Of a stretch of DNA of 64,000 bases, positions 1-64,000 are shown piece by piece. Below the pieces are notes generated by a model, which saw only the letters and a program-made list of their open reading frames with translations, was not told the origin of the DNA and did not search any database. The position numbers and the translations under genes were made by a program. Source of the DNA: Luteibacter rhizovicinus (GTDB taxonomy: Bacteria; Pseudomonadota; Gammaproteobacteria; Xanthomonadales; Rhodanobacteraceae); contig NZ_SMCS01000002.1 of the NCBI RefSeq assembly GCF_004342265.1, positions 248,001-312,000 on the forward strand, read 5' to 3'. Each line of letters opens with the position of its first letter. Positions within the stretch are counted from its first letter, which is position 1.

Positions 1-1068
1 GACGATAGCGCCAAGCGCAAATGCAATCGCCAGCGTCGGGAAATACCATAGCCATGCCAACGGCATGCCAAGACCCGTGGTCTTCGCTACGGCGACGACG
101 CCGAAGACCACGAACATATGGGTCAGGTAGATCTCGTAACTCCAGCGCCCGGGTGCCGCCAGCCACGCGAAGGCTCGCGGGACTTTCGAGCCTTCCGGCA
201 TGGCGTGCGCCGCGAGGATCAGGCAGCCTGCCGATAACGTCAGCACCAGCATGTAGCTATCGTGGATGGTTCGCCAGAGCCAGCCGCCGGAGAACATGAT
301 CGTCAGGAATCCCAGCGCGCCGATAACGACGAGAACGCGGCGAGCCATCGTGCCGGGGTGCCAGCGAGTGCTCAGCATGGCGGTGAGAATACCGGTCGCA
401 ATGGCGGCCATGCCGGGCAGGTATGCCTTCTCCTGCCATATCTCGTTGTCCGCGTTCATCGCGTGCAGCCACGGTAGTGCCAGTGCAAGTACCGCGAGTG
501 CAAAAACGAAGGCGCGCGTTCGTCCCAGCGTCAGGCATACCAGCGGGAACGCGAGGTAGAACACTTCCTCGACGGACAGCGACCACAGCACGTCCCAGCC
601 GCCTGGCAGGTAGCCCGTGCGTCCCTCATAGACATTGAGCGTGAACGTAAACGCCGAAGCGATCGCGCCGCCCAACGATTGCCCTTCGCGCTGGATGACG
701 TAGTTGTCCACGCCCGCGAGATGGGAGACCGAAAGGACTGCCACCAGGACAAGCAGGCAGGGAACGATGCGAGCGACGCGCCGGGCATAGAAGTCGCGCA
801 TGTCGATGGCGGCGAAACTGCCGTTTCTATCCAGCGTGTGGCGTGCGATCAGAAAACCCGAGATCACGAAGAACACGAACACCGCTTCGTAACCGTTGTA
901 GATCAGCCCCTTGAGGAACGGCGTGGGCAACCAGGCCGCCAGGTCGGTCTTGTGCAACGGAAGTCGCAGGCCGAGATGATGCATCACGACGAACAGAATG
1001 CTCGCACCACGCAGAGCGTCGATCCCGGCATTTCGCGAGCGCGTCGCGCCCCTTCCCGACTCCAGCAT
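1..1068 (-). CDS. Acyltransferase family 3 membrane protein, 3' end cut by window edge
   Basis: The reverse strand reads open from an ATG at 1068 to the window edge (356 codons, no stop reached). The start follows a good ribosome site (GGGGAG). The N-terminus (GIDALRGASILFVVMHHLG) is the hallmark of the OafA/NolL/YrhL acyltransferase-3 family, with the conserved Arg and His near the first membrane segment. About nine further hydrophobic segments follow, including EAVFVFFVISGFLIA and WSLSVEEVFYLAFP, also typical. Such proteins move acetyl or other acyl groups onto surface glycans or other exported molecules across the inner membrane. The substrate cannot be told from sequence. It is transcribed away from the TBDR at 1234. 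Confidence 0.9.
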   Translation of the reverse strand, partial: MLESGRGATRSRNAGIDALRGASILFVVMHHLGLRLPLHKTDLAAWLPTPFLKGLIYNGYEAVFVFFVISGFLIARHTLDRNGSFAAIDMRDFYARRVARIVPCLLVLVAVLSVSHLAGVDNYVIQREGQSLGGAIASAFTFTLNVYEGRTGYLPGGWDVLWSLSVEEVFYLAFPLVCLTLGRTRAFVFALAVLALALPWLHAMNADNEIWQEKAYLPGMAAIATGILTAMLSTRWHPGTMARRVLVVIGALGFLTIMFSGGWLWRTIHDSYMLVLTLSAGCLILAAHAMPEGSKVPRAFAWLAAPGRWSYEIYLTHMFVVFGVVAVAKTTGLGMPLAWLWYFPTLAIAFALGAIV

Positions 1069-1169
1069 GCAACTCCCCAGACCTGATGTGCGACGCGAGT
1101 CTAGCAGTCGATCGGAGACGTGCCTGAAAGACCCCTCTTTTCAAAAAGGCCCGATCCGGGCATCATGTG

Positions 1170-1188
1170 AATGAGATTGATTCGCATT
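1170..1188 (+). promoter_or_regulatory. Fur-box-like operator
   Basis: The 19 bases, read on the reverse strand as AATGCGAATCAATCTCATT, agree at 15 of 19 positions with the palindromic pattern AATGATAATCATTATCATT built from Fur-box repeats. The site lies 46 bp before the chosen start of a siderophore-type TBDR, where iron repression would be expected. Inference from motif and context only. Confidence 0.65.
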
Positions 1189-1233
1189 TATAGTGGTGAT
1201 ATAGCCGCGCCACGTCAGGGATACCCAAAGCAG

Positions 1234-3342
1234 ATGACCACTAGAAGAAACGCCTTGCCAGCGCTGATGGCCGCGCTTGTGCTGCCTGCGTTAGCCATCG
1301 GCCAGACGCTTCCATCCGATAGCGGCGACGCGCAGAAAGCGGTCCAGCTCGCTCCCGTTTCAGTCCACGGCCAGACCCTCGACGAAGGCTATACGCGTAC
1401 CGATGCCGCCGCCGGCACCAAGACGGATACGCCGCTGATCGAAACCCCGCAGGCGGTGTCCGTCATCTCCGCGGCGCAGCTCCTGGATCAGGGCGTACTC
1501 ACGATTCAGGACGCCCTGCGCTATTCCGCCGGCGTCCGTTCGGATGCCTACGGCGTCGATAGCCGCGGCGACGATGCCTTCGTGCGCGGTACGTCGTTCA
1601 CCCAATACCTCGACGGCCTGCGCCAGTACTTCGGCGGCAGCTACGCACGGACCGAACCGTATTTCCTCGACCACATCGAAGTCGTACGCGGTCCGTCGTC
1701 CGTGCTGTACGGCCAGGGCACCACGGGCGGCCTGATCGCACTGAATTCGAAGTTGCCGCAGTCGACACCCATGCATGAAGTGAACGTGCAGTTCGGCAAC
1801 TACGCCCGCAAGCAGATCGCGTTCGACTTCACCGGCCCGCTGGACGACAAGGGGCACTGGAACTATCGCCTGATCGGCGTGGCGCGCGATTCCAACTCGC
1901 AGATGGACCACGTGCCCGACGACCGCAACGCGCTCGCGCCTTCCGTATCGTGGACGCCGGACGAAAACACGCGCTGGGTGTTGCTGGCCAATCTCCAGTT
2001 CGATCGCAACGGCACGACGCTGAACTTCCTGCCGCATTCGGGCACCTTGCTGCCCAATCCGAACGGACGCATTCGTACGAATCGCTTCGCCAGCGAACCC
2101 GGTTTCGACCGCTACAACACGGATCAGCGTTCGTTCTCGTCGCTGTTCGAACATCGCTTCGACGATACGTGGAAGTTCTCGCAGAACCTGCGCTATTCGC
2201 ATGACAACGTGGACTACCGGTCGCTCTATCCCAACGTCTATTCCAATCCGGGCAATCCATTCCTCGACGAGGCGCAGCGGGAAGTGACTCGTTACAGCTA
2301 CGTGTCGATCAACCGGCATCGCCGGTTCGTCACCGACACACATGCGGAAGCCGACTTCGACTTTGCCTCGATGCATCATCGCGTGCTGATCGGCGTGGAC
2401 GCGGGTAGCTCCCATACGGACAGCCGTCAGGGCTCGGGTTTCGATGCAACACCGTTCGACCTGTACGCACCTGTATACGGCAACGGTTTCACGCCGCCCG
2501 ATATTTTCAGGGCACCTTCCAGCCGCACGAAGCAAACCGGCGCTTACCTTCAGGACCAGCTCGAGTTCGGCTCGCACTGGCTGGCGACACTGGGCGTCCG
2601 CCACGACGACGCATCGACGAAGACCGAAGGCAGCCATACGATGAAGAACCAGGCGACCACGTCGCGCTTCGGCGTGATGTATCGCTTCGACAATGGAATC
2701 GTCCCTTACGTCAGCTATACCGAATCGTTCCAGCCACTGGACAGCCTCGACTTCTACAACCGTCCTTACGCACCGCTACGCGGCAAACAGTACGAGGCCG
2801 GGGTAAAGATCCAGCCAACCGGTAGCAACACGCTGTTCACCGCCACCTGGTACGACCTTCGCGAGGAAAACCGTCTGGCCCCGGATCCGGCCAATCCTCT
2901 CAATCAGATCCAGGCCGGCCGCATGCACACGCACGGTGTCGAGCTTGAAGGATCCACGCGTATCGCGAATCACGTCGATCTTCTGGCGACCTATACGTGG
3001 ACGAATGCGAGGCCCGACGATGGCACCATCGTGGCCGGCCTGCCGAAAAACCAGGCATCGACCTGGGCGGTCTATCACGTGAACGCGGCGGACAGCGACG
3101 GCCTGAGCTTCGGCGCGGGTGCGCGCTATATCGGCAAAAACTACGACCAGAGTGGCACGCTGCGCATAAACGCGAAGACGCTGTTCGACGCCATGATCGC
3201 GTACGACACCGGCCCATGGCGCCTTTCCGTCAACATCGCGAACCTGACCGACCAGATTTACGAGGCGACCTGCCTTGATCGCGGCGACTGCTTCTACGGC
3301 CCTCGCCGCAGCATCGTGGGCAACGTGCGCTACCGCTTCTGA
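1234..3342 (+). CDS. TonB-dependent siderophore receptor
   Basis: 702 residues. I start at 1234 because this gives a signal peptide (MTTRRNALPALMAALVLPALAIGQ). The in-frame ATG at 1171 lies inside the Fur-like box and would add a non-signal-like extension. The plug domain (about residues 45-160) has the usual elements: TDTPLIETPQAVSVI, then ALRYSAGVRSD, then IEVVRGPSSVLYGQGTTGG. The rest is a beta barrel ending in an aromatic residue (YRF). The plug resembles the FhuE/FpvA class of ferric-siderophore receptors. The protein would sit in the outer membrane and need TonB-ExbBD; a TonB-like protein is encoded at 28843. Followed by an AraC regulator and a secreted hydrolase on the same strand. The ligand is unknown. 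Confidence 0.93.
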   Translation: MTTRRNALPALMAALVLPALAIGQTLPSDSGDAQKAVQLAPVSVHGQTLDEGYTRTDAAAGTKTDTPLIETPQAVSVISAAQLLDQGVLTIQDALRYSAGVRSDAYGVDSRGDDAFVRGTSFTQYLDGLRQYFGGSYARTEPYFLDHIEVVRGPSSVLYGQGTTGGLIALNSKLPQSTPMHEVNVQFGNYARKQIAFDFTGPLDDKGHWNYRLIGVARDSNSQMDHVPDDRNALAPSVSWTPDENTRWVLLANLQFDRNGTTLNFLPHSGTLLPNPNGRIRTNRFASEPGFDRYNTDQRSFSSLFEHRFDDTWKFSQNLRYSHDNVDYRSLYPNVYSNPGNPFLDEAQREVTRYSYVSINRHRRFVTDTHAEADFDFASMHHRVLIGVDAGSSHTDSRQGSGFDATPFDLYAPVYGNGFTPPDIFRAPSSRTKQTGAYLQDQLEFGSHWLATLGVRHDDASTKTEGSHTMKNQATTSRFGVMYRFDNGIVPYVSYTESFQPLDSLDFYNRPYAPLRGKQYEAGVKIQPTGSNTLFTATWYDLREENRLAPDPANPLNQIQAGRMHTHGVELEGSTRIANHVDLLATYTWTNARPDDGTIVAGLPKNQASTWAVYHVNAADSDGLSFGAGARYIGKNYDQSGTLRINAKTLFDAMIAYDTGPWRLSVNIANLTDQIYEATCLDRGDCFYGPRRSIVGNVRYRF

Positions 3343-3418
3343 CCAGCAAGAACTATCAAACCCCGGCTGCTGACGGCGGCTATCCTGTGGAACATCCGAT
3401 CCATCGTGGGGTTCCAAC

Positions 3419-4246
3419 ATGGCCGCCGCCGAGAAAGCGCTCTGGTTCATCGAAACGCACTTCGCCACGGATATATCGCTGGCCGATGTAGCGACCGCCA
3501 CCGGGGTATCGCAATACCACCTTTCAAGGCTGTTCCAGGCGACCACCGGCTGGTCCGTCATGAAGTACATGCGCGCACGACGCCTGAGCGAGGCAGCGCA
3601 GGCACTCGCCAGCGGCGCCCGGGACATTCTCGATCTGGCACTTTCGTCCGGCTATGGCTCGCACGAAGCGTTCACTCGCGCGTTTCGCGACCAGTTCGGC
3701 ATGCCCCCGGAAGCCGTGCGTCTACGGGCGTCGTGTGCCGACCTCCCGCTCGTGTCGGCCGTGAGAGGTGGCGCCCAGCCCGACTGGCCCGTCGAAACCC
3801 CGCGCGTCGAAGTATCCGGAGCCCTGCTGATCGCTGGCAATGCAGGCCGATACAACAAGTCGACTGGCGCCGGCATACCCGCGCAATGGCAGAAACTCAA
3901 CCTGAGTGCCGATGGTCCGTTACTCGAAGGGCGCGTCACATACGGGGTGTGCTGCAACGACGACGACGAAGGCAACTTCGAATACGTCGCCGGTTTCGAG
4001 GTACCGAGTTTCACGGATGTCGGCAATCGCGCGCACATCCGCGTTCCGGCAAGGCGCTACGCTGTCGTGCGGCACGCCGGTCATATTTCTTCCATCCATC
4101 GCACATGGCAGGCCATGCTTTCGGTAGCTCTTCCCGACGCGGGACTGGAGCTTGCCGACGGCCCGAGCTTCGAACGTTACGCGCCCGATTTCGACGGACG
4201 GACCGGGGTCGGCGAAGTCGAAATCTGGTTGCCCCTGGTACCGTGA
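3419..4246 (+). CDS. AraC-family regulator with GyrI-like effector domain
   Basis: 275 residues. The N-terminal 105 residues form a double helix-turn-helix AraC domain (LADVATATGVSQYHLSRLF, then ILDLALSSGYGSHEAFTRAF). Residues about 120-275 resemble the GyrI/Rob C-terminal effector-binding fold, with the pattern GVCCNDDD...FEYVAGFEV and YAVVRHAGHISSIHRTW. This is the Rob/SoxS-like layout with the DNA-binding part first. It lies 76 bp after the TBDR and 17 bp before the hydrolase gene, so it may control that hydrolase or the receptor. The ligand is not known. Confidence 0.9.
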   Translation: MAAAEKALWFIETHFATDISLADVATATGVSQYHLSRLFQATTGWSVMKYMRARRLSEAAQALASGARDILDLALSSGYGSHEAFTRAFRDQFGMPPEAVRLRASCADLPLVSAVRGGAQPDWPVETPRVEVSGALLIAGNAGRYNKSTGAGIPAQWQKLNLSADGPLLEGRVTYGVCCNDDDEGNFEYVAGFEVPSFTDVGNRAHIRVPARRYAVVRHAGHISSIHRTWQAMLSVALPDAGLELADGPSFERYAPDFDGRTGVGEVEIWLPLVP

Positions 4247-4263
4247 CTCAAGGAAAACGCAAC

Positions 4264-5325
4264 ATGCGCTCGTATCTATGTGCCCTGGTATTTGCCGCTT
4301 CGATCATTTCCACGTCGCAGGCCGCCATCGTCGGCGAAATACACCGGACGACCACCACGCCGACGGCTGCACTACGCAGCGCCGGTCACGATGCCACATT
4401 GCGCGTCACCATCTGGTATCCGGCGGCAACCGGAGCCATCGAGAAGCCATTGGAAATCGGACCTCCCGGCAATCCCCTGTTCGTATCCGGCAGCGCAGCG
4501 GCGGACGCGGCATTCGCCGAAGGCGCTCATCCTGTGATCCTGCTATCGCATGGGTTTGGCGGAAGCGCGCGCATGATGGGATGGTTGGGTACGGAACTGT
4601 CTCGCCACGGATACGTCGTCGTCGCCGTCGACCACCCCGGCAACAATGCGCTGGGCCCCATGACGGCAGCCGGTGCGCTGCTCTGGTGGGAGCGTGCCGA
4701 GGATCTGAAGGCCGCGCTTCGCGTCGCCGAAAGCGATCCGCTCGCCGGCCCGCACATCGACAGGAAAAGACTCGGCGTCGCCGGCTTCTCGGCGGGCGGG
4801 TTTACATCGCTGGTCGCCGCTGGCGCGCGTGTCGATGTCGATCGCCTCGTACGCTTCTGCAACACGCATCCCACCGACGGGGTATGCATGCCGCAAAAGG
4901 AAGCACCCGAACTGACCAGCGAGGCGGTTAAAAAAGCGTCGCACGAACCCGCGATTGCCGCACAACTCCGGCACGCGGCCGACGATCACTCCATCCCGGG
5001 GATCCGTGCCGCGTTCACGATAGCGCCGGCGATCGTGCAGGCACTGGATCCAGCGAGCCTGCGTGCTATCGATATCCCCGTACGCATCGTACTGGGCAAT
5101 GCGGATGTCACCGCACCTCCGTCGACCAATGGCGACGTTGCGGCAACGCTGCTCCCCCACGCCACGCTGACCGCGCTACCCGATGTAACTCACTACGACT
5201 TTCTAGGCACCTGCACGCAGGATGGTCGCAAGCTCGTTCCCCTGTGCGCACTGAAGCGGCCGCAGGAAGACACACACAAGAAAGCACTCGATGCGGCAAT
5301 CTCGTTCTTCGACGCCAACATCTGA
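4264..5325 (+). CDS. Secreted alpha/beta hydrolase (dienelactone hydrolase/PAF-acetylhydrolase-like)
   Basis: 353 residues. Start 4264 is preceded by AAGGAAA and yields a signal peptide (MRSYLCALVFAASIISTSQA). Catalytic elements are visible: HGFGGS near residue 96 (oxyanion hole), GFSAGG with the nucleophile Ser176, an Asp in LGNADVT near 281 and a His in THYDFLG near 310. The pattern DATLRVTIWYPA at the start and the long helical cap fit the family called predicted dienelactone hydrolase in proteobacteria. The enzyme would act in the periplasm or outside. Its place behind an iron-type receptor and AraC regulator allows, but does not prove, a role in opening an imported ester. Seventeen bases separate it from the regulator. 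Confidence 0.88.
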   Translation: MRSYLCALVFAASIISTSQAAIVGEIHRTTTTPTAALRSAGHDATLRVTIWYPAATGAIEKPLEIGPPGNPLFVSGSAAADAAFAEGAHPVILLSHGFGGSARMMGWLGTELSRHGYVVVAVDHPGNNALGPMTAAGALLWWERAEDLKAALRVAESDPLAGPHIDRKRLGVAGFSAGGFTSLVAAGARVDVDRLVRFCNTHPTDGVCMPQKEAPELTSEAVKKASHEPAIAAQLRHAADDHSIPGIRAAFTIAPAIVQALDPASLRAIDIPVRIVLGNADVTAPPSTNGDVAATLLPHATLTALPDVTHYDFLGTCTQDGRKLVPLCALKRPQEDTHKKALDAAISFFDANI

Positions 5326-5334
5326 CGAGGCGGC

Positions 5335-5619
5335 TCAGGCGGCGTGAAGGTGCAGGCCCAGCGCCCGGATAACCCGCATCACCGTGGCGAACTCGGGATT
5401 GCCCTCGGCCGACAGGGCGCGATACAGGCCTTCGCGCGAAATGCCGGTGTCGCGAGCAAGTTTGCTCATACCACGCGCGCGGGCGATGTCGCCCAGCGCG
5501 GCACGGACGAGACTTCCGTCACCGGGGTCTTCTTCGAGGCAGGCATTGAGATATGCCTTGCGGGTGGCCTCGGTGGCCAGATGATCGACTGCGTCCCAGC
5601 GAGAGAATTTTTCCGCCAT
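5335..5619 (-). CDS. Antitoxin of HI1420-type addiction module (helix-turn-helix)
   Basis: 94 residues. It has a Cro/CI-type helix-turn-helix in the C-terminal half (MSKLARDTGISREGLYRALS, then NPEFATVMRVIRALG). The N-terminal half contains the family-typical run AYLNACLEEDPGDGSLVRAALGDIARARG. This matches the addiction-module antidote family downstream of HI1419-like toxins. The gene lies 3 bp after the toxin gene, the usual toxin-first order of that family. It would bind and neutralise the toxin and repress the shared promoter. Confidence 0.9.
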   Translation of the reverse strand: MAEKFSRWDAVDHLATEATRKAYLNACLEEDPGDGSLVRAALGDIARARGMSKLARDTGISREGLYRALSAEGNPEFATVMRVIRALGLHLHAA

Positions 5620-5622
5620 GAG

Positions 5623-5919
5623 TTACTCCTTCCATTCCGAAGCGATGGCCAGCGCGCGTTCGATGTCCGCGGATTGCGATTGTTTGTCGCCGCCAGCCAG
5701 CAGCACGATCAACCGTGCGCCTCGCCGCGTGTAGTACACGCGGTAACCTGGTCCGCAGTCGAGTCGCAGCTCGCTGACACCCCGGCCGACTGGCTTTACG
5801 TCGCCCGGATTACCCAGGGACAGCCAACGTATCCGCGCAACGATTCGCATCGCGCCGTGGCTGTCCCTGAGACCCGAGTGCCAGCGGCGAAACGTTTCGC
5901 TCTGGACTATCTCGAACAT
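5623..5919 (-). CDS. RelE/ParE-superfamily toxin (HI1419/Gp49-like)
   Basis: 98 residues from ATG 5919. The motif set FEIVQSETFRRWHSGLRDSHGAMRI, then GDVKPVGRGVSELRLDCGPGYRVYY, then LLAGGDKQSQSADIERA is characteristic of the HI1419 branch of RelE/ParE toxins. The terminal GGDK(x)nQ-DI-A pattern is the most diagnostic part. Most members with known activity cut mRNA on the ribosome; that activity is inferred here. An upstream extension to 6246 exists but has no coding character, so the shorter start is preferred. Transcribed with the antitoxin at 5335. Confidence 0.9.
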   Translation of the reverse strand: MFEIVQSETFRRWHSGLRDSHGAMRIVARIRWLSLGNPGDVKPVGRGVSELRLDCGPGYRVYYTRRGARLIVLLAGGDKQSQSADIERALAIASEWKE

Positions 5920-6112
5920 GACGGACTGTAACTCATAGATCACACCCAGTAAATGGCGGGGGACCTGCTGCCCCCTCATCCATTTCAGCGGCATGGGACA
6001 TCTTCCCGAAGAAGGCATCCACGCTTCGGACCGTACGATCCGGCCGATCCGGACGACTGGAGCCGCCCTCGCCGCCAACCTGCCTGCATCGAAAACCCAA
6101 TGGGAGGCTGCG

Positions 6113-6754
6113 ATGCGGGACGTATGGCGAAAGACCGGACGAGGATTGGCATTGACCCTGTTCACGATGGGAAGCATCGCGGTGGCGGCGTACGCGTTCA
6201 CGTATTTCCGGATGCCGCACAACATCGGCAACCCTTTCGATGCCAATTTCGCAACATCGGGCTTTGACGTACCGGGTCACTTCTTCGGCGCGGGTCTCGC
6301 CTTGCTCCTCGCACCGCTACAGCTAAGCCGGACCGTACGCCGGCGCTGGCCACGCCTGCACCGGCTGGGCGGCTGGCTTTCGGCGGGAGGCATCCTGATC
6401 GGCGCGCTCTCGGGGTTGTCGCTTTCGACCCACTCGCAAGGGGGCGCCGCCAGCGGCATCGGGTTCGCGCTGCTCGCACCGACCTGGCTATTCGTCACGG
6501 GCAACGGCATCCGCTATGCACTGGCCGGCGATACCGAACGCCATCGACGCTGGATGTCGCGCAGCGCGGCCCTGACGTTTTCCGCCGTGACCCTGCGCCT
6601 CATTCTCGCCGCTGGCACCATCCTAGGGATGCCATTCGGCGATACCTATATCTTTGCGGCATGGGCGTGCTGGCCGATCAACCTGGCCGTCTGCGAGATC
6701 ATCCTGCGCTGGCCGGGCCGGCGCATGCCGGAAGCTATCGCGTCAGTCGCCTGA
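6113..6754 (+). CDS. DUF2306-like integral membrane protein
   Basis: 213 residues from ATG 6113, which follows GGGAGG at good spacing; an upstream in-frame ATG (5993) has no such site. Hydrophobic segments are visible near residues 10-30, 55-72, 88-105, 118-135, 155-175 and 180-200. The features NPFDANF, HRLGGWLS and ERHRRWMSRSAAL match DUF2306 proteins, which have unknown function. It converges tail to tail with the membrane AraC gene and overlaps its end by 12 bp. Confidence 0.78.
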   Translation: MRDVWRKTGRGLALTLFTMGSIAVAAYAFTYFRMPHNIGNPFDANFATSGFDVPGHFFGAGLALLLAPLQLSRTVRRRWPRLHRLGGWLSAGGILIGALSGLSLSTHSQGGAASGIGFALLAPTWLFVTGNGIRYALAGDTERHRRWMSRSAALTFSAVTLRLILAAGTILGMPFGDTYIFAAWACWPINLAVCEIILRWPGRRMPEAIASVA

Positions 6755-7924
6755 CAAGGCATCGTGGGACTCGCGTCGGCGATAAGCGCTCGGGGTATCG
6801 CCTGTCTGCTTCTTGAAAGCGGCGTTGAAGGTCGACTTCGACGTGAACCCCGAGGCGTAGGCGATATCCAGGATGCTGCGCGAATCGTCCGGATCGGCGA
6901 GCCTCACGCGTACCGCTTCGATCCGCAGTCGATTGACGTACTCCCAGAAGCAGCAGCCGAAACGGCGATTGATTACCGCCGACACGAGATATTCGGGATA
7001 GCCGCTGCGTTTCGCGACCTGCGCGATGGTCAGTGCCGGCTCGAGGTACAGAGCACCCGGCCCCTCCATCAACCGGGCCAGCCGTGTCTCGACAGCGGGA
7101 AAGCGCGCGTCGTCCCGAGCCGGGGTATCTTCCGCCGCGGGGGCGGCCGGGATTGATTCCGGTACCACGGGAGGCTGCCCCAGGCAGCACCATCCCACCA
7201 CACAGATCCACGCCGCGACCGCGCCGAACAGCAATCCATAGTCGACACCGGGAATCTTCACCAGCCATTGGGCCAGCGCGATCAGCCAGATAACGATCTG
7301 GAAACCCGCCATCGCGTCGATCCAGTACAACGACATACGATCCGCGTCCGAGCGCCGCTCCCTCAATGCGCGCCGGTAACGATGGACGCGGACCAGAGCG
7401 GCGACGACATAGGAAAGGCCATACGCGAACAGCGCGATATTCATCCATGGCGCGGTGATGCGCCCGCCCGCCGCCAGTCTTTCGAACAGCACCTGCGCCG
7501 TCGCGCGATCGACGAAAATCAGATCCGCGTTGCTGGCAAGCAGTACGGCGAAACCCGTGAAATGCAGCAAGTCGCGAATACGAAAGCCCTGCCCTCTCGT
7601 CAGGGCGCGTACGTACAAATAGAAGAAGCTGCCGTAGAACAGCGGAAACAGTCCGACGAAGCGATACGCACGCAACCACGCAGCGTCCGGCGCATGCCAG
7701 TAGATCGCCTTCACGGCGAGATCGAGACCGAGCAATGCCACCCACGCGGCGAGTACGCGATTGGCCTGCGCATTGGCCGGCCGCCTCCACAGGGCAAGAG
7801 CCAGCAGCACCGCCTGCAAGGCAGCGGCGCTATAGATGAATACCCAGGCGGTCATGAGGTGGACATGCACTCTTGAATCGGTGAAGGCACTCACGATCCT
7901 CGCCGAAAGCGGGCCGGCCGTCAT
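6743..7924 (-). CDS. AraC-family regulator with N-terminal membrane domain
   Basis: 393 residues. Residues about 24-240 hold six or seven hydrophobic segments, followed by a linker rich in Pro and Ala and an AraC DNA-binding domain at the C-terminus (LTIAQVAKRSGYPEYLVSAVINRRFG, then SILDIAYASGFTSKSTFNAAFKKQTGDTPSAYR). The start at 7924 has a GGGAAG ribosome site six bases upstream. A second ATG at 7855, right before the first membrane helix, is a possible alternative but lacks such a site. Membrane-bound AraC proteins of this layout are presumed to sense a membrane or external cue. Divergent from the ABC exporter gene and may regulate it. Confidence 0.88.
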   Translation of the reverse strand: MTAGPLSARIVSAFTDSRVHVHLMTAWVFIYSAAALQAVLLALALWRRPANAQANRVLAAWVALLGLDLAVKAIYWHAPDAAWLRAYRFVGLFPLFYGSFFYLYVRALTRGQGFRIRDLLHFTGFAVLLASNADLIFVDRATAQVLFERLAAGGRITAPWMNIALFAYGLSYVVAALVRVHRYRRALRERRSDADRMSLYWIDAMAGFQIVIWLIALAQWLVKIPGVDYGLLFGAVAAWICVVGWCCLGQPPVVPESIPAAPAAEDTPARDDARFPAVETRLARLMEGPGALYLEPALTIAQVAKRSGYPEYLVSAVINRRFGCCFWEYVNRLRIEAVRVRLADPDDSRSILDIAYASGFTSKSTFNAAFKKQTGDTPSAYRRRESHDALSGD

Positions 7925-8024
7925 CCATTACTTCCCGCATGCCGCCGCGTCGGGAGAGCGGCGTGAATCGTCTGTCTACACCGGCAGCGCTAAACTGGGC
8001 GTCGCCATCCCGCCGGAAGCAACC

Positions 8025-9905
8025 ATGCCACCACACGCCCGAACGGGAGGTCGCCGACCGGAAGCCACGCCGCCGCTCGGTATCCGGGAACGGCTCGGCG
8101 CACTGGCCAACGTGCCACCGTTCATCAAGGCGGTCTGGCAGACCAGTCCCCTGCTGACCATCGAGAACCTGGTCCTGCGCTTGCTCCGCGCGCTGTTGCC
8201 GGTCATCACGCTCTTCGTCGGCAAGCTGATCATCGACGAGGTCACCCACCTCATCGCCGGAGGCGCGCGACACGGCAGCGCGAGCGAATGGCTGGCCAGC
8301 GGCGAACTCGACCGGCTCTGGTGGCTGCTCGCGCTGGAGTTTTCGCTGGCTGTGGTCGCCGATCTGCTGGGGCGTCTGGTTTCGCTGGTGGATTCGCTGC
8401 TCTCCGAACTCTATGCCAACGCGACCAGCGTCCAGCTGATGGAGCACGCCGCGAGCCTCGACCTGGAAGATTTCGAGGACGCCGACCTGCAGGACCGCCT
8501 CGATCGCGCGCGTCGCCAGGTGGCCGGTCGCAGCGGCCTGCTGTCGCAGCTATTCGGGCAGGCTCAGGACATGGTCACCATCGTCAGCTTTGCCGTGGGC
8601 CTGTTCGTCTATGCACCCTGGCTGATTCTGCTGCTGCTCGTGGCGCTGGTGCCTGCCTTCCTTGGCGAAATGCACTTCAACGCGAAGAGCTACGCCGTCA
8701 GCTACGAATGGACGCCGGAACGACGCGAACTCGACTACCTGCGCATGGTGGGAGCGAGCGCGCAGACCGCCAAGGAAGTGAAGAGCTTCGGCCTGAACAA
8801 CTTTCTGATTACCCGTTACCGCGAGCTGTCGAAAGCCATGTACGCGGCGAACCGGAAAATCGCCGTGCGCCGCGCCGCATGGGGCGGGCTTTTCACCACG
8901 ATAGGGACGCTTGGCTACTACGCCGCCTATGCACTGATCGCATGGCGTACGGCACGCGGCGAATTCACCATCGGCGACCTGACCTTCCTGTCCGCGTCGT
9001 TTCGCCGTTTGCGCACGCTTCTGGAAAGCCTGCTCGCCGGTTTCTCGCAACTCGCGGGACAGGCGCTGTATCTGGACGACCTGTTTTCGTTCTTCCGCAT
9101 CCAGCCCGAAATCCACTCGCCCGAGCACCCTCGCCCCTTTCCCGAACCCATTCTTGAAGGCTTCCGTTTCGAAGGCGTGGGTTTCCGCTATCCCGGCGCG
9201 GAGCGCTGGGCGGTACGCGATCTGTCCTTCACGCTTCGCGCGGGCGAAGTGCTTGCGCTGGTCGGCGAAAACGGTGCGGGCAAGACCACCATCGTGAAGT
9301 TACTCTCGCGACTGTACGACCCCGACGAAGGACGCATTCTTCTCGACGGTCATCCGCTCGCCGAATACGACCTGGAAGCACTGCGCTCGCACATCGGCGT
9401 CATCTTCCAGGACTTCGTACGCTATTACCTGCGCGCCTCGGAAAACATCGCGGTGGGCCGTATCGAAGCGCGCGACGACATGCAACGTATCGAGGACGCC
9501 GCCCAACGCAGCCTGGCCGACGACGTCATTGCACGACTACCCAAGGGCTACGAGCAAATGCTCGGCAAGCTGTTCAAGGGTGGCGTCGACCTGTCCGGCG
9601 GCGAGTGGCAGAAGATCGCGATCGCGCGGGCCTACATGCGGGCCGCTCCGCTGCTTGTACTGGACGAACCCACGGCAGCACTCGATGCCCGCTCGGAGTA
9701 TGGCGTTTTCCAGCGATTCAAGGATCTCTCCGAAGGAAAGACCGCAGTCATCATTTCGCATCGCTTCTCGACGGTTCGTATGGCCGATCGCATCCTGGTC
9801 CTCAGCCAGGGTCGAGTCGTCGAAGTCGGTAGCCACGACGAGCTTGTCGCCGCAGGCGGTTATTACGCCGAACTGTTCGAACTGCAGGCCGCGGGTTACC
9901 GCTGA
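8025..9905 (+). CDS. ABC exporter, fused membrane and ATPase domains
   Basis: 626 residues. ATG 8025 follows GGAAG. Residues about 25-360 form a type-1 exporter membrane domain with six helices. The ATPase domain carries Walker A GENGAGKTT at about 414, the signature LSGGE near 523 and Walker [13 protein letters not shown] near 543, with the H-loop in VIISHRFST. The domain order and single-chain build are those of a homodimeric MsbA-like exporter, but the substrate is unknown. The gene is alone on its strand: an AraC regulator lies on the left and the phosphate-type TBDR starts 168 bp on the right. Confidence 0.94.
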   Translation: MPPHARTGGRRPEATPPLGIRERLGALANVPPFIKAVWQTSPLLTIENLVLRLLRALLPVITLFVGKLIIDEVTHLIAGGARHGSASEWLASGELDRLWWLLALEFSLAVVADLLGRLVSLVDSLLSELYANATSVQLMEHAASLDLEDFEDADLQDRLDRARRQVAGRSGLLSQLFGQAQDMVTIVSFAVGLFVYAPWLILLLLVALVPAFLGEMHFNAKSYAVSYEWTPERRELDYLRMVGASAQTAKEVKSFGLNNFLITRYRELSKAMYAANRKIAVRRAAWGGLFTTIGTLGYYAAYALIAWRTARGEFTIGDLTFLSASFRRLRTLLESLLAGFSQLAGQALYLDDLFSFFRIQPEIHSPEHPRPFPEPILEGFRFEGVGFRYPGAERWAVRDLSFTLRAGEVLALVGENGAGKTTIVKLLSRLYDPDEGRILLDGHPLAEYDLEALRSHIGVIFQDFVRYYLRASENIAVGRIEARDDMQRIEDAAQRSLADDVIARLPKGYEQMLGKLFKGGVDLSGGEWQKIAIARAYMRAAPLLVLDEPTAALDARSEYGVFQRFKDLSEGKTAVIISHRFSTVRMADRILVLSQGRVVEVGSHDELVAAGGYYAELFELQAAGYR

Positions 9906-9969
9906 CGCGTAACGAAGAGGAGCCTGTATGCCGGATCCTCTTTGCCTCGAATGTAACGAACGCTAAGGT

Positions 9970-9998
9970 TCGTCACCGGACTGTCACGAAATATACAT
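9970..9998 (+). promoter_or_regulatory. Pho-box-like direct repeats
   Basis: Three 7-base units stand at 11-base intervals: TCGTCAC (9970), CTGTCAC (9981) and TATACAT (9992), split by CGGA and GAAA. The known PhoB box is two CTGTCAT-like 7-mers separated by four bases. The last pair ends 10 bases before a possible -10 element (AAGTAT, 10009-10014), the spacing expected when PhoB replaces -35 recognition. It lies upstream of a TBDR and phytase-like esterase, which fits a phosphate function. Confidence 0.6.
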
Positions 9999-10073
9999 TC
10001 CACGGTGAAAGTATCGCCCCCTTAACAGCCTGGCGCATTCGAGCGTCGGCGCTCGACTATCAGGGGACGATAC

Positions 10074-12413
10074 GTGCCGAAGAAATCATTGCTTGCGCTT
10101 GCACTGGGCGTGGCGCTATCGAGCACCGCATGGGCTACGCCCGGCGACAACACCGATATCGACACGGAGGGCACGGCGAAGCCGGCGGCTGTCGATCTCG
10201 ATGCCGTATCGGTCATCGGTACGGGCGAGTCGCGGCAAGTGCAGCGCGTGCGCCCGAAAGACCTGGCCGTTCTCCCGCCCGGCACCAGCGTGCAGAAAGC
10301 GCTCAACATTCTTCCGGGCGTCAATGCCCAGTCGGTCGACGCGCTCGGACTCAACGAGCAGTCGCTGACCATGAGTCTGCGCGGCTTCAACTCCACGCGC
10401 CTCGGCTACACGCTCGACGGCCTGCCGCTGGGCGATAGCGCGTACAACAATTACAACGGCCTCAGCATCAGCCGCGCGTTGATCTCCGAGAACCTGGGCG
10501 GCGCGGCACTTGCCGGCGGCATCGGCGCGCTGGGCACCGCATCCACCAGCGACCTCGGCGGCACGGTGGAATACACGACGAACGATCCCGCGAAAACGAT
10601 GGGCGCACGCGTCAGCCAGACCTTCGGCAGCGACAACACGAAACGCTCCTTCGCCCGTTTCGACACCGGCGAGCACAACGGATTCTCGATGTACTTGTCC
10701 GGCATGCGCGCCACGTCGGACCTCTGGGCCGACCAGGGCGCGTACAACGAATCGACCAACAAGCAGTTCAACGGCAAGGCCGTCTACGACTTCGCCGGTG
10801 GCCGCATCACCGGCTTCGTCGATACGTCGCGCATGTCGCAGGCCGACAATTTCTATCTCTCCAAGAGCGAACTCGCGCGCGGGCTTGGCTGGGACTGGGG
10901 CGGTTATGCACCGGACTGGAAAAAAGCCGTAGGCAAGGCGTACTGCAATACCGCGACGCTCAACGCCAGACTTTGCGACAGCAGCGGCGCCGACAAGGAT
11001 GCCGATGGCGCGTTCACCGCAGGCCAGATCCTCCGGTCGGACGACCTGTATTACCTCGCCGGCGACTTCTTTCCGACCGACACCGTCACGATCCACGCTC
11101 AGGTCTATCACCACGAAGACGCGGGCGAAGGGCACAACTGGACCAGCGGCACATGGTCCAACAAGAGTCAGCCGAACCAACTGCCAATCGCCTTCCGCAA
11201 TACGCTCTATGGCATCAACCGCACGGGCGCCGTACTGTCCGCGAGCTGGGACATCGGCATGCATCATGTCGAAGGCGGCGTCTGGTACGAAAACAATAAC
11301 AACACATCGTCCCGCTACACGAGCAACGTCACCGGCCCGCGCGATCTGAGCGGCCCGGCTACCGGCCAACCCGATAACGGCGTATTCGCGCAGCGAACGC
11401 TGGTGATCACACGCCAGGCCTATTTGCAGGACACGATGAAGTTCTTCGACGATCGCCTCACCGTCGACGCGGGCGTGAAAAGCCCGCACTCGTCGGCTGC
11501 CGCGCAGGCGCTGCCGGGCATCGCGAAAACACCCATCTCGCCCACGTCGAACAATCAGTTCTCGACGGGAAAACTGTCGGCCAGCAAGGCGTTCCTCCCC
11601 GAGGCCGGTGTGCGTTACCAGATTGCGAAAGGCCAGGAAGCGTTCGTCAGCTATGCCCAGAACATCGCCATGTTCCAGGGCGGCCCGAAGCTCGGCCCGC
11701 AAGCTGTCAGCCAGTCAACATGGGATAGCCAGGGCAATCTGCAACCGGAGAAATCGCGTTCGCTCGAAGCCGGATACCGGCTCGACCGCGACATGTACCA
11801 GGCCTCTGTCGCTGCATACAAAGTGCGCTTCGACAATCGCCTGCTCCAGTACAACCCATGCGACTCGCGCCAGGCCGTCGGCCCGACCTGCGGCAACCGC
11901 TTCTACAACGTCGGCGGCGTCGACAGCCACGGTGTGGAACTGACCTTCGTCTGGACGCCGGTCAGCTACTTCCAGTGGTACAACTCCGCGTCGTTCAATC
12001 GATCGACCTATGCGAACGATTATGTGCAAGGCGGTGTCGTCCAGCACACGAAGGGCAAGATCCAGACCGATACGCCGAACAAGCTCTTCGCAAGCGAAGT
12101 CAGCTTCAACTACGGTGGCTGGTTTGCCTCGCTACGCGGCAAATACACAGGCAAGCGTTATTACACATACACGAACGATCAGGGCTTCGGCGGCTTCACC
12201 GTGCTCGATCTCGGCGCGGGTTACGACTTCGGTGCCACGGAGTTCGCGAAAGACGTCCGGCTCTCGTTCAATGTCACGAACCTGACCGACAAACGCTACG
12301 CCAGCAACCTCGACTCAAGCGCGTTCCTGCCGAGCGATCCGGCCGGCACCACGTATGTGTTCCACGGGTCGGCACCGACTCAGGTGTTCGGCACGCTCGA
12401 CATCCGGTTCTGA
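10074..12413 (+). CDS. TonB-dependent receptor of predicted phosphate-starvation operon
   Basis: 779 residues from a GTG at 10074 preceded by AGGGGA. The signal peptide is MPKKSLLALALGVALSSTAWA. The plug (about residues 40-180) includes VSVIGTGESRQVQRV, LNILPGVNAQSVDALGLNEQS, LRGFNSTRLGYTLDGLPLGD and a glycine-rich ASTSDLGGTVEYTT segment. A beta barrel ends in LDIRF, with the near-terminal LSFNVTNLTDKRYAS typical of the family. The next gene starts 2 bp after the stop, suggesting coupled translation with the phytase-like enzyme. With the Pho-box-like site this suggests uptake of a phosphorylated compound. The ligand is inferred only. Confidence 0.92.
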   Translation: MPKKSLLALALGVALSSTAWATPGDNTDIDTEGTAKPAAVDLDAVSVIGTGESRQVQRVRPKDLAVLPPGTSVQKALNILPGVNAQSVDALGLNEQSLTMSLRGFNSTRLGYTLDGLPLGDSAYNNYNGLSISRALISENLGGAALAGGIGALGTASTSDLGGTVEYTTNDPAKTMGARVSQTFGSDNTKRSFARFDTGEHNGFSMYLSGMRATSDLWADQGAYNESTNKQFNGKAVYDFAGGRITGFVDTSRMSQADNFYLSKSELARGLGWDWGGYAPDWKKAVGKAYCNTATLNARLCDSSGADKDADGAFTAGQILRSDDLYYLAGDFFPTDTVTIHAQVYHHEDAGEGHNWTSGTWSNKSQPNQLPIAFRNTLYGINRTGAVLSASWDIGMHHVEGGVWYENNNNTSSRYTSNVTGPRDLSGPATGQPDNGVFAQRTLVITRQAYLQDTMKFFDDRLTVDAGVKSPHSSAAAQALPGIAKTPISPTSNNQFSTGKLSASKAFLPEAGVRYQIAKGQEAFVSYAQNIAMFQGGPKLGPQAVSQSTWDSQGNLQPEKSRSLEAGYRLDRDMYQASVAAYKVRFDNRLLQYNPCDSRQAVGPTCGNRFYNVGGVDSHGVELTFVWTPVSYFQWYNSASFNRSTYANDYVQGGVVQHTKGKIQTDTPNKLFASEVSFNYGGWFASLRGKYTGKRYYTYTNDQGFGGFTVLDLGAGYDFGATEFAKDVRLSFNVTNLTDKRYASNLDSSAFLPSDPAGTTYVFHGSAPTQVFGTLDIRF

Positions 12414-12415
12414 GG

Positions 12416-13936
12416 ATGCGCGCGATCGCTACGATCATCGTTTCGCTTGCGCTCCTGCCGGCCCTTGCGGCCGGCGTGGAGTTCGACACACCGCACCTGA
12501 GCAACGCGAAGGGGAAGGTGTCGGTCGAACTGGGCGGACAACGCTTCGTGAACCATGGACTCGTCGGTGCGGGCCGCCTTTCGGCAGGCACCGTCGACTT
12601 CATGGGTGACACGCTGGGCTCGTTCTCTTCGCTCGCCATCGACAAGGCGAGCTGGAAACGCGTCGGCGATCGGTACGAAGGGGTGATGTGGACGCTCCCC
12701 GATCGCGGCCGCAACGATCCCGGCGCGGGCCTGTTTTACGACTACGCCGCGCGGCTGCATCGCTTCCGCGTACGCGTCAGGCCGTATACGGGCAAGCCGC
12801 TTCCCGCCGATCGCGCGTCGCAACGCCAGGTCGACATCGTCCCCGATGGCGGGATCGAGTTGCGCGACTTCAGGGGTACGCCGTTCACCGGCGCGGACCC
12901 CGGCACAGGCACCCTCGTCGAGAACGGCATCACGCTACCCTCTCCGGCTAGCGGCACCGGCGCGGGGAAAGTATCGATCGACGCCGAGTCCCTGCAGTTC
13001 ACGCAGGACGGCGGCTTCTATGTCGGCGACGAGTATTCGGCCAGCGTGTTCCATTTCGACCCGAAGGGCCGGTTGACCGGCGTGATCGTACCGCCCGCCG
13101 CCGTGACGCCGCGTCGCGACGGGCGTATCGATTTCAACTCGCTCACACCGCCGCAGACGGGGCGACGCAACAACCAGGGCGTCGAAGGCATGTCGCTTTC
13201 GCCCCATGGCACACGCCTCTTCGTCGCCTTGCAAAGCGCACTGTTGCAGGACTCCGCTACCGGTGACGCGAGCGGACGCGCCGACACGCGAGTCATTGTC
13301 TACGACGTCGCCAACAATCCCGTACCGGCACAACCCATCGCGCACTACGTCGTCCAGCTTCCGACCTACAACGACGCAGGCAAAGGCAAGCCAGCCAACC
13401 GGACCGCGGCACAAAGCGAAATCCGCGCGATCAACGGGCATCAGTTCCTGATGCTCTCGCGCGACGGGAATGGGTTGGGTACCGACAACGACAAGCCCAT
13501 CGTCTACAAGAGTGTCCTTCTCGTCGATACGGACGGCGCCACCAATCTTGCCGGCACAGCGTATGAAACCGATACGACGCCCGTGCTGCGCGCAGCCGAC
13601 AGCATCGTATTGAAGGCCGATATCGTTCCCGCGCACTGGGTCGAACTCATCAATATGCTTGCGCCGGCGCAGCTTGGCCGCTTCGGGATGAACGTCGCGA
13701 CCACACCGAAGAACCAGCCAACGACGCTTTCCGAAAAATGGGAAGCCATGGACCTCGTGTCCGTGAGAGATGCGTCACACCCGGACGACTATCTGTTGTT
13801 CGTCGGTAACGACAATGACTTTATCGCTCGCCACTGTGTCATGCAGGGACAGGCCTGCGATTCGACCTTCGATAACGACAACATGATTCTGGTGTACCGC
13901 CTTACCTTGCCCACGATGCAACGTAGCGGTCGCTAG
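12416..13936 (+). CDS. Secreted phytase-like esterase
   Basis: 506 residues from ATG 12416, with signal peptide MRAIATIIVSLALLPALAAG. The body matches the family called esterase-like activity of phytase (Pfam phytase-like beta propeller). Recognisable pieces are YEGVMWTLPDRGRNDPG, IDAESLQFTQDGGFYVGDEYS, GVEGMSLSPHGTRLFVALQSALLQD and the acidic DYLLFVGNDNDFI near the end. Members are exported propeller proteins proposed to hydrolyse phosphoesters; some pair with TBDRs. It lies 2 bp after the TBDR stop and 31 bp before the next secreted protein. Phytate as substrate is a hypothesis. Confidence 0.86.
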   Translation: MRAIATIIVSLALLPALAAGVEFDTPHLSNAKGKVSVELGGQRFVNHGLVGAGRLSAGTVDFMGDTLGSFSSLAIDKASWKRVGDRYEGVMWTLPDRGRNDPGAGLFYDYAARLHRFRVRVRPYTGKPLPADRASQRQVDIVPDGGIELRDFRGTPFTGADPGTGTLVENGITLPSPASGTGAGKVSIDAESLQFTQDGGFYVGDEYSASVFHFDPKGRLTGVIVPPAAVTPRRDGRIDFNSLTPPQTGRRNNQGVEGMSLSPHGTRLFVALQSALLQDSATGDASGRADTRVIVYDVANNPVPAQPIAHYVVQLPTYNDAGKGKPANRTAAQSEIRAINGHQFLMLSRDGNGLGTDNDKPIVYKSVLLVDTDGATNLAGTAYETDTTPVLRAADSIVLKADIVPAHWVELINMLAPAQLGRFGMNVATTPKNQPTTLSEKWEAMDLVSVRDASHPDDYLLFVGNDNDFIARHCVMQGQACDSTFDNDNMILVYRLTLPTMQRSGR

Positions 13937-13967
13937 TACACGGAACCCAACCAGCGAGGCAACGCGC

Positions 13968-14852
13968 ATGAAGAAGTCGTTCGTCAGTACGTTCGTCGTG
14001 GCCGCCGTTCTCGGCACCGCCTGCGCCCATGCAGCCAATGCACCGGCCGCGGTCGACAGCAAGGAATACAAGGTACTTCTCGATCCCTCGCGCTTCGCGA
14101 GCAATCCGTCGTCGGCTGCAAGCAGCCTGCTTGGCGACCTTTCCGTCCGTCTTTCGCAACTGGCCTTCGACAAGACCGTGTCGGGCGGCTTTTCGGTGGA
14201 CAAGCGGGATAACGTCGCCTACTACGACACGGCGGGCACCTGCGTCGTGCGCGGCAATAACTACGCGGTCCGGACGCGCAGCGGCGGCGACTCCGACATC
14301 CAGTTCAAGTTCTCGCATCCGGACGAAGAACTTTCGGCGGCAACGCTGGTTACCGGCACGGGCAAGAACAAGAGCACGAAGCTGGAGACCGACGTCGGCC
14401 CGGCCAGCCTTGTCTATTCGCATTCCACCAAACAGGACCCGGCCACGACCGGTGCCCCGACCACCGTCGCCGACCTGATTACGCAGTTCTCGGGTGCCTC
14501 GACGCTGTCCTCATACAAGACGCAGGCACTGGTACCCGTCAACGGCCTGGACATCGTCCAGCAGGAATACACCGGACCGGTGTCCGATCTGGGACAGTCC
14601 GATGCGGAGTTCACGCTGACGCTGTGGTACGTCGGCGGCAGCAGCGCTCCCGCTCTTGCCGAGCTGTCCTACAAAGTGAAAGCCGACTCCAGCGCCTATT
14701 TCACGACGCCCGTGCTCACACGCTCGCAGACCCTGCTCAAGGCAATGAGTACGCTCGACGGCTGGATGCTCAGCCCGTCGACGACGAAGACAGCGTGGGT
14801 ATACAACTATCGCTCGGCCGCGTATCCGAACGGATTCTGCAGCGGCACCTGA
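13968..14852 (+). CDS. Secreted protein of unknown function, possibly CYTH/TTM-like
   Basis: 294 residues with signal peptide MKKSFVSTFVVAAVLGTACAHA. I do not recognise a family with certainty. The order NVAYYDTAGTCVVRGNNYAVRTRSG, followed by IQFKFSHPDEELS and LETDVG, resembles the strand pattern YYDT...L...G..LR.R...K of CYTH (triphosphate tunnel) proteins. The usual N-terminal ExExK motif is absent: the corresponding place reads SKEYKVLLD. If the fold is right, binding of a phosphate-rich ligand would fit the operon. It follows the phytase-like gene by 31 bp, likely the third gene of the operon. Confidence 0.75.
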   Translation: MKKSFVSTFVVAAVLGTACAHAANAPAAVDSKEYKVLLDPSRFASNPSSAASSLLGDLSVRLSQLAFDKTVSGGFSVDKRDNVAYYDTAGTCVVRGNNYAVRTRSGGDSDIQFKFSHPDEELSAATLVTGTGKNKSTKLETDVGPASLVYSHSTKQDPATTGAPTTVADLITQFSGASTLSSYKTQALVPVNGLDIVQQEYTGPVSDLGQSDAEFTLTLWYVGGSSAPALAELSYKVKADSSAYFTTPVLTRSQTLLKAMSTLDGWMLSPSTTKTAWVYNYRSAAYPNGFCSGT

Positions 14853-14864
14853 TGCGACAGCCGC

Positions 14865-14896
14865 GGACATGTGGGAGCTTGCGCTCCTACATGTCC
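14865..14896. repeat. Palindromic repeat / possible bidirectional terminator
   Basis: Arms GGACATGTGGGAGC and GCTCCTACATGTCC pair over 14 bp (one wobble) around a 4-base loop. It sits between convergent genes and overlaps the last codons of the DUF4239 gene. The core GGGAGC...GCTCCTAC is shared with repeats at 29758, 39556 and 54381. Confidence 0.75.
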
Positions 14897-15672
14897 GTCA
14901 TGGCGGCCCGCGCGTCGATCACTGCTTGCTGCGATACGCGAACCGCTCCGCGCGTTGGCTGATCGAGGTCGATAATCAGCATGCCGGCCAGCGTCAGCAA
15001 CACGAACAGCATCGTCGTCGACCAGCGCATCCGCCCTTTTTCCCAACCGACCAGCGTCGCCACCACTACCGCATAAAGCAGTAGCAGCACGAGCACGAGC
15101 ACGCGACGCGGCACATGGGCGGCACGGGCCGCCTTCCGCGACGCCGCCAGATCGAATGTCTCGTTGACGGTCGATATCACCGAAGCGGCAAGTGCCGTGC
15201 CACGAACGGGCTCCAGTCCACCAGTCATGGTGGACCAGATGCGTGTCTGCAAGGCACTGGTGCGGGCGTAACTGGCCGCTTCCGCCTCGTCGGTCGGCGC
15301 ACTGCCATAGACGACGCGCTCGTCCGCATAGGTTCGCAGCAAGGGATTGAGTGCCTCTCGGGTATCGGCATCCAGCAGCTGCGTTCGCAGCCATGTGGTC
15401 CCGATCGCATTGCCTTCGGCGACGACCAGCTCGCGACGCGCGTCGTACCGATTCAGACTCATCGAGAACGTAAAGCTCACCAGTAGCGCAAGCAGTCCGA
15501 GGACGGTCGTCAGCGTAAATCCGTCCGAAGCCGGCTCCGTGGCGTCCGCCCCGCGAAGGCGGCTGCGCGCCAGCAGGCCGAGCTCCCTGGCTGCAACAAG
15601 AGCCGCCAGCACCACCAGGCCGAAAAGCCAGAGCGCCCAGTCGATATCCGCACCGTCGCTTCCTGGCATCAA
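14887..15672 (-). CDS. DUF4239 (bestrophin-like) membrane protein
   Basis: 261 residues. Two hydrophobic segments flank the N-terminal part (WALWLFGLVVLAALVAARELGLL, then TTVLGLLALLVSFTFSMSLNRYDARRELVVAEGNAIGTTWLR), and two more lie near the C-terminus (VLVLVLLLLYAVVVATLVG; MLFVLLTLAGMLIID). The motif FSMSLNRYDARRxLVVxEANAIGTTWLR is the signature of DUF4239. Function unknown; the family is sometimes called bestrophin-like because of fold prediction. Its start overlaps the stop of the upstream lipoprotein gene, so the two are cotranscribed. Confidence 0.88.
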   Translation of the reverse strand: MMPGSDGADIDWALWLFGLVVLAALVAARELGLLARSRLRGADATEPASDGFTLTTVLGLLALLVSFTFSMSLNRYDARRELVVAEGNAIGTTWLRTQLLDADTREALNPLLRTYADERVVYGSAPTDEAEAASYARTSALQTRIWSTMTGGLEPVRGTALAASVISTVNETFDLAASRKAARAAHVPRRVLVLVLLLLYAVVVATLVGWEKGRMRWSTTMLFVLLTLAGMLIIDLDQPTRGAVRVSQQAVIDARAAMTDM

Positions 15673-16148
15673 TAGTGATCCTGTCGCTGGATAAGGATAT
15701 CGACCGTGCGCGGCGCGCCATCGACGACGAGTTCGAGCCGGATGGTCGATTCCCGACCAAGCGCGTCCACCGCTTTCTTACCGGACGGAAATTCCCAATG
15801 CAAATTCAGCACCTGGGGCTGTGTGATCGCCACACCTTCGTACTCATGGTCATGGGGAGGGTAGCTCTGCCCCTGCAGGATCCAGCTGGCCCGCGTCAGG
15901 CTCACGGCATGCTTTCCGGGATTGACCGTGATCGCCGGATGCAGGGTGATGTCCGACTTGCTCACGACCAGGACCGGCATGGAAACACGCCAGTCGTAAC
16001 CACCCAATACGTAATTGCCATCGGCGCTCTCGATCCAGCCTTGCGGGGCATAGACCTGCTGACGCAATGCACACGCGCTCACCATGGCAAGCGAAAGCGC
16101 CAGTACGGCGCAGAAGAGCAAACGAAGAAGCCGCGGGTGTCCGGTCAT
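15669..16148 (-). CDS. Putative lipoprotein
   Basis: 159 residues. The signal peptide ends in a lipobox (LAMVSAC), predicting lipid attachment at Cys26. The mature part is soluble with no motif I recognise; it has a short His-rich piece (PPHDHEYEG) and many beta-strand-like stretches. Its stop overlaps the start of the DUF4239 gene, which suggests a two-gene unit at the envelope. Function unknown. Confidence 0.82.
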   Translation of the reverse strand: MTGHPRLLRLLFCAVLALSLAMVSACALRQQVYAPQGWIESADGNYVLGGYDWRVSMPVLVVSKSDITLHPAITVNPGKHAVSLTRASWILQGQSYPPHDHEYEGVAITQPQVLNLHWEFPSGKKAVDALGRESTIRLELVVDGAPRTVDILIQRQDHY

Positions 16149-16661
16149 ACAGTAAGAGTTGCCTCCCCCAGAACTGCCGGCCAGCGCAGTTGTTCGGGTC
16201 CGCCCCCGGTAGAAGTACCTAGGCTGCCCGTTGGCATCGATTTAGCACGATCCAGTCGCAACCTTCCGCGAGACGGATCAAAGCCTTCGGGAAGGAGGCC
16301 CGGGACGTATTATTTTGATCTTTTTCTTATGCCATTTGGCACCCCCGTCCGGGCGCCCGGCGCGGCAGCGCAAGAGGTCTTTAGATCGACATAAATACGG
16401 CATTTATCCCTACAAACTGTTGCGTAGCAACACGTCGAAAAGACGTCTGGACGGCCGTACTTTCTTGTCGCGATGCGGCTAGACACAAACAAATTTGTGC
16501 TGTAAACCATCTCACTAGCCTATTTGGATCGTGACAAATAGGTGTTTCACAGGTGACGGTTCCGGGTACGCGCTTTGGCAGCGAGGGGGAAGTCATGCCT
16601 TTCGTTTCCGCGGCTCGGCTACCGCATCGTTTCGGGGGCTTTGACTTACATCGGGGAAGGC
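16149..16661. promoter_or_regulatory. Long AT-rich leader with serial dyad symmetries
   Basis: No gene is supported in these 513 bases before the Oar-like receptor; base composition is clearly lower in GC than around it from about 16300. Five short inverted repeats follow one another: ATAAAT-5-ATTTAT (16391-16407), TGTTGC-3-GCAACA (16418-16432), ACGTC-5-GACGT (16432-16446), CACAAA-4-TTTGTG (16484-16499) and CCTATTTG-8-CAAATAGG (16519-16542). They may be operator sites or hairpins of a structured leader. Confidence 0.6.
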
Positions 16662-19600
16662 ATGAACAAGAAGTTGCTGATACGCAGGCACGCTTTGGCA
16701 CTGGCTGTCGCCACGTGCTTCGGTGCCGCGACGGGCGCTTACGCCCAGTCCACTACGGGTAATCTCTACGGCACCGTGCCGGCGGCCGCTGGGGAGACGG
16801 TCACTATCGAAAGCACCAATGGTCTGAAGCGCGAAGTTCCGGTCGACGCGACCGGCCACTACGTGGCCAACCAGCTGCCACTGGGTACTTACACGGTCAC
16901 CCTTCGTCGCGATGGCAATGTCGTCGACCAGCGCAAGGACATCGCGCTGCGCGTCGGTACCAGTACCGACGTGTCGTTCGCGGCCGCCGCAGCTGGCGCC
17001 ACCGCCGCAACGGACCTCGGCGGGGTGACGGTCACCGGCACGTCGCTACCGCCGATCGACGTCACCAGCGTCGACTCCCGCACGGTCATCACCTCCGAGC
17101 AGCTCGCCCGCCTGCCGCTCGGCCGTTCGGCCGAAGCCATCGCACGCCTCGCGCCGGGCGTGGTCAACAACGGCGGCGGTTTCACCAGTGACACGAACCG
17201 TTCGGTGGCAAGCTTCGGTGGCTCCGCCGCCACCGAGAACGCCTACTACATCAACGGCTTCAACACGACCGATCCCCTCAATGGACTCGGTGGCCTGCAG
17301 TTGCCTTACGGTGCCATCGACCAGCAGGAGGTCTACACCGGCGGTTACAGCGCGCAATATGGTCGCTCCGACGGCGGCGTCATCAGCCAGGTGGGCAAGC
17401 GCGGTAGCAATGAATGGCACTTCGGCGCGCAGGTGCTGTGGGAGCCCGGATTCGCTCGCGCCAGCAACAAAGACCTGTACTACACCAGTCCGCCCAAGTC
17501 GCAGGTGGCCGGCACCCTGTACCAGCCCAAGAGCCAGAACGAGACCTGGACCACGACGGTCAGCGCATACGCAGGTGGCCCGCTGATCAAGGACAAACTG
17601 TTCTTCTTCGTAGCCGCCGAGTTCGAACGCAAGCAGCAGAAGAACGTCAACGCCGTCGACAACACCTCGACGCCGGCGTCGGACAACCGGTTCAACGCGC
17701 CTCGCTGGTACTCCAAGCTCGACTGGAACATCACCGACAGCAACATCCTGGAGTTCACGGGAGCGTCGGACAAGCGCGAAGGCAGCGGCACGCGTTACAA
17801 GTACAACTACACCGACCGCACGCGCGGTGCCGTCATCGGTCCCGTCGACGATACGAAAACCGGTGGCGATCTCTATCTTGCAAAGTACACCGGCTACATC
17901 ACCGACGACCTGACGGTCAGTGCGATGTACGGCGAAATGAAAACCAAGAACTACGACGTTCCCGGCAACTACGATCCGAACCTGACCCGCGTCACCGGCA
18001 TCACCAGCCAGAATCCAGCGCTCAACGGTGGCACGCCCATCGGGAATAGCCAGGTGACGTCGCTTGCCAATCCCGGGCGAAGCAACAAGCAGACGAACTT
18101 CCGCTTCGACGTCAGTTATCACATTGGCGACCATACGATTGCCGTCGGCGTCGACAACATGAAGTCCGAGGCAAACGATCAGGGCACGTTCGATCCGGGT
18201 CCGGGTTACACCTGGAATTACCGCGTCACCAATACGCCGAATCAGCCCATCTCGTCCGGCAGCGCATCGGGTGCCAATTTCGTTCCGGCTCCCGCGCTGT
18301 TCCCGAACGGCGCCGGCGGCTATTACGTGGGCCGGAACATTTCGAACAATTCGGTCAGCGTCCGTTCCGATCAGCGCGCGCAGTACATCGAGGACAAATG
18401 GCAGCTCACGGACCGTTGGCTGCTATCGCTCGGCCTGCGTAACGACCAGTTCACCGACTACAACCCGAGCGGACAGGCATTCATCACGCAGACGAAGCCG
18501 CAGTGGGCGCCACGCCTCGGCGCCAGCTGGGACGTCTATGGCGATGGCAGCTTCAAGGTCTTCGCCAACGCAGGCCGTTACTATCTCGGCCTGCCGCTCA
18601 ACCCGGCCACGGGTGCCGCATCGGGCTACGTTTCCACGCAGCAGTACTACACGTACAGCGGCATCGCGGCGGACGGCACGCCGACCGGGCTTACGCAGAT
18701 GAGCGGCGTGGTTTCGGCTAACAACTCCTACGGCATCTCTCCCGATCCGCGAACCGTTACGGCGAAAAACCTGAAGGCGGAGAATCAGGACGAATTCATC
18801 ATCGGCTTCGATAAGGTGATCGGCAAGAACTGGATCGCCGGAATGAAGGCTACGCAGCGCAAGCTCAACAATGCCATCGACGACTACTGCCAGATCGACC
18901 GCGTGCAGGCGAAGGCTACGGCACTCGGATACAACGTCGTCCCGAACAACAGCTGCTATCTGATCAATGCCGGCGCAAGCAATACATTCACTCTCGTGAA
19001 CCCAGCCGGTACCGTATACGAAGTGCCTCTTTCGCGCGACGAAATGGGCTTCCAGCAGCTGAAGCGTAAGTATTACAGCCTCGAAACGTTCGTCGAGCAC
19101 ACGTTCGACGGCACCTGGTACGGCAAATTCGACTACGTCTTCTCCCGCAGCTACGGCAACACCGAAGGACAGGTTCGTTCGGATCTTCGTCAGAGCGGCG
19201 CGTCGGCAAGCGAAGACTGGGATAACGCCCAGATCATGGAGAACGCTGGCGGCGTCCAGAACAACGACCATACCCATGTCTTCAAGGCATACGGTTACTG
19301 GCAGGTCGCTCCGGAATGGCAGCTGTCGGGTAACCTCGCAGCCGTATCGGGTTCGCCGGAAATCTGCCTGGGTTACTACGGTCCCGACCATTCCGACCCG
19401 GTGTCCTATGGCAACGCCTACCACTTCTGCGACGGCAAGCCTTCGCCGCCGGGTAGCCATGGCCGCCTGCCATGGACGTTCCAGCTCGACCTCGGCGTGA
19501 CCTACCGTCCGACGTTCGCGGACGAGAAGCTCGCATTCTCGGCCAACGTCTTCAACGTACTGAACCAGCAGCGCGCAACATTCCGCAATCCCAACAAAGA

Positions 19601-19697
19601 AGGCGATTCGCCGAACACGCCGAATCCGCAGTACCGCATCCCGCTGTATACGCAGGACCCGCGCTATGCACGTCTGACGGTTAGCTACGACTTCTGA
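16662..19697 (+). CDS. Oar-like TonB-dependent receptor with carboxypeptidase-regulatory-like N-domain
   Basis: 1011 residues from ATG 16662, which follows GGGGAAGG. The signal peptide is MNKKLLIRRHALALAVATCFGAATGAYA. Residues about 33-105 form a beta-sandwich domain (TGNLYGTVPAAAGETVTIES, LPLGTYTVTLRRDG) as in Oar/OmpA-related TBDRs. The plug follows (DSRTVITSEQLARLPLGRSAEAIARLAPGV, then YGAIDQQEVYTGGYSAQYGRSDGGVIS). The barrel ends with an aromatic residue (VSYDF). Large receptors of this type in Xanthomonadales import oligopeptides or glycans or are linked to export of proteases; the ligand here is unknown. A strong terminator follows. Confidence 0.93.
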   Translation: MNKKLLIRRHALALAVATCFGAATGAYAQSTTGNLYGTVPAAAGETVTIESTNGLKREVPVDATGHYVANQLPLGTYTVTLRRDGNVVDQRKDIALRVGTSTDVSFAAAAAGATAATDLGGVTVTGTSLPPIDVTSVDSRTVITSEQLARLPLGRSAEAIARLAPGVVNNGGGFTSDTNRSVASFGGSAATENAYYINGFNTTDPLNGLGGLQLPYGAIDQQEVYTGGYSAQYGRSDGGVISQVGKRGSNEWHFGAQVLWEPGFARASNKDLYYTSPPKSQVAGTLYQPKSQNETWTTTVSAYAGGPLIKDKLFFFVAAEFERKQQKNVNAVDNTSTPASDNRFNAPRWYSKLDWNITDSNILEFTGASDKREGSGTRYKYNYTDRTRGAVIGPVDDTKTGGDLYLAKYTGYITDDLTVSAMYGEMKTKNYDVPGNYDPNLTRVTGITSQNPALNGGTPIGNSQVTSLANPGRSNKQTNFRFDVSYHIGDHTIAVGVDNMKSEANDQGTFDPGPGYTWNYRVTNTPNQPISSGSASGANFVPAPALFPNGAGGYYVGRNISNNSVSVRSDQRAQYIEDKWQLTDRWLLSLGLRNDQFTDYNPSGQAFITQTKPQWAPRLGASWDVYGDGSFKVFANAGRYYLGLPLNPATGAASGYVSTQQYYTYSGIAADGTPTGLTQMSGVVSANNSYGISPDPRTVTAKNLKAENQDEFIIGFDKVIGKNWIAGMKATQRKLNNAIDDYCQIDRVQAKATALGYNVVPNNSCYLINAGASNTFTLVNPAGTVYEVPLSRDEMGFQQLKRKYYSLETFVEHTFDGTWYGKFDYVFSRSYGNTEGQVRSDLRQSGASASEDWDNAQIMENAGGVQNNDHTHVFKAYGYWQVAPEWQLSGNLAAVSGSPEICLGYYGPDHSDPVSYGNAYHFCDGKPSPPGSHGRLPWTFQLDLGVTYRPTFADEKLAFSANVFNVLNQQRATFRNPNKEGDSPNTPNPQYRIPLYTQDPRYARLTVSYDF

Positions 19698-19733
19698 TAA
19701 CGATTCACTATGGGGATGCCCAAACATCCCCTT

Positions 19734-19792
19734 GCGCCCTTCGAGTCCTTCGGTGCCTCCCCCACCGAAGCCCTCCAAGGGCGCTTTTTTTT
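19734..19792 (+). terminator. Rho-independent terminator of Oar-like receptor gene
   Basis: A long imperfect hairpin (GCGCCCTT...TTCGGTG / CACCGAA...AAGGGCGC) is followed by eight T residues. Confidence 0.92.
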
Positions 19793-20470
19793 GGCTCTTC
19801 ACGCATTAGCGGAGACGATCTCGCGCGCCTTGCCGCTCTTTGGGTAAGGACAGCCGCTGGATGGCTCGTGTTGGCAGCGGCTTCGTCGGCTCACGCTCGT
19901 GCGTCGGGGAAGCCGCGACCGGGTTGGCCCTTGGGGCCTTCGGCGCCGTCCCTGCGGGAGCGGGCCGTAGCGCCGCTTCGCTCCGTCAATGGGTATCGCG
20001 GCCCTCGGCTAAGGCGGCCCCAAGGGCCAACCCGGCCACGGCACCGTCGACTGCGGTTTGCTGTGGGAGAGCGTGAGCGGAGCACGTGGATGGCGCGGAC
20101 CGGCATGCGGTCGTCTATCGCCATGCGTCGACGCCATGCTTTCCTCCACGTGACCGCAGCATCCGGAAGAGCCGTCGGCCACCACCCTCGACGCGACTTG
20201 CGCAACCGAGCGCGGCGGGCGGATCAGGCCCGCAGGGGGCGGACCTGGACGGTCCGCCGTTTTTGCTGAGGCAGGGATGCCGAATCAAAAACCCCCGCCC
20301 GCAGCGCGGGCGCGACGGGGCGCAGCCATCAGACACAAGCCGCGCAGCGGCTCTCCCTTCCCGAGCGACGGTGAAGCCGGAGCGTCGAGGGTGGTGGCCG
20401 ACGGCTCTCCCCCGAAGCGTCACAGCGCGAAAGCGATGGCGAAGCCGAGCCCTGAGTGAAGAACCTCTTT
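19793..20470. repeat. Non-coding region with two large inverted-repeat elements
   Basis: No credible gene is seen; translated frames are low-complexity Arg/Pro/Ala. Element A has 20-bp perfect arms at 19919-19938 and 20016-20035 around a 77-base centre. Element B has 25-bp perfect arms at 20169-20193 and 20383-20407 around about 190 bases. Inside element B are a hairpin GGCGGACC-5-GGTCCGCC followed by GTTTTT (20238-20264) and, on the other strand, a GCCCGC hairpin followed by GGGGGTTTTT (about 20286-20311). The make-up suggests non-autonomous intergenic repeats. Confidence 0.7.
20238..20264 (+). terminator. Terminator-like hairpin inside repeat region
   Basis: An 8-bp perfect GC-rich stem (GGCGGACC/GGTCCGCC) with a 5-base loop is followed by G and five T. 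No gene upstream on this strand explains it. Confidence 0.55.
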
Positions 20471-20869
20471 TTAAGCCTCCGGCTGTTCGCCCGCCGCCGC
20501 GACGATGGTTTCCACGTAACCGAGGATTTCCGCGACGGGCAGATCGAAGACGCCGGCGTCGCCGTTGACGAAGGCCTGGGTCCAGACGTCGTAACCGGCG
20601 CGCCACTCCGTGTCCTCGGCGGCGATGCCGTCGATTTCGAGAACGCTGGCGTCCAGCGCGGCGCGGTCGACGGGGATATGCGGCAACGATCTCTGCAAAC
20701 CGCCTTCCACGCGATGGTTCCGAAGCTTCAGGTCGGTAATCGAGACATGGAAAACTTCGCCAAGCCCGGGCAACGCTTCGATCGCGCGAATGATGACCCG
20801 CGACCCGTCTTCATTTGGCCGGGTGCGATACGACCATATCTGGCCTTCGGCGTACACGTGCTGAGTCAT
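20471..20869 (-). CDS. Conserved hypothetical cytoplasmic protein
   Basis: 132 residues from ATG 20869, preceded by AGGAAAG. I do not recognise the family. It starts VYAEGQIWSYRTRPNEDGSRVIIRAIE, a pattern like small SH3-type beta barrels. Later it has GEVFHVSITDLKLRNHR and an acidic C-terminal half (EDTEWRAGYDVWTQAF, LGYVETIVAA). No signal peptide or membrane segment. It lies 35 bp downstream of the MFS gene on the same strand and may be cotranscribed. Confidence 0.75.
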   Translation of the reverse strand: MTQHVYAEGQIWSYRTRPNEDGSRVIIRAIEALPGLGEVFHVSITDLKLRNHRVEGGLQRSLPHIPVDRAALDASVLEIDGIAAEDTEWRAGYDVWTQAFVNGDAGVFDLPVAEILGYVETIVAAAGEQPEA

Positions 20870-20904
20870 CGTGCTTTCCTGCTGGATAAGCACGCCATCT
20901 TAGA

Positions 20905-22068
20905 TCAGGCGTGCGCGATCGCATCGCCGCGACGCTCGTACAGCGCCGATGCCACGACCACGCCCAGACCGCCGAGTGCCACGAAAGCCCCCATCAACGG
21001 CAGATTGGTGAGCGGCAAACCGGCGGCGATCACGACACCGCCCAACCATGCGCCCGTGGCGTTGCCGACGTTGAAAGCGCCCTGGTTCAGTGTCGAAGCG
21101 AGGTTGGGTGCCGCGCGCGCCTGATCCAGAACGCGGACCTGCGCGGCGGGGACCACCGCGAAGGAGAAGATGCCCCAGACGAACAGGGTGACCAGCGTCG
21201 CGATCTGGAAATGGCTGGTCCACGCGAAGATCGCGAGAACCACGGCGTTGCACACGAACAGCGCGGCCAGCACCGGCATCAGCTTCCAGTCGGCCAGACG
21301 GCCGCCGAGAAGGCCGCCCACCGTGATGCCCGCGCCGAACAGCAACAGGACCCAGCTCTTGGCGTGATCGGAGAAATGCGTCACGTCGCGCAAGATGTAC
21401 GCGATATAGGTGAATACGGTGAACATGCTCACCGAGGCCAGCGTGCTCACCAGCAGCGCCATCTGCACGCGCGGCGTCGCGATGGCACGGAACTCGCGGA
21501 GCATGCTCTGCTCTGCCTGCATCGGAATAGTCTTCGGCAACCAAAGCGCGAGCGCCGCCGCGGCCGCCACGCCGATAAGCGTCACCGCCATGAAGGTCGA
21601 GCGCCAACCCGCCACCTGCCCAAGCGCCGTACCGAACGGGACGCCCAGCACGTTCGCCAGCGTGAGGCCGGTGAACATCAGCGCCACGGCCTGCGCGCGC
21701 CGCTCGGGAACGAGGTCCGCCGCCACCACGGCGCCGATACCGAAGAAGGCGGCATGACAGAAGGCGGTCACCACGCGCGCCGCCATCAGCAGACCGTAAT
21801 TCGGCGCGATGGCGCACAGCACGTTGCCGAGGACGAACATGCCGATCAGCGTCAGCAGCGCTTTGCGCCGGGGCCAGCGGGCGGTCACCAGCGCCAGCAC
21901 GGGCGCCCCGATTGCCACGCCAATGGCATAGCCGGATACCAGCATGCCGGCCGCGGGCGCGGTCACGCCCAGGTCGGCGGCCACCTCGGGCAGCAGGCCC
22001 ATGATGACGAATTCGGTGGTGCCAATGCCGAACGCGGCAATGGCAAGGGCAAGTAGGGGCAGGTACAT
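20905..22068 (-). CDS. MFS efflux transporter, AraJ/YdhP type (paralogue A)
   Basis: 387 residues with 12 hydrophobic segments. The first helix (LALAIAAFGIGTTEFVIMGLLPEVAADLG) and the loop after helix 2 to 3 (RWPRRKALL) are diagnostic of the DHA1 AraJ/YdhP group of proton-driven exporters. Nearly the same protein is encoded at 34219. Substrates of this group include sugars and drugs; here unknown. Transcribed away from fpr. Confidence 0.92.
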   Translation of the reverse strand: MYLPLLALAIAAFGIGTTEFVIMGLLPEVAADLGVTAPAAGMLVSGYAIGVAIGAPVLALVTARWPRRKALLTLIGMFVLGNVLCAIAPNYGLLMAARVVTAFCHAAFFGIGAVVAADLVPERRAQAVALMFTGLTLANVLGVPFGTALGQVAGWRSTFMAVTLIGVAAAAALALWLPKTIPMQAEQSMLREFRAIATPRVQMALLVSTLASVSMFTVFTYIAYILRDVTHFSDHAKSWVLLLFGAGITVGGLLGGRLADWKLMPVLAALFVCNAVVLAIFAWTSHFQIATLVTLFVWGIFSFAVVPAAQVRVLDQARAAPNLASTLNQGAFNVGNATGAWLGGVVIAAGLPLTNLPLMGAFVALGGLGVVVASALYERRGDAIAHA

Positions 22069-22240
22069 GGGTGCGAGTTTACGCCCTAATGTTGCGCCGC
22101 ACCATAAAGTGTCCGGCCACCCCCAATTCGCTTATCCTATGCAGCTATCGCGTGGACACAGGGTCCGTCGCGGGCTCGCAAGGCAACCGGCCATCCGCGC
22201 CGTTCCCCAGCCAGAGCCCTCTTATCTGGAAGGCATTCAC

Positions 22241-23017
22241 ATGGTGGCAATGGCGACCGAACACGTCATCGACGTGCATCACTGGAACGACACCCTTTTC
22301 AGCTTCCGCACCACGCGGGACCCGGGGTTCCGCTTCGAAAGCGGGCATTTCGTCATGATCGGCCTCGAAGTCGACGGGCGTCCCCTGATGCGCGCCTATT
22401 CGATCGCCAGCGCCAACTACGAGGAACACCTGGAGTTCTTCAGCATCAAGGTGCAGAACGGCCCGCTGACCTCCCGTCTGCAGCACCTGAAGCCGGGCGA
22501 CCCGATCATCGTCAGCCGCAAGCCGACGGGCACGCTGGTGCTGAACGACCTGAAGCCCGGCAAGCGCCTTTACCTGCTGGGTACCGGCACCGGTCTCGCA
22601 CCCTTCCTCAGCATCATCCGCGATCCGGAAACCTACGAGCGCTTCGACACCGTCGTGCTGGCGCACGGTGTCCGTCATGCGAACGACCTGGCCTACTCCG
22701 ACTATCTGGAGAAAGAGCTGCCCGCCCACGAATACCTCGGAGACATGGTGCGCGAGAAGCTCGTCTACTACCCGACGGTCACGCGCGACGACTTCCGCAA
22801 TCGCGGCCGCATCACCGATGCCATCGCGGATGGCGAAATGGCCCGCGCCACGGGACTGCCCCCGCTCGACCCGGCGCATGACCGCGTCATGCTCTGCGGT
22901 AGCCCGTCGATGCTGGACGATATCTGCGCACTACTCGACGGCCGCGGTTTCCAGGCTTCGCCGCGCACGCGCGAACCGGGCGATTACGTGATCGAGCGGG
23001 CGTTCGTGGAGAAGTAA
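22241..23017 (+). CDS. fpr: Ferredoxin--NADP+ reductase
   Basis: 258 residues from ATG 22241, preceded by GGAAGG. The FAD-binding motif RAYSIAS (about residue 50) and the NADPH site GTGTGLAPFLS are clear, followed by LAHGVRHANDLAY and CGSPSMLDD. The chain ends FVEK, as in the Azotobacter/Pseudomonas short Fpr subclass. It transfers electrons between NADPH and ferredoxin or flavodoxin, often under oxidative stress or iron limitation. Single gene with the MFS gene divergent on the left. Confidence 0.95.
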   Translation: MVAMATEHVIDVHHWNDTLFSFRTTRDPGFRFESGHFVMIGLEVDGRPLMRAYSIASANYEEHLEFFSIKVQNGPLTSRLQHLKPGDPIIVSRKPTGTLVLNDLKPGKRLYLLGTGTGLAPFLSIIRDPETYERFDTVVLAHGVRHANDLAYSDYLEKELPAHEYLGDMVREKLVYYPTVTRDDFRNRGRITDAIADGEMARATGLPPLDPAHDRVMLCGSPSMLDDICALLDGRGFQASPRTREPGDYVIERAFVEK

Positions 23018-23075
23018 CGTCCGGCCGGATCGCGCGAGCCCCGATCGCGGCTGCGCAACGCGGCGGTTCGTTCGG

Positions 23076-23756
23076 TCAGCGCCTGATCCGCCCTTGCCCC
23101 TCGTTGTCCCAATACCCGAACACCTTCCGCGCGATCAGCTTGTAAAGCCGCTTGCCCGTCGCTCGCCATAGCCGCGAATGCGGCGCGGGCTGCGCGAGAA
23201 TATCGCGCTGACGCAGACTCAGGCGCTCAGGCACGTAGGTGCGCTTGTGCTTGAGTAGATGCCGCAGGTCCTCGCGCGCCAGCAGGCGGAACAACCGCCC
23301 CCGCTTACCGCGCGTCCACGCGATCTGGAAATCCACCAGTCCGGGCGAGCCATCTTCCCGCACCAGCCAGTTCGGCTCCTTCGCCAGATCGTTGTGGACG
23401 ATGCCGCGACGATGCAGCACGGCAAGCAGGCGCAGCGCGTCGCGGTAATACGCCGGATCGCGCGGCTGCCCCGCCTGCATCGGCTTGCCCGCCATATAAC
23501 TCCGCTCCAGATGCCGGCCATCCCAGGCCAGCAGACGCGGCACGCCGTCGATACCGTCCAGACGCGAAAGCGCACGGGCCTCCCGGGCAGCGGCGCGGCG
23601 CGCGAACGAACGCGCCCACCAGCGTGCCGCGCCGATGTCGCGGCGAATGAAGGTGACGCCATCGCGCTCGACGCATTCGATGCGGCCGAGTTCGTCGGCC
23701 TTGAGCAGCGTGACGGTCTCCGTTGTCGTGGATTCCACGTTTTTCCTTCGATTCAT
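23076..23756 (-). CDS. Small protein-kinase-like protein (RIO/Kdo-kinase-like fold)
   Basis: 226 residues from ATG 23756, with GGGAG upstream. Kinase-fold parts are visible: the catalytic loop HNDLAKEPNWLV (HxDxxxxN) and the metal-binding DFQ in GLVDFQIAW. The N-lobe is short and Arg-rich (ARSFARRAAAREARALSRL). The family is often listed as serine/threonine protein kinase or RIO1-like in Xanthomonadales; lipopolysaccharide-core kinases share the same loop. The substrate is unknown. Divergent from the lipoprotein gene. Confidence 0.83.
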   Translation of the reverse strand: MNRRKNVESTTTETVTLLKADELGRIECVERDGVTFIRRDIGAARWWARSFARRAAAREARALSRLDGIDGVPRLLAWDGRHLERSYMAGKPMQAGQPRDPAYYRDALRLLAVLHRRGIVHNDLAKEPNWLVREDGSPGLVDFQIAWTRGKRGRLFRLLAREDLRHLLKHKRTYVPERLSLRQRDILAQPAPHSRLWRATGKRLYKLIARKVFGYWDNEGQGRIRR

Positions 23757-23805
23757 TGACACCGCTCCCACCGACGACCGTTAAACTGTGCGCTCGCAGG
23801 GAGAA

Positions 23806-24588
23806 ATGACGATGTTTGTGCGACACATCCTGTCGCTGGTTTTCGCGACCGCCGGGCTCGCCGCCTGCAAAGGCGGATCCGATAAAGCAGTGGACGATAC
23901 GGCCGCGGTGCCCGCCGCGTCGGCTTCGGTCGACGCCAAGGATAACGAAAGCGGACCCGATGGCCTGTATACGGTCGAACTGAAGGTACCCCAGCTGGCT
24001 GCCGAACAGGCGCCGCTGAAAACCGTCATCGACAACTACGTGACGGCGCAGAAGAAGGCTTTCCTCACCAGTCTGGACGCCCCGGGCGCGCGCGATCGTG
24101 CGCGCGAATTGCCGTGGGACCTCAATCTGGACGTCGCCGTCGCCGCCCGCACCGATCGCTTCGTCAACGTACAGGTCGATGGTTCGGCATTCACCGGCGG
24201 TGCGCATCCGGCGCCGATCGTCGACAGTTTCACCTACGACTCACAGGCCCGGCGCGTCGTCACGCTGCCGGAGTTCTTCACGGACCCGCAGGCCGCCGAA
24301 ACCGCCTTCGCCGCCGAATCGCGACGCCAGCTACTCGGCGCGCTGGACGACCAGGACGATCCGCTCGCTTCCACCAGCGAGCAGGTCGACGAAGGCACGG
24401 CGCCGGGCAAGGACCACTATCGCGTATTTACCCTGCTGACCGGCGACGATGGCAAGGTGCACGGCCTGACCTTTATCTTCCCGCCCTATCAGGTGGCTTC
24501 GTACGCTGCCGGCGCGCAGGCCGTGGATATTCCGACCGAGATCTTCGCCTCGTACCTGAAGCCCGAATACCGCGACGCCTTCCGCTGA
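23806..24588 (+). CDS. DUF3298/RsiV-like lipoprotein
   Basis: 260 residues from ATG 23806, just after CAGGGAGAA. The signal ends in the lipobox LAAC, so the mature protein begins at a lipid-modified Cys. The body has the DUF4163/DUF3298 order: VELKVPQL...LKTVIDNYV early, then FVNVQVDGSAFTGGAHP and FTYDSQARRVVTLPEFF, then LTFIFPPYQVASYAAGAQAVDIPTE. This domain also forms the outer part of the anti-sigma factor RsiV, which binds lysozyme, but here no membrane or sigma-binding part is present. Overlaps the next start by TGATG. Confidence 0.88.
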   Translation: MTMFVRHILSLVFATAGLAACKGGSDKAVDDTAAVPAASASVDAKDNESGPDGLYTVELKVPQLAAEQAPLKTVIDNYVTAQKKAFLTSLDAPGARDRARELPWDLNLDVAVAARTDRFVNVQVDGSAFTGGAHPAPIVDSFTYDSQARRVVTLPEFFTDPQAAETAFAAESRRQLLGALDDQDDPLASTSEQVDEGTAPGKDHYRVFTLLTGDDGKVHGLTFIFPPYQVASYAAGAQAVDIPTEIFASYLKPEYRDAFR

Positions 24589-25076
24589 TGACGCTGGATA
24601 TCGTTCTTTATGTCGTGGCCGCATTGCTGGTGGTCGCGGGCGTCGCGGGAGCGATCCTACCCGCGCTGCCGGGTATTCCGCTGATCTTCGCGGGACTGTG
24701 GCTGGCCGCGGGCACCGACGGTTACCGGCATGTGGGCTTGTGGTGGCTGCTCGGTATCGCCGCTGCCGGACTGATCGGCGTCGGGGTCGATTTCATCGCC
24801 GGCACATTGGGCGCAAAGCGGGTCGGCGCGAGCTCGCTGGCGTTATGGGGCGCGGCGATCGGCACGCTGGTCGGGATGTTCTTCGGCCTTCCCGGTCTGT
24901 TGCTCGGGCCGTTTCTCGGCGCGGTCGCCGGCGAGCTGATGTCCGGCAACAGTGCCCTGCGCTCCGCGCACGTCGGGGTCAGTGCATGGTTCGGCATGCT
25001 GCTCGGCACGCTGGTAAAGCTGGTCGTCTCTCTGGTGATGATCGGCCTGTTCGGCTTCGCCTTCCTTTTCAACTGA
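24588..25076 (+). CDS. DUF456 membrane protein
   Basis: 162 residues. It is strongly hydrophobic with about five segments and two glycine-rich hairpins (LPALPGIPLIFAGLWLAAGTDGY and FGLPGLLLGPFLGAVAGELMSG) typical of DUF456. Function unknown. Its ATG overlaps the stop of the lipoprotein gene, so the two are one transcript. Confidence 0.9.
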   Translation: MTLDIVLYVVAALLVVAGVAGAILPALPGIPLIFAGLWLAAGTDGYRHVGLWWLLGIAAAGLIGVGVDFIAGTLGAKRVGASSLALWGAAIGTLVGMFFGLPGLLLGPFLGAVAGELMSGNSALRSAHVGVSAWFGMLLGTLVKLVVSLVMIGLFGFAFLFN

Positions 25077-25145
25077 TCGGCCTTCCGGCACATAGTCTCC
25101 CTTCCCGGCGGCAGCTACCCTGCCCCGATACAGAGGGAGACATCC

Positions 25146-26900
25146 ATGTTCCGACGCCTGGCACTCGCCACCGCCCTGTCCTTCGCCATCGGCGCCGTCA
25201 GCGCCCAGTCCGCCACCCCTCCCGCCTGGATCGCGCACAGCAATGCGGATGCGCAGATCCTGCTGGACGTCGTCGCGAAGTTCAGCCCCGAATCGGCATC
25301 CAGCTTTGGTCTGGACGGCTACGACCGGAAGGTGGCGGATCTCGGCCCCGATATCGACCAGCGGCAGCGCGTGGCGCTGACCGGGGCCAGGACGAAGCTC
25401 GAAACCCGCCTGACCCAGGAAAAGGACACCAATGTCCGGCAGGATCTTCAGATCCTGATCCACCAGATCGACTCCCAGCTCAAAGGCATCGACCTCAACG
25501 CCCGCTACCTGCTTCCCTATCAGGACGTCGGCCAGCTTATCTTCGGCGGCGAATTCGCCCTGCTCAAGGATGAAATCGCACCGGAGCGTCGCGTCGCCGC
25601 CGTCGACCGCCTGAAGTGCTATGTCGGTATGACACCGGGCTGCACGCCGATCGTCGACGAAGCCAAGGCCCGTACTACCGAGCGGCTGGGCGACAAGAAC
25701 CTGCTTGGACCGTACAAGGGCGACGTCGAACAGAAACTCGGCAACACCGCCCGCTACACCGACGGCGTACGCAAGCTCTTCGCCAAGTACAAGATCGCGG
25801 GCGCCGACGAAGCCCTGGACAAGATGGACGCCCAGATGAAGGGCTACGACGCCTGGGTCAAGGCGACGATCCTGCCCCGCGCACGGACGGACTTCCGCCT
25901 GCCCGAGCCGCTTTACGCGTACAACCTCGAGCAGGTCGGCCTGGACATCGCGCCGCGCGAGTTGATCAAGCAAGCGGAACTCGAGTTCATGGAAACCCGC
26001 TACGCGCTGCAGACGCTTGCGCCCGTGGTGGCGAAGGCCGAGGGCCTGCCCGATGGCGATTACCGCGCGATCATCAAAGCGCTGAAGAAAAAGCAGCTCG
26101 ACAAGAACGCCGTCGAACCGACCTATCAGGACGTGCTCGGCAAGATCGAAGCGACTATCGTCAAAGAACGCATCGTCGAACTGCCCAAACGGAAGATGGC
26201 ATTGCGTCTGGCCTCGGAAGCCGAGAGCGCCGCCGTCCCCGCACCGCACATGGACCCGCCACCCTTCGTCAACAACAAGGGCGAACGCGGCACCTTCGTA
26301 CTGACCATGGGCAACCCGCCGACGAGCGGCGCCAAGTCGGATGCCTATGACGACTTCACGTTCCCCGCCGCTGCGTGGACGCTGACCGCGCACGAAGGGC
26401 GCCCGGGTCACGAGTTGCAATTCGCGGCCATGGTGGAACGCGGGGTGTCCCTGACGCGCAGCCTGTTCGCGTTCAACAGCGTCAACGTCGAGGGCTGGGC
26501 ACTTTATGCCGAAGCGGAGATGGTGCCGTACGAGCCACCCGCCGGCCAGTTCGTCGCGCTGCAGTTCCGGCTGCTGCGCGCCGCGCGCGCGTTCCTCGAC
26601 CCGATGCTCAATCTCGGTCTGATTACCCGCGACCGGGCCCACGACATCCTCGTCGAGGACGTGGGCATGTCCGAAGCGATGGCGCGTCAGGAACTGGATC
26701 GCTATACGTTCAATTCGCCCGGTCAGGCCACGGCGTATTTCTACGGATACACGCGCATCCTGCAGCTACGTGCCGAAACCGAAATCCGTCTGGGCAAGCG
26801 CTTCGACCGGAAGGCGTTCAACGACTTCCTGATCGCGCAGGGCTTGCTTCCGCCCGATCAGCTGGCCGAGGCGGTACGCACGGGATTCATGACGAAATAG
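25146..26900 (+). CDS. Exported DUF885 metallopeptidase-like protein
   Basis: 584 residues with signal peptide MFRRLALATALSFAIGAVSAQS. The DUF885 signature TAHEGRPGHELQ lies near residue 416: HExxxGH supplies putative zinc ligands and a catalytic Glu. It is followed by NVEGWALYAEAEM with the third acidic ligand and LRAARAFLDPMLN. The C-terminus (DRYTFNSPGQATAYFYGY) is also family-typical. DUF885 proteins are distant relatives of M3/M32-type carboxypeptidases; substrate unknown. Likely periplasmic. Single gene. Confidence 0.92.
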   Translation: MFRRLALATALSFAIGAVSAQSATPPAWIAHSNADAQILLDVVAKFSPESASSFGLDGYDRKVADLGPDIDQRQRVALTGARTKLETRLTQEKDTNVRQDLQILIHQIDSQLKGIDLNARYLLPYQDVGQLIFGGEFALLKDEIAPERRVAAVDRLKCYVGMTPGCTPIVDEAKARTTERLGDKNLLGPYKGDVEQKLGNTARYTDGVRKLFAKYKIAGADEALDKMDAQMKGYDAWVKATILPRARTDFRLPEPLYAYNLEQVGLDIAPRELIKQAELEFMETRYALQTLAPVVAKAEGLPDGDYRAIIKALKKKQLDKNAVEPTYQDVLGKIEATIVKERIVELPKRKMALRLASEAESAAVPAPHMDPPPFVNNKGERGTFVLTMGNPPTSGAKSDAYDDFTFPAAAWTLTAHEGRPGHELQFAAMVERGVSLTRSLFAFNSVNVEGWALYAEAEMVPYEPPAGQFVALQFRLLRAARAFLDPMLNLGLITRDRAHDILVEDVGMSEAMARQELDRYTFNSPGQATAYFYGYTRILQLRAETEIRLGKRFDRKAFNDFLIAQGLLPPDQLAEAVRTGFMTK

Positions 26901-26922
26901 AAGATCGGACCCGGCGCGCCGC

Positions 26923-27591
26923 TCAGCGCGGCGCGTCGGGAATGACGTAAAGCAGCACGGCCAGGTAATGCAGAACGCTGCCGGCCAGCACGAAGAAATG
27001 CCATATCGCGTGGTGATAGGGCAACCGCCGCGCCATGTAGAACGGAACGCCGGCGGTATATGCCAGGCCGCCGGCAAACAGCAGCACGAGCCCTCCCGTT
27101 TCGACATGCGTACGCAGGGGCTCGATGGCCACGACGGCAACCCAGCCCATGGCGACATAGAGGAACACTGCAGCCTTGCGATACCGCTTGAGCATACCCA
27201 GCTCCAGCGCACTGCCGACGATCGCGATTCCCCAGATCGTCCCGAACAGACTCCAGCCCCACGCGCCCGGCAGGGCCAGCAGCGTGAATGGCGTATACGT
27301 ACCGGCGATCAGCAGGAAGATCGCGATATGGTCCAGCGTCCGCAACACACGCTTGGCCATGACGCCGGGAATCGCGTGATACAGAGTCGAAGCCGTGTAC
27401 AGCAGGATCAGCGTCGTGCCGAAAACGGAGCTGGCCACCACGGCACGCGCGCCACCGTACAAAGCCGCGAAGGCGACCAGCACGGCGAGTCCGGCGATGC
27501 TCGCCACAAGCCCGATCCCATGAATCACGCTGCTGGCGACTTCTTCGCCATGCGGATATTGGGGCGACGCTGTGCTTGCGTTGACGGCCAT
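26923..27591 (-). CDS. Hemolysin III / PAQR-family membrane protein
   Basis: 222 residues from ATG 27591, preceded by GGAGAC. Seven hydrophobic segments. The family motifs are present: GEEVASSVIHGIGLVASIAGL, STLYHAIP, LDHIAIFLLIAGTYTPF and HHAIWHFFVLAGSVLHY. The His and Asp residues of the predicted metal site are kept. The molecular role in bacteria is unsettled despite the name. Divergent from the universal stress gene. Confidence 0.93.
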   Translation of the reverse strand: MAVNASTASPQYPHGEEVASSVIHGIGLVASIAGLAVLVAFAALYGGARAVVASSVFGTTLILLYTASTLYHAIPGVMAKRVLRTLDHIAIFLLIAGTYTPFTLLALPGAWGWSLFGTIWGIAIVGSALELGMLKRYRKAAVFLYVAMGWVAVVAIEPLRTHVETGGLVLLFAGGLAYTAGVPFYMARRLPYHHAIWHFFVLAGSVLHYLAVLLYVIPDAPR

Positions 27592-27633
27592 GGTGTCTCC
27601 AATAGTTTTAAACGCCGCGGGGCGAACCACGCC

Positions 27634-27705
27634 GGGGTACGGTACCCCAGAGCCCACCAAATGAGAACCGTTCCCGACACCGCGCCATCTCATTTGGACG
27701 TCCAA
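27634..27705. promoter_or_regulatory. Cluster of three palindromes between divergent genes
   Basis: GGGGTAC-G-GTACCCC (27634-27648), CCAAATGAGA-21-TCTCATTTGG (27657-27697) and the perfect TTGGACGTCCAA (27694-27705) lie in 72 bases. They look like protein-binding sites for the region between hemolysin III and the universal stress protein. Confidence 0.5.
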
Positions 27706-27803
27706 TGTTAAGAACGACCTCACCCGGCCTGAACATTCAGCGAAGCTCTCCCGTCATAACGTGTGCGTCGCCGGAAACGATCTCCCCCGATTCACCGGCC
27801 CTC

Positions 27804-27832
27804 TGCCCACCCTCCCGGTGGGCATTTTTTTT
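27804..27832 (+). terminator. Orphan rho-independent terminator
   Basis: TGCCCACC and GGTGGGCA arms form a tight hairpin followed by eight T. No gene lies before it on this strand for about 200 bases and a start codon follows at 27876, so it could be an attenuator or end a small RNA. Confidence 0.8.
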
Positions 27833-27875
27833 CCGCGCGCTTGACCCGACCGGCCTTGAGGTGTTCCATCGCCAC

Positions 27876-28703
27876 ATGACCATCGAACTCCTGTTGCACC
27901 TGGGTCGTCTTCCGCCGCAAGGCGCAAGCCTGCGTGCGGCCCTCATACTCGCCAAACGCATCGGGGCGCACCTCGACGGCCTGTATGTCGTCGACCTGCC
28001 AGCCGCGGCATTCACCGTCCCCGAGGCGGTGCCGATGCAACTGGACGCCGTCCGGCAACGCGCCACCGACGCGCGAGCCATGGCCGGCGAATGGCAGACA
28101 CTCCTCGAACCGCGGGGCCTCGCCGGCAACTGGCGTGTCGGCAACGGCGATACCGTGCAATTGCTGGTCCATGCCTCGGCCGGTTACGACCTGCTGATCA
28201 TGGAGCGCGGCGGCACGATGCGCGGCGATGCGCCGGTCGGCTTCGGCGTCGTGTCGCGAACCGTCTTCGGCAGCAACCGTGGCGTCCTGGTGATACCCGA
28301 GCAGGCTCCCGTCAACAGTCTCGGCGACAACGTACTCATCGCCTGGAACGGCAGCAAGGAATCGGCGCTGGCAGTACGTGCCGCCCTGCCCCTGCTGCGC
28401 AAGGCCGGCAAGGTCACGGTCATCGACGGCAGTCGCGACCAGGACAACGATGTCTGTTCGCTGCCCGACACGAATATCTGCGGCTGGCTCGATACGCACG
28501 ACATCAAGGCGGACGTCAGGCGCCTGGACGAAGCCGCCGTCGCGGCACCCGGCCCGGCCCTGCTGGATATGGCCCATGCCGACAACGTCGACCTGATCGT
28601 CATGGGTGCCTGGGGGCGTTCGCGCCTGTCGGAGATGGTCCTCGGCGGCACGACCCGTTACCTGTTCATGCAGAGCGACGTACCCATGCTGGTCGCCAAC
28701 TAG
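27876..28703 (+). CDS. Universal stress protein, two UspA domains
   Basis: 275 residues from ATG 27876. The N-terminal UspA half is degenerate. The C-terminal half keeps VLIAWNGSKESALAVRAALP and the ATP-binding pattern GAWGRSRLSEMVLGGTTRYLF. Tandem Usp proteins respond to stress or starvation; their targets are mostly unknown. It follows a terminator hairpin within its apparent leader, which suggests control by attenuation or a separate upstream small transcript. Confidence 0.9.
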   Translation: MTIELLLHLGRLPPQGASLRAALILAKRIGAHLDGLYVVDLPAAAFTVPEAVPMQLDAVRQRATDARAMAGEWQTLLEPRGLAGNWRVGNGDTVQLLVHASAGYDLLIMERGGTMRGDAPVGFGVVSRTVFGSNRGVLVIPEQAPVNSLGDNVLIAWNGSKESALAVRAALPLLRKAGKVTVIDGSRDQDNDVCSLPDTNICGWLDTHDIKADVRRLDEAAVAAPGPALLDMAHADNVDLIVMGAWGRSRLSEMVLGGTTRYLFMQSDVPMLVAN

Positions 28704-28842
28704 CGGACGTCTATACGCCCGCTTGCAAAGACGTCGCAGACATGCTGTTCTGTAGCCGGACCTGAACGCATCCCCACCCGGCCATCCGCCGGAGGCGTTC
28801 CGAGACCGCGCTCTACCTTCCCTCATCGTCAGGAGGTGGCTC

Positions 28843-29511
28843 ATGTCGTCCGCACGTCCGCAATTCCTCGCCGAAGTTCATCCCGACACGGTTCGCATCG
28901 TGGCCATGAGTGCGGCCATCGCGCTCAATGCCGCGGTCCTGCTCGCCGCCATGCGCCCTATGGCCGCGGATATATCGCTGATCGAAGTCGCCAAGCCTTT
29001 CGCCATCGCATGGCACGAACCGCCGCCGGTCGCGCCGATCCCGCCACCCATCGATCTGAAGCCGATACCCGCGACACCGCACGCGCCGACGGCGGCAGCG
29101 ACGCCGCATCCCACACCCGCTCCCGTTGCGGTCAGCACGCCGACCGACGAAGGCACGATCGCGCCGGTTCCCGTCACTCCCTCCATCGCGCCGCCCACCG
29201 ATGCCGCACCCGTCACGGCGGCGCCGCTGGCGGGCGTCACGCTCGCCTATGTATCGGCGCCAGCGCCTGCTTACCCGACGATCGCGGTGCGTCGCCATCT
29301 CTCCGGCACGGTTGTGCTTCGTGTGCTGGTAGACGAATCGGGCAAGCCGATCGATGTGGTCGTGGAGTCGAGTAGCGGCCACGACGTGCTCGACAAGGCA
29401 GCGCGAGAGCAGGTACTTGCGAAATGGACGTTCCAGCCTGCGCAAACCAACGGTCAGCATGTAAAGGCGTGGGCACGCGTGCCCGTCACTTTCGATCTGC
29501 GTAGTCTGTAA
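28843..29511 (+). CDS. TonB-family energy transducer
   Basis: 222 residues. One membrane anchor (about residues 19-38), then a Pro-rich spacer to about residue 130 (PPPVAPIPPPIDLKPIPATP and following), then a C-terminal TonB fold with PAPAYPTIAVRRHLSGTVVLRVLVDESGKPIDVVVESSSG and LAKWTFQPAQTNGQ. It would link inner-membrane proton force to the TBDRs; three such receptors are encoded in this window. No exbB or exbD is adjacent. Confidence 0.92.
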   Translation: MSSARPQFLAEVHPDTVRIVAMSAAIALNAAVLLAAMRPMAADISLIEVAKPFAIAWHEPPPVAPIPPPIDLKPIPATPHAPTAAATPHPTPAPVAVSTPTDEGTIAPVPVTPSIAPPTDAAPVTAAPLAGVTLAYVSAPAPAYPTIAVRRHLSGTVVLRVLVDESGKPIDVVVESSSGHDVLDKAAREQVLAKWTFQPAQTNGQHVKAWARVPVTFDLRSL

Positions 29512-29968
29512 CGCGCCCGGCGATGGCGTGCCGCAGTCCTCACTGCGACCGCGGCACACCATCGCCGAACGTCACCCGTTCCCTCATCGTCATTCCGGCG
29601 CACGCCGGAATCCGCGGCGAGGCGATCGGTGATCGCGACGGCGATGGTCGCTTTCAAGCGGACACTTCAGCGTTCGGGCTTGCCCTCACGTGGTCGCTGC
29701 GGACCCCGGCGTGCGCCGGGGTGACGGTGAGGAATGTCCAGTTCGCACGCAGGTCTTGTGTAGGAGCGCTCTTGAGCGCGATGTCCTCGAGGTTGCGGGA
29801 AGTGCTGAATCACCGTTATCGCGATAACCCACTGCACCGCACTGGGCTCCTGCCTGCGCAGGAGCGACGGTGAGGGGATGGGATTTTCGCAGCGATAGCT
29901 GGGTCAGACATGGCGCGCAGCGCAACCAGGCACGAGGGATACCCGTCCCTCGTGCACGGAAAGAGCAT
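29512..29968. repeat. Intergenic region filled with short palindromic repeats
   Basis: No credible gene. Four palindromes: ATTCCGGCG-2-CGCCGGAAT (29592-29611), ACCCCGGCG-2-CGCCGGGGT (29703-29722), GCGCTC-2-GAGCGC within TAGGAGCGC (29761-29779), and GCTCCTGC-4-GCAGGAGC (29846-29865). The first and its flank recur at 57437. Translated frames give the well-known false-protein string PAQAGAQ/RTPGSA. Confidence 0.82.
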
Positions 29969-30268
29969 TCAATGCGTCGTCGGCGCCGCCTGCGTGACCA
30001 CCACCTGCGGACGGCGAGCCGAACGTGCGATCAGCCAGACGATCACAGCGACGAGCAGTACCGGCGCAAGCAACGGCAGCATCGCGATGGCCACGATCGG
30101 GCCGGCGATCAGCAGGGCCAATCCGCCGAACAGCACGCCGAGCACACTAGCGATGATGCTGAACACGCCGCCGATGATGCCGAAGGCGAGCTTGAACACC
30201 GCGCCGATCAGCGCGAAGACCAACCAGAACGAAACGACAAGCATAACGAGCGCGGTAAAGACGATCAT
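29969..30268 (-). CDS. Small hydrophobic membrane protein
   Basis: 99 residues from ATG 30268 behind a near-ideal ribosome site (GGAGGA). Two or three hydrophobic stretches cover almost the whole chain: IVFTALVMLVVSFWLVFALI; LAFGIIGGVFSIIASVLGVLFGG; LPLLAPVLLVAVIVWLIA. A short basic tail follows. No family recognised beyond a generic small membrane protein. Stands alone. Confidence 0.8.
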   Translation of the reverse strand: MIVFTALVMLVVSFWLVFALIGAVFKLAFGIIGGVFSIIASVLGVLFGGLALLIAGPIVAIAMLPLLAPVLLVAVIVWLIARSARRPQVVVTQAAPTTH

Positions 30269-30450
30269 CGGTATTCCTCCAGCGAAAGACGCCAACCAAC
30301 CCGTGCGTCCGGTACGGCTTCGATGCACGGGCCGCCAGAAGAGTTTAAAGGCGATTTCATCAAGGAATACTCCCGATTCGGCCCTGGGGTTACGCCCGTT
30401 TAACGGCCAGCATGGTCCACTCCCGCCCATCAAGGTTTGGGGCGGCCCTT

Positions 30451-31029
30451 ATGGGAAATCGTTCATCCGTCATCAGAACCCTGCGTGATGTCGCATTCGA
30501 CTGTAGCGGAGGGCAACATCCCGATCTCGCCCTTATGGGACGGGAGCTCGGGCGTGTGATCCACAGCCGTAGCGGCGAGCTGGATGCCGCGCTGGGTACG
30601 CTGCGCGAGCGCCGTCGCGGCTTCGAGCGCTGGCTGGTGGCCGAGCGCGCGAAGCCCGGCATCAGCGTGCTCGTCATGGCGTGGCCGGCGAACTACGCCA
30701 CGCCCGTGCACGATCACGGCGGCCTGTGGGGTCTGGAGGCCGCGATTTCGGGTGCACTCGAAGTCGAATCCTTTCTGCACGATCCGGTCGACCGCTCGCT
30801 GCGCAGCCAGGGCCGCACCTGGCTTGGCCCCGGCGATGCCACGTGGTTCGACGCCGCCGAAACGCACACGCACCGCTGTCGCAATTTGTCGCGGCAGGAA
30901 ACCGCGCTGACGCTTCACGTGTATGGTGGCGATCTGGCACAGTACCTCGCGTACGAGCAACCGGGCCCATCCGGGCACTGGATCGCTCGTCCTCGGCATT
31001 CGGAAATAGCCGGACGCCTGACGGCCTGA
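30451..31029 (+). CDS. Cysteine-dioxygenase-like cupin protein
   Basis: 192 residues from ATG 30451; an ATG at 30412 is a possible alternative. The cupin core PVHDHGGLWGLEAAISGALEVESF gives two metal-ligand His, and the second motif THTHRCRNLS gives the third, as in the cysteine dioxygenase type I family. It could oxidise a small thiol or carboxylate with Fe(II) and oxygen. The next gene, 43 bp downstream, codes for an FAD/NAD-binding protein, a recurrent pairing that suggests one pathway. Confidence 0.85.
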   Translation: MGNRSSVIRTLRDVAFDCSGGQHPDLALMGRELGRVIHSRSGELDAALGTLRERRRGFERWLVAERAKPGISVLVMAWPANYATPVHDHGGLWGLEAAISGALEVESFLHDPVDRSLRSQGRTWLGPGDATWFDAAETHTHRCRNLSRQETALTLHVYGGDLAQYLAYEQPGPSGHWIARPRHSEIAGRLTA

Positions 31030-31072
31030 CCAGGAAAAGCGTCAACGACCGCCACGGGGCGAAGGATCAAAC

Positions 31073-32446
31073 ATGTTTCGAAAGGTCGCCATCATCGGCG
31101 GCGGCGCTGCGGCCGCAACGCTGGTGAGCGAATTGCTGGAACGGCGTACGACCCAGCCGTTACATCTTTACTGGTACACCGGCGACGGTTCGGGCCGCGG
31201 CATCGCTTATGGCACGCGGTCTCCGCACCATCTGCTGAACGTGCGTGCCGCGTCGATGGGTATGTTCGCGAGCAAGCCGCAGGGCTTCCTCGAATACGCC
31301 CAGGCGGCGGACCCGACGGTTTCCGGTTCGGATTTCCTGCCGCGTCGCCTTTACGGCGAATACCTGGAGTCGCGCGTCGCGCAGGCGATGGCCAAGGCAT
31401 CGGCTTCGGGGCATGAAGTCCGCCAGATTCCCTTTACGGTCGATTCGCTGGTACCCGAGCCCAGTGGCGTTACGGTCGGTTATGGCGACGAGTCGAACCA
31501 GACCGACGCCGCCGTGCTGGCCATCGGCTCGCTGCCGCCACGCTCGCTGCCCGGCGTCGACGCCGACGTCATCGCCAGCGGCCGCTATATCACCGATCCC
31601 TGGCCGTTCCTTGCGAACGCGGAACCCGATGAGCGCCCTCTTCGCGTGCTGGTCATCGGGCTTGGCCTGACCGCCGTCGACGTACTGCTCGATCTCTCCG
31701 AGCGCTGGCCCAACGCGACATTCACCGCGTTGTCGCGCCACGGTCTGCTGCCCGAAGCGCATCTCAGTGCCGCGTCGGCACCGGCAGGCGATGGGGCGGA
31801 GCTGGTCGAAGCACTGGAAGACGATCCGAATATCCGCATGTGGATCGCCCGTCTGCGCGAAGCGACGGAGCACGCCGACGACTGGCGCGTCGTCACGGAC
31901 AGCCTGCGGTCGGTGACATCGAAACTCTGGACGCTGTTGCCCGACGAGCAGCGCTCGCGCTTCCTGCGTCACGCACGCTGGGCATGGGAACGTGCCCGCC
32001 ACCGTATGCCACCCCAGGTTGCCGAAAGCATCGCCGCCATGGAAAAAGCCGGCCGCTTCCTCCGCGGTCGCGGCCGGATGCAGACGGTGAAGCTCGCCGA
32101 CGATGGCTCGCTGTCCGTCACGCGCGTCAAGCCGGGCGGCGTGAAGGAAACCGCCAGCTTCGATGTCGTCGTGCAGACGGTCGGTCTCAACACCGACACA
32201 CTGCGTACCGAGCACCCCCTCGTGCGCCAGTTGGTGACCAACGGGCATGCCAGACCCGAAGCACTGGGCCTGGGTTTTGCGGCACAGGCCAACGGCGCCC
32301 TGCTGGACGGCGACGGCAAGCCGCGCCCGAACCTGTTCGCCATCGGCACGCTGCTGCGCGGGGCGCTGTGGGAGTCCACGGCGATGCCAGAAATCCGCGT
32401 ACAGGCGCGCAATCTGGCCGACACGCTGCTGCGCGACCAGGGATGA
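31073..32446 (+). CDS. FAD/NAD(P)-binding protein, YdhS-like
   Basis: 457 residues. N-terminal dinucleotide fold VAIIGGGAAAATLVSELL, then GRGIAYGT...HLLNVRAASMGMF and DFLPRRLYGEYL, typical of the FAD-NAD(P)-binding family represented by Escherichia coli YdhS. A second Rossmann motif VLVIGLGLTAVDVLLDL lies near residue 196. The C-terminus has PNLFAIGTLLRGALWESTAMPEIRVQA. The reaction is unknown. Likely transcribed with the preceding cupin gene. Confidence 0.9.
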   Translation: MFRKVAIIGGGAAAATLVSELLERRTTQPLHLYWYTGDGSGRGIAYGTRSPHHLLNVRAASMGMFASKPQGFLEYAQAADPTVSGSDFLPRRLYGEYLESRVAQAMAKASASGHEVRQIPFTVDSLVPEPSGVTVGYGDESNQTDAAVLAIGSLPPRSLPGVDADVIASGRYITDPWPFLANAEPDERPLRVLVIGLGLTAVDVLLDLSERWPNATFTALSRHGLLPEAHLSAASAPAGDGAELVEALEDDPNIRMWIARLREATEHADDWRVVTDSLRSVTSKLWTLLPDEQRSRFLRHARWAWERARHRMPPQVAESIAAMEKAGRFLRGRGRMQTVKLADDGSLSVTRVKPGGVKETASFDVVVQTVGLNTDTLRTEHPLVRQLVTNGHARPEALGLGFAAQANGALLDGDGKPRPNLFAIGTLLRGALWESTAMPEIRVQARNLADTLLRDQG

Positions 32447-32557
32447 TCGTTACGTACAAGCGAGCAGGGCTCCGGTGGAGCACCATGCAAGACCACCGGA
32501 ACATCACATAGCCGCGGCGATAGTGGCACCCCGGCTCAGAAACGAGAGGATCGCAGC

Positions 32558-32809
32558 ATGCGTGCCGATATCGAAGAAGGCTTCATGGTGTTCATCGCCG
32601 ACGGACAGGACGGCATCGGTTCGGTGCGCCAGCTCAAGCGCGACACCGACGAACTGGTCGTCTACATCGAGAACGCGGGCGACTTCGTCGTACCGGCTTC
32701 GGCTGTCGCGGAAGTGCACTCGGGCAAGGTGATCCTCAACCTGCATCACCTCGGTGCCGATCTGCGCGAAGCCATCCGTCACGCGCGGGATTCCGAATAC
32801 CCGCACTGA
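32558..32809 (+). CDS. Small conserved protein, PRC-barrel/DUF2171-like
   Basis: 83 residues, start preceded by GAGAGGA. The pattern EEGFMVFIADGQDGIGSVRQLKRDTDELVVYIENAGDFVVPASAVAEVHSGKVIL resembles small PRC-barrel-like proteins that carry a central beta barrel. No signal or membrane segment. Function unknown. It converges with the phosphatase gene. Confidence 0.75.
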   Translation: MRADIEEGFMVFIADGQDGIGSVRQLKRDTDELVVYIENAGDFVVPASAVAEVHSGKVILNLHHLGADLREAIRHARDSEYPH

Positions 32810-32816
32810 CGGGTTT

Positions 32817-33146
32817 CTATCGCGCAGGAAGGAACGGCGTCACTTTGCGCTCGAGCAACCGCACGAGTTCGGGCTGCATGAATTCGTAATCGTCGGGAAT
32901 ATCCAGACAGACGACGCGTGCCCCGCCGAGGCTGGCGCGGAATTTTTCCGCCAGCTTACGGCGATGACTCTTCTCCATCACGAAGATCAGGTCGGCCCAT
33001 TGCACGAGTTCGTTCGACACCGGCACATCGGCGTCGTGCTTCAGACCCGCCGAGGCGACCTCGATACCCGGCCAGTCCGCGAAGACATGCTCCGCGGTCG
33101 GACTGCGCAGGCGGTTCTGTCCGCAGATGAAAAGAATGGTTTGCAT
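32817..33146 (-). CDS. Low-molecular-weight protein tyrosine phosphatase-like protein
   Basis: 109 residues, shorter than the usual 150 or so of LMW-PTP. The P-loop CGQNRLRSPTAE keeps CX5RS. Canonical LMW-PTPs have a second Cys just before that Arg; here it is Leu. The C-terminal acidic part DIPDDYEFMQPELV supplies the likely general acid. It fits the short predicted phosphatase family (COG4551-like). It lies 9 bp after the dehydrogenase gene, in the same direction. Confidence 0.85.
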   Translation of the reverse strand: MQTILFICGQNRLRSPTAEHVFADWPGIEVASAGLKHDADVPVSNELVQWADLIFVMEKSHRRKLAEKFRASLGGARVVCLDIPDDYEFMQPELVRLLERKVTPFLPAR

Positions 33147-33155
33147 GACGAACTT

Positions 33156-34169
33156 TCAGAACCCTTCCAGCACCACCTTGCCGATCGCACCAGAACTCTC
33201 CAGAAGCGCATGCGCCCTGCGCAGATTCGCGGCATCGATTTTTCCGAAGTTCTCGCGCATGGTGCTGCGCAAAACACCCGCGTCGACGAGATCGGCAACT
33301 TCGTTGAGGATCTTGTGCTGCCGGATCATGTCCTCGGTCCTGAACAGCGAACGAGTAAACATCGACTCCCAATGCAGCGAGATGCTCTTGCGCTTCAGTG
33401 CGGTGATGTCGAGCGGTTCGGCGGGATCGTCGATGAGACCGAGCTTGCCCTGCGGTTTCAGCAGGTCGACCAGCGCGGCATAGTGCTTTTCGGTATGAGT
33501 GAGGCTCATGACGTAGTCGACGCCTTCCGGCGCCACGGCGCGCACTTCGTCGCCGAGCGGCTTGCTGTGGTCGACGACGTGATGCGCGCCTAGCTGCGTG
33601 ACCCAGTCGCGCGTTTCCGCACGCGATGCCGTGCCGATGACCGTGAGACCGGTGAGCCGGCGAGCGAACTGCACGGCCATGGAGCCGACGCCACCGGCCG
33701 CCCCGACGATCAGCAATGTGCCGGCCTTGCCCTGGGTGCCGGGCGCGACGCCCAGGCGATCGAACAGCAGCTCCCATGCCGTCAGCGATGTCAGCGGCAT
33801 CGCGGCGGCTTCGGCGAAGCCGAGTGTCGACGGCTTGCGGCCCACGATGCGCTCGTCGACGACATGCAGTTCGCTGTTCGCGCCCGGCCGGTCGATCGCG
33901 CCGGCATAGAACACCGTATCGCCTTTCCTGAACAACGTGACTTCGGCACCTGTCGCTACGACGGTACCGGCGACGTCCCATCCGAGCACCTTGTCGGCGC
34001 CTTCGGGATCCATGCGCTGACGGACTTTCGTGTCGACCGGATTGACCGAGATGGCTTCGACACGGACCAGCAGGTCGCGCCCCTGCGCCACGGGCTCGGG
34101 CAGTTCGACGTCGATCAGGCTGTCCTCGCGATCGATGGACAGCGGCTTGCGATAGGCAACGGCTTTCAT
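33156..34169 (-). CDS. Zinc-independent quinone-oxidoreductase-like alcohol dehydrogenase (MDR family)
   Basis: 337 residues. The catalytic domain starts MKAVAYRKPLSIDREDSLIDVELPEP. The nucleotide-binding domain has VGAAGGVGSMAVQFAR (about residue 155). No structural-zinc Cys cluster is present, so it belongs to the quinone-reductase-like branch sometimes called zinc-binding alcohol dehydrogenase by annotation. It likely uses NADPH to reduce quinones or enones. The next gene on this strand, 9 bp on, is the small phosphatase; the MFS gene lies 49 bp upstream in the same direction. Confidence 0.9.
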   Translation of the reverse strand: MKAVAYRKPLSIDREDSLIDVELPEPVAQGRDLLVRVEAISVNPVDTKVRQRMDPEGADKVLGWDVAGTVVATGAEVTLFRKGDTVFYAGAIDRPGANSELHVVDERIVGRKPSTLGFAEAAAMPLTSLTAWELLFDRLGVAPGTQGKAGTLLIVGAAGGVGSMAVQFARRLTGLTVIGTASRAETRDWVTQLGAHHVVDHSKPLGDEVRAVAPEGVDYVMSLTHTEKHYAALVDLLKPQGKLGLIDDPAEPLDITALKRKSISLHWESMFTRSLFRTEDMIRQHKILNEVADLVDAGVLRSTMRENFGKIDAANLRRAHALLESSGAIGKVVLEGF

Positions 34170-34218
34170 GCATCAGCTCCGGGAAGGCAGGGGGAATAAG
34201 GTCTTGGCGGATAATGCA

Positions 34219-35409
34219 TCATGCGCATTCGGTTGCGACGGTAGCGCGAGTGTGGCGGCGATCGATGGCCGCGCTGCCCAGCGTTACGAGGAGCCCGGCC
34301 ACCGCGACGGCGGCGCCTGCAAGACTCACGGCAGGCAGGCCATAGCCGCCCGCGATGACCATACCGCCGATCCATGCGCCAGCGGCATTGCCGAGATTGA
34401 AGGCGGCGATGTTCATCGTCGAGGCCAGATTGGGTGCATCGCCCGACACATGGACGACGCGCAGTTGCAGCGGAGCGACGGTCGCGAAGGAAACGATGCC
34501 CCAGACGAAGACGGTGACGATGGCGGCCAGCGTGTTGTGCATGGTCCAGGCAAAGATCACCATCACCACGGCAAGCACCGCGAGGATGGCGGCCAGCGAA
34601 GGCATCAGGCGCCAGTCGGCGAGACGGCCGCCCAGCATGTTGCCAATAGTGGTACCCAGACCGAACAGGACCAGCACCGCACCGGTGGCATGCGCGCTGA
34701 TGCCGGCCTGCTCCTGCAGAATCGGCGCGATATAGGTGAACACGGTGAACACGCCGCCGAAGCCGAGTACGGTCATCAGCAATGCCATCAACACCTGCGG
34801 CTCGCGCATGACGCGCATCTCGCGCCCCATGTGCGGCGCTTTCAGGTTCGGCAGCGAAGGAACGAAACGAACGACAGCCACCGCGGCGATCACGCCCAGC
34901 GCGGTCACGGCCCAGAACGTCGAGCGCCAGCCGGCCCACTGACCGAGGATGGTGCCGAAGGGAACGCCGAGCACGTTCGCCAGGGTCAGTCCCGCGAACA
35001 TCAGCGAAATAGCCCGGGCGCGCTGATTGGCCGGGACCAGATGGGCGGCGACGACCGCGCCGATACCGAAGAACGAACCGTGACAGAACGCCGCGACGAC
35101 GCGAGCGACCATCAGCATGTTGTACGTGGGCGCCACGGCGCACAGCGCATTGCCCAGAATGAAGACGCCGAGCAGCAGCAACAGCGCGCGCTTGCGCTCC
35201 ATCTTCGCGGTGGCGGCGGCGAGCAACGGGGCGCCGATGGCCACGCCAAGCGCATAGCCGGAGACGAGAAGTCCCGCGGCGGGAATATCGACGCCGAGAT
35301 CGCGCGCCACCTCGGGCAGCAGGCCCATGATGACGAACTCGGTGGTACCGATGGCAAAGGCGGCTATCGCCAGTGCCAGCAGGGGAAGGCGGGACGCGTG
35401 GGCGTTCAT
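34219..35409 (-). CDS. MFS efflux transporter, AraJ/YdhP type (paralogue B)
   Basis: 396 residues from ATG 35409; longer upstream frames lack coding character. It has 12 hydrophobic segments and begins LPLLALAIAAFAIGTTEFVIMGLLPEVARDLG, almost the same as the protein at 20905. Other shared blocks are ARVVAAFCHGSFFGIGAVVAA, LMFAGLTLANVLGVPFGT and LASTMNIAAFNLGNAAGAW. A proton-driven exporter with unknown substrate. It precedes the quinone-reductase-like gene, a pairing that suggests drug or electrophile defence. Confidence 0.92.
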   Translation of the reverse strand: MNAHASRLPLLALAIAAFAIGTTEFVIMGLLPEVARDLGVDIPAAGLLVSGYALGVAIGAPLLAAATAKMERKRALLLLLGVFILGNALCAVAPTYNMLMVARVVAAFCHGSFFGIGAVVAAHLVPANQRARAISLMFAGLTLANVLGVPFGTILGQWAGWRSTFWAVTALGVIAAVAVVRFVPSLPNLKAPHMGREMRVMREPQVLMALLMTVLGFGGVFTVFTYIAPILQEQAGISAHATGAVLVLFGLGTTIGNMLGGRLADWRLMPSLAAILAVLAVVMVIFAWTMHNTLAAIVTVFVWGIVSFATVAPLQLRVVHVSGDAPNLASTMNIAAFNLGNAAGAWIGGMVIAGGYGLPAVSLAGAAVAVAGLLVTLGSAAIDRRHTRATVATECA

Positions 35410-35548
35410 ACGATAGGCTCGGGTTGGCGAGCGGGCATTTTCCGCCCCGCCGGCTCTTGCACATAGCACGATAACGAACAAACACTCTTGCCGGATTGTT
35501 GAAAATGGCATTACCCAGCCCCTCAGACCGACACAGGAACGTGCCCGC

Positions 35549-36970
35549 ATGTGGCTGACGATCATTGCCTTTGCCGCGCTTGGCCTGCACGCAGCGGGCG
35601 TTCTTGCCGCGATGCATGCGGTCATGCACGCCCGCACGGCCCAGGGTGCGTTCGCCTGGGCGCTGGGTCTGGTGTTGCTGCCCTACGTGACGCTGGTGCC
35701 TTATCTGTTCCTGGGCGAGAGTCATTTCTCCGGCTACGTGGACCTTCACCGGCAACGGCAGGAACGGCGTTTCGTGCTGTGCAACGGGACGGAATGGCCT
35801 GATCGCGGCGCTTATCTGAAGCGCCATGCCGTAGCGAACGACGAGCGTTATTCCGCCATCGGCAACATGCTCAAGACAGGCATGCACGGTGGCCATGCCC
35901 TCACGCTTCTGATCGATGGCGAGGCCGCCTTCGCCTCGATGTTCGAAGCGATTGCCCGTGCCGAGCACTACGTACTGCTGCAATTCTTCATCATCCACGA
36001 CGACGAGCTGGGCCGGCGGCTGCAGACAGCGTTGCTCGAACGTGCCGCCGCCGGCATCCCGGTATGCGTGCTCTACGACAGCATCGGCAGCCACGACCTT
36101 CCCCGTCATTACGTCGCGCGGCTGCGCGAAAGTGGCGTCCAGGTCCATCCTTTCGCGACGCGACGCTGGCGCAACCGCTTCCAGCTCAATTTCCGGAATC
36201 ACCGGAAAGTGCTGGTCGTGGACGGTTACTGCGGCTTTGTCGGCGGCCTGAACGCCGGCGACGAATACCTCGGTCTCAAGCCGCCCCTCGCGCCGTGGCG
36301 CGACACCCATATCCGCATCGAAGGCCCTGCCGTCGCCGACCTGTACCGTTCGTTCGCCGAAGACTGGGACTGGGTGACCGGCGAGCAGCCGCCCTTCCGG
36401 CCGCCGCACGAACACTGCGGCAATGCGCAGACGATGATCGTCGCCACCGGTCCGGCCGACCGGCAGGAAAGCTGCTCGCTGTTCTTCACCCAGGCCATTC
36501 ACGCCGCGCGCGAACGCGTATGGATCACCACGCCCTATTTCGTACCCGACCAGTCGGTGTTCAGCGCGCTACGCCTGGCGGCGTTTCGTGGCGTCGACGT
36601 GCGCGTCCTCATTCCCTGCCGTCCCGACCACCGTACCGTGTTCATGGCATCGACGCTGTACGCGCACGAGGCCACGCTCTGCGGCGTGAGGGTATTCCGC
36701 TATCGCCCGGGCTTCATTCACCAGAAGGTGATGCTGATCGACTCCGACACCGCGGTCGTGGGCAGCATGAATCTGGACAACCGCTCGTTCCGGCTGAACT
36801 TCGAAATCGCATCGCTGAATGTCGACGAGGCATTCGCCGCCGAGGTCGAGAAAATGCTGACGGAGGATTTTGCGAACGCCGATGAAGTGAATCCGGAGGA
36901 ATACCGACGGCTGCCGTATCTGAAGCGGGTCGCGCTGCAAGTGGCACGGATGTTCGATCCGGTGCTTTGA
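35549..36970 (+). CDS. cls: Cardiolipin synthase
   Basis: 473 residues. Two N-terminal membrane helices are followed by two phospholipase-D motifs: NHRKVLVVDG near residue 216 and HQKVMLIDSDTAVVGSMNLDNRS near 389. Length and order match ClsA-type enzymes, which join two phosphatidylglycerols to cardiolipin at the inner membrane. Single gene; no lipid-related neighbour except the secreted esterase downstream. Confidence 0.94.
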   Translation: MWLTIIAFAALGLHAAGVLAAMHAVMHARTAQGAFAWALGLVLLPYVTLVPYLFLGESHFSGYVDLHRQRQERRFVLCNGTEWPDRGAYLKRHAVANDERYSAIGNMLKTGMHGGHALTLLIDGEAAFASMFEAIARAEHYVLLQFFIIHDDELGRRLQTALLERAAAGIPVCVLYDSIGSHDLPRHYVARLRESGVQVHPFATRRWRNRFQLNFRNHRKVLVVDGYCGFVGGLNAGDEYLGLKPPLAPWRDTHIRIEGPAVADLYRSFAEDWDWVTGEQPPFRPPHEHCGNAQTMIVATGPADRQESCSLFFTQAIHAARERVWITTPYFVPDQSVFSALRLAAFRGVDVRVLIPCRPDHRTVFMASTLYAHEATLCGVRVFRYRPGFIHQKVMLIDSDTAVVGSMNLDNRSFRLNFEIASLNVDEAFAAEVEKMLTEDFANADEVNPEEYRRLPYLKRVALQVARMFDPVL

Positions 36971-37045
36971 GGGACGGCATTCCCCACTTGCCTGAAACGC
37001 GTTACTCATCTCAGATAGACCCCCAACAGGTCGAAGAGAACCCCC

Positions 37046-37816
37046 ATGATCCGCACCCTACTGCTGGCCACCGCCATGGTACTCACCACCGCTGCCCACG
37101 CCGCTCCCGCCCATTTCGTTTCCCGCCAGTTCGACGTCGACGGCAAACCGTTCCGTTACCAGGTATTCGTTCCCGCGGACAACGCGAAAGAAAAGAAGCA
37201 TCCCGTCGTGCTTTTCCTTCATGGCAGCGGCGAGCGCGGTTCGGATAACCAGAAGCAGATGAGCCAGGGCCTGCCGCCGTGGCTGAAACAGCACATGGAC
37301 TTTCCGGCCGTCGTCGTCATACCGCAGGCACCCGACGACAGCGAATGGAACGATCCACAGATCGCAGACGCCGCGATGAAAGCGCTGGACCGCAGCGTCA
37401 AGGAATTCCATGGCGACCGGCATCGTCTCTATCTGACCGGTCTGTCGATGGGCGGCTTCGGATCGTGGCAGCTAGCCGCCGATCACCCCGGCACGTTCGC
37501 GGCAGCCGCGATTATCTGCGGCGGCATCACGCCGCTCACCGAAGCGCGCGCGCTGTATGTGCGCGGCATTGCGAAAGACGGCGATCCCTTCGCGATCGTG
37601 GCGGAGAAAGTGCACGGCCTGCCGGTATGGATCTTCCACGGTGCCGACGACAACGTCGTGCCGCCCGAACAGTCGCGTCAAATGAATGCGGCGCTGAAGG
37701 CGCGTAACAGCGAAGTGCGTTACACCGAGTTTCCGGGAGTCAATCACGGCTCGTGGGAGAAGGCATACGCCACGACCGAACTATGGCCGTGGATGTTCTC
37801 GCACACGACGCCTTAG
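37046..37816 (+). CDS. Secreted phospholipase/carboxylesterase-like alpha/beta hydrolase
   Basis: 256 residues with signal peptide MIRTLLLATAMVLTTAAHA. The chain has FLHGSGERGSDN (oxyanion loop), GLSMGGFGSW (nucleophile Ser), FHGADDNVVP (Asp) and GVNHGSW (His), the full triad in the usual order of the predicted peptidase/esterase family near PHB depolymerase. Probably an exported esterase; substrate unknown. Converges with the small membrane protein and overlaps its end by 4 bp. Confidence 0.9.
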   Translation: MIRTLLLATAMVLTTAAHAAPAHFVSRQFDVDGKPFRYQVFVPADNAKEKKHPVVLFLHGSGERGSDNQKQMSQGLPPWLKQHMDFPAVVVIPQAPDDSEWNDPQIADAAMKALDRSVKEFHGDRHRLYLTGLSMGGFGSWQLAADHPGTFAAAAIICGGITPLTEARALYVRGIAKDGDPFAIVAEKVHGLPVWIFHGADDNVVPPEQSRQMNAALKARNSEVRYTEFPGVNHGSWEKAYATTELWPWMFSHTTP

Positions 37817-38205
37817 GACTTGCGCACGCCGTTTAGCGCGTCACGCAGCCCACCGGAGAACATCGCCCAGCCGATGGCGACACCGACCAACGCGCCGGTG
37901 AAATCGAAGAAGGTGCGCAGGCCGATGGCGTCCGGATCGTGCACGGCGGCCAGCTTCAGACGGAGCAGCGCCAGCGACTGGAGCGGCGCGACGTTGAAAT
38001 AAAAGAGGTTCCATATGTCCTGCCCGCCGGCGAGGACGAACGCGAGGATCACCGAGATGGCCAGCTCCTGGCCGTGATGCCAGCCGTTTCGCTTACCATA
38101 GGCGTGTATCAGCACATACATCGCGATGCCGACGGCCAGCGCGATGGCGCCAGCCTGCAACGCGCCGACCATTCCATACCCCATCCACGACCTGTCGTAC
38201 GGCAT
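37813..38205 (-). CDS. Small membrane protein of unknown function
   Basis: 130 residues with three hydrophobic segments: MVGALQAGAIALAVGIAMYVLIHAYG, ELAISVILAFVLAGGQDIWNLFYF and TFFDFTGALVGVAIGWAMFSGG. I do not recognise a family. It follows the MFS gene on the same strand by 33 bp and may be cotranscribed. Confidence 0.75.
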   Translation of the reverse strand: MPYDRSWMGYGMVGALQAGAIALAVGIAMYVLIHAYGKRNGWHHGQELAISVILAFVLAGGQDIWNLFYFNVAPLQSLALLRLKLAAVHDPDAIGLRTFFDFTGALVGVAIGWAMFSGGLRDALNGVRKS

Positions 38206-38238
38206 TCATGAACTCTTAGCGGCTGAGGCAAGCGTCCA

Positions 38239-39465
38239 TTATGCCTGTCGCGCCATACCGGCGGAGCGTCCGAAACGCAGGTAAAGAGACCCGGCGAGCA
38301 GCGCGGCGGCGACGGAGCAGCCGCTGGCGAGCAGGAAAATCGCGGGATAGTCGTAATGTCCCGCGACCCAGCCACCGATCGGTCCGGTCAGGCCAAGCGC
38401 CACATCCAGGAACACCGAATAGGCGCCCAGCGCCGCACCGCGGTTATGCGTGCTGACACGTCCTACCGCTTCGACGCCCAGCGCGGGGAACACCAGCGCG
38501 AAGCCCGAACCGGTCATGGCTGCGCCGATCAGTGCCGCCATCGGCGTGGCGGCCTGCCAGAGCAGCACCAGACCGACGCATTCGACGAGCAGGGAAATCA
38601 CGGCCACGCGATAGCCGCCGAAGCGGTTGATGGCGTTGCCGAAGATCAGGCGAATGCCGATGAAGCAGCCGCCGAAGACGGATAGCGACAGCGCCGCATC
38701 GGGCCACTGGCGACTGGTGTAGTACAGCGCGACGAAGGTCGACAGTACGCCGAAGCCGATCGAACCCAGTGCCAGACCGGCGCCATAGGGAAGCACACGC
38801 GCCAGCACGCTGCGGAACGGCAGACGTTCGCCCGCCGACGGCGCGACCTTGCGCTTCCACATCGCGAACGGCAATGCCAGCGCGCCGAGAGCGAAGGTCA
38901 GGACGCCCAGCGATATCACACCGTAATCGCGCGCCAGCGTGACGCCCAGCGGCGCACCGAGCGCGATACCGCCGTAAGTGGCGATGCCGTTCCAGGAAAT
39001 GACTCGCGCCGTATGTTCGCCGCCGATGCCGCCGATGCCCCAGGTGATGGACCCTGTGCTGACCCAGCTTTCCGCGAAACCGAGCGCCAGCCGGCTGCAC
39101 AGCAGCAGGGCCAGCGATGCGGCGGGTAGCGATTGCGCCAGTGCGCAACCGACGAGGAATACGCCACTCAGCGCCAGCGCACCCAGACCGAAACAGACCG
39201 TTTTCTTCGGCCCGACGACATCGGCCCAGCGACCGGCGTGCGGTCGGCTGAGCAGGGTCGCAAGATATTGCACGCTCACCGCCAGCCCGGCCCAGACCGT
39301 GGCGTAGCCAAGATCCAGATGCACGAAACCTGGAATCACCGCGAGCGGGATGCCGATGTTGAGATAGCAGACGAAGGAGAAAACGACGGCGGACAGGATG
39401 CGCGCGGTAACGGCGAAACGCCGGCCGCGATGGGGGACCAGATCGGGGAGCGCGGAGGGGGACAT
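38239..39465 (-). CDS. MFS transporter, YfcJ/YhhS-like
   Basis: 408 residues from ATG 39465. Twelve hydrophobic segments. The loop SRPHAGRWADVVGPKKTVCFG after the second helix and GFAESWVSTGSITWGIGGIGGEHTARVISWNGIATYGGIALGAPLG mark the YfcJ/YhhS branch of the major facilitator superfamily (proton-driven efflux of small molecules, sometimes arabinose or drugs). The ribosome site is weak. Preceded by a palindromic repeat element. Confidence 0.88.
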   Translation of the reverse strand: MSPSALPDLVPHRGRRFAVTARILSAVVFSFVCYLNIGIPLAVIPGFVHLDLGYATVWAGLAVSVQYLATLLSRPHAGRWADVVGPKKTVCFGLGALALSGVFLVGCALAQSLPAASLALLLCSRLALGFAESWVSTGSITWGIGGIGGEHTARVISWNGIATYGGIALGAPLGVTLARDYGVISLGVLTFALGALALPFAMWKRKVAPSAGERLPFRSVLARVLPYGAGLALGSIGFGVLSTFVALYYTSRQWPDAALSLSVFGGCFIGIRLIFGNAINRFGGYRVAVISLLVECVGLVLLWQAATPMAALIGAAMTGSGFALVFPALGVEAVGRVSTHNRGAALGAYSVFLDVALGLTGPIGGWVAGHYDYPAIFLLASGCSVAAALLAGSLYLRFGRSAGMARQA

Positions 39466-39555
39466 GGGAGGGTCTTTTGGCGCGGGGACTCCGTAATTAT
39501 AGGCCAGTCGCTGCGACCCTGCTGCGTCGCAGCATCGCTGCGGATGCCGCTTTAT

Positions 39556-39653
39556 CGCTTCGTAGGCTTTCGCGCGCAGGCGCGCTCCCACAGAGAGCTG
39601 GCGCGCACTTGATCTCTGTGGGAGCGCGCCTGCGCGCGAAAGCCTACGAAGCG
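39556..39653. repeat. Large perfect inverted repeat of REP-like units
   Basis: Left arm 39556-39596 and right arm 39613-39653 are perfect reverse complements over 41 bases around a 16-base centre. Each arm contains the GTGGGAGCGCGCCTGCGCGC core. An extra small palindrome CTGCGAC...GTCGCAG lies at 39511-39532. The element fills the gap between the MFS gene and the inositol locus. Confidence 0.92.
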
Positions 39654-39682
39654 GGGATGCGTCATGGCAATCTCTCTCGAAC

Positions 39683-40702
39683 CTACAAATCCACCGGCTG
39701 CCCGCTACGCAACGACTCCCGCAACGCCACGGCAATCCGCGTCGCCTCCACCGCATCGTCGATAGTCAGCTCGAACGGTGTCTCGTCCAGCACGGCATCG
39801 ACGAAATGCCTGGCCTGCGTCACGAATGCCGGTGCGAAGCGTTCGTAGAACGACGGCACAACGGTATTCCGCACGCCCGCGGCATCGGAAATCTCCACGC
39901 GATCCGCACGCGGATTGCGTCCGATGCTCACCTTCCCGGCCGTGCCCACCACATCGGTATGCGTGTCGTGACCGTGCGCCTGCGTGCGCGAGGCGTAGAA
40001 CATCGCCATCCGGCCGTCCGCGAATTCGCAGATCGCCACGCCGTTGTCGACATCGCCCAACGCTTCGAGCGGCGGATACATCGCCACCGTTCCCGTCGAG
40101 TACACGCGCTTCGCAACGGGCCGACCCAGCAACCAGCGCGCGAGATCGATATCGTGCACGCTGCAATCGAGAAAAATACCGCCACTGGTCGGCGCGAATT
40201 CCAGAAACGCACCGCTCGGATCGGCCAGGTCGGTGGTCTGCGAATAGACCATGAAGGGTCGACCGATACCGCCTGCCTCGATGTGGCGCGCGGCATGCCG
40301 GTAACTCTCGTCGAAACGGCGCACGAAACCGACCATCGCACGCGACGCGCTCTTCGCCGCATGTTTCGCGACGCGGCGGCAGTCGTCCAGGTCCAGCGAA
40401 AGCGGCTTCTCGCAGAACACGTGCTTGCCGGCATCCAGCGCCTGCTCGATCTGCGTGGCGTGCAACGAAGTCGGCGTGACGAGAAAAACCGCATCGATGG
40501 CCTCGTCGGCAAGCATCGCTTCGAAGCTGTCGTACACCCTCACATCGCCCAATGCCTCGCTGGCCCAGGCACGTTCGGCTTCCACCGGGCTGGATACCGC
40601 CACCAGCTCCGCGCGCGGCACCGCACGCGCGAGGTTTTCCGCGTAGCGGCGGCCAAGCCTGCCCAGGCCCGCCAGGCCGATGCGCAGCGTTTGCTTGCTC
40701 AT
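39683..40702 (-). CDS. Gfo/Idh/MocA dehydrogenase, second inositol-dehydrogenase-like enzyme
   Basis: 339 residues from ATG 40702. Rossmann motif GLAGLGRLGRRYAENLA, the family EKP motif in VFCEKPLSLDLDDC, and the catalytic-type segment HDIDLARWLLGRP near residue 185. It follows the IolG-like gene by 13 bp. The family includes myo-, scyllo- and chiro-inositol dehydrogenases; this member may serve an isomer. The stereochemistry is inferred only from context. Confidence 0.9.
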   Translation of the reverse strand: MSKQTLRIGLAGLGRLGRRYAENLARAVPRAELVAVSSPVEAERAWASEALGDVRVYDSFEAMLADEAIDAVFLVTPTSLHATQIEQALDAGKHVFCEKPLSLDLDDCRRVAKHAAKSASRAMVGFVRRFDESYRHAARHIEAGGIGRPFMVYSQTTDLADPSGAFLEFAPTSGGIFLDCSVHDIDLARWLLGRPVAKRVYSTGTVAMYPPLEALGDVDNGVAICEFADGRMAMFYASRTQAHGHDTHTDVVGTAGKVSIGRNPRADRVEISDAAGVRNTVVPSFYERFAPAFVTQARHFVDAVLDETPFELTIDDAVEATRIAVALRESLRSGQPVDL

Positions 40703-40715
40703 GGCTGTCTCCGCC

Positions 40716-41708
40716 TCAGACCGAACATTCGAGGGCGCGGCCTTCGCGCCAGGAACGCGCCGCCAGTTCCGCAAGTTCCAGCGCCTTGATGCCGTCGGCA
40801 ATGGTCGTGCGTACAGGCGATCCATCGGTCAGCGCATCGAAGAAATGCGCGATCTCCAGCGCATATGCCTCGCGATAACGCTGCAGGAAGAAATGCTCGG
40901 GCAAGTCCGTGCTGATGGCTTTGCCGGTAAAGGCGATCACCTCGGTCGGCTTCACGTGCCCGGCCTGCAACATGCCGCCACTGCCCAGCACTTCGAAGCG
41001 CTGGTCGTATCCGTAAGCGGCGCGGCGCGACGTGTTGATCTGGCAGATACGGCCGCTGCGCGTGCGGATCGTGACCGCCGTGGTGTCGATGTCGCCGGCT
41101 TCCGCGATGGCCGGATCGCTGAGACAGCTACCGGCCGCATGGATGCTCACGGCTTCGTCGTCGAGAATCCAGCGGAAGATGTCGAAATCGTGGATCAGCA
41201 TGTCCTTGAAGATGCCGCCGGACGATTTGATGTAGCTGACCGGTGGAGCGCCAGGATCGCGGCTGGTGACGATCAGCACTTCGGGCGTACCGACTTCACC
41301 CGCGACCAACCGGCTCTTCAGTGCCGAGAACGTGGGATCGAAACGTCGCTGGAAACCGATCATGCAGACGACGCCCGCCTTCTCGACCGCCGCGGCGCAT
41401 GCACGCGCGCGCTCGAGATCGAGATCGACCGGCTTTTCGCAGAATATGGCCTTGCCCGCGGCGGCGGCGCGCTGCATCAGATCGGCGTGCGTATCGGTGC
41501 TGGAGCCGATGACGACGGCGCCGATCGACTTATCGTTCATGACCTGGTCGACACTGGCCACTTCGGCGCCGTGCAGATCCGCCAGTTCGCGTGCCGCTGC
41601 CTCGTTGACGTCCACCACGTAGCGCAGATGCGCCTGCGGGTGGCGAGCGACGTTGCCGGCGTGAATTTTACCGATGCGTCCGGCACCGAAAACGGCTACT
41701 TCAATCAT
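40716..41708 (-). CDS. iolG: Inositol 2-dehydrogenase
   Basis: 330 residues. Starts VAVFGAGRIGKIHAGNVARHP (NAD-binding), has IFCEKPVDLDLERA and GGIFKDMLIHDFDIFRWIL with the catalytic Asp and His. These blocks are the usual ones of IolG, which oxidises myo-inositol to 2-keto-myo-inositol with NAD. It overlaps the regulator gene by 8 bp and precedes a second dehydrogenase, making a three-gene leftward unit divergent from the transport and catabolic genes. Confidence 0.93.
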   Translation of the reverse strand: MIEVAVFGAGRIGKIHAGNVARHPQAHLRYVVDVNEAAARELADLHGAEVASVDQVMNDKSIGAVVIGSSTDTHADLMQRAAAAGKAIFCEKPVDLDLERARACAAAVEKAGVVCMIGFQRRFDPTFSALKSRLVAGEVGTPEVLIVTSRDPGAPPVSYIKSSGGIFKDMLIHDFDIFRWILDDEAVSIHAAGSCLSDPAIAEAGDIDTTAVTIRTRSGRICQINTSRRAAYGYDQRFEVLGSGGMLQAGHVKPTEVIAFTGKAISTDLPEHFFLQRYREAYALEIAHFFDALTDGSPVRTTIADGIKALELAELAARSWREGRALECSV

Positions 41709-42567
41709 CGTATTCTCCTCGGGATAGGGTTTCTTCGACAGTCAATTCGAGTTTGTAGGCCAGCGCGACGAACAGCGCCTGGCAGAGACAGATGGTGCTG
41801 GTGAGTCCGCGGAAGGCGAACGCGCTGCCTTCCTTCACCTTGAGCACGACGCTCGCATGGCGGCCGAGCGGGCCAAGATCGCTCTCCGTAATCGCCAGCA
41901 CATTGGCCTTGTGCTGCTGCGCGACGCGCATCGCGTAAAGCGTTTCCTTGCCGTACGGCGGAAAGCTGATCGCGATCATCGCGTCGCCCTTGCCGATGCT
42001 GCGCAATTGTTCGCGATACATGCCACCCAGACCGCTGACCAGATGCACATGCTTCGTGGTGTGCTGCAGTGCGTAAGCGATATATGTCGCGATGGCGAAG
42101 GACCGGCGCACGCCGACCACGTAAATATTTTCGGCCGCCGAAAGCATGTCGACCGCGGCCTGGAAGCGTGTCTCGTCCAGCTCGGCGGACAGTTCGTCCA
42201 GGCCCGCCTTGCTGGCTTCGATGAAGCGCGACGCGATCTCGACGGCGGGGAGCTTGTCCGGACGGCCCTTGATCACGCTGCGGATGCGCTGCTGGTAGCT
42301 GCGCGCCGGCGCGGCCTGTTCGGTATAGGCGTCGCGGAACACCGCCTGCATCTCGGTAAAGCCCGAATAGCCGAAACGCTGGGCGAAGCGGACCACGGCC
42401 GAGGCGTGAACGCCGCACCCTTCCGCAATCTCATTGACCCGCTGGACCATGATGCTGGTCCGGTGCTCCTCGAGATACCGCGCCACGCCCTGCAACTGGC
42501 GCGGCAATGCCTCGAACTCAGCCCCGATGCGCTCCATCAGGACATCCACGTCGCTGCGCTTGGCCAT
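41701..42567 (-). CDS. iolR: RpiR-family regulator, probable IolR of inositol locus
   Basis: 288 residues from ATG 42567, preceded by GGAGAA. The N-terminal RpiR helix-turn-helix (VQRVNEIAEGCGVHASAVVRFAQRFGYSGFTEMQ) is followed by a SIS sugar-phosphate-binding domain (IYVVGVRRSFAIATYIAYAL, AISFPPYGKETL). IolR proteins of this type in Sinorhizobium repress inositol genes until a pathway intermediate binds. The GGAA-N6-TTCC site 44 bp upstream supports that reading. The name is by analogy. Confidence 0.9.
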   Translation of the reverse strand: MAKRSDVDVLMERIGAEFEALPRQLQGVARYLEEHRTSIMVQRVNEIAEGCGVHASAVVRFAQRFGYSGFTEMQAVFRDAYTEQAAPARSYQQRIRSVIKGRPDKLPAVEIASRFIEASKAGLDELSAELDETRFQAAVDMLSAAENIYVVGVRRSFAIATYIAYALQHTTKHVHLVSGLGGMYREQLRSIGKGDAMIAISFPPYGKETLYAMRVAQQHKANVLAITESDLGPLGRHASVVLKVKEGSAFAFRGLTSTICLCQALFVALAYKLELTVEETLSRGEYDD

Positions 42568-42610
42568 TCTTCGTTCTCCATCCCACCAGCGACGCATTGA
42601 AACACGCGGT

Positions 42611-42624
42611 GGAATGTTTTTTCC
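42611..42624. promoter_or_regulatory. IolR-like operator GGAA-N6-TTCC
   Basis: GGAA-TGTTTT-TTCC matches the palindrome reported as the binding site of RpiR-type IolR of Sinorhizobium meliloti. It lies between the divergent regulator and transporter genes. Confidence 0.65.
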
Positions 42625-42639
42625 ATTTCTTTTTATTGT

Positions 42640-42679
42640 GCAATGCAAGTTGCAAGAGCCCGAAAGGCGTGCCTATGCT
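42640..42679 (+). promoter_or_regulatory. Candidate promoter of iol transport/catabolic operon with palindrome
   Basis: TTGCAA (42650) and TATGCT (42674) are 18 bases apart, a plausible sigma-70 pair. The -35 overlaps GCAA-N6-TTGC (42640-42653), with the same 4-6-4 layout as the nearby GGAA-N6-TTCC. A repressor there would block the promoter. Confidence 0.45.
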
Positions 42680-42774
42680 GATATCCGAACTCAACACAGC
42701 GGTCGGCAACACGGACCGCGTCGCAACGACACTCACCCGACGGCCTTAATCGGCCGGTGAACCGTGGAGGCACT

Positions 42775-43806
42775 ATGCGATTCAACACGTTCTACGCCCT
42801 GTCGGCGGCAGCCCTTATCTTCGGCGTCGCATCCTCCGCGGTCAGCGCGGCACCCGGCGACCGCTACGTCCTGGTCACCCACGCCGCCGATTCGGATTCG
42901 TGGTGGAACACCATCAAGAACTCGATCAGGCAGGCCAGCGAAGACTTCGGTGTCGAAGTCGACTACCGCAATCCGCCGAACGGCGATCTTTCCGATATGG
43001 CCCGCCTGCTCGAACAGGCCGCGGCGCGCAATTACAGCGGCGTTGCCTTCGATATCGCCGATTTCAACGTGTTGCAGAAATCCGCCGCGCGCGTCACCGC
43101 CAAGGGCATTCCGGTCGTGACGATCAACTCGGGCACCGCCGAGGAAAGCAAGAAGCTCGGCGCCATCATGCATATCGGCCAGCCCGAATACGACGCCGGC
43201 AAAGCCGCGGGCGAACGTGCGAAGGCCGCGGGCATCACGTCATTCGTCTGCGTGAACCACTACGCGACGAACCAGGCGTCGTTCCAACGCTGCCAGGGTT
43301 TCGCGGACGCCATCGGTGCCGACATGCGCAAGTCGATGATCGACAGCGGCATGGATCCCACCGTCGTCGCCAGCAAGGTCAACGCCTATCTGCGCAATAA
43401 CCCGAAGACACAGGCTGTACTCGCACTAGGCCCCAACGCCGCCGAGCCGACCATCCAGGTACTGGAAAAGATGGGCCTGAGCGGCAAAACCTACTTCGCC
43501 ACGTTCGATCTTTCGCCCGCGATCATCCAGGGCATCAAGCACGGCACCGTCACCTTCGCGATCGACCAGCAGCCGTATCTGCAGGGCTATATGGGCATCG
43601 CGGCACTCGTCATCGCCCACGACCAGAAGACCAACGATCCGGCGAAGATCATCGCGGCGCTGAAAGCCAATCCGAAGTTCCAGGCGCGTCTGAAGGAATA
43701 CGACCTCAAGCCTGTGTATAGCGCGACCGGCGTCAGCTCGGGCCCCGCCTTCGTCACCAAGGACAACGTCGCCACTGTCGAGAAGTACGCCGGTCAGTAC
43801 CGCTGA
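42775..43806 (+). CDS. Sugar/inositol ABC transporter, periplasmic binding protein
   Basis: 343 residues from ATG 42775, with GGAGG upstream. Signal peptide MRFNTFYALSAAALIFGVASSAVSA. The mature part is a class-I periplasmic binding protein of the ribose/LacI type: YVLVTHAADSDSWWNTIKNSIRQASEDFGVEVDYRNPP, GIPVVTINSG, HIGQPEYDAGKAAGERAKAAG, VLALGPNAAEPTIQVL, FDLSPAIIQGIKHGTVTFAIDQQPYLQGY. First gene of the rightward iol operon, so myo-inositol is the likely ligand. Confidence 0.92.
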   Translation: MRFNTFYALSAAALIFGVASSAVSAAPGDRYVLVTHAADSDSWWNTIKNSIRQASEDFGVEVDYRNPPNGDLSDMARLLEQAAARNYSGVAFDIADFNVLQKSAARVTAKGIPVVTINSGTAEESKKLGAIMHIGQPEYDAGKAAGERAKAAGITSFVCVNHYATNQASFQRCQGFADAIGADMRKSMIDSGMDPTVVASKVNAYLRNNPKTQAVLALGPNAAEPTIQVLEKMGLSGKTYFATFDLSPAIIQGIKHGTVTFAIDQQPYLQGYMGIAALVIAHDQKTNDPAKIIAALKANPKFQARLKEYDLKPVYSATGVSSGPAFVTKDNVATVEKYAGQYR

Positions 43807-43825
43807 TCGGTCGGAGAACATATCC

Positions 43826-44986
43826 ATGAGTGTCATCAACGAGAACGTTACCGCCATGATCGACAGGAGCCGCGCACCCGCGCCGGAAAAAGCCGCCCCC
43901 GACGACGAACGCGTCCGTCGCCTTTCCCTGTGGAAGATCCTGCTCGACCGTCCGGACCTGGGTTCTATCGCGGGCACCGTGCTGGTGTTCGCACTGTTCG
44001 GCATCTTTGCCGGCGACTCGGGCATGTTCGCGCTGGATGGCATCATCAACTGGTCCCAGGTCGCCGCGTACCTCGGCATCATCGCGGTAGGTGCCTGCCT
44101 GCTGATGATCGCCGGCGAATTCGATCTTTCGATGGGTTCGATGATCGGATTCGCCGGTGTCATGGTCGCGGTACCGCCGATGTATCTCGGCTGGCCGGTC
44201 TGGGCTTCGGTGCTGTTCGCTTTTGCCGGTTCCATGGCGCTTGGTGCCCTTAACGGGTACCTCGTCGTCCGTACGAAGCTGCCGTCGTTCATCGTCACGC
44301 TCGCCTTCATGTTCATCCTGCGCGGATTGACGCTGGTGCTGTCGACGCATTTCGCCAACAGCACGATCGTCAGCGGCGTGGGCGACAAGATCGGCAGCGA
44401 CCCGGTCATCGCTGCCCTCTTCCAGGGCACCACGGGACACTGGGTATTCAGCGGGCTGGCCGGCATGGGACTGATCGACAAGTTGCCCAGCGGCGAGCCG
44501 GTCGTCGGCGGCTTGCCCAAGGTGCTGGTGTGGTGGCTCCTGCTCGCGATCGGCGCCGGATTCGTGCTGGCGCGTACGCGCTTCGGCAACTGGATCTTCC
44601 TCGTCGGCGGCGACTCCAACGCTGCCAAGAATGTCGGCGTCCCCGTGCGTCGCGTGAAGATTTCCCTCTTCGTCCTCACCGCCTTCTGCGCCTGCCTGTT
44701 CGGTGTGCTGCAGGTGTCCGACGTCGGCTCCGCCGCCGCGGATCGCGGTTTGCAGAAAGAATTCGAAGCCATCATCGCGGTCGTCATCGGCGGTACGTTG
44801 CTCACCGGCGGATTCGGTTCCGTGCTCGGCGCGTGCTTCGGCGCCGTGATCTTCGGCGTCGTCCAGATCGGCATCTCGTACACGAACATCGACTCGGACT
44901 GGTATCGCGTCTTCCTGGGCGGCATGTTGCTGCTGGCGGTGCTGTTCAACCACTACATCCGCAGCCGTGCCACGGCTAATAAGTAG
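43826..44986 (+). CDS. Sugar/inositol ABC transporter permease (RbsC-like)
   Basis: 386 residues with about ten hydrophobic segments. The family motifs are clear: [72 protein letters not shown] and [27 protein letters not shown]. It forms the inner-membrane channel with the binding protein and ATPase. Spacing of 19 and 13 bases to its neighbours. Confidence 0.93.
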
Positions 44987-44999
44987 GAGCGACGACGTC

Positions 45000-45788
45000 A
45001 TGGCCAGCGAATACATCCTCGAACTCGACAACGTCAGCAAATACTTCGGTACCGTCATCGCGCTGCAGGACGTCACCCTGCGCCTGCGCCGCGGCGAAGT
45101 GCACTGCCTGCTCGGCGACAACGGCGCGGGCAAGTCGACACTCATCAAGACCCTGGCGGGCGTGCACCGCCCGAGCACCGGCGACTATCGCGTGGAAGGC
45201 GAGTCGGTGAAGTTTTCTTCGCCGCGCGAAGCGCTCGACCGCGGGATCGCCACGGTATATCAGGACCTGGCGCTGGTGCCGCTGATGAGCGTGGCGCGCA
45301 ATTTCTTCGCCGGGCGCGAACCGCGGCGCAAGCTCTTCGGCGTCATTCCCGTCATCGATATGAGTTACGCCAACGAAGTCGCACGCGAGAAGCTCTCGGA
45401 GATGGGCATCAACGTACGCGATGCCGGCCAGCCGGTCGGCACCATGTCCGGTGGCGAACGCCAGTGTCTGGCCATCGCCCGCGCCATCCATTTCGGGGCG
45501 AAAGTCCTCATCCTCGACGAACCCACGGCCGCGCTGGGCGTGAAGCAGTCGGCCAACGTGCTCAAGCTGATCCACAAAGCGCGCAAGCGCGGCATCTCGA
45601 TCATCTTCATTACGCATAACGTGCACCACGCCTACCCCATCGCCGACAGTTTCACGCTGCTCAATCGCGGCCAGTCGATGGGTTCCTTCGCCAAGAGCGA
45701 CATCACGAAGGAAGCCGTGCTCGAAATGATGGCCGGCGGCACCGAGATCCAGAGCCTCGTCGACGAACTCGAAGGACGCGCGGCCTGA
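45000..45788 (+). CDS. Sugar/inositol ABC transporter ATPase, single domain
   Basis: 262 residues. Walker [10 protein letters not shown] near 40, Q-loop [12 protein letters not shown], signature MSGGERQ near 149 and Walker [12 protein letters not shown] near 170, H-loop ITHNVHHAY. RbsA-type partners usually carry two fused ATPase domains of about 500 residues. This is the short FrcA-like form, which must act as a homodimer. Third gene of the operon, 29 bases before iolC. Confidence 0.93.
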
Positions 45789-45817
45789 CCGCGCGTCCCT
45801 CCACGGAAGAGATCCCC

Positions 45818-47788
45818 ATGTTCAATCCCCCACCGCGATCCCCCTCTCGCCCCATCGATGTCGTCTGCCTGGGCCGGCTCGCCGTCGACCTTTACGCGCA
45901 ACAGATCGGCGCGCGTCTCGAAGACGTCACCAGCTTCGCCAAGTATCTCGGCGGCTCGTCGGCCAACATGGCCTTCGGTACGGCGCGCCTCGGCCTGACG
46001 TCCGCGATGCTGTCGCGCGTGGGGGACGACCACATGGGTCGCTTCCTCACCGCATCGCTTCAGTCCGAAGGCTGCGACATCAGCCAGGTCCGCGTCGATC
46101 CCGACCGGTTGACCGCGCTGGCGATCCTCGGCATCAAGGACCGCGAGACCTTCCCGCTGCTGTTCTATCGCGAGAACTGCGCCGATATGGCGCTCGCGGC
46201 CGACGACATCGACGAAGACTTCATCGCCCGCAGCCGCGCGCTCGTCGTCACGGGCACGCACTACTCCGAGCCGGGCGTGCATGCCGCCAGTTCGCGTGCC
46301 GTGGCATTCGCGCGCAAGCACGACGTCCGCACCGTTCTCGATATCGACTACCGCCCCGTCCTGTGGGGCCTGACCGGACGCGGTAACGGCGAAACCCGTT
46401 TCGTCGCGGCCGATCACGTAACACGCCATCTCCAGGCGATTCTTCCCGACTTCGATGTGATTGTCGGCACGGAAGAAGAATTCCATATCGCGGGCGGCAG
46501 CGACGACCTGCTCGCCGCGCTGCGTGCCGTGCGCGGCGTCAGCGCCGCCACGCTGATCGTGAAGCGCGGCCCGCTGGGTTGCAGCGTCGTCGAAGGTCCG
46601 GTTCCCGCCTCGCTCGACGATGCCCCGACGTATCGCGGCGCACGGGTCGACGTGTTGAACGTACTTGGCGCGGGCGATGCATTCCTTTCGGGCTTCCTCA
46701 CCGGCTGGCTGAACGGTGAAACGATCGAGCGCAGCTGTGCGTTCGCCAATGCCTGCGGCGCGATCGTGGTATCGCGGCACGGCTGCGCGCCGGCCATGCC
46801 CAGCCGTGCCGAACTCGATGCGTTCCTCGGCCGCGAAGGCGGCATCGCGCATCCGGATCGGGACGACCAGCTCGCACATCTGCACCGCACCAGCGTGCCG
46901 CGCACCGCATGGGACGATCTGCACGTGTTTGCGTTCGACCATCGCGTACCGTTCTTCGAGCTGGCGCGCGACTGTGGCGCGGACGAATCGCGCATTCCGC
47001 TGCTCAAGCGCCTGCTGGTCGACGCGGTCGCGGCCACCGAACGGCATAACCATCTGCAGGGACACATCGGCCTGCTGGCCGACGACCGTTACGGCCAGGA
47101 TGCACTCAATGCCGCCACCGGCCGTGGCTGGTGGATCGGCCGTCCGGTCGAAGTGCCGGGTTCCAATCCACTGGAATTCGAACGCGGCCGCTCGATCGGC
47201 ACACAGCTCGTGTCATGGCCGAAGGAACACGTGGTGAAGTGCCTCGTCGCATTCGATCCCGACGCGGAGCCGGCGCATCGCGTGGAACAGGAAACGCAGT
47301 TGCGTTCGCTGTACGACGCGGTGCGCGTCAGCGGTCACGAACTGCTGCTGGAAGTCATTCCCCCGGGCACCTACGAAGCGGCGGAACGCGACGAGCGTGT
47401 CCTTCGCTCGATGAAACGCATCTACAACCTCGGCATCCGCCCCGACTGGTGGAAGCTCTGTCCGCCGCAGAAAGATGCATGGGAAGCCGTCGACGCGCTT
47501 ATCGAAGAACGCGATCCTTACTGCCGCGGCGTCCTCCTGCTGGGACTCAACGCACCGGTGGAAACCCTCGCCGAAGGCTTCGCCGCCGCAGCGGCCAGCC
47601 GAACCTGCCGTGGCTTCGCCGTCGGCCGGACCCTGTTCGTCGACCCCGCTTCGGCGTGGCTGCGCCATGAGATCGACGACGCGATGCTGGTGGCCCGGGC
47701 ACGCGAAGCCTTCGAGCACATGATCGGTCTGTGGCGCGCTATCCGGCATCCGCACGCCGTTGCCGCCAAGGCGGGATACGCCGCATGA
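45818..47788 (+). CDS. iolC: 5-dehydro-2-deoxygluconokinase fused to DUF2090 (IolC-DUF2090)
   Basis: 656 residues, about twice the length of a plain IolC. Residues about 14-335 are a PfkB kinase: VVCLGRLAVDLYAQQIG, KYLGGSSANMAFGTARLGL and the catalytic GAGDAFLSGFLTGW near 285. IolC phosphorylates 5-dehydro-2-deoxy-D-gluconate. Residues about 350-650 are DUF2090, beginning LHVFAFDHRVPFFELA and including GRPVEVPGSNPLEFE and HVVKCLVAFDPDAE, a predicted class-I-aldolase-like barrel. No separate iolJ is present, so this half may cleave the kinase product. The last four bases overlap iolD. Confidence 0.94.
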   Translation: MFNPPPRSPSRPIDVVCLGRLAVDLYAQQIGARLEDVTSFAKYLGGSSANMAFGTARLGLTSAMLSRVGDDHMGRFLTASLQSEGCDISQVRVDPDRLTALAILGIKDRETFPLLFYRENCADMALAADDIDEDFIARSRALVVTGTHYSEPGVHAASSRAVAFARKHDVRTVLDIDYRPVLWGLTGRGNGETRFVAADHVTRHLQAILPDFDVIVGTEEEFHIAGGSDDLLAALRAVRGVSAATLIVKRGPLGCSVVEGPVPASLDDAPTYRGARVDVLNVLGAGDAFLSGFLTGWLNGETIERSCAFANACGAIVVSRHGCAPAMPSRAELDAFLGREGGIAHPDRDDQLAHLHRTSVPRTAWDDLHVFAFDHRVPFFELARDCGADESRIPLLKRLLVDAVAATERHNHLQGHIGLLADDRYGQDALNAATGRGWWIGRPVEVPGSNPLEFERGRSIGTQLVSWPKEHVVKCLVAFDPDAEPAHRVEQETQLRSLYDAVRVSGHELLLEVIPPGTYEAAERDERVLRSMKRIYNLGIRPDWWKLCPPQKDAWEAVDALIEERDPYCRGVLLLGLNAPVETLAEGFAAAAASRTCRGFAVGRTLFVDPASAWLRHEIDDAMLVARAREAFEHMIGLWRAIRHPHAVAAKAGYAA

Positions 47789-49665
47789 GCGATACCGTAC
47801 GACTGACCTGCGCGCAGGCCCTGATCCGCTATATCGCCGCCCTGCGCACGCGCGACGACGACACCGGCGAACTGGTGCCGTTGTTCGGCGGCGTGTTCGC
47901 GATCTTCGGACACGGCAACGTGGCGGGAATCGGCGAGGCGCTGCATGCGCACCGGGACAGCCTCCCCACGTATCGTGCCCATAACGAACAGGGCATGGCG
48001 CATGCCGCGATCGCGTATGCGAAGAGCCACATGCGCCGCCGCATGATGGCGGTCACCAGTTCGATCGGCCCGGGTGCGACCAATCTCGTCACCGCCGCCG
48101 CGCTCGCCCACGTGAACCGGCTGCCAGTTCTGCTGCTGCCCGGCGATATCTTCGTGTCGCGCGCGCCCGATCCCGTGTTGCAGCAACTGGAGGACTTCCA
48201 GGATGGGACCGTTTCCGTCAACGACTGCTTCCGTCCGGTGTCGCGTTATTTCGACCGCATCGTCGCGCCGGAGCAATTGCTTACGGCGCTGCCCCGCGCG
48301 ATCCGGGTACTCACCGACGCCGCGCTCTGCGGCCCGGTGACACTGGCCCTGCCGCAGGACGTGCAGACCCAGGCATACGACTATCCGGTGTCGTTCTTCG
48401 AACCGCGCGAGGTCCGTTTCCGTACGGCACCGCCCGCGAACGACGATGTGGAACGCGCCGCCGAAGCGATCCGCGCCGCCGAACGCCCCGTCATCGTGGC
48501 GGGCGGTGGCGTGCTGTACGGCCGTGCCAGCCTCGCCTTGCGCGACTTCGCCGAACGCCACGGCATTCCCGTCTGCGAAACGCAGGCGGGCAAAGGCGCG
48601 TTGCCGTGGAACCATCCCCTGCAGCTCGGTCCGGCGGGCGTCAGTGGCTCGTCCGCCGCCAATGCGCTGCTTGCCGAGGCCGACCGGATCATCGCCGTGG
48701 GCACGCGTCTGCAAGACTTCACGACCGGTTCGCGCTCGCTGTTCGCCCACGTGCCGATCCTCAGCATCAACGTGAACGGGTACGACGCGCTGAAAGGCGA
48801 AGGTCTCGATATCGTGGCCGACGCGACACTTGCCCTGGATGCGCTGTCCGCACAACTCGACAGCTACCGCGCACCCGATCGCTGGACGTCTCGCTCGCGC
48901 GATGCCGGCCAGGCGTGGCGGGACGTGGTGGACCGGATCGTCGACGCACGCACGCCGCCCGACGGCCGCCTGCCGTACGACGGCGAGATCATCGGTGCCG
49001 TGCAGCGTTCGTCGGCGGCATCGACAACGAAGGACATCGTGGTCTGCGCCGCCGGCACGCTACCGGCCGAACTCGAAAAACTGTGGCGCACCGAAACACC
49101 GGGCGGCTACCACATGGAATACGGCTATTCGTGCATGGGCTACGAGATCGCCGGCGGCCTTGGCGTGAAGATGGCCCGGCCGGACCGCGAGGTCATCGTC
49201 ATGCTCGGCGACGGCAGCTATCTCATGATGAATTCGGAAATCGCCACATCGGTGATGCTCGATGCGAAGCTCATCATCGTCGTGCTCGATAACCGCGGTT
49301 ACGGTTGCATCAATCGTCTGCAACAGGCCTGTGGCGGCGCGCCGTTCAACAATCTTCTCGACGATTGCCTGCAAGGTCCGCACGGCGCACCGGTCATCGA
49401 CTTCGCCGCGCATGCACGCGCGCTTGGCGCCATTGCCGAGCATGTGGCCGATATCGCCGGCCTGGAAGCCGCGATGCATCGCGCACGCGCGGCGGACCGC
49501 ACCTATCTCATCTGCATCGACACCGACCCCGCGCGCACCACTGACGAAGGCGGAACGTGGTGGGAAGTCGCGGTGCCGGAAGTCTCGATGCGCGACGCCG
49601 TGCACGATGCGCGCGCGTCCTATGAATCCGCATTGAAGGCCCGCAACGGCCAGGTGAAAGCATGA
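47785..49665 (+). CDS. iolD: 3D-(3,5/4)-trihydroxycyclohexane-1,2-dione hydrolase
   Basis: 626 residues. It is a thiamine-diphosphate enzyme with three domains. Glu of HNEQGMAHAAIAYAKSH near residue 70 activates the cofactor; the cofactor site is GDGSYLMMNSEIATSVMLDAKLIIVVLDNRGYGCIN near 475. The ring opening of the trihydroxycyclohexanedione is the third step of the pathway. ATGA overlap with iolC before and iolE after shows tight translation coupling. Confidence 0.96.
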   Translation: MSDTVRLTCAQALIRYIAALRTRDDDTGELVPLFGGVFAIFGHGNVAGIGEALHAHRDSLPTYRAHNEQGMAHAAIAYAKSHMRRRMMAVTSSIGPGATNLVTAAALAHVNRLPVLLLPGDIFVSRAPDPVLQQLEDFQDGTVSVNDCFRPVSRYFDRIVAPEQLLTALPRAIRVLTDAALCGPVTLALPQDVQTQAYDYPVSFFEPREVRFRTAPPANDDVERAAEAIRAAERPVIVAGGGVLYGRASLALRDFAERHGIPVCETQAGKGALPWNHPLQLGPAGVSGSSAANALLAEADRIIAVGTRLQDFTTGSRSLFAHVPILSINVNGYDALKGEGLDIVADATLALDALSAQLDSYRAPDRWTSRSRDAGQAWRDVVDRIVDARTPPDGRLPYDGEIIGAVQRSSAASTTKDIVVCAAGTLPAELEKLWRTETPGGYHMEYGYSCMGYEIAGGLGVKMARPDREVIVMLGDGSYLMMNSEIATSVMLDAKLIIVVLDNRGYGCINRLQQACGGAPFNNLLDDCLQGPHGAPVIDFAAHARALGAIAEHVADIAGLEAAMHRARAADRTYLICIDTDPARTTDEGGTWWEVAVPEVSMRDAVHDARASYESALKARNGQVKA

Positions 49666-50561
49666 CCATCCGTATCGGTATCAATCCCATTTCCTGGAGC
49701 AACGACGACCTGCCCTCGCTCGGCGGCGAGATCCCTCTATCGACAGCATTGAGCGAGGGCAGGACCATCGGTTACGAAGGCTTCGAACTGGGCAACAAGT
49801 TTCCCAAGGACCCGAAGGCGCTGCGCGACCTGATGGCCGGCTACGGCCTGGCCGTGGTATCCGGCTGGTACTCCGGCAGGGTGGCCGCGCGCGAAGCCCG
49901 CGATGAAATAATTGCCGTCGACAAGCATCTTCGCCTGCTGGCGGAGAACGATTGCAAGGTCATGGTCTACGGCGAGGTCGCCCACGCCATTCAGGGCGAA
50001 CCCGTTCCGCTGTACAAGCGCCCACGCTTCCACAGTGCCGACGAGTGGAAGCGTTACGGCGAACGGATCACCGAATTCGCGCGGCACACGCTGAAGCACG
50101 GCGTACGCCTCGCCTACCATCACCATATGGGCGCCTATGTCGAATCGCCCGACGACATCGCACAACTGATGGCGAACACCGGCGACGAGGTCGGACTGCT
50201 GTTCGACAGCGGGCATACCTATTTCGGTGGCGGCCATCCGCTGACCGTGCTGAACCAGCACATCGACCGCATCTGTCACGTGCACTGCAAGGACGTCCGC
50301 CCCGACCTCATCCGCCTCGCGCGCAATCGCCAGTGGACCTTCCTCGAGTCCGTCCTCAATGGCGTCTTCACCGTGCCGGGCGACGGCGTCATCGACTTCG
50401 CCGCGATCGTCGCCCGGCTGAAAGAGCATGGCTACGAAGGCTGGCTGGTCGTCGAAGCGGAACAGGACCCTTCGGTCGCACCGAGCTACGAATATGCCGA
50501 CAAGGGCTATCGCACCCTGCGCGGCCTGCTCGACCGCGCTTCGCTCGGGGAAGCCGCATGA
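49662..50561 (+). CDS. iolE: Myo-inosose-2 dehydratase
   Basis: 299 residues. A xylose-isomerase-type TIM barrel beginning RIGINPISWSNDDLPSLGGEIPL with IGYEGFELGNKFP, and metal ligands in YHHHMGAYVESPDDI, LLFDSGHTYFGGG, CHVHCKDVRPD and VVEAEQDPS. It removes water from 2-keto-myo-inositol. ATGA overlap at both ends. Confidence 0.96.
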   Translation: MTIRIGINPISWSNDDLPSLGGEIPLSTALSEGRTIGYEGFELGNKFPKDPKALRDLMAGYGLAVVSGWYSGRVAAREARDEIIAVDKHLRLLAENDCKVMVYGEVAHAIQGEPVPLYKRPRFHSADEWKRYGERITEFARHTLKHGVRLAYHHHMGAYVESPDDIAQLMANTGDEVGLLFDSGHTYFGGGHPLTVLNQHIDRICHVHCKDVRPDLIRLARNRQWTFLESVLNGVFTVPGDGVIDFAAIVARLKEHGYEGWLVVEAEQDPSVAPSYEYADKGYRTLRGLLDRASLGEAA

Positions 50562-51367
50562 GCCTGCTCGTCAAAGCCCTGCGTGAAGGCGAAAGCATCG
50601 TCACCGTGACGCCCGAGAGCGCGCACTGGAAGCACGTCGGCTTCGTCGCGCGGCGCCTCGTCGCGGGACAGAGCGTGGATATCGCCCTTCCCGCGGACCG
50701 CGAAGGCTGCCTGGTCGTACTCACGGGAACCGTCGACATCGCCGTCGGCGATTCGACATGGCGCAACCTTGGCGGCCGTGGGAGCGTCTTCGACGATCGT
50801 TCGCCTACCGCCGTGTACGCGCCACCGTCGTCGGTCTGCCGCGTCACCGCGTACGACGACGTCGAACTTGCGCTGGCCAGCGCGCCCGCGACGGGTCGTT
50901 TCCCGGCGCGACTGATCGAGCCGCAAACCATGAAGCGCTCGGCGCGCGGCACCGGCAGCAACACGCGTTACGTCTGCGACATTCTCCCTGAGACCGAAGA
51001 CGCCGAATCGCTGCTCGTCGTCGAAGTCGTCACGCCCGCGGGCCACTCGTCGAGTTATCCGCCGCACAAACACGACACCGATGCGCTTCCCGAAGAAAGC
51101 GTACTCGAGGAAACCTACTACCACCGCATCGATCCACCGCAAGGTTTTGCGTTCCAGCGCGTATACACCGACGAGCGCGACATCGACGAATCGATGGCCG
51201 TCGGCGATCACGACGTCGTGATGGTTCCCCGCGGTTATCACCCCGTGGTGATGCCGCACGGCTATCGCGGCTATTACCTGAATGTCATGGCCGGACCGCG
51301 CCGCGAATGGCACTTCCGCAACGACCCCGCCCACGAATGGATGCTCGCACCAGTTTCCCGGAGTTGA
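50558..51367 (+). CDS. iolB: 5-deoxy-glucuronate isomerase
   Basis: 269 residues from ATG 50558. A double-cupin fold with metal residues in [25 protein letters not shown] and [15 protein letters not shown]. It converts 5-deoxy-glucuronate to 5-dehydro-2-deoxygluconate, the substrate of IolC. Its start overlaps the stop of iolE; iolA begins 5 bp after its stop. Confidence 0.95.
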
Positions 51368-51372
51368 ACGAC

Positions 51373-52902
51373 ATGTCCGCCCAGATTTCCGAACGTAGCG
51401 CCACCCTTCCCCGCATCGGCCACTACATCGCCGGCAAGCCCTATGCCGGCAGCGCCGCGCGCTCCGCACCCGTCTACGACCCGGCCCGTGGCGAGATCGC
51501 CGCGGAGGTCGCCCTCGCCTCCGCCGACGATGTCGACGTTGCCGTGCGTGCGGCTAACGAAGCCTTCCACGCGTGGTCGCAAACGCCTCCGCTGAAGCGT
51601 GCGCGCGTGATGTTCCGGTTCAAGGACCTGATCGAACGCGACATGGACAAACTCGCACGCATCGTCGTGCACGAACACGGCAAGGTGCTTTCCGATGCGA
51701 AGGGCGAGATCGTGCGCGGGCTCGAAGTGGTCGAGTACGCATGCGGTATCCCCGAACTGCTCAAGGGCGAGTACACCGAGCAGATCGCCAATGGGATCGA
51801 CGCATGGACGATGCGTCAGGCGCTGGGCGTCTGCGCGGGCATCACGCCATTCAATTTCCCCGCGATGGTACCCATGTGGATGTTCCCCATGGCCATCGCC
51901 TGCGGCAATACATTCGTACTGAAGCCGTCGGAGCGCGACCCGTCGCTTTCGTTGGAACTTGCGAAATTACTTAAAGAGGCGGGCCTTCCCGACGGCGTGT
52001 TCAACGTCGTACAAGGCGACAAGACCGCCGTCGACGCGCTGCTGGATCATCCGCTGGTACGCGCGGTGAGCTTCGTCGGTTCGACGCCTATCGCCGAGTA
52101 CATTTATTCGCGCGGCAGCGCGCAGGGCAAACGCGTACAAGCCCTGGGTGGGGCGAAGAATCATATGATCGTTATGCCCGATGCCGACCTCGACAAGACC
52201 GCCGACGCGCTCATGGGCGCCGGATACGGCGCGGCAGGCGAGCGCTGCATGGCCATTTCGGTCGCCGTAGCCGTCGGCGAAGCCACCGCCGATGCCCTGG
52301 TGGAAAGGCTCGCACCCCGCGTTCGCGCCCTGCGCATCGGCAGCGGCCTGGACGAAAGCGTGGAGATGGGCCCCGTCGTCACCAGCCAGCACAAAGACCG
52401 CATCACAGGCTACATCGACGACGGCGTACAGAGCGGCGCCGAACTCGTCGTGGACGGCCGCGGATACCAGGTAGCCGGCTGCGAGCAGGGATTTTTCGTA
52501 GGCGGAACGCTGTTCGATCGCGTCACACCGTCCATGCGGATCTATCGCGAGGAAATATTCGGACCCGTCCTGTGTGTCGTTCGTGTGCGCGACTTCGCAT
52601 CCGCGTTGAAACTCGTGGACGATCATGAATACGGCAACGGAACATCGATCTTCACGCGAGATGGACAGGTCGCGCGCGAATTTGCCCATCGTGTGCAGGT
52701 CGGAATGATCGGCATCAACGTGCCAATTCCTGTACCGATGGCGTTTCACAGTTTCGGAGGTTGGAAGAAAAGCCTGATGGGCGACCACCATGCCCACGGC
52801 CCCGAATCGGTGCGTTTTTATACGCGTCAGAAAGCCGTAACCCAGCGTTGGCTGAACCACGATGAAAGCACGGGTGCGGAGTTCGCTATGCCGACGCATT
52901 AA
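51373..52902 (+). CDS. iolA: Methylmalonate-semialdehyde dehydrogenase (CoA acylating)
   Basis: 509 residues. Aldehyde-dehydrogenase fold with [24 protein letters not shown], the cofactor loop [32 protein letters not shown] and the catalytic Cys in [11 protein letters not shown] near 298. MmsA/IolA oxidises malonate semialdehyde to acetyl-CoA, the last step of inositol breakdown, and also acts in valine degradation. Last enzyme gene before the porin. Confidence 0.95.
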
Positions 52903-53006
52903 GATAGCGCCGCTGTACGCAGGGGGAATGCACTGCGCAAGGATCGCTACAAATTGAAAACCAACAACCACCACGTACATTGCGTCACTTTCAGGGAGAA
53001 CGTTTC

Positions 53007-54320
53007 ATGCTCACCAACAAACTAATGCGGCCACTGAGTACGGCGTTGCTCGCCTGCCTGGGTCTTGGTTTGGCCGGCCATGCAAGCGCGCAGGACGCGT
53101 CGGACAAATATCTGTTCGGCGACTGGAATGGAACGCGAACCCGTCTCGCGGACGAAGGCATCACCTTCGACCTCGGCTACGGTAGCGAAGTGGCGCACAA
53201 CTTCACCGGCGGCACGAGCCATCTGACCCGCTATACGGATCAGTGGAAACTCGGGTCCACGCTCGATCTCGACAAGCTCTGGGGTTGGAAGGGCGCCACC
53301 TTCCGCATCATGGTTACCGACCGTAACGGTCGCAATCTCGGTGCCGACGCCCACATCGGCAACAACCAGCTGATCCAGGAAGTCTACGGCCGCGGCCAGA
53401 CCTGGCATCTCACCGAATTCTCGATCGAACAGAAATTCTTCGACGGCAAGCTCGACTGGAAATTCGGACGTCTACCTGTCGGTAGCGATTTCGCCGCGTT
53501 CTCCTGCGACTTCCAGAACCTGACGTTCTGCGGCGCGCAGCCCGGCAATATCGTCGGCGATTACTGGGTGAACTGGCCGACCAGCCAGTGGGCCACGATC
53601 GTGAAGCTCAATACGACCGAGCAGACCTACATCCAGATCGGTGCGTATCAGGTCAATCCGAAATACGTCGACGATCGCTACGCGCGCAAGAACGGCTGGA
53701 AGCTCAACAATCCGGGCGGCACCACCGGCGCACTGATTCCGCTTGAGTTCGGCTGGACGCCATCGGTCGGCGGCCTGCCCGGCAGCTACAAGATCGGCGG
53801 CTGGTACAACACGTCCAAGGGCAACGATCTGTACCTCGACGTCAACCGCGAACCGATTGCCTTGACCGGCGGCAAGCCGCTCCAGCGCGACTCGCGTTAT
53901 GGCGGTTACATCAACTTCGAGCAGCAGGTCTCGGGTGTAGCGGGCGGCAAGGGCACCACGGTGTTCCTGAACATCTCGCAGGCGGATCGCGACACCTCGG
54001 CCACCGATGGCCAGATCGCGCTGGGCATGGAATACAAGGGCATCTTCGATCGCCCGAACGATTTCGTCGGCGCAGCGCTGGGTGCAACGCACGCGAACGG
54101 ACGCAGGGGCGACTATCAGCGCCTGTTCAACGAAACGCATCCGGACCAGGCGACCGTGGTCAACGACGGTTACGAGTACGTCGCGGAAGTGTTCTACAAC
54201 TGGTCGCCGATCGCGTCGATCAATCTTCGTCCGAACCTGCAGTACATCCTGCATCCGGGCGGCACCAGCCAGAACAGCAATGCGTTCGTCCTCGGTCTGA
54301 AGACCAGCGTTACGTTCTGA
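53007..54320 (+). CDS. OprB-type carbohydrate-selective porin
   Basis: 437 residues from ATG 53007, after CAGGGAGAA. Signal peptide MLTNKLMRPLSTALLACLGLGLAGHASA. The mature chain starts KYLFGDWNGTRTRLADEGITFDLGYGSEVAHN, the mark of OprB porins, and ends LGLKTSVTF. OprB porins let sugars and polyols cross the outer membrane. Position directly after iolA (104 bp) suggests inositol, and the ABC importer in the same operon would complete uptake. Closed by a terminator. Confidence 0.92.
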   Translation: MLTNKLMRPLSTALLACLGLGLAGHASAQDASDKYLFGDWNGTRTRLADEGITFDLGYGSEVAHNFTGGTSHLTRYTDQWKLGSTLDLDKLWGWKGATFRIMVTDRNGRNLGADAHIGNNQLIQEVYGRGQTWHLTEFSIEQKFFDGKLDWKFGRLPVGSDFAAFSCDFQNLTFCGAQPGNIVGDYWVNWPTSQWATIVKLNTTEQTYIQIGAYQVNPKYVDDRYARKNGWKLNNPGGTTGALIPLEFGWTPSVGGLPGSYKIGGWYNTSKGNDLYLDVNREPIALTGGKPLQRDSRYGGYINFEQQVSGVAGGKGTTVFLNISQADRDTSATDGQIALGMEYKGIFDRPNDFVGAALGATHANGRRGDYQRLFNETHPDQATVVNDGYEYVAEVFYNWSPIASINLRPNLQYILHPGGTSQNSNAFVLGLKTSVTF

Positions 54321-54342
54321 TAGAAGCGACATGGAAGAACGA

Positions 54343-54372
54343 AACGGCCCGGCACACCCGGGCCGTTTTTTT
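54343..54372 (+). terminator. Rho-independent terminator after porin gene
   Basis: AACGGCCCGG-5-CCGGGCCGTT followed by seven or more T, 22 bases after the stop. Confidence 0.93.
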
Positions 54373-54380
54373 GCTTGTGC

Positions 54381-54402
54381 AGGAGCGCACAAGAGCGCTC
54401 CT
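54381..54402. repeat. Short palindromic repeat
   Basis: AGGAGCGC-6-GCGCTCCT, same core as the repeats at 14865, 29761 and 39556. Lies between convergent genes. Confidence 0.8.
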
Positions 54403-54420
54403 ACAAGAGCGTGCGTGCAC

Positions 54421-54609
54421 TCAGGCGTCGTTTTCGCCGGATACCGTGACGAAAACTTCCTCGTCATCGCCTACCGTTACCCGGACATCGATCGGGCGGC
54501 AGCACACCTGGCAATCCTCGACATAGATCTGATCGCCAGCCGAGGCGTCCACGACGATCTCGATGGATTCGCCACAATACGGGCAGTGGATGTTGACGAA
54601 ATCGGTCAT
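54421..54609 (-). CDS. CPXCG-motif cysteine-rich small protein
   Basis: 62 residues from ATG 54609, preceded by CGGAGGA. MTDFVNIHCPYCGES has CPYCG at residues 9-13, with a second Cys group CQVCC at 33-37. Four such Cys usually bind zinc. The rest is acidic (VGDDEEVFVTVSGENDA). The CPXCG family is widespread in proteobacteria with unknown role. Confidence 0.92.
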   Translation of the reverse strand: MTDFVNIHCPYCGESIEIVVDASAGDQIYVEDCQVCCRPIDVRVTVGDDEEVFVTVSGENDA

Positions 54610-54681
54610 GGGTCGTTCCTCCGGGGGAGTCTCGCCCGTTATGCTACGCGGCTTCCACCGGATTCCAAGCGGAGCACCGCC

Positions 54682-55395
54682 ATGATCGACCTGGTCGGTT
54701 TCGACGGCGACGACACCCTCTGGCATAGCCAGGGCTATTACGACCATGCGCAGGCGGAATTCGAGAGAATTCTGGCCAATTACATCGATCTGGCCGATGC
54801 CGGCCTGCTCGATGCGCTGCTGGCCACCGAGCGCGGCAATCTTTCCCTGTTCGGCTACGGCGCGAAAGGCATGACCCTTTCGATGATCGAATCGGCCATC
54901 GAACTGACCAATGGCCGCATCGGCGCGGCGGATATCCATCGCATCGTGAAGCTCGGCAAAGACGTGCTGAGTCACCCGGTCGAGCTGCTGCCCGGCATTC
55001 GCGACGCGGTGGAAACCGTGGCGCGTACCCATCGCATCGTGCTCATCACGAAGGGCGATCTGTTCCATCAGGAGTACAAGGTCGCACGCTGCGGACTGGC
55101 CGACCTGTTCCACCGGATCGAAATCGTGTCCGAGAAAAACCCAGCGGCGTATGCGCGCGTTTTTCGCGAATTCGACATCGCCCCGGAACGTTTCGCCATG
55201 GTCGGCAATTCGCTGCGCTCGGATATCGCGCCGGTGGTCGCCCTTGGCGGCTGGGGTATCTATATGCCGTATCACAGCACCTGGGCGCACGAGACGGAAA
55301 CCGATTTCGCGGTGAACGAGCGGGTGATCGAGGTGGCCGGTGCCGAAGGCATTCCCGACGCGGTCGCCACGATGCACGCCACGTCCGAACGTTAA
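54682..55395 (+). CDS. HAD-family hydrolase
   Basis: 237 residues from ATG 54682. Motif I DGDDT with nucleophile Asp8 and acid Asp10, motif II in VLITKG, motif III Lys in VSEKNP and motif IV in MVGNSLRSDIAPVVALGG. Cap of type C1 (helical). A cytoplasmic phosphatase of unknown substrate. Divergent from the CPXCG gene. Confidence 0.92.
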   Translation: MIDLVGFDGDDTLWHSQGYYDHAQAEFERILANYIDLADAGLLDALLATERGNLSLFGYGAKGMTLSMIESAIELTNGRIGAADIHRIVKLGKDVLSHPVELLPGIRDAVETVARTHRIVLITKGDLFHQEYKVARCGLADLFHRIEIVSEKNPAAYARVFREFDIAPERFAMVGNSLRSDIAPVVALGGWGIYMPYHSTWAHETETDFAVNERVIEVAGAEGIPDAVATMHATSER

Positions 55396-55469
55396 CGACG
55401 ACATCTTCTTCGCGTCTTACCGGCGACTCTTCACTCCACGCTCACCTGCGGCAGGGAGACGGTTTCGTC

Positions 55470-56408
55470 ATGCACAGACATATCCACCTCGGTTTACGCG
55501 TGGTCAAGACCACCGCGACGGGATTCAGCGACGACGAACTGATGACACGGGCCGCCGCGCTGGCGTTCTATTCCGCCCTTTCATTCGCGCCCCTGCTGGT
55601 GCTGTTGCTATGGATCGTGGCTTCGCTGCGCCCCGAATGGCAGAGCCAGCTCGTCGATAGCCTGAACGGCCTCGTCGGCGAACGGGCGGCCGGTGCCGTG
55701 CAGCTGGTCATCGCCAATGCCAAGGAGCGCCCCGGTGTCGGCAGCATGGCCGGCATCATCGGTCTCGGGGTCACCATCGTGGGCGCTTCCGCCGTGTTCG
55801 CCCAGCTTCAGGGCGCGCTGAATCGCGTGTGGAGCCTTCAGCCCAGGCCGGGACGAGCGGTGCTGGGCTGGCTGCGTGCCCGAATGCATGCACTCGGGCT
55901 ATTGCTGTCGCTCGCCTTCCTGTTGATCGTCTCGTTCTCCGCCAGCGCCATGATCGCCGTGTTCGTGCGTGGCGGTACCACGGCATGGCAGATCGTCGAG
56001 GCGGTGATCTCGCTGGGTATCTTCGTCGTTATCTTCGCTGCGATCTTCAAGGTACTTCCCGACGCGATCATCGAATGGCGCGACGCCATCGTCGGCGCCG
56101 CACTTACCGCCGTGCTGTTTGTTATCGGCAAGTACGCCATCGGCATTTATCTGGAGCACAGCAATGTGGGCGGACCGTATGGACCGGCCGGTGGCGTCGT
56201 GGTGTTGCTGGTATGGGTCTACTACTCCGCGCTGATCCTGCTGTTGGGCGCCGAATTGACGGAAGCCGTCGCCGAAGCGCGCGGCAACCCGATTAAACCG
56301 CGGCCATACGCCATGTCGCTACGTGCGGATAAGGCCCCGGATGTTGACCCGTCCATCACGGGCGCGGCGGTATCCCTGTCCAGGCCCCATAAGGAGGATC
56401 CCTCATGA
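55470..56408 (+). CDS. YihY/BrkB-family membrane protein
   Basis: 312 residues with about six hydrophobic segments. It has the typical start DDELMTRAAALAFYSALSFAPLLVLLLWIVA, then GLGVTIVGASAVFAQLQGALNRVWSLQPRPG, then VFVIGKYAIGIYLEHSNVGGPYGPAGGVVVLLVWVYYSALILLLGAELTEAVA. The family was once thought to be ribonuclease BN; the role is unknown. Its last bases overlap the glycine-zipper gene by 4 bp (ATGA). Confidence 0.94.
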   Translation: MHRHIHLGLRVVKTTATGFSDDELMTRAAALAFYSALSFAPLLVLLLWIVASLRPEWQSQLVDSLNGLVGERAAGAVQLVIANAKERPGVGSMAGIIGLGVTIVGASAVFAQLQGALNRVWSLQPRPGRAVLGWLRARMHALGLLLSLAFLLIVSFSASAMIAVFVRGGTTAWQIVEAVISLGIFVVIFAAIFKVLPDAIIEWRDAIVGAALTAVLFVIGKYAIGIYLEHSNVGGPYGPAGGVVVLLVWVYYSALILLLGAELTEAVAEARGNPIKPRPYAMSLRADKAPDVDPSITGAAVSLSRPHKEDPS

Positions 56409-56746
56409 AGAAGCCCCTGATCGCGTTTACCGCTCTTGCCCTGATCGCCAGCGCGGCCGTCGCCCCGCAAGCCCAGGCACAGAGCAGCCATCGCCGCCAG
56501 GTGTGCGAGAACGTCGAGGTCAGGCACAGCGATGCCAAGGACCAGCACCAGATCGCCGGTACCGCCATCGGCGCGGTGGCGGGCGGCGTGCTCGGCCACC
56601 AGGTCGGCGGCGGCAAGGGCAAAACCCTGGCCACGGTCGCCGGCGCGGTAGGCGGCGGTTACGCCGGCAATCGCATTCAGAAGAACAATCAGGACAAAAA
56701 CAGCTATACGACGACGGAACGTCGCTGCCATTACGTGGACGACTGA
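56405..56746 (+). CDS. Glycine-zipper 2TM-domain periplasmic protein
   Basis: 113 residues with signal peptide MKKPLIAFTALALIASAAVAPQAQA. The middle is a glycine-zipper (IAGTAIGAVAGGVLGHQVGGGKGKTLATVAGAVGGGYAGNRIQ), as in outer-membrane SlyB/17-kDa-antigen-like proteins, but there is no lipobox. One Cys lies before it and one near the C-terminus (RRCHYVDD). Cotranscribed with the yihY-like gene. Confidence 0.9.
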   Translation: MKKPLIAFTALALIASAAVAPQAQAQSSHRRQVCENVEVRHSDAKDQHQIAGTAIGAVAGGVLGHQVGGGKGKTLATVAGAVGGGYAGNRIQKNNQDKNSYTTTERRCHYVDD

Positions 56747-56834
56747 GTACCCCATGTAATAGCCGGGGGCTACGGCCGGTCTCATGGGTAAGGCGCTCTG
56801 CGGGGCGCCACCCCACTTGAGCGAGGTTCCGCCC

Positions 56835-57395
56835 ATGAGCACCGCCGATCGATCCCGCCGCCGCTTCGTCGGCGCCCTGGCCGCCGTTTCCGCCCTGGCG
56901 CTGGCCATCAGGCTTCCCCGTGCGGCGGAAGCGCCCGCGCCGGGTAACGTCACTCTCGATTGCTTCGGCGCCGACAAGAAGCCGCTGGGGCCGTGCGTGC
57001 AGCCGCGTGTCGTGCTGTCCGATGCCGAGTGGAAGAAGAAGCTCAGCACGAAGGCTTACGACGTCACCCGGCGCGACGGCACCGAGCCGGCGTACACGGG
57101 AGAAGGCTGGGATCGTCACGACAACGGTCTGTATCGCTGCATCTGTTGCGACACCGCGCTTTACGATTCGGCGACCAAGTTCGAATCCGGCACGGGCTGG
57201 CCGAGCTTCTGGCAGCCGATTTCGAAACGGAACGTCGTCGAACACCAGGACACCAGTCTGTTCATGACGCGCACGGCGGTTTCGTGTGCGCGTTGCGATG
57301 CACATCTGGGGCATGTCTTCGACGATGGTCCGCGTCCGACGGGTTTGCGCTATTGCATGAATGCGGCGGCGATGCGTTTTGTAGCTGCCACATAG
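56835..57395 (+). CDS. msrB: Exported methionine-(R)-sulfoxide reductase B
   Basis: 186 residues from ATG 56835. The N-terminus has a twin-arginine-like signal (SRRRFVGALAAVSALALAI), unusual for MsrB, which is mostly cytoplasmic. The catalytic domain has WKKKLSTKAYDVTRRDGTEPAYTG, RCICCDTALYDSATKFESGTGWPSFWQP, CARCDAHLGHVFDDGPRPTGLRYCMN. The two CxxC pairs bind zinc and the last Cys is catalytic. It would repair oxidised periplasmic proteins. Confidence 0.93.
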   Translation: MSTADRSRRRFVGALAAVSALALAIRLPRAAEAPAPGNVTLDCFGADKKPLGPCVQPRVVLSDAEWKKKLSTKAYDVTRRDGTEPAYTGEGWDRHDNGLYRCICCDTALYDSATKFESGTGWPSFWQPISKRNVVEHQDTSLFMTRTAVSCARCDAHLGHVFDDGPRPTGLRYCMNAAAMRFVAAT

Positions 57396-57428
57396 GAATC
57401 GACAGCGTCGTCGCCTGCCCTGCATGGT

Positions 57429-57484
57429 CGCCGCGGATTCCGGCGTGCGCCGGAATCCGCGGCGAGGCGATCGGCTATCGCGAT
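57429..57484. repeat. Palindromic repeat, second copy of the 29.59 kb element
   Basis: A perfect 17-bp-arm palindrome with a 2-base centre (57429-57464) is followed by a flank that continues nearly identically to that after 29611. Overlaps the end of the following gene by a few bases. Confidence 0.88.
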
Positions 57485-57780
57485 GACATGCCACCAAGCG
57501 CCTGCCGCGCCGCCTCGTCCGTCATCGGAAAGAACCGCCAACCCGCTCCCTGCCCGACCGCCCGGATAAACCGTCCGTCGGGCAACCGGCATATCAACGT
57601 CGTCGCTTCACCGGAACGCACGACGCGAAGCACGACAGCTTCGGCCCCCGCCCACTCTTCGTCGCCGATCCGTATGTGCTCCCCCGCCAGCGAGATACCG
57701 CGCAGCCTTCCCCTGTCGCGGTATCGATAAACGAGCCAGCCGCCGATCAGACAGACGAGCAATAGTCCGAGCGATTGCAT
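57475..57780 (-). CDS. Small membrane-anchored protein of unknown function
   Basis: 101 residues. One N-terminal hydrophobic helix (MQSLGLLLVCLIGGWLVYRY) then a small soluble domain (RLRGISLAGEHIRIGDEEW, VVLRVVRSGEATTLICRLPDGRFIRAVGQGAGWRFFP). No family recognised. The gene lies 13 bp downstream of the S9 peptidase on the same strand. Its last 10 bases overlap the repeat element. Confidence 0.72.
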   Translation of the reverse strand: MQSLGLLLVCLIGGWLVYRYRDRGRLRGISLAGEHIRIGDEEWAGAEAVVLRVVRSGEATTLICRLPDGRFIRAVGQGAGWRFFPMTDEAARQALGGMSSR

Positions 57781-57793
57781 GGCTCGTATCCGT

Positions 57794-60133
57794 TCAACCG
57801 CCCGGAGGCGTCATCGGTGCCATCTGGTATTCCTTCGGCGGAGTACCACCCTGCAGGTTGCGCACGAAGTAATCCCAGCGACGGCGCGTCATGTACTGCG
57901 TCGCTTCGCCGTAGCCGTGATGGGCATTGGGAATCATGATCAGGTCGAAATCCTTGTTCGCCTTGATCAGCGCGTCGACCACCAGCAGCGTTTCATACGG
58001 CGGCACGTTGTCGTCCATCGTGCCGTGCGCGAGCAGCAGGTGTCCCTTCAGACCGGCGGCGTGCGCCTGGTTGGCCTGATCGTCGTAGTTGGACGTACCG
58101 TCGGCTTTCTTCTCGAGCAGACCCTGCCACTTCTCGGCCCAGTCGTCCTCGTAGTTGCGGTTGTCGTGATTGCCGCTTTCCGAGATACCCACCTTGAACA
58201 GATCGGGGTAACGGAACATCGCGGTCGCGGTCGCGTTGCCGCCGCCCGAATGGCCCCAGATACCGACTTTATCCATGTCTATCCACGAGTAACGCTTGCC
58301 CAGTTCGCGCAGACCCGCGACCTGGTCGGGCAGCGTGTTGTCGCCGATATTCTGGAAGTACGCATCGTGGAAGGCCTTCGTGCGCCACGGCGTACCCATG
58401 CCGTCGATGGCGATGACGATGAAGCCCAGTTCCGCCAGCGCCTGGTTGTCGCCATGCGCGGGAATGAAGCTGCGCGTACGCACCGAACCGGTCTGCGGGC
58501 CCGGATAGATGTAATCGACGATCGGATACTTCTTCGACGGATCGAAGTGCGTCGGCTTGAACATCAGACCGTAGAGATCGGTCTTGCCATCGCGAGCCTT
58601 GACCGTGAAGGCCGTCGGCGGCACCCAGCCCGCGGCCTTGAGGCGCGAGATATCGGCGCGCGCGACTTCCTTGACCGTGGCGCCCGTGTCCGAGCGACGC
58701 AGCACGGTCACCGGCGGATTGTCGATCGTGGAATACGAATCGACGAAGTACGTGCCGTCCTTCGAGAGTTCGACCGTGTGATCGGCATCTTCAGGCGTCA
58801 GCAGCGTCAGGCCCTTGCCGTCGAAACCGATCTTGTAGAACTGCTGGTAATACGGATTGCGGCCCTTTTCCTTGCCGACGCCGCGGAACCAGATCGTCTT
58901 CGACTTCGGATCGATGCGCAGTACTTCGGTGACATTGCCGTCGCCCGAGGTGATCTGATGCTTCAGCTTGCCGGTCTTCAGGTCGTACATGTACAGCTGG
59001 CCCCAGTTGCTGCGCTCGCTGAACCAGATGACCTCGTCGGTTTCGGGCACGTACTGCCAGTTGACCTTGCCGTTGCCGCTTTCGAAGTACGTCTTCGCCT
59101 TTTCGCCGAAGACTTCGCGCACCGCACCGGTTTCCGGGTTGGCGACGCGGAACCATTCCTGCTTGTGATCGCGCGACGTGGAAACGAACGCAATGCTGCG
59201 ACCGTCGGCGGCCCAGCGCACGTCGTCCCATTCGCCGGGGCTGCACGACACGTCGTCGCACAGCGTCGAACGATGCTGGTCGGGCGGCATCTGGAAACGA
59301 ACGGTTTTGTGCGACGGCACGTCGATCACGACGCGCTCGATCATCGTCACGTCCTTGTCGCCCGGCAGCGGATACTTCCAGGTGTCCACCGTCGGATGAC
59401 CGACGTTGGTGCCGACCAGCGTCATCTCGCCGGTCTTGCGCTGATCCTGCTGGAAGGTCGCGATCTTCTTCGAATCCGGCGACCAGACGCCGATGGCTTC
59501 GTCGGTATGTTTCCAGCCCGCGTTGTCCGTCGCATAGCCGTAGTTGGCCACGCCGTCGGTGGTCAGTTGCGTTTCCGCACCGGTCGCGATGTCGCGCACC
59601 CATAGGTTCCAGTCGCGGATAAAGGCTTCCTGCTTGCCATCGGGCGACGCCAGGCCGGGCTCTTTGGCCAGCGGCTTGCCATCGGCGCCCTTCTTGGCGG
59701 CCGGCTCGGCGCAGGCAGCGAAATCGGCGTCGCAGACGAAATGCTTGCGGCGCGCGGTGACGTCGTAGCGGCCGTCTTCGCGCACGGTATACGCGGACAC
59801 CGGAAGCTTGTTGGCCTCGACCTTCTTGCCCAGCGCGGTGCTCAGCGCCGTGGCGAGCTTGTCCTGGTCGAACGCCGGGGTGACCTGACCGGTCGCGGCA
59901 TCGACGCGCAGGAAACGGTCGCCGTTCTGGTCGTGGTCGCGATACCAGAAGTGCGTGTCGTCGGTCCAGGTAACCCGGCCCACCGCATGGTCGACCAGCG
60001 GACCGGCGATGTTCCCGAGGAAGCTTTCCGCGTGCTTATAGTCATTCGCGGTGAGCGTCTGCGCGGCTGCGCCGGCGGAAACGAGGCCTAGCAGCAGAGC
60101 GCCCGCCAGCCGCGTGTTGAGAATCGTCGACAT
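57794..60133 (-). CDS. Exported dipeptidyl-peptidase IV-like S9 peptidase
   Basis: 779 residues with signal peptide MSTILNTRLAGALLLGLVSAGAAAQ. N-terminal beta-propeller (DPP IV N-domain; HTDEAIGVWSPDSKKIATFQQDQR), then the alpha/beta hydrolase domain with IWGHSGGGNATATAM (nucleophile Ser), HGTMDDNVPPYET (Asp) and IPNAHHGYG (His). Secreted S9 peptidases of this type are common in Xanthomonadales and cut N-terminal dipeptides. A 608-codon frame on the other strand is a shadow of this gene. Confidence 0.95.
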   Translation of the reverse strand: MSTILNTRLAGALLLGLVSAGAAAQTLTANDYKHAESFLGNIAGPLVDHAVGRVTWTDDTHFWYRDHDQNGDRFLRVDAATGQVTPAFDQDKLATALSTALGKKVEANKLPVSAYTVREDGRYDVTARRKHFVCDADFAACAEPAAKKGADGKPLAKEPGLASPDGKQEAFIRDWNLWVRDIATGAETQLTTDGVANYGYATDNAGWKHTDEAIGVWSPDSKKIATFQQDQRKTGEMTLVGTNVGHPTVDTWKYPLPGDKDVTMIERVVIDVPSHKTVRFQMPPDQHRSTLCDDVSCSPGEWDDVRWAADGRSIAFVSTSRDHKQEWFRVANPETGAVREVFGEKAKTYFESGNGKVNWQYVPETDEVIWFSERSNWGQLYMYDLKTGKLKHQITSGDGNVTEVLRIDPKSKTIWFRGVGKEKGRNPYYQQFYKIGFDGKGLTLLTPEDADHTVELSKDGTYFVDSYSTIDNPPVTVLRRSDTGATVKEVARADISRLKAAGWVPPTAFTVKARDGKTDLYGLMFKPTHFDPSKKYPIVDYIYPGPQTGSVRTRSFIPAHGDNQALAELGFIVIAIDGMGTPWRTKAFHDAYFQNIGDNTLPDQVAGLRELGKRYSWIDMDKVGIWGHSGGGNATATAMFRYPDLFKVGISESGNHDNRNYEDDWAEKWQGLLEKKADGTSNYDDQANQAHAAGLKGHLLLAHGTMDDNVPPYETLLVVDALIKANKDFDLIMIPNAHHGYGEATQYMTRRRWDYFVRNLQGGTPPKEYQMAPMTPPGG

Positions 60134-60234
60134 CGCATAGTCCCCGTGTCATGGCTAAGGACAGCGCCGGACGGCGCCGCAAACCCACGAGGCTACCGGC
60201 AGAAGGCCCCCGGAACGTATGCCATTGGTCACCC

Positions 60235-61047
60235 CTAGTGACCGCCCATCCTGAACTTGCGGCCCTGTTTCTCGACCAGCCGCAGCGCCAGCGCGTCGGG
60301 CATCAGCTTGAACAGGGACTTGATCAGCCCGTTGACCCGCCCGTTCACGTAGACCGCCTTGCCGGCCTCGACGGCCTGCCAGCCCTGCCGGACGACCGTG
60401 GGAGCGTCCATCCACATGAATTTCGGCATCTGGGACACGAGCTGTCGCGAGCCGCTGACGTCGTGGAATTCCGAATAGGTGAACCCCGGGCACAGGGCGG
60501 TGACGTTAACGCCCGTACCCAGCGTTTCCAGCGCCAGCGACTGGGAAAAACGGATCAGGTATGCCTTCGAGGCGCCATACAACGTGTGTCCCGCCGACCC
60601 CGGAATATGCCCGGCCAGCGAGGCCACGTTGACGATGCGTCCGTAACCGCGCGCCTTCATGCCGGGAAGCAGGCGATGGCTGAGTTCGGTCGGCGCCGTC
60701 ATCAGCACCTGGATAAAGTCCGCGTGGGTTTGCCAGGGACTCTCGTCGAAATAGCCCGGGACGCCATAGCCCGCATTGTTGATCAGGATGTCGATGGGCA
60801 GATGCTGGTTGTCCAGCGCGGCGACCAGCGCTTCGACCGCATCGGGCCGGGCCAGATCCAGCGGCGCGACCGTGGCTTCGACGCCATGCCGCGAGCGCAG
60901 CTCGGCGGCCAGTTGTTCGAGGCGATCGGTACGCCGCGCGGTCAAGACCAGCGCGATGCCATGGGAGGCGAGTTCGCGCGCGAATGCTTCGCCAATACCG
61001 GAAGACGCGCCCGTAATGAGGGCGCGACGTGGAGGATTCGTGGTCAT
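60235..61047 (-). CDS. Short-chain dehydrogenase/reductase
   Basis: 270 residues. NAD(P) site TGASSGIGEAFAREL, NNAG near 92, and the catalytic Ser, Tyr and Lys in NVASLAGHIPGSAGHTLYGASKAYL. Classical SDR of 250-270 residues, with a C-terminal tail like YqjQ-type members. Substrate unknown. Confidence 0.93.
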   Translation of the reverse strand: MTTNPPRRALITGASSGIGEAFARELASHGIALVLTARRTDRLEQLAAELRSRHGVEATVAPLDLARPDAVEALVAALDNQHLPIDILINNAGYGVPGYFDESPWQTHADFIQVLMTAPTELSHRLLPGMKARGYGRIVNVASLAGHIPGSAGHTLYGASKAYLIRFSQSLALETLGTGVNVTALCPGFTYSEFHDVSGSRQLVSQMPKFMWMDAPTVVRQGWQAVEAGKAVYVNGRVNGLIKSLFKLMPDALALRLVEKQGRKFRMGGH

Positions 61048-61066
61048 GTAGAAGCCTTGTGCTCGC

Positions 61067-61579
61067 TCACTTCCCGTCGTCCGACTCTTTCATCAATGCC
61101 GAAATCTGCGCCTTGTGCGATTCGTAGAAAGCCACGTTGGCCTGATTCACTTTCTTCTGATCGACGTACTTGGCCATCTCCGGATTGCTCTTCGCTTCCG
61201 ACGCGATGGCCGCGTTGGTGACCGCGAGGTTAGCCAGCAGGAAGTCGCGCGGCGTGAAGCCGTACTTCTTGATAAGCGGCGCGATACGCGGATCGGCGCT
61301 CACCACCTGGTTCGCCAGATCCTCCAGGCTGTGGATTTTGTTGAAATCGGTCGGCGCTTCGCTGGGTTTGATACCCGCGGCCTTGGCTTCCTGGGACACG
61401 GCGACGATGCGTTTGAACACATCGTCATTCAGCTGGTAATTCTGAATCGCCTGCTTGTCCGACTCCGGAATGTGCGAAGCCGGGTAGTCCTGGGCCAGGG
61501 CGGCCATGGGAACCAGAGCGGCGAGCAGCAGCCCGAAGGCGGCGGCGACGCGGGCTACGGCGGGAAACGAAAGCTTCAT
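61067..61579 (-). CDS. Exported protein of unknown function
   Basis: 170 residues from ATG 61579, preceded by AGGAGT. Signal peptide MKLSFPAVARVAAAFGLLLAALVPMAALAQ. The mature part is mostly helical (IHSLEDLANQVVSADPRIAPLIKKYGFTPRDFLLANLAVTNA). No family recognised. Lies 19 bp upstream of the SDR gene on the same strand. Confidence 0.83.
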   Translation of the reverse strand: MKLSFPAVARVAAAFGLLLAALVPMAALAQDYPASHIPESDKQAIQNYQLNDDVFKRIVAVSQEAKAAGIKPSEAPTDFNKIHSLEDLANQVVSADPRIAPLIKKYGFTPRDFLLANLAVTNAAIASEAKSNPEMAKYVDQKKVNQANVAFYESHKAQISALMKESDDGK

Positions 61580-61717
61580 CGACAACTCCTCAAGTGCGTT
61601 GGACACGTTTGACGGCCGAGGATAAGGGCGGAAAGGTTAGGTTTGTGTCTTCGCGTTCACGGAACGGTTAATCGCGAATGTCTCGCCACCGACGCGGGCG
61701 ATAGGTAGGCTTCGCAC

Positions 61718-62467
61718 ATGATCCTGACCGTCACCCTGATCCTCGTCGTTATCGGCGTCCTGTTTCTCTGGCGCCGCCGCCGTCGCGCCGCCGGCACCTT
61801 CTTCGCCCTGTCTGTCCTGTGGACCTTCGCGGTCGGCTGCGGCCCCGTGGCGGACTGGCTGCTGCGCGATCTCCAGGCGGGGATGGCGCAGGACGTCGAC
61901 CACTGGGGACAACGCAACGTCATCATCCTGCTGGGCGCGGGCACCCTGCGCGGCGACACGGGCGCCGTGGAACCGGGCATGGCGGCGAACGGCCGCATCC
62001 TGCGTGCCACCGAGCTTTATCGCGCGTGCAAGGCCACGGGCGCCGTATGCCGGCTGGAAGTCAGCGGCGGCGACGCGGCCGGGCTCAAGGAGCCGGAAGC
62101 CGCGGTATACAGCCGGACACTGGAGCGGCTGGGCGTTCCCGCCGATGACCTTCTGCTCGAACCGCGCAGCATGAACACGTTCCAGAACGCCCAGTTCAGC
62201 GCGCCCCTGCTGGCCGGACTGCATCCGGACCGCGTCGTACTGGTCTCGTCCGCGTTTCACCTGCGCCGCGCTTCGCTGTACTTCGCGCACTTCGCGATCG
62301 AGGCCACGCCCGTGCGGGCCGACTACCTCAAATCGAGCTACGACTGGCTGCCCCAGGCGTCGAACATGTACATGGCGGATGTCGCGCTGCACGAATACAT
62401 CGGCATCGCCCGCTATCGTTTCTATAACGCGATGGGCTGGAACGTCCCGCGCGTCAAGGCATCGTAA
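61718..62467 (+). CDS. YdcF/DUF218-like membrane protein
   Basis: 249 residues. Two N-terminal hydrophobic segments (LTVTLILVVIGVLFL; GTFFALSVLWTFAVGCG) and the DUF218 domain with VIILLGAGTLRG, LEVSGGDAAG, LLLEPRSMNTFQNAQF and VVLVSSAFHLRRASLYFA. YdcF binds S-adenosylmethionine; ElyC-like members affect cell-wall steps. Divergent from the exported protein. Confidence 0.9.
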   Translation: MILTVTLILVVIGVLFLWRRRRRAAGTFFALSVLWTFAVGCGPVADWLLRDLQAGMAQDVDHWGQRNVIILLGAGTLRGDTGAVEPGMAANGRILRATELYRACKATGAVCRLEVSGGDAAGLKEPEAAVYSRTLERLGVPADDLLLEPRSMNTFQNAQFSAPLLAGLHPDRVVLVSSAFHLRRASLYFAHFAIEATPVRADYLKSSYDWLPQASNMYMADVALHEYIGIARYRFYNAMGWNVPRVKAS

Positions 62468-62532
62468 GCGCCTGCCGGATGCGGCGCACGAACGTGTCGC
62501 CGTCGAAACCCATCATTCCCCCCGAGATTGCC

Positions 62533-63042
62533 ATGACCGCCCCACTCACTCCCATTCCTCCCTCCGGCGCCGGTGCGGTCGTCGAACCGACGGGTGCCGG
62601 CCTTTTCCAGAGTCGCGTTACCGCGGGCAACCTGCACTTCATCGCCGACGAGCCGGTCGCCGATGGCGGCAACGGCACCGGCCCCGGACCGTACGATCTG
62701 CTGGCCGCGGCGCTCGGCGCCTGCACGGTCATGACGCTGCGTCTGTATGCGTCGCGCAAGTCCTGGGATCTCGGCCGGCTTCGCGTCGAGGTCGTCCATA
62801 CGAAGGACGCCACGCGAACGCCCGCCGACGTCTTCACGCGCACCATCGTCTTCGATCCGTCGATCGACGGGCAGCAGCGCACGCGGCTGCTCGACATCGC
62901 CGACCGCTGCCCCGTTCATCGCACGCTGGAAGGCGGCGCCAGCGTGGTTACCCACGTGTCCGACGTCCTGCCGGTGCCCGTCGCCTGCGAGCCCGGAGCC
63001 CATGTAACGGATATGGAACAGGCCTGCGCCGAGACCGGCTGA
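62533..63042 (+). CDS. OsmC-family peroxiredoxin-like protein
   Basis: 169 residues from ATG 62533. OsmC signature: GPGPYDLLAAALGACTVMTLRLYASRKSWDL with the first reactive Cys and IADRCPVHRTLEGG with the second. These proteins reduce organic hydroperoxides. The next gene on the other strand, wrbA, also protects against oxidants. Confidence 0.93.
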   Translation: MTAPLTPIPPSGAGAVVEPTGAGLFQSRVTAGNLHFIADEPVADGGNGTGPGPYDLLAAALGACTVMTLRLYASRKSWDLGRLRVEVVHTKDATRTPADVFTRTIVFDPSIDGQQRTRLLDIADRCPVHRTLEGGASVVTHVSDVLPVPVACEPGAHVTDMEQACAETG

Positions 63043-63046
63043 AGAC

Positions 63047-63646
63047 TCAACCGAACAGCTTCGCCGCGACCTCGGCGATGTGCTTGCCCTGATACTTCGC
63101 GCCCGCCAGTTCGTTGGCACTCGGCTGGCGCGAACCGTCGCCTTTGGCGATCGTCGTCGCCCCGTAAGGCGCGCCACCGGTGATCTCGTCCATATTCGTC
63201 AGCCCGGCGAAGCTATACGGCAGGCCGACGATGATCAGGCCCAGATGCATCAGGTTCGTGATGATCGAGAACAGCGTCGTTTCCTGACCGCCATGCTGCG
63301 TGGCCGTGGAAGAAAAGGCCCCGCCGACCTTGCCGTTCAGTGCGCCGCGCATCCACAGGCCACCGGTCTGATCGAGGAAGTTGGCCATTTGCGACGCCAT
63401 GCGGCCATAACGGGTGCCGACGCCGACGATAATCGCGTCGTAAGTTTCCAGGTCCTCGACCTTCGCAATGGGTGCTTCCTGCTCCAGCTTGAAGTGCGAA
63501 CTTCTTGCGACCTCTTCGGGCACCAGTTCCGGCACCCGCTTGATATCGACCGTCGCGCCCGCCTCGCGCGCGCCCTCGGCGACGGCCTTCGCCATCATTT
63601 CGATATGGCCATAGGCCGAGTAATAGAGCACCAGTACTTTTGCCAT
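63047..63646 (-). CDS. wrbA: NAD(P)H:quinone oxidoreductase WrbA
   Basis: 199 residues. Flavodoxin fold with [23 protein letters not shown] (FMN phosphate loop), [42 protein letters not shown] and GLPYSFAGL, the usual WrbA blocks. Two-electron reduction of quinones. Converges with the OsmC gene, leaving 4 bases between the stops. Confidence 0.95.
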
Positions 63647-63822
63647 GACGGTGGACTCCGGGTGGGCCCCCAAATCTAGGCGCCCCCGGGTCAATGCGAC
63701 GTAGAAGACCGCAAAAGCATGCAGCTGGCAGCATGGACGTCCAATCCACGCGGCACGGCAAGGGAGGAACATTCCCTCCCAGGACAGTGTCCAACAGCCA
63801 TCGCATGACGACGAGGTGCCCC

Positions 63823-64000
63823 ATGCCCGTGGCATTGCTCCATCCCACCGGTACGCCGAAATCCGCTGCCATCGCACCGGCCGACCGGTTCAGGACCGCA
63901 CAGGCATGGAATGTCCTGCGAGCCGCCGCGCGCATCGAACCCGACCACGACGCCGTGCTCGCGTGGTATCGCGACGACCCCATCGTTTCGCTCGATCGCC
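63823..64000 (+). CDS. Start of unidentified gene, cut by window edge
   Basis: 59 codons are open from ATG 63823, preceded by a GAGG. It reads [19 protein letters not shown], then [38 protein letters not shown] to the edge. The phrase [12 protein letters not shown] resembles the start of the toxin-binding domain (DUF2384) of Xre/MbcA/ParS antitoxins, but only a short piece is visible. Treat as tentative. Confidence 0.5.

Follow-up and report, generated by a model that had tools for sequence, protein, structure and literature searches.

The 64-kb stretch of Luteibacter DNA analysed here (the window) contains three consecutive genes on the + strand, each of whose products carries a signal peptide as judged by eye. 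The first encodes a TonB-dependent receptor (TBDR; 10074-12413, GTG start), and its stop codon is separated by only 2 bp from the ATG of a gene for a phytase-like protein of the PF13449 family (12416-13936), which is in turn followed, after a 31-bp gap, by a gene that we term U3 (13968-14852). The 168-bp gap before the TBDR gene harbours, on the same strand, a Pho-box-like array of three 7-mers at 11-base steps, TCGTCAC (9970-9976), CTGTCAC (9981-9987) and TATACAT (9992-9998). A preliminary description of the locus had listed these repeats upstream of the TBDR gene, the 2-bp spacing of the first two genes and a third gene for an unknown secreted protein, and its coordinates agree with ours. 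A sigma-70 scan of 9850-15100 found no promoter, which is neutral with regard to a promoter of the PhoB type, and scanning between U3 and 15100 revealed no terminator-like site. We considered whether the ABC-transporter gene that lies upstream belongs to the operon and rejected it as a member, because it is not kept there in most relatives: reading the DNA by eye, we saw it again at locus L037, but in seven of eight relatives the position is taken by another gene (with a sensor-kinase-like tail) or, at locus L019, by other sequence.

The U3 sequence has no significant match in Pfam, NCBIfam or the PDB. The best hit in a single-sequence search of the PDB had an E-value of 0.49, and a profile search match at 0.012, to a short stretch of multicystatin, was rejected. 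Across 78 members of the U3 family Pfam returned weak, unrelated matches that name none of them (best E-value 0.019), and CYTH is absent from the 17 Pfam families matched at E≤1 by any member. The structural prediction is more informative. The AF2 model of U3 (pLDDT 94.2, nine strands listed) predicts the eight-stranded tunnel barrel of the triphosphate tunnel metalloenzyme (TTM) fold, and at E≤0.001 it retrieved nine PDB chains from six entries, all of them CYTH/triphosphate-tunnel proteins by their titles, with moderate TM-scores of 0.3-0.5 and an rmsd of 7-8 Å. The predicted fold is that of YgiF, AtTTM3, human thiamine triphosphatase and class IV adenylate cyclase, and U3 has in matching order the E-x-K of strand 1, the R-x-R, the K, the E and the C-terminal K of these proteins. 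It differs from them in being exported (by eye), in two conserved cysteines and in length, with 272 residues compared with 175-211 in the matched chains. Profile kinship is likewise undetectable, as alignment of the U3 profile with 24 CYTH proteins of the order using hhalign gave a probability of 0.1, and the proposed relationship to CYTH therefore rests on fold and motif order. On this basis a CYTH/TTM-like predicted fold can be assigned to the secreted protein that the preliminary description left as unknown, and U3 appears to be an as yet unnamed, exported relative of triphosphate-gripping enzymes. In literature on the triphosphate tunnel and the Pho regulon, none of the titles or abstract openings found describes an exported bacterial TTM.

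Conservation within the family bears on what such a protein could do. In an alignment of 78 rows, 49 of exported U3 proteins and 29 of others, residues K35, D87, R102, R104, K114, D119, K138, W220, E232 and K274 are invariant and E33 is kept in 75 rows; E140 and D142 are invariant among the exported rows, and Cys92 is present in all 49 of these and in none of the 29 others. Assigned by motif order, E232 corresponds to the site-1 metal glutamate (E169 of AtTTM3), and R102, R104 and K114 supply the paired arginine and lysine. Metal site 2 is altered. The first glutamate of the N-terminal ExExK motif falls at residue 31, which is serine in 46 and threonine in three of the exported rows (and tyrosine in 21 or serine in eight of the others), so that the exported proteins read S/T-x-E-x-K, and the second glutamate of the C-terminal ExE is S234 in all 49. 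By the same motif order, E33 is thus the one glutamate kept of the three in the acidic patch; in TTM hydrolases these glutamates help to form metal site 2, according to passages of one account (PMC4641920). With two of them replaced and the hhalign comparison to CYTH empty, catalysis by U3 and its kinship with CYTH are both putative.

These substitutions, together with the invariance of the basic residues K35, R102, R104, K114, K138 and K274 and of the site-1-type E232, would suit an operon that is phosphate-regulated but in which U3 is a non-catalytic periplasmic binder, holding polyanions such as phytate, polyphosphate or nucleotides for the phytase-like enzyme. We give this alternative somewhat less than an even chance. 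Against it, the invariant D87 and D119, with E140 and D142 in the exported rows, could build a different metal site, and the same passages describe Vtc4p as a TTM that lacks the acidic patch and is nevertheless an enzyme (PMC4641920).

The phytase-like protein matches PF13449 at 118.2 bits (gathering cut-off 27.6); its structure model, of medium quality, is a beta-propeller, and a fold search with it returned generic propellers only. The same annotation is borne by a Nodularia 'esterase-like activity of phytase family protein' that is described as induced by phosphorus limitation (PMC9846622); the Luteibacter gene differs in having a TBDR gene and U3 as operon partners, and the activity of its product is putative. 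The receptor has both the plug (PF07715, 33.1 bits, cut-off 23.9) and the beta-barrel (PF00593, 128.5 bits, cut-off 27) of a TBDR.

The U3 family is found in Rhodanobacteraceae, in many other gammaproteobacteria and in a few cyanobacteria. The order TBDR-phytase-U3 is kept in all nine sampled genomes of the bacterial family with a full-length U3 and in 12 of 80 loci in a wider scan. Pairing of U3 with a phytase-like gene is recurrent: the two adjoin at 37 of 51 loci with an exported-type U3 and at 0 of 29 others, a phytase-like neighbour being absent from the locus stretch examined in the remaining 14 of the 51. Conservation of the repeat upstream of orthologues, the lack of which would have counted against the reading according to the preliminary description, was examined and found, as 11-bp GTCA-type arrays precede the TBDR gene in orthologous loci. 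When a Pho score was applied to the U3 loci at a per-locus level of 0.02, a box was detected at 11 of 12 TBDR-phytase-U3 loci and nine of 14 U3-phytase loci, compared with two of ten phytase-U3 loci and five of the 44 remaining loci, although the null of this test is noisy, as loci L077 and L084 share one site yet obtained values of 0.032 and 0.0. Genes for alkaline phosphatase (PhoA), GDPD, nucleotide pyrophosphatase or phytase-like proteins were present at six of 11 fetched loci with related TBDRs. The conserved gene order, the Pho-type boxes at U3 loci and the phosphoesterase genes near related TBDRs all argue against import of a siderophore or vitamin with the phytase-like and U3 genes as incidental passengers, a very unlikely reading that derives its appeal from the top NCBIfam match of the TBDR, a siderophore receptor subfamily reached at 117.5 of 223.5 bits and hence far under the cut-off.

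Passages of PMC4415409 define a PHO box as two or more 11-bp direct repeats, each of seven conserved bases plus four. Such repeats are present before the operon at 9970-9998, but by itself the site does not exceed what chance would yield in a 64-kb sequence: a two-unit pattern with two mismatches occurs once in the window, against a mean of 0.75 in shuffled versions, 51 of 100 of which had at least one match. The array stands above chance because it is placed before the TBDR gene on the right strand and because of the similar arrays before orthologous operons. When scored against the E. coli consensus with weights chosen for this analysis, it ranks first of 127,966 positions, and it is again first without weights; scanning for three units puts it level at the top with a site on the - strand at 16557. 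Its weighted score of 20.0 lies inside the interval of 17.5-20.5 spanned by the top-scoring sites upstream of ten pstS genes from the family. Weight matrices built from other sites gave discordant results, the array ranking second with a matrix from nine boxes before U3-phytase loci of other genera, third when both box sets were combined and only 243rd with a matrix from the ten pstS boxes. The genome holds one PhoB match above the curated cut-off and a pstS gene with a Pho-box-like site upstream; a genome-wide search with the full Pho consensus (10 matches, six in a reversed control) was uninformative, the pattern being too strict to list the site at 9970. It is highly improbable that the repeats match by coincidence and that the operon lies outside the Pho regulon, for although 0.75 matches of equal quality are expected per window and the pstS matrix places the array 243rd, its position and orientation and the similar arrays before orthologous operons speak against coincidence.

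We therefore favour, with a probability of roughly three in four, a PhoB-activated operon for the scavenging of phosphorus compounds. The earlier proposal of an outer-membrane organophosphate scavenging unit under Pho control finds support in the orthologue arrays, the PhoB and pstS genes of the genome, the gene order and the phosphoesterase genes near related TBDRs, to which our analysis adds the predicted fold of U3, its invariant tunnel-type residues and its recurrent phytase-like partner. According to this model, phosphorylated PhoB would bind the 11-bp array at 9970-9998 under phosphate shortage and switch on the three exported proteins. The TBDR would carry across the outer membrane a phosphorylated compound whose size or scarcity keeps it from entering by porins, and in the periplasm the phytase-like beta-propeller would, as its family name suggests, cleave phosphoesters. 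The basic tunnel of U3 may hold triphosphate- or polyphosphate-like chains and then either hydrolyse them or pass them to its phytase-like partner, and the phosphate released would be taken up via Pst.

A bolder version of the scavenging model, which we consider rather unlikely, would make U3 the founder of an exported triphosphate-tunnel branch and the three proteins together a dedicated machinery for feeding on polyphosphate, or on other compounds that bear triphosphate, from outside the cell. After the receptor had threaded the chain in, U3 would bind and trim it in the periplasm, its second metal site having been remodelled, and the short products would be left for the phytase-like enzyme to finish.

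The nearest known kind of system, judging from passages on them, is that of the phosphate utilisation (Pus) loci of Flavobacterium johnsoniae, which include the TonB-dependent transporter (TBDT) Fjoh_1368 encoded beside a 3-phytase (PMC8115612). Common to these loci, which are induced by phosphate depletion, and to the Luteibacter operon is an outer-membrane TBDT encoded together with phosphoesterase or phytase genes, a co-localisation found here at the gene level. F. johnsoniae, however, belongs to the Bacteroidetes, those passages (PMC8115612) do not mention a pairing of PF13449 with U3, and the third part of the Luteibacter operon is an exported protein with a predicted TTM fold. Units of TBDT and phosphatase would extend from Bacteroidetes to a member of the Xanthomonadales, and for an exported family that Pfam leaves unnamed in all 78 members there is now a fold prediction and a link to phosphate. 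For marine bacteria and algae that use exogenous polyphosphate, a 2026 paper describes access to the chain and its possible import as unknown (PMC13318637); the Luteibacter operon is a concrete candidate here, and its parts can be tested one by one.

The operon lies on the + strand of a 4.47-Mb genome. An ABC-transporter gene on the same strand ends at 9905, and the 168-bp gap between it and the gene for the TonB-dependent receptor (TBDR; GTG at 10074 to 12413, Pfam plug and barrel) holds an array of three 7-mers at 11-base steps, TCGTCAC at 9970, CTGTCAC at 9981 and TATACAT at 9992. The phytase-like gene (12416-13936; PF13449, E 8.6e-34) follows 2 bp after the TBDR and U3 (13968-14852) after a further 31 bp, with a convergent bestrophin-like gene next downstream. 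By eye all three proteins have signal-peptide-like starts, and none matched NCBIfam above a cut-off. This layout bears out the preliminary description, which had placed the 7-mers upstream of the TBDR and the phytase-like gene 2 bp behind it, and had called the third gene a secreted protein of no named family; U3 indeed matched nothing in Pfam. We infer, with a probability of about three in four, that PhoB would bind upstream and induce the operon, that the TBDR would import a phosphorylated compound as its cargo, and that the phytase-like propeller and U3 would process this compound in the periplasm, perhaps by catalysis. The computed parts of this mechanism are the fold, the gene order, the pairing and the boxes.

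By pattern alone the array is not exceptional: when 2 mismatches are allowed the window has 1 match, where 0.75 would be expected, and at least one match turns up in 51 of 100 shuffles. Scored by weight against the E. coli consensus, it ranks best of 127,966 window positions, and its score of 20.0 falls inside the range of 17.5-20.5 that the top sites upstream of ten pstS genes reach on the same scale. Matrices built outside the operon disagree: the array ranks 2 with a matrix from nine boxes at U3-phytase loci in other genera and 3 when these are combined with ten family pstS boxes, but 243 with the pstS boxes by themselves. PhoB has one match above the curated cut-off in the genome. A study of three pseudomonads reported no evidence for PhoBR regulation of phytases (PMC5082522), which is a point against assuming such regulation elsewhere. 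A second three-unit 11-bp GTCAC-like array, at 16531-16557 on the - strand, ties with that of the operon in a three-unit scan; another TBDR-like gene (+ strand, ATG at 16662, ending at 19697) starts about 105 bp beyond this array, which is wrongly oriented for that gene and may have arisen by chance.

Conservation is a stronger test of the array than pattern. PhoB control had been made to hinge on the repeat being present before orthologues, and when the promoters of the genome itself and eight relatives were compared by eye, the TBDR genes of the relatives turned out to be preceded by arrays of the kind CTGTCATCAAGATTTCAT. L037, the closest relative, retains all three units (GTCAC, GTCAC and TACAT) between flanking bases that differ. 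For each locus, the best Pho-box score in the stretch reaching from 300 bp ahead of the first gene to 60 bp into it was then set against randomly chosen stretches of that locus. At the 0.02 level per locus, uncorrected for locus number or relatedness, 11 of 12 TBDR-phytase-U3 loci passed, as did 9/14 U3-phytase loci, 2/10 phytase-U3 loci and 5/44 of the rest (including L082, whose phytase-like gene is divergent), although several loci are near-copies and these counts therefore represent fewer independent lineages. The null is noisy, with values of 0.032 and 0.0 for an identical site in L077 and L084. The one TBDR-phytase-U3 locus that did not pass is L044, where the box (944, its best + strand site) falls just inside an over-extended ORF. 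The site that passed in L037 (886) is part of the upstream gene, and the true array of that locus (1011) scores second best.

Of 117 sampled family genomes, 10 carry U3, one of them as a fragment; in a class-wide sample it is present in 5 of 274 genomes, own included. All nine full copies in the family sample (own included) show the order TBDR-phytase-U3. In genome contigs a further scan confirmed 115 U3 relatives, of which 80 loci were kept (some strains overlapping with the family sample). Judged by eye from their N-termini, 51 of these loci are of exported type and 29 are not. A profile search of the ORFs found TBDR-phytase-U3 at 12 loci, U3-phytase at 14, phytase-U3 at 10 and a divergent phytase-like gene at 1. 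The phytase-like gene thus accompanies U3 at 37/51 exported-type loci; it was not found in the fetched stretches of the other 14, some on short contigs, nor in those of any of the 29 non-exported-type loci. In a tree of 78 U3 rows (the window and 77 of the 80 loci, leaving out L043, L093 and L098) the TBDR-bearing set forms a single group with full support; the U3-phytase set is likewise a single group (support 89%), and two changes are needed for the phytase-U3 set. That the pair is retained though its order varies by lineage is a sign of a functional link between the phytase-like gene and U3.

In a genus mate (G112), just a 53-residue C-terminal stretch matching U3 remains (L027:5530-5688). 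The TBDR and phytase-like matches are absent from the same 14-kb stretch, and the genome has no TBDR match at E ≤ 1e-100; the stretch is probably what remains after a deletion of the operon.

Pfam gave no family of weight for U3 or any of the 78 sequences (best E 0.019), and PDB sequence searches no match of weight to U3. Its AlphaFold model, a confident one (pLDDT 94.2, pTM 0.90), retrieved with Foldseek nine PDB chains from six entries at E ≤ 0.001, namely human thiamine triphosphatase, GBAA_1210, jujuba adenylyl cyclase and class IV adenylate cyclase, all of them CYTH/TTM proteins. TM-scores were moderate (0.3-0.5); Mediator head subunits followed from E 1.3e-3, and Pct1, an RNA triphosphatase of TTM fold, stood at rank 49 (E 0.53). 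Direct profile comparison of U3 with CYTH proteins found no kinship, so our claim is limited to a predicted CYTH/TTM fold with a working resemblance, short of plain family membership. The model of the phytase-like protein (pLDDT 75.6) matched generic propellers.

Invariant in the 78 sequences are K35, D87, R102, R104, K114, D119, K138, W220, E232, K274, T275 and Y279. In the model's secondary structure E33/K35, R102/R104, K138/E140 and E232/S234 are spaced two apart inside a strand, the pattern of residues facing one side. By motif order, without superposition, E33/K35, R102/R104, K114 and E232 correspond to E4/K6, R52/R54, K76 and E169 of AtTTM3, whose residue roles we take from PMC4641920. 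In U3, serines (S31 and S234) take the place of the site-2 partners E2 and E171; position 31 is S or T in 49/49 exported rows. Site 1 and the basic grip thus look kept and the water-activating site remodelled. We give about equal odds to U3 being an enzyme and to its being a binding protein. Cys92 occurs in 49/49 exported rows but 0/29 others, and a cysteine within the last eight residues in 48/49 but 1/29; these likely form a disulfide, fitting export.

Of the 29 loci with non-exported relatives, 19 were inspected, and at six of these U3 directly adjoins one or two short genes that by eye look like split chromate (ChrA) transporters (L100:3336-4543, L105:5818-6950, L106:5680-6953, L107:5818-6983, L108:5581-6150 and L110:5821-6971); the pairing here is of a cytoplasmic TTM-like protein with an ion transporter.

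Earlier reports describe phosphate-induced TBDTs beside phosphatases, one beside a 3-phytase, in Flavobacterium johnsoniae (PMC8115612), and induction of a phytase-like family protein by P limitation in Nodularia (PMC9846622). Our literature search, mostly outside subscription journals, found no description of U3 or of its pairing with PF13449 proteins; new here are this third component and the wide, often Pho-boxed pairing.

The TBDR itself has matches at E ≤ 1e-100 in 46/117 sampled family genomes. One paralogue, 57% identical, lies in the genome that holds the window (L235; G000:C7:126000-138000), where an alkaline phosphatase (PF00245) adjoins it and a type I phosphodiesterase/nucleotide pyrophosphatase (PF01663) lies one gene beyond. 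Eleven regions were picked from the match list and fetched, and 4/11 have a raw Pho score of at least 18 before the TBDR. In six, Pfam named phosphoester-type or phytase-like proteins no more than about two genes away from the TBDR: phytase-like (L231), GDPD (L234, L237, L241), type I phosphodiesterase/nucleotide pyrophosphatase (L235, L237, L238) and alkaline phosphatase (L235, L237). In the other five the Pfam scan covered a single neighbour, which is an alpha/beta hydrolase (L233); another L233 gene is alkaline phosphatase-like by eye. These neighbours suggest that the receptor family tends to accompany phosphoester breakdown, of which the phytase-like/U3 version would be one flavour.
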